8,355 bases of DNA. Source: Candidatus Zhuqueibacterota bacterium (lineage in GTDB: Bacteria; SM23-31). A model generated the notes under the pieces. The model was given only the letters and a program-made list of their open reading frames with translations, was not told the DNA's origin and ran no database searches. Position numbers and translations under genes: made by a program. Positions 1-8,355 of this stretch are shown here, piece after piece. Each line of letters begins with the position of its first letter. Position 1 is the first letter of the stretch. The stretch spans positions 1 through 8,355 of the forward strand of contig JADFON010000062.1 in NCBI GenBank assembly GCA_022562855.1, in the 5' to 3' direction.

Positions 1-170
1 AAAATTATATCGGTATCAGCGGAAATCATGAACAATCTGTGTAAAGCAGTGTCAGAATATTTTCAAACTATTATCATATGATTTATCTTGCCGGATCAAA
101 AACATCTTGCTAAAATTGTGAATTTTGGCAATATTTTTTTCGCATTACAAATTTGATCTTGTATAACAGG

Positions 171-272
171 ATGAATAACACGATGATATCTGAATACGAT
201 GCGGTTTTTCGGCTGGCGTTTGCGGTTCTGTTTGCCGGTGTAATCGGGATCGAATGTGAACCGTGTCATTAG
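171..272 (+). pseudogene. Possible remnant of an MgtC/SapB-family membrane protein N-terminus
   Basis: A 33-codon reading frame (ATG at 171, alternative ATG at 183, TAG at 270-272) encodes a short hydrophobic stretch, FRLAFAVLFAGVIGIE, about residues 13-28. This resembles the first transmembrane segment of MgtC/SapB proteins, which typically ends in an IGLERE-like motif. Here the motif reads IECE, as if the usual Arg codon CGT had become TGT. A few codons later the frame stops; in-frame residues after the stop (N-S-G-I) loosely match the family's next AGLRTH segment, after which the resemblance ends. The piece is far too short for a functional MgtC protein (usually over 140 residues). Seen: the frame and its hydrophobicity. 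Inferred: homology and decay. It could be chance. Confidence 0.3.
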
Positions 273-282
273 AACTCCGGAA

Positions 283-311
283 TTCACAAAAAAAATAGAC
301 CTTTTTATAAA
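283..311 (+). promoter_or_regulatory. Candidate sigma70-type promoter for the exonuclease-acyltransferase genes
   Basis: TTCACA (283-288) and TATAAA (306-311) are separated by 17 bp and lie just upstream of the ATG at 339, so the transcript would have a short leader of roughly 20 nt. The region is AT-rich, so a chance match is possible. Confidence 0.35.
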
Positions 312-338
312 TAGCATTAATTGTTAAATTAAACGTCT

Positions 339-1247
339 ATGCCAAAACGAAAAAAAATTGAGGCTGCGGACTCTTATTTATCCCGGCTTGAAAAACAGAA
401 CCGCAGCGCTCTCAAAAATACTCCGATGACGGAATTTCTGGAAAGATCGAATTGGAGCAGATCAGACCGTAACGAATCTATAAGCGAACCGACACTCATG
501 ATAACCGGGAATAAAGTGGAATATATGAGTATCGATGAAGCTGTTCCCGGTCAGGTAACCACCGAAAGAGACGGTGATTTTCTGCTGATCAAGCAGAGGT
601 TCAGAGACCTTAGAGAGGATGCAAAGGAAACTGTAAAAAGCTTCCCTGCACGGCTAAAAAATGCCCAAATGCAACATTCCGGTATTACGAATCATGATTT
701 TGAGACACTCAAGACTGTTCATCCATCAAAGATCCTTTTTCTCGATATCGAGACATGCGGATTATCGAATGCCCCGCTTTTTCTCATCGGTGTAGCATAT
801 TTTACCGGGGAAGATTTTTCGTTTTTGCAGCTTTTCGCCCGCAATTATTGCGAGGAGCGTCCGCTTCTCTCTTTTTTTAACAGGTTGTTATCACAATACG
901 ATCTTCTTGTTACGTACAACGGAAAATCGTTCGACCTTCCGTATATTATTACACGCGGCAATGCCAATAAGGTTCGTATACCGAATTGTGTTCCGAATCT
1001 CGATTTGCTTCACGAAGTGAGACGAATATGGCGCCCACGGCTTCCGAATTGCAAATTACAGACCGTAGAGCGATATATATACGGAAGAAAACGCCGCGGC
1101 GATATACATGGAAACGATATTCCGCAAGTTTATAATGAATTTGTAAAAACCGGAAACGCAGGAATGATCCGTACAATATTGAAACATAATATTCTCGATG
1201 TTATAACGATGATAGATATAATTACCGATATTTATGCCGGGGATTAA
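339..1247 (+). CDS. YprB-like ribonuclease H-fold (DEDD) exonuclease domain protein
   Basis: This 302-residue protein has a C-terminal DnaQ-like 3'-5' exonuclease fold of the RNase_H_2/YprB type. Visible acidic motifs are FLDIET (Asp136, Glu138), TYNGKSFDLPYI (Asp199) and HNILDV (His283, Asp287), which together give a DEDDh catalytic set that binds two metal ions. The first 130 residues are charged and lack a recognisable domain; their IDEAVPGQVTTERDGDFLLI stretch resembles the lead-in seen in other YprB-like proteins. No signal peptide or membrane segment is evident, so it is probably cytoplasmic. Substrate is unknown: the family is linked by fold to DNA or RNA end processing. The start has no clear Shine-Dalgarno. 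The next gene begins 14 bp downstream, suggesting co-transcription. The domain assignment is firm, the biological role is not. Confidence 0.85.
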   Translation: MPKRKKIEAADSYLSRLEKQNRSALKNTPMTEFLERSNWSRSDRNESISEPTLMITGNKVEYMSIDEAVPGQVTTERDGDFLLIKQRFRDLREDAKETVKSFPARLKNAQMQHSGITNHDFETLKTVHPSKILFLDIETCGLSNAPLFLIGVAYFTGEDFSFLQLFARNYCEERPLLSFFNRLLSQYDLLVTYNGKSFDLPYIITRGNANKVRIPNCVPNLDLLHEVRRIWRPRLPNCKLQTVERYIYGRKRRGDIHGNDIPQVYNEFVKTGNAGMIRTILKHNILDVITMIDIITDIYAGD

Positions 1248-1261
1248 GATTATAATTAAGA

Positions 1262-1960
1262 ATGGCAATCGGGATGAACGCTAAGACGAATCTTACTGTG
1301 CCACTGAAACAGCGGTTTTTCCTATGGCTCAGTTATAACGTTGCGGGACGGTTTATCCGCCTGCTCAAGAAAACAGTCCGGCTGACCATAATCGGGGACG
1401 AAAACCTTCAGACGCTCATTAACGACGGTGGCAAAGCGATATTTATCGTATGGCATGGAAACATAATCATCCCGATAATGCGTCACATAGATGAGGGTGT
1501 TGTCATACTCGTGAGTGAACACGCTGATGGGGAAATTGTTGCGAATATTCTCAGCAGTCTTGGGTTTGACCTTGTTCGCGGATCGACGACACGGGGAGGT
1601 TCAAGGGCTTTAAAAGACATGATGAAACGGTTTAAATCGCCCGGAATTATTGGAATTACTCCCGATGGACCAAAAGGACCTTACCGGAAACTCAAAATCG
1701 GCGTAATGATTCTCTCGCAAAGGACAGGAGTGCCTATCATTCCGATTTCCGCTTATACAAGCAGACCAAAATTTCTCAACAGTTGGGATAAATTTCATTT
1801 TATCAGACCATTTGTACATTGTGTTTTGATTTACGGCAAACCTGTTTCAATAGAACGCGGCCTGACCGATAGTCAACTGGAGGAAAAAAGACTGGAACTT
1901 GAAAAAGCGGTTCACGAAGTCGATAACCTTGCGGAAAACTTCTTTAAGAGACCGGGTTAA
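1262..1960 (+). CDS. DUF374-family lysophospholipid acyltransferase-like protein
   Basis: The 232-residue protein matches the DUF374 family, relatives of PlsC/LpxL-type acyltransferases. Key motifs are an IVWHG block (residues 62-66), where an HxxxxD-type catalytic His is replaced by the family's W-H-G arrangement, the RGSTTRGGSRAL segment (106-117), and ITPDGPKGPYR (132-142), which is probably the acyl-acceptor or phosphate-binding loop. Residues about 19-37 form an amphipathic to hydrophobic N-terminus that could attach it to the inner face of the cytoplasmic membrane. In many Gram-negative genomes DUF374 genes sit beside waaA/kdtA and lpxK, and lpxK follows here, so a role in lipid A or outer-membrane lipid acylation is likely but not demonstrated. 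ATG at 1274 is an alternative start; neither start has a good ribosome binding site. Length is normal for the family. Confidence 0.85.
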   Translation: MAIGMNAKTNLTVPLKQRFFLWLSYNVAGRFIRLLKKTVRLTIIGDENLQTLINDGGKAIFIVWHGNIIIPIMRHIDEGVVILVSEHADGEIVANILSSLGFDLVRGSTTRGGSRALKDMMKRFKSPGIIGITPDGPKGPYRKLKIGVMILSQRTGVPIIPISAYTSRPKFLNSWDKFHFIRPFVHCVLIYGKPVSIERGLTDSQLEEKRLELEKAVHEVDNLAENFFKRPG

Positions 1961-1987
1961 CACATCGCTTTTTTGTTGACCTTTCAG

Positions 1988-2131
1988 TTTTAAATCAAAT
2001 TCTTTCAAGTAGTGAAAAAGATTCGAATGTCGTTTCTGCCGAAACCCCGACGATACGCCATAAGGTACTACGTCATGCGGCGCTACGGTTGCGGGACCCG
2101 ACATGACACAATTTCTTATTCTGTCCAAACT
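1988..2131 (-). pseudogene. Possible left-handed beta-helix acyltransferase (LpxA-like) C-terminal remnant
   Basis: The minus strand of the gap between the acyltransferase and lpxK is open. Its translation includes NCVMSGPATVAPHDVVPYGV followed by SSG and, after five residues, an H-x-N-x(4)-LK stretch. This order resembles the last coils of LpxA-type hexapeptide acyltransferases (a VTKDVPPY-like turn, then a G-N loop and an HGLN-xx-GLK motif). The frame starts at 2161 without upstream coils and runs on into sequence antisense to the acyltransferase, so it cannot be an intact enzyme. Similarity is judged by eye and is weak. If real it would be a degraded fragment, fitting a decayed lipid A locus. 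It may be a chance antisense frame. Confidence 0.18.
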
Positions 2132-2205
2132 GCCTTCTGTACGATTAATTAATCTCAACAATAGACCGTGAGAGGCTCAATCGCGCAAATTGAGCTGAAA
2201 TAATT

Positions 2206-3234
2206 ATGAACGTTGCTTTACGCGGATTACAAAAAATATTTCATTTCGTGACGCAAATCAGGAATTACTTCTTCAATCACGGTCTGTTCCGGATACGCGA
2301 GGTCAAAGTTCCTGTCGTGAGCGTCGGTAACATCACCTTTGGAGGAACGGGTAAAACACCGACCGTTATCAAGATAGCGGATGAGATACGTAATAACGGA
2401 TTCAAAGTAGTTATCATCAGCCGCGGATATAAAAGATGGAGCTTTTTTTCCAGAATTGTCAGTGACACGGAAAAAATCCGTATGAGTCTCAGGCGAGCCG
2501 GGGATGAACCATACCTGCTGGCAAATAAACTGAAAGGCATTCCGGTTATTGTCAGTAAAAAACGGTTTAAGGGCGCATTAAAGGCTATAAAAAAATTTAA
2601 TCCGGATATTATTCTTCTCGATGATGGGTTTCAACACAGGAAATTAAAGAGAACGCTTGATGTTGTTCTGATCGATTCTCCTGAGATACTTGCGAATAAC
2701 ACCTTAATGCGGTAACCGGTCAAGAATCTTCGCCGGGCGGATATGGTTGTTTTTACCAAGTACGACCAATTTAACAATGCCGAAGAGGTCCATCAGCAAA
2801 TGGTCGATCTGATGTCGTGCCCGGTCTTTCACGCACGTTATAAGATAAATCGTTTAAAAAACGAAAAAGAGGAACAACCGGCTTCGGTACTTGACAAACA
2901 GACAGTCTGGTTGATAGCCGGAATCGGAAAACCGGACTATTTCAAACACACTATAGAACAGGCAGGATCTTACGTCAGCAGAACATTTTTTTACAATGAC
3001 CATGCCGGTTACAGCCGGTGGAAAATCCGGCGGATTCTTAGAAAATTTAAAAGCTCCTCGGCAAAGTACCTGATTACCACCGAGAAAGACTGGCACAAAC
3101 TCAAACGGTGGATCCCGCTTGATGTACCCTGCTATTATCTCGAGATAGATATAGATATTAACCGGCTGTCACTCTTTATGAAGCAAATCTACGACGCCGC
3201 CTATTTGCACAAGCTCGAAGAGGTTATAGAGTAG
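2206..3234 (+). pseudogene. lpxK: Tetraacyldisaccharide 4'-kinase (LpxK), interrupted by an in-frame TAA
   Basis: LpxK phosphorylates the 4' position of the lipid A disaccharide at the inner membrane. The reading frame spans 342 sense codons, a normal family length, but a TAA at 2713-2715 (codon 170) splits it. Upstream part: PVVSVGNI, the Walker A-like GGTGKTP (residues 46-52), ISRGYKR, GDEPYLLA and DDGFQH (139-144). Downstream part, in the same frame: NLRRADMVVFTK, DHAGYS and TEKDWHKL, all family-typical. The stop is flanked by Arg and Pro codons, so GAA to TAA in the conserved R-E-P motif is the simplest explanation. The LPxG residues expected just before that motif also seem absent. The ATG at 2206 is preceded in frame by TGA at 2191 and has no strong Shine-Dalgarno. 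An ATG at 2743 could restart translation but would lack the kinase loop. Alternatives to a true pseudogene are a sequencing or assembly error, or readthrough. Confidence 0.88.
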
Positions 3235-3246
3235 AATTAATAATAG

Positions 3247-3265
3247 CCTTCCCTGGCGGGAAAGG
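3247..3265. repeat. Imperfect hairpin in a purine-rich convergent intergenic spacer
   Basis: CCTTCCC (3247-3253) pairs with GGGAAAGG (3258-3265) with one bulge around a TGGC loop, just after the lpxK stop. It is followed by a G/A-rich stretch to about 3281, not a T-run, so it does not look like a standard intrinsic terminator. It may be a dispersed repeat fragment. Confidence 0.3.
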
Positions 3266-3309
3266 AGGAATCAGGGGGATGTTCCTTAAATTCGAACTTC
3301 AACCTTATG

Positions 3310-3325
3310 TAGAGTACAGACTCTA
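3310..3325. repeat. Short inverted repeat between convergent genes
   Basis: TAGAGT (3310-3315) and ACTCTA (3320-3325) form a 6-bp stem around ACAG, 34 bp beyond the 3' end of the minus-strand gene. Neither strand has a T-tract next to it, so a terminator role is doubtful. Confidence 0.3.
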
Positions 3326-3358
3326 ACAACAAAAAACACACTATTTGGGTTTTTCGGA

Positions 3359-4039
3359 TTACTCTACCCGGCTGGCGGAAACGAGGAGTATAAGGGTCTT
3401 TCCGGAACCTTCGTGCCTTACTGCGGTAAATAATTGTAATTGGTTTTCAGGCATTTCGACTGACGACACATAAACAGGTCTCATAATTACGCCGGTTATC
3501 TGCCGTATAGACTCACTGAGAGCAAAGGTCCTGAACCTGACAAGCGGAGAATCAGACCTGATATAATCCATATCAAAGGAGACGTTGAACTGCCCCTCCG
3601 CAAGATCGAAAGTCGTTGCGAGTTTCTCTTCTGTCCGCAGATACGCTTTGTCCAGTTCTTCATATTTGGTAAACGAAAAGAGCGGGTCAAGCAGTTCATG
3701 GATAAGAACGCTGTCGGGTGAACTCACTGCTTTGTCATCGTTCGAACCAAGCAGAAGATAGATATTGACAAGGAACTGCTGGGCAGGTTGATCGTAGTAA
3801 AAAAACAAGCTGTCGATTTCGGCAAGATTAGCAGGATTATCACGAACGACCATCAGGTTTAAGCCTACGGATATCTCCAATGCGCCCCTGTTCGAAAGAA
3901 TCGCCCGTACGAGAGGCTCAAACTCCGTTACCGTTTTATAGGAAACGCGGTACGTTTTTGAAACCGCCTGTTGTGCAAAGAGAGAGGAATTCGTAAAAAC
4001 CAAAAGAACGACAACTGTTGCGATTGAAAATCTCTTCAT
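3359..4039 (-). CDS. Exported protein with a secretin N1-like domain
   Basis: The 226-residue product begins with a clear Sec signal peptide: basic MKR, a hydrophobic core to about residue 16, and a likely cleavage after SLFA (residue 22). Residues about 30-95 resemble the short secretin N-terminal (N1, KH-like) fold: a helix placing LVRAIL, then SNRGALEISVGLNLMVVRDN, where strand-turn-strand ends in the V-R-D-x-P-x-N-L signature, followed by AEIDSLFFYYDQPAQQFLV. The later part (about 100-226) has alternating strands and ends in TLILLVSASRVE. No secretin pore domain is present, so it is not a complete GspD or PilQ. It probably works in the periplasm, perhaps as an accessory of a secretion or pilus system, but no such genes are nearby. 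It is convergent with lpxK and divergent from the desulfurase gene. Function unknown; secretion and the N1-like region are the supported parts. Confidence 0.65.
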   Translation of the reverse strand: MKRFSIATVVVLLVFTNSSLFAQQAVSKTYRVSYKTVTEFEPLVRAILSNRGALEISVGLNLMVVRDNPANLAEIDSLFFYYDQPAQQFLVNIYLLLGSNDDKAVSSPDSVLIHELLDPLFSFTKYEELDKAYLRTEEKLATTFDLAEGQFNVSFDMDYIRSDSPLVRFRTFALSESIRQITGVIMRPVYVSSVEMPENQLQLFTAVRHEGSGKTLILLVSASRVE

Positions 4040-4213
4040 AAAAATAGCCCGGTTAATCTATCCTGAGTATCGGCTTTTCTTCCGCAAATATTGAACATTA
4101 CCCACGATTAAAGCGACAATTTCGACTAAAATATCTTGATTTTTTCAACCATTTTCAAGGGAAATTTGTATAACCGGTTGTGTGACGCCGGACTACAGGT
4201 AGTAATAATATCC

Positions 4214-4242
4214 TTGCTTATTTGTGAGGGCTATGTTATATT
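4214..4242 (+). promoter_or_regulatory. Candidate sigma70-type promoter for the cysteine desulfurase
   Basis: TTGCTT (4214-4219) and TATATT (4237-4242) are spaced by 17 bp and lie 37 bp before the ATG at 4279. The match is plausible, and this is the intergenic region between divergent genes. Confidence 0.4.
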
Positions 4243-4278
4243 TTAAGCAGTAAATAATGCCCATTTCAGGAATTCTAC

Positions 4279-5436
4279 ATGCAGAGAATTTATCTCGATT
4301 ACAGTGCGACAACCCCGGTGGATAAACGGGTTCTTAATGCAATGATGCCTTATTTCCGTGAAAAATTCGGAAATGCTTCGAGCATTCACGAGACCGGGCG
4401 GGATGCCAAGGAAGCGCTGGAAAATGCGCGCGAGCAAATCGCACGGATAATCAGGGCGGCGCCTTCGGAGATATTTTTCACCGGCGGCGGCACAGAATCG
4501 GACAACTGGGCACTTACCGGGTATTGCCTGAATAACAAATCAAAAGGTAACCGTATCGTAACGGTCAATACAGAACATCATGCCGTCCTCAATACCTGCA
4601 AATTTCTCGAATCACAGGGGTTTGAAGTTACCTATTTGCCGGTTGAACCGGATGGCACGATCGATTGTAACAAGCTGAACGAGGCAATTACTTCTGAAAC
4701 CCTTATTGTCTCCATAATGCACATCAATAACGAGATAGGCACCATCCACGATATATCCCGGATAGGTGAGATTACGAAGGAAAAAGGTGTCGTTTTCCAC
4801 AGCGATGCGGTCCAGTCGTTCGGGAAAATCCCCATAGACGTAAGCGCCACACCTGTCGATATGCTTTCTATTTCCGCTCACAAAATTTACGGTCCAAAGG
4901 GTATCGGGGCGTTGTATATACGAAAAGGCACGAATACGGGAAAGTTCATGCACGGCGGCAGCCATGAACGGAATCAAAGAAGCGGTACGGAGAACGTAGC
5001 GGCAGCGGTTGGCTTCGGTGCGGCGGCTGAAATCTGTAAAACTGAAATGGAACAGGAAAGCAAATTCCTCTTGGAACTTCGGAGCTATTTCCTTGAAAAG
5101 CTCAAGAAGAAAATTCCGGAGACCCGTCTCAACGGCGTTGAGGAATCCCGGCTGCCGGGAAATTTAAACGTATCGTTCAAAGATGCTGACGGAGAATCGG
5201 TGCTCTTGAGCCTCGATCTGCATGGCATTTCGGCTTCGTCGGGCGCTGCGTGTGAATCGGGCAGTATCGAGCAGTCCCATGTAATCGAGGCTTTGAACCA
5301 GCCCCCCGAGTACAGCCAATCTTCCATCAGGTTTACGCTTGGAAGATGGACAACCCGTTCCGAGATAGACACTACAGTATCCGTTCTTGTCGATATAGTT
5401 GAGCGCGTCCGCAGCTTGGAAGAAGATTTTGCATAA
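4279..5436 (+). CDS. iscS: Cysteine desulfurase (IscS/NifS family)
   Basis: This 385-residue PLP enzyme removes sulfur from L-cysteine as a persulfide on its catalytic Cys and yields alanine. Seen in the sequence: the N-terminal LDYSATTPVD, GGGTESDNWAL (69-79), TEHHAVL with the PLP-stacking His101, HINNEIG (Asn151), SDAVQSFGK (Asp176), SAHKIYGPKG with the Schiff-base Lys202, the SSGAACESGS loop with catalytic Cys325, and Arg351 for the substrate carboxylate. The catalytic Cys lies in a long mobile loop, as in group I enzymes. The start is well supported by AGGA (4268-4271) 7 nt before ATG. With mnmA next and no iscU, its likely partner is MnmA in tRNA thiolation, as with Bacillus YrvO, although Fe-S cluster supply is possible too. 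The symbol iscS is therefore a family label, not proof of an ISC role. Confidence 0.93.
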   Translation: MQRIYLDYSATTPVDKRVLNAMMPYFREKFGNASSIHETGRDAKEALENAREQIARIIRAAPSEIFFTGGGTESDNWALTGYCLNNKSKGNRIVTVNTEHHAVLNTCKFLESQGFEVTYLPVEPDGTIDCNKLNEAITSETLIVSIMHINNEIGTIHDISRIGEITKEKGVVFHSDAVQSFGKIPIDVSATPVDMLSISAHKIYGPKGIGALYIRKGTNTGKFMHGGSHERNQRSGTENVAAAVGFGAAAEICKTEMEQESKFLLELRSYFLEKLKKKIPETRLNGVEESRLPGNLNVSFKDADGESVLLSLDLHGISASSGAACESGSIEQSHVIEALNQPPEYSQSSIRFTLGRWTTRSEIDTTVSVLVDIVERVRSLEEDFA

Positions 5437-5461
5437 GTGGTTTGTCTGTCATAATTATAAA

Positions 5462-5485
5462 GTGGGACAGACATTCTTGTCTGTC
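5462..5485 (+). repeat. REP-like element 1 (GACAGACA class)
   Basis: GTGG foot (5462-5465), then GACAGACA (5466-5473), loop TTCT, and TGTCTGTC (5478-5485): perfect 8-bp arms. With element 2 it forms an inverted pair matching at 21 of 25 positions (5461-5485 against the reverse complement of 5529-5553). Confidence 0.7.
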
Positions 5486-5528
5486 AATTTATTGGTCAAA
5501 TATATCTGAATAATAATTTTTTGAAGGT

Positions 5529-5552
5529 AACAGACAGGAATGTCTGTTCTAC
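5529..5552 (-). repeat. REP-like element 2 (GACAGACA class, inverted)
   Basis: Read on the minus strand: GTAG foot, then AACAGACA, loop TTCC and TGTCTGTT, with perfect 8-bp arms. It is the inverted partner of element 1 with a 43-bp spacer between the hairpins, so GTAG feet lie at the outer ends, a REPIN-like layout. Confidence 0.7.
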
Positions 5553-5573
5553 TCATTACTTGTAGTTTTGTGA

Positions 5574-5595
5574 GCGCCACCCACGTGGCGGCTAC
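5574..5595 (-). repeat. REP-like element 3 (CGCCAC class, inverted)
   Basis: Read on the minus strand: GTAG foot, C, then CGCCAC, loop GTGG, GTGGCG. It matches element 6 at 20 of 22 positions in inverse orientation, and forms a tail-to-tail pair with element 4 through GCGGCTAC (5588-5595) and GTAGCCGC (5616-5623). Confidence 0.7.
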
Positions 5596-5615
5596 ATCTA
5601 TTATTTTTTGCTTTT

Positions 5616-5638
5616 GTAGCCGCAAACTTTAGTTTGCG
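5616..5638 (+). repeat. REP-like element 4 (CGCAAACT class)
   Basis: GTAG foot (5616-5619), C, then CGCAAACT (5621-5628), TT, AGTTTGCG (5631-5638): perfect 8-bp arms. The foot and first bases (TTGTAGCCGC) are identical to element 6, but the arms are unrelated. Confidence 0.7.
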
Positions 5639-5666
5639 TAAAAAGAATTACTGATGTTCTGTATGT

Positions 5667-5685
5667 CCACATGAATTCAATGTGG
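5667..5685. repeat. Short hairpin CCACAT/ATGTGG
   Basis: CCACAT (5667-5672) pairs with ATGTGG (5680-5685) around a 7-nt loop containing GAATTC. It lacks a GTAG foot and may be part of the larger hairpin beginning at 5684. Confidence 0.45.
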
Positions 5686-5734
5686 TGTCAGGACTTCCCC
5701 GTAGGGGCGACAATTTGTCGCAGTCCTTGACACC
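5684..5734. repeat. Large hairpin enclosing REP-like element 5
   Basis: GGTGTCAGGACT (5684-5695) pairs with AGTCCTTGACACC (5722-5734) with one bulged T. The 26-nt interior holds CCCC-GTA-GGGG and the GCGACAA hairpin of element 5. The result is a strong cruciform-prone structure. Confidence 0.65.
5701..5721 (+). repeat. REP-like element 5 (GCGACAA class)
   Basis: GTAG foot (5701-5704), GG, then GCGACAA (5707-5713), T, TTGTCGC (5715-5721): 7-bp arms around a single base. The GTAGGGGCG beginning resembles elements 7 and 8. Confidence 0.65.
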
Positions 5735-5755
5735 GATCATAAAAAAACATTGCTT

Positions 5756-5777
5756 GTAGCCGCCACGTTGGTGGTGC
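5756..5777 (+). repeat. REP-like element 6 (CGCCAC class)
   Basis: GTAG foot (5756-5759), C, then CGCCAC (5761-5766), loop GTTG, GTGGTG (5771-5776) with one G-T wobble. It is the inverted counterpart of element 3. Confidence 0.7.
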
Positions 5778-5831
5778 AAATGGTAAATATTAATGAATTT
5801 TCTAAACTTACCAAAGTAATGCAAGTCTACA

Positions 5832-6941
5832 ATGAATACTAAAAATAAAAAAACAGTCCTTGTAGCGATGAGCGGCGGTGTTGACAGTTCCGTCACCGCT
5901 GCCTTACTTAAGGAGCAGGGCTATTCCGTTATCGGGATCACCATGCGGCTGTCGGATGAGGAGGAATCGATGTCGAATGTTCTTCCCGACCGACCTTGCT
6001 GCTCGATAGAGATGACCTCGAGAGCGAGAAGGGTGTGCGACGTCCTCGGCGTTGCCCACTACGTAGTCGACTTTCGTGAAGTGTTTCAAAAACAGGTAAA
6101 GGATAATTTTTTTGAGCAGTATATCACCGGAACGACGCCAAACCCGTGTGTACGATGCAACACCTATATAAAATGGAAACCGTTAGTGCGGAAGAAAAAC
6201 GCACTCGGCGCCGATTACATTGCCACCGGTCATTATGCGCGGTCTGTTTTGAATGATGATACGGGAAAATTTGAACTTCGCAGGGGGCTTGACCACTGGA
6301 AAGACCAAACGTATTTCCTGTGGGGTCTTTCGGAAGAGCAGTTGAGTTATACGTTGTTTCCCCTGGGGGATATTACAAAAAAAGAAGTGCGCAGTTTGGC
6401 AAAGATGTATAATCTTCCTACGTGGAACGCCCCCGAAAGCCAGGAAATTTGCTTTATTCCCGATAACAATTACCGCCGGTATGTCGAGGAGCGTCTTAAG
6501 GAGCAGGGACTCCCTGCGTCTGTCGGGGAGATACAGGATAGAGATGGAAATGTTCTCGGCAGTCATCCCGGGTATCACAATTTTACTATCGGTCAGCGCA
6601 AAGGGCTTGGAATAGCGCTTGGCGAAGCGGCTTACGTAACGGAAATCGACACCGAAGAGAATACTCTTGTCGTAGGAAACGTAGAAGACTTGATGTCGGA
6701 CAGCCTACAGGCGGAATCCGTTTGTTGGGTCGATTCGGCGCCGTCGGGGGACGATGTAAACGCAACTATCAAGATACGATACAGGGATCCCGGTTCCGAA
6801 GGGAAACTTTTTCCCGAAGGATCCGGGAAAGTGACCGTCCGGTTTTCAGAGCCGGTGCGTGCCGTGACGCCAGGTCAGTCGGTGGTATTTTATAAAGACG
6901 ACAGGGTTCTCGGCGGAGGAATAATTTCAAAAGGAAAATAG
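5832..6941 (+). CDS. mnmA: tRNA-specific 2-thiouridylase MnmA
   Basis: MnmA (369 residues, normal length) installs the 2-thio group on wobble uridine 34 of Lys, Glu and Gln tRNAs in the cytoplasm, using ATP to adenylate the base and a persulfide sulfur relayed from a cysteine desulfurase. Seen: the PP-loop SGGVDSS (14-20), NPCVRCN with Cys106, KDQTYFLWGL (157-166), ESQEICFIPDN with the second catalytic Cys207, GQRKGLGIA, and a C-terminal beta-barrel ending in VLGGGIISKGK. Both catalytic cysteines are present, so it should be active. A Cys pair at 56-57 is seen in some MnmA subfamilies. The upstream desulfurase is the natural sulfur donor, but a 395-bp repeat cluster separates the two, so mnmA may have its own promoter. 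No Shine-Dalgarno is obvious before the ATG. panB follows after 3 bp. Confidence 0.95.
   Translation: MNTKNKKTVLVAMSGGVDSSVTAALLKEQGYSVIGITMRLSDEEESMSNVLPDRPCCSIEMTSRARRVCDVLGVAHYVVDFREVFQKQVKDNFFEQYITGTTPNPCVRCNTYIKWKPLVRKKNALGADYIATGHYARSVLNDDTGKFELRRGLDHWKDQTYFLWGLSEEQLSYTLFPLGDITKKEVRSLAKMYNLPTWNAPESQEICFIPDNNYRRYVEERLKEQGLPASVGEIQDRDGNVLGSHPGYHNFTIGQRKGLGIALGEAAYVTEIDTEENTLVVGNVEDLMSDSLQAESVCWVDSAPSGDDVNATIKIRYRDPGSEGKLFPEGSGKVTVRFSEPVRAVTPGQSVVFYKDDRVLGGGIISKGK
6931..6935 (+). promoter_or_regulatory. Ribosome binding site for panB inside the mnmA 3' end
   Basis: AAGGA lies 9 nt before the ATG at 6945 and within the last codons of mnmA. It supports that start and translation of panB from the mnmA transcript. 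Confidence 0.55.
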
Positions 6942-6944
6942 ATA

Positions 6945-7778
6945 ATGGGGCTTTCATCAAGCAAAGCAGAAAATAAAAAGATAACCGTTGAGACGATCAA
7001 AGCGATGAAAAAAAGCGGCGAATTGATCGCTTCACTCACGGCTTACGATTATTTGATGGCGAAGATTCTCGACGGCTGCGGTATCGACCTCATACTCATC
7101 GGGGATTCGGCGGGGAATGTGATCGCCGGTTACGATACAACCCTGCCGGTAACAATGGAGGAAATGCTTTATCATACGCGTGCGGTGAGAAATGGGGTAA
7201 CGAATGCGCTTGTTATCATAGATATGCCTTTCCTTTCCTACCAGTGTGGTGTCAACGATGCTGTCAGGAATGCCGGGTTGTTCTTAAAATCCGGAGCCGA
7301 AGGAATAAAACTTGAAGGAGGCAGGCAGGTTGCCGACATTGCGGAAAGGATGGTTGGATTCGGCATCCCGGTTATGGGGCATCTCGGTCTGACGCCGCAG
7401 TCTATCAATTTGTTCGGCGATTACAAGGTACGGGGAAAAATGAACAAAGAACGGAAACGGATGCTCAAAGACGCAAAAATTCTCGAAGAAGCAGGCATGT
7501 TTTCAATCGTTCTCGAAAAAATCCCTGAGGCGCTTGCAAAAGAGATCACCGAATCTATTTCAATCCCGACTATCGGAATCGGGGCAGGGTTGTACTGCGA
7601 CGGTCAGATATTGGTAACGCATGATATGATCGGTCTTAACGAGGATTTTAACCCGAAATTCGTCCGGAAGTATGTCAATGTCGCCGAAGAAATGCGAAAG
7701 GCATTTAACGGATATATAAAGGATGTGAAAAACAGCAGCTTCCCTTCCAAAGACGAAAGTTACCTGTCTTCAAGGTGA
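6945..7778 (+). CDS. panB: 3-methyl-2-oxobutanoate hydroxymethyltransferase (PanB)
   Basis: PanB transfers a hydroxymethyl group from 5,10-methylenetetrahydrofolate to 2-ketoisovalerate to give ketopantoate, the first committed step toward pantothenate and CoA. The 277-residue protein shows LTAYDY, LIGDSAGN with metal-binding Asp54, IIDMPFLSYQ with Asp93, GIKLEGG with Lys122 and metal ligand Glu124, MGHLGLTPQS, the general-base Glu191 in VLEKIP, and the C-terminal IGIGAGLYCDGQILV. These match the TIM-barrel family throughout. It begins 3 bp after the mnmA stop with an AAGGA site, so it is probably co-transcribed with mnmA although the two functions are unrelated. ilvC, which supplies the branch leading to its substrate, lies 253 bp downstream. 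The roughly 12-residue N-terminal extension before ITVETIKAMK is not conserved in the family. Confidence 0.95.
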   Translation: MGLSSSKAENKKITVETIKAMKKSGELIASLTAYDYLMAKILDGCGIDLILIGDSAGNVIAGYDTTLPVTMEEMLYHTRAVRNGVTNALVIIDMPFLSYQCGVNDAVRNAGLFLKSGAEGIKLEGGRQVADIAERMVGFGIPVMGHLGLTPQSINLFGDYKVRGKMNKERKRMLKDAKILEEAGMFSIVLEKIPEALAKEITESISIPTIGIGAGLYCDGQILVTHDMIGLNEDFNPKFVRKYVNVAEEMRKAFNGYIKDVKNSSFPSKDESYLSSR

Positions 7779-7829
7779 CGCGGAATTTACTTCTGATAGC
7801 AGTAATCTCTATCACCCCCTTTGAGAATG

Positions 7830-7857
7830 GTAAGGGCGGTTCGCGAACCGCCCCTAC
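7830..7857 (-). repeat. REP-like element 7 (perfect 20-bp palindrome)
   Basis: GGGCGGTTCG (7834-7843) and CGAACCGCCC (7844-7853) form a perfect palindrome with no spacer. The flanks are GTAA on the left and CTAC on the right, so the minus strand reads GTAG plus hairpin. No T-run follows on either strand, which argues against a classic terminator for panB. Confidence 0.7.
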
Positions 7858-7911
7858 TACAATACGCAAATACAATGATTTTTATTCTTAACACGATTTT
7901 GACATAGAATG

Positions 7912-7943
7912 GTAGGGTTCCCTATGTGACGAACCGCCCCTGC
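7912..7943 (+). repeat. REP-like element 8, degenerate copy of element 7
   Basis: GTAG foot (7912-7915), then GGTTC (7916-7920) and GAACC (7931-7935) around a 10-nt loop. Both this and element 7 are preceded by AGAATGGTA, and they share GAACCGCCCCT on the right side, so they look like diverged direct copies 80 bp apart. Confidence 0.55.
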
Positions 7944-7984
7944 GAAGGATTCAGCCGCCACGAAGTCTAAGCCTCTTGGCAGAT

Positions 7985-8013
7985 TTAATAGCAAAGGACT
8001 CTATTCATACAAT
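7985..8013 (+). promoter_or_regulatory. Weak candidate promoter for ilvC
   Basis: TTAATA (7985-7990) and TACAAT (8008-8013) are spaced by 17 bp, 18 bp upstream of the ATG. The -35 box is poor. No leader peptide or attenuator was recognised upstream of ilvC. Confidence 0.25.
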
Positions 8014-8031
8014 ACTTGCCGGACATTATTT

Positions 8032-8355
8032 ATGAAGTTTTATTACGATGACGATGCGGATATCAGTCTTTTGAATGGAAAGACCATTGGTATTATCGGT
8101 TTCGGCAACCAGGGTCGCGCCCATGCTTTGAACCTGCGCGATTCCGGGCTCAACGTGGTAGTCGGATTACGCCCCGGCAGCAAATCGCAAAAAACAGTTG
8201 AGAACGAAAAAATAAGAACGGAATCGATTGAGAAAACCGCAGAACTATCCGACATTATTTTCCTGCTTATTCCCGACGAATTACAAGCCGAGGTTTACAA
8301 ATCTTCAATAGAGCCGTATCTAAAACCGGGGAACGTTCTCGGTTTCGCTCATGGT
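8032..8355 (+). CDS. ilvC: Ketol-acid reductoisomerase (IlvC), 5' part, cut by window end
   Basis: IlvC isomerises and reduces 2-acetolactate to 2,3-dihydroxyisovalerate (and the isoleucine analogue) with NADPH and Mg2+. Only the first 108 codons are in the window, in frame to the last base. Seen: FYYDDDADISLLNGKTIGII, the Rossmann loop GFGNQG (23-28) and GLRPGSKS (45-52), whose Arg and Ser residues are those that usually bind the NADPH 2'-phosphate, then LLIPDE and FAHG ending at residue 108. The N-terminus matches class I (short, about 330-residue) enzymes. The ATG at 8032 fits the family start but has no Shine-Dalgarno. No ilvB or ilvN is visible upstream; panB lies on the same strand, pointing to a branched-chain to pantothenate link. 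Confidence 0.95.
   Translation, partial: MKFYYDDDADISLLNGKTIGIIGFGNQGRAHALNLRDSGLNVVVGLRPGSKSQKTVENEKIRTESIEKTAELSDIIFLLIPDELQAEVYKSSIEPYLKPGNVLGFAHG

Follow-up and report, generated by a model that had tools for sequence, protein, structure and literature searches.

Hairpins of several REP families share one intergenic gap in a Candidatus Zhuqueibacterota genome

Six hairpins with a common GTAG foot and different arms had been predicted in a single intergenic gap of a Candidatus Zhuqueibacterota genome, which raises the question of whether several REP families met at this locus or one recognition system tolerates exchanged arms. The window, that is, the whole stretch of DNA analysed, is contig C68 (8355 bp) of a MAG of 2.51 Mb in 491 contigs that is 79.6% complete. 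The gap covers 395 bp between the end of an open frame of 385 aa (4279-5436, + strand), which we take to be a cysteine desulfurase of the NifS/IscS type, and the start of one of 369 aa (5832-6941, + strand), presumably mnmA (tRNA 2-thiouridylase); both names come from knowledge of the sequences, without a library search. Its six elements comprise two of class A (arms GACAGACA), two of class B (arms CGCCAC), one of class C (arms CGCAAACT) and one further palindrome, E5. As set out below, the gap is very probably a mixed REP cluster, or hybrid BIME, seeded by several RAYT lineages.

The first four elements have the predicted structure, a palindrome of 6-8 bp that follows the foot either directly or after one C. 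E1 (class A, 5462-5485, + strand) carries the foot GTGG at 5462-5465 and the hairpin GACAGACATTCTTGTCTGTC, with an 8-bp stem and a 4-nt loop (fold z -4.4, folded as DNA), and E2 (class A, 5529-5552, - strand) carries GTAG at 5552-5549 and the hairpin AACAGACATTCCTGTCTGTT (fold z -4.8). The first stem pair is A-T in E2 versus G-C in E1, a compensated change, and the two form a head-to-head dimer with the feet outside, the REPIN/BIME layout. In E3 (class B, 5575-5595, - strand), GTAG at 5595-5592 and one C precede the hairpin CGCCACGTGGGTGGCG (fold z -2.3), and in E4 (class C, 5616-5638, + strand), GTAG at 5616-5619 and one C precede CGCAAACTTTAGTTTGCG (fold z -4.0). E6 (5756-5776, + strand; GTAG at 5756-5759, one C, hairpin CGCCACGTTGGTGGTG) belongs to class B, whose pattern E3 fits with one mismatch, but its hairpin is weak by itself, with one G-T pair and a fold z of -0.84.

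Counted strictly, as a GT[AG]G foot plus a Watson-Crick stem score of at least 6, the gap holds 4 footed hairpins; 1000 dinucleotide shuffles gave 0.03-0.1 on average and never more than 2. Across 645 kb of this genome sampled by contig (the element patterns themselves were searched genome-wide), GTAG precedes a hairpin in 17 of its 1887 occurrences (9.0 per 1000) and ranks first of the 256 tetramers; the runner-up, TAGG (5.3 per 1000), partly overlaps it. A chance origin of the footed hairpins is thus excluded, both in the gap and genome-wide.

Copy counts in the source genome, which the original prediction had proposed as a check, showed the elements to be repeated. Class A occurs in at least 18 places with up to 2 mismatches, whereas the reversed pattern gave 4 matches even at 3 mismatches; its feet are mostly GTAG or GTGG, with a few GTAA or TTAG, and its first stem pair varies in compensation between A-T, G-C and C-G. 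Class B is a low-copy family with three places in this genome, and a scan of viral contigs for it returned 14 candidate stretches. Copies of the class C family, GTAGNCGCA-NN-CTTYAG-NN-TGCG, number 4 in this genome, 15 in the relative G001, 44 in G068 and 29 in G069; the reversed control gave none. Although this pattern leaves the two dinucleotides free, they are complementary in 133 of the 135 listed copies (a table transcribed by hand), which contain seven kinds of dinucleotide pair and up to five kinds per genome. Class C is therefore a case of arm exchange within one family, with foot, stem base and loop fixed. A looser pattern, GTAGCCGC...GCGG, was dropped, as it was swamped by coding sequence and its control scored as high or higher. 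In G069, class C family members also recur in head-to-head pairs about 32 bp apart (for example, C8:3359 + and 3391 -), whose halves have different inner arms (AGGC/GCCT and AACC/GGTT), that is, REPIN-like units with unequal arms. As is typical of GTAG REPs, a GTAG/GTGG tetramer lies 5' of the palindrome in E1, E2, E3, E4 and E6, classes A, B and the class C family are multicopy with a conserved foot, and the stem is kept by compensatory change at the first pair of class A and in class C.

The MAG contains three Y1 genes, RAYT1 (contig C119), RAYT2 (C347) and RAYT3 (C53). All three exceed the cut-off of PF01797 (Y1_Tnp); for the REP-associated tyrosine transposase model NF047646 (cut-off 80), RAYT1 (110.5) and RAYT2 (121.2) lie above and RAYT3 (59) below, and none reaches the cut-off of 55 for the IS200/IS605 model NF033573 (35.2, 28.5 and 20.7). 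RAYT2 is surrounded by GTAG hairpins of its own (GTAG-GCGGGGTCGTCCCTGACCCCGC and an arm variant). Within this MAG, at 79.6% completeness and 491 contigs, the search turned up no RAYT with class A, B or C on its flanks. Class A does lie on both sides of a RAYT in two other genomes, the Ignavibacteriae MAG L320 and the same-family relative G002 (L216). In L320, the RAYT spans 3793-4248, and elements of class A, or close variants of it, lie at 3736, 3783, 4264 and 4316; in G002, the RAYT is split into two frames. These two RAYTs are 52% identical and reciprocal best matches in the set compared, and are ~30% identical to RAYT1-3, bar one short stretch of 40%. The expectation that RAYT genes would be flanked by matching REPs was thus borne out for class A and, as described next, for the E5 palindrome; for classes B and C, such a RAYT was not found. 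With multicopy elements, conserved feet and three RAYT-type genes in the same MAG, together with class A around RAYTs in two other genomes and the E5 palindrome around RAYT1, the proposed REP/RAYT identity is supported.

E5 turned out to be built differently from the GTAG-footed hairpin that had been predicted. The element, GTGG-TGTCAGGACT...AGTCCTTGACA (5682-5732, + strand, fold z -6.15), contains a 47-nt palindrome at 5686-5732 with arms GTCAGGACT…AGTCCTTGAC, whose loop holds two nested hairpins, CCC(CGTA)GGG at 5697-5706 and GCGACAATTTGTCGC at 5707-5721. The GTAG at 5701-5704 falls within the first of these mini-hairpins; in the sister copy on contig C119, the corresponding letters are GAAG. 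E5's own foot, if any, is the degenerate GTGG at 5682-5685 just outside the palindrome, the GG of which also pairs. The supposed GCGACAA arm class is likewise a part of this nested palindrome and does not represent a GTAG-footed element of its own. On contig C119, the palindrome flanks RAYT1 on both sides in inverted orientation (L010, ~1045-1098 and 1690-1720, around the frame 1107-1658), in the nested form on one side, where GAAG replaces GTAG and the inner stem (GCGGC...GCCGC) is compensated, and in the un-nested form GCGTCAGGACTTCAGTCCTTGACGC on the other. As both forms flank RAYT1, E5 is a copy of this gene's terminal repeat. A RAYT-like gene of 286 aa on contig C8 of G001 has an E5-type palindrome ~620 bp away and was left out of the cognates. 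E5 was also considered as a CGTC REP, which has an unpaired CGTC/TGTC foot and then a stem of 8-9 bp starting with A-T, and was rejected: the TGTC/CGTC of E5 and its relatives pairs with GACA/GACG.

How E5 acquired its nested form is a narrower question, to which two answers were weighed: insertion of a GTAG-GGGC-type REP into the loop of a RAYT1-type palindrome, or an inherent variant of the palindrome forming a three-way junction. An insertion is plausible, although we lean slightly against it. The un-nested palindrome exists, with 7 matches of its core in G001 and one copy beside RAYT1, and the additional 24 nt of E5 resemble GTAGGGGC REPs such as E7 (see below); against this, the C119 copy reads GAAG where the foot would be, its inner stem is exchanged yet compensated, and the insert does not have the closing CC of GGGC REPs.

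These assignments bear on whether a single arm-tolerant RAYT could have made all six elements, the classes being sub-forms of one family. Within families, such tolerance is seen: on contig C268 of the relative G004, one RAYT lies among hairpins with three different inner-arm sets that share GTAG-GGGC...GCCC, and the inner arms of class C vary freely, in compensation. Across the gap, however, neither a stem base nor a loop is common to class A, class C and the E5 palindrome, and the RAYTs with class A and with the E5 palindrome on their flanks are different proteins (that of L320 and RAYT1, 27% identical), which makes a single enzyme for the whole gap improbable. Each of the two explanations originally offered therefore holds in part: several REP families meet at one locus, and exchanged arms are tolerated within families, as for the inner arms of class C and of the GGGC type.

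To the latter type belongs a seventh element, E7, which the original prediction did not include and which sits further along the window, in another intergenic gap (7834-7857, - strand; foot GTAG at 7857-7854, hairpin GGGCGGTTCGCGAACCGCCC). It has a second copy in this genome on contig C54 (L095:4149 -), and its arms are nearly matched beside the RAYT of G004 contig C268. In the set compared, RAYT3 is closest to this C268 RAYT and to a second RAYT of G004 (~33% identity each), both with GTAG-GGGC-type flanks. Because its nearest relatives have such flanks, RAYT3 may be considered a candidate partner of E7. The RAYT3 frame (L003/L012, 174-641 -) also contains GTAGGGGCAGGTTC and GACGGGTTTGGAACCCGCCCC, as if a REP-like sequence lay inside the gene itself.

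Alternatively, the hairpins could be regulatory or terminator structures of the desulfurase-mnmA pair, kept for expression. In favour of this, a gene lies upstream of the elements, E1 is followed by a weak T-rich tail, and effects of REPs on the ends and the stability of transcripts have been proposed (PMC3733652). Nevertheless, the elements do not qualify as intrinsic terminators, hairpins followed by a T run, as only one site resembled one (E1, with its weak tail), versus 0.4 expected; a search of Rfam matched no family, and elsewhere in the genome these elements stand in unrelated contexts. Orthologs of mnmA were present in six other genomes searched, one match being weak, and a desulfurase ortholog adjoins mnmA in five relatives. 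In these five, the gene order is kept while the gap is 173 bp (G001), 18 bp (G002), about zero (G003), ~145 bp (G004, start codon not located) or 119 bp (G005), and GT[AG]G-footed hairpins are absent from all five; a single GCGG match, in the G005 gap, is an AT-rich palindrome. The elements have therefore accumulated in this lineage, as expected of mobile elements and not of a conserved regulator, and we regard a regulatory origin as highly unlikely. We infer that the desulfurase-mnmA gap is neutral rather than regulatory.

Overall, this suggests a model for the mixed cluster in which hairpins with a 5' GTAG/GTGG foot would, as single strands, be substrates of RAYT (TnpA-REP, HUH-Y1) transposases, and copies would have been seeded into the gap by several RAYT lineages that differ in their hairpin families. 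E1 and E2 represent a class A head-to-head dimer in the layout known as REPIN; E4 comes from a family with co-changing inner stem pairs and fixed foot, stem base and loop; E5 is one of the palindromes that flank RAYT1 of this genome; and E3 and E6 belong to a low-copy family for which no RAYT was located. The substrates that RAYT/TnpA-REP proteins cut are single-stranded REPs, and cleavage in vitro is known only for enzymes of E. coli, Stenotrophomonas and Marinomonas (PMC8266576). By analogy with these, mobilisation would proceed by RAYT cleavage at the foot. For the Stenotrophomonas enzyme, changes in the foot reduce or abolish cleavage and the loop is critical, while changes in the lower stem are tolerated (PMC8266576), rules that would fit the fixed foot and exchangeable stems seen here.

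Class A is spread far beyond this genome. Of 290 genomes searched, 12 contained it together with its foot, G004 with 81 copies, and the reversed control gave zero. A scan of the GTDB species set returned at least 119 stretches; among the matches listed, the record titles name Kapaibacteria, Ignavibacteria, Zixiibacteriota, Chloroflexi, Spirochaetia, Saprospiraceae, Planctomycetota, Neomarinimicrobiota, Lentisphaerae, Verrucomicrobia, Acidobacteria, Nitrospirae, Deltaproteobacteria, WOR-3, Latescibacterota and an Ereboglobus genome. Most of these are MAGs, in which binning errors are possible, and two are single-contig chromosomes (CP126532.1 and CP070742.1). At the listed GTDB loci, 18 of 213 class A hairpins have, within 300 bp, a footed hairpin scored as different; most of these 18 neighbours have clearly different arms and a few are class A variants. 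As class A hairpins elsewhere have such neighbours, this window is not alone in having a mixed cluster. A possible, if rather doubtful, reading is that class A marks a RAYT lineage whose arms and loop (ACAGACATTCNTGTCTGT) stayed near letter-identical across many phyla while the RAYT protein diverged (~50% identity). If true, this would run counter to the idea of a fast turnover of REP arms, and would suggest horizontal spread with strict recognition for class A, beside loose recognition for the GGGC type and class C. Of the findings here, how well class A is conserved between phyla is the only one that might merit further work.

The combination of shared feet and different arms had been thought unusual, but it has already been described (PMC2817692, PMC3733652, PMC3686654). 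The GTAG-tagged REP superfamily comprises 24 families (Di Nocera 2013, PMC3733652), and several GTAG families per genome, GTGG variants and dimers are published (PMC3733652). Our elements share with this superfamily the GTAG/GTGG foot, the 6-9 bp stem, the short loop and the extragenic location, as well as complementary sub-families, several families per genome, head-to-head dimers and groups (PMC3733652); they differ in their host, a poorly sampled lineage. Classes A, B and C are likened to the 24 families by their described features (PMC3733652), and a literature text search for class A strings returned no relevant paper. Hybrid BIMEs of Stenotrophomonas contain REPs of two RAYTs per cluster (Nunvar 2010, PMC2817692), and in the REP 'orthoswitch', REP variants switch under one RAYT (Nunvar 2013, PMC3686654). 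The gap agrees with these in that REPs of different RAYTs are clustered and palindromes are kept by complementary changes, whereas here three or four arm families, including a nested palindrome, occupy 320 bp (PMC2817692, PMC3686654). RAYT1 is reminiscent of TIRYTs, RAYTs with terminal inverted repeats (PMC3733652): palindromic inverted repeats flank it without a clean GTAG foot, and a further copy of its repeat occurs elsewhere, as E5. In contrast to TIRYTs, the foot of its repeat is ambiguous (GTGG/GTTG/GCTG, partly paired); published TIRs carry a GGGGWSAS motif (PMC3733652), and the comparison here is one of repeat layout. Mixed REP clusters, multi-family genomes and arm switching are thus already known, and the gap is a further example, which brings a poorly sampled lineage into RAYT-REP biology. 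It also offers natural material for asking what a RAYT reads in a REP hairpin, since the fixed part differs by lineage: arms and loop in class A, stem base and loop in class C, and foot and stem base only in the GGGC type. For annotators, it is a warning that clusters of GTAG hairpins in MAGs can mix several mobile families.

Three further arrangements were observed. In this genome, long-form class A elements (L144 (C256) ~1517 -, L146 (C72) ~196, L147 (C107) ~582 and L149 (C356) ~877 -) consist of the usual hairpin, then a CCCC(N6-7)GGGG mini-hairpin, then a second 3' arm (TCTGTC or degenerate). A similar mini-hairpin is present in E5 and in one class A copy of L320, and the short C-run/G-run hairpin looks like a recurrent insert across different REP families. 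GTGG-CACCCCCAAACNNGTTTGGGGGTG hairpins occur at L015:8401 + and L108:7754 - of this genome, and the same element lies on both sides of a RAYT in G001 (L215); it is a further REP family, the RAYT of which was not found in this MAG. Finally, L206 (G004 C182) carries a long array of GTAG-CCGAGCCTGTCCCCAGGCTCGG hairpins, spaced by 41 bp, on both sides of one RAYT.
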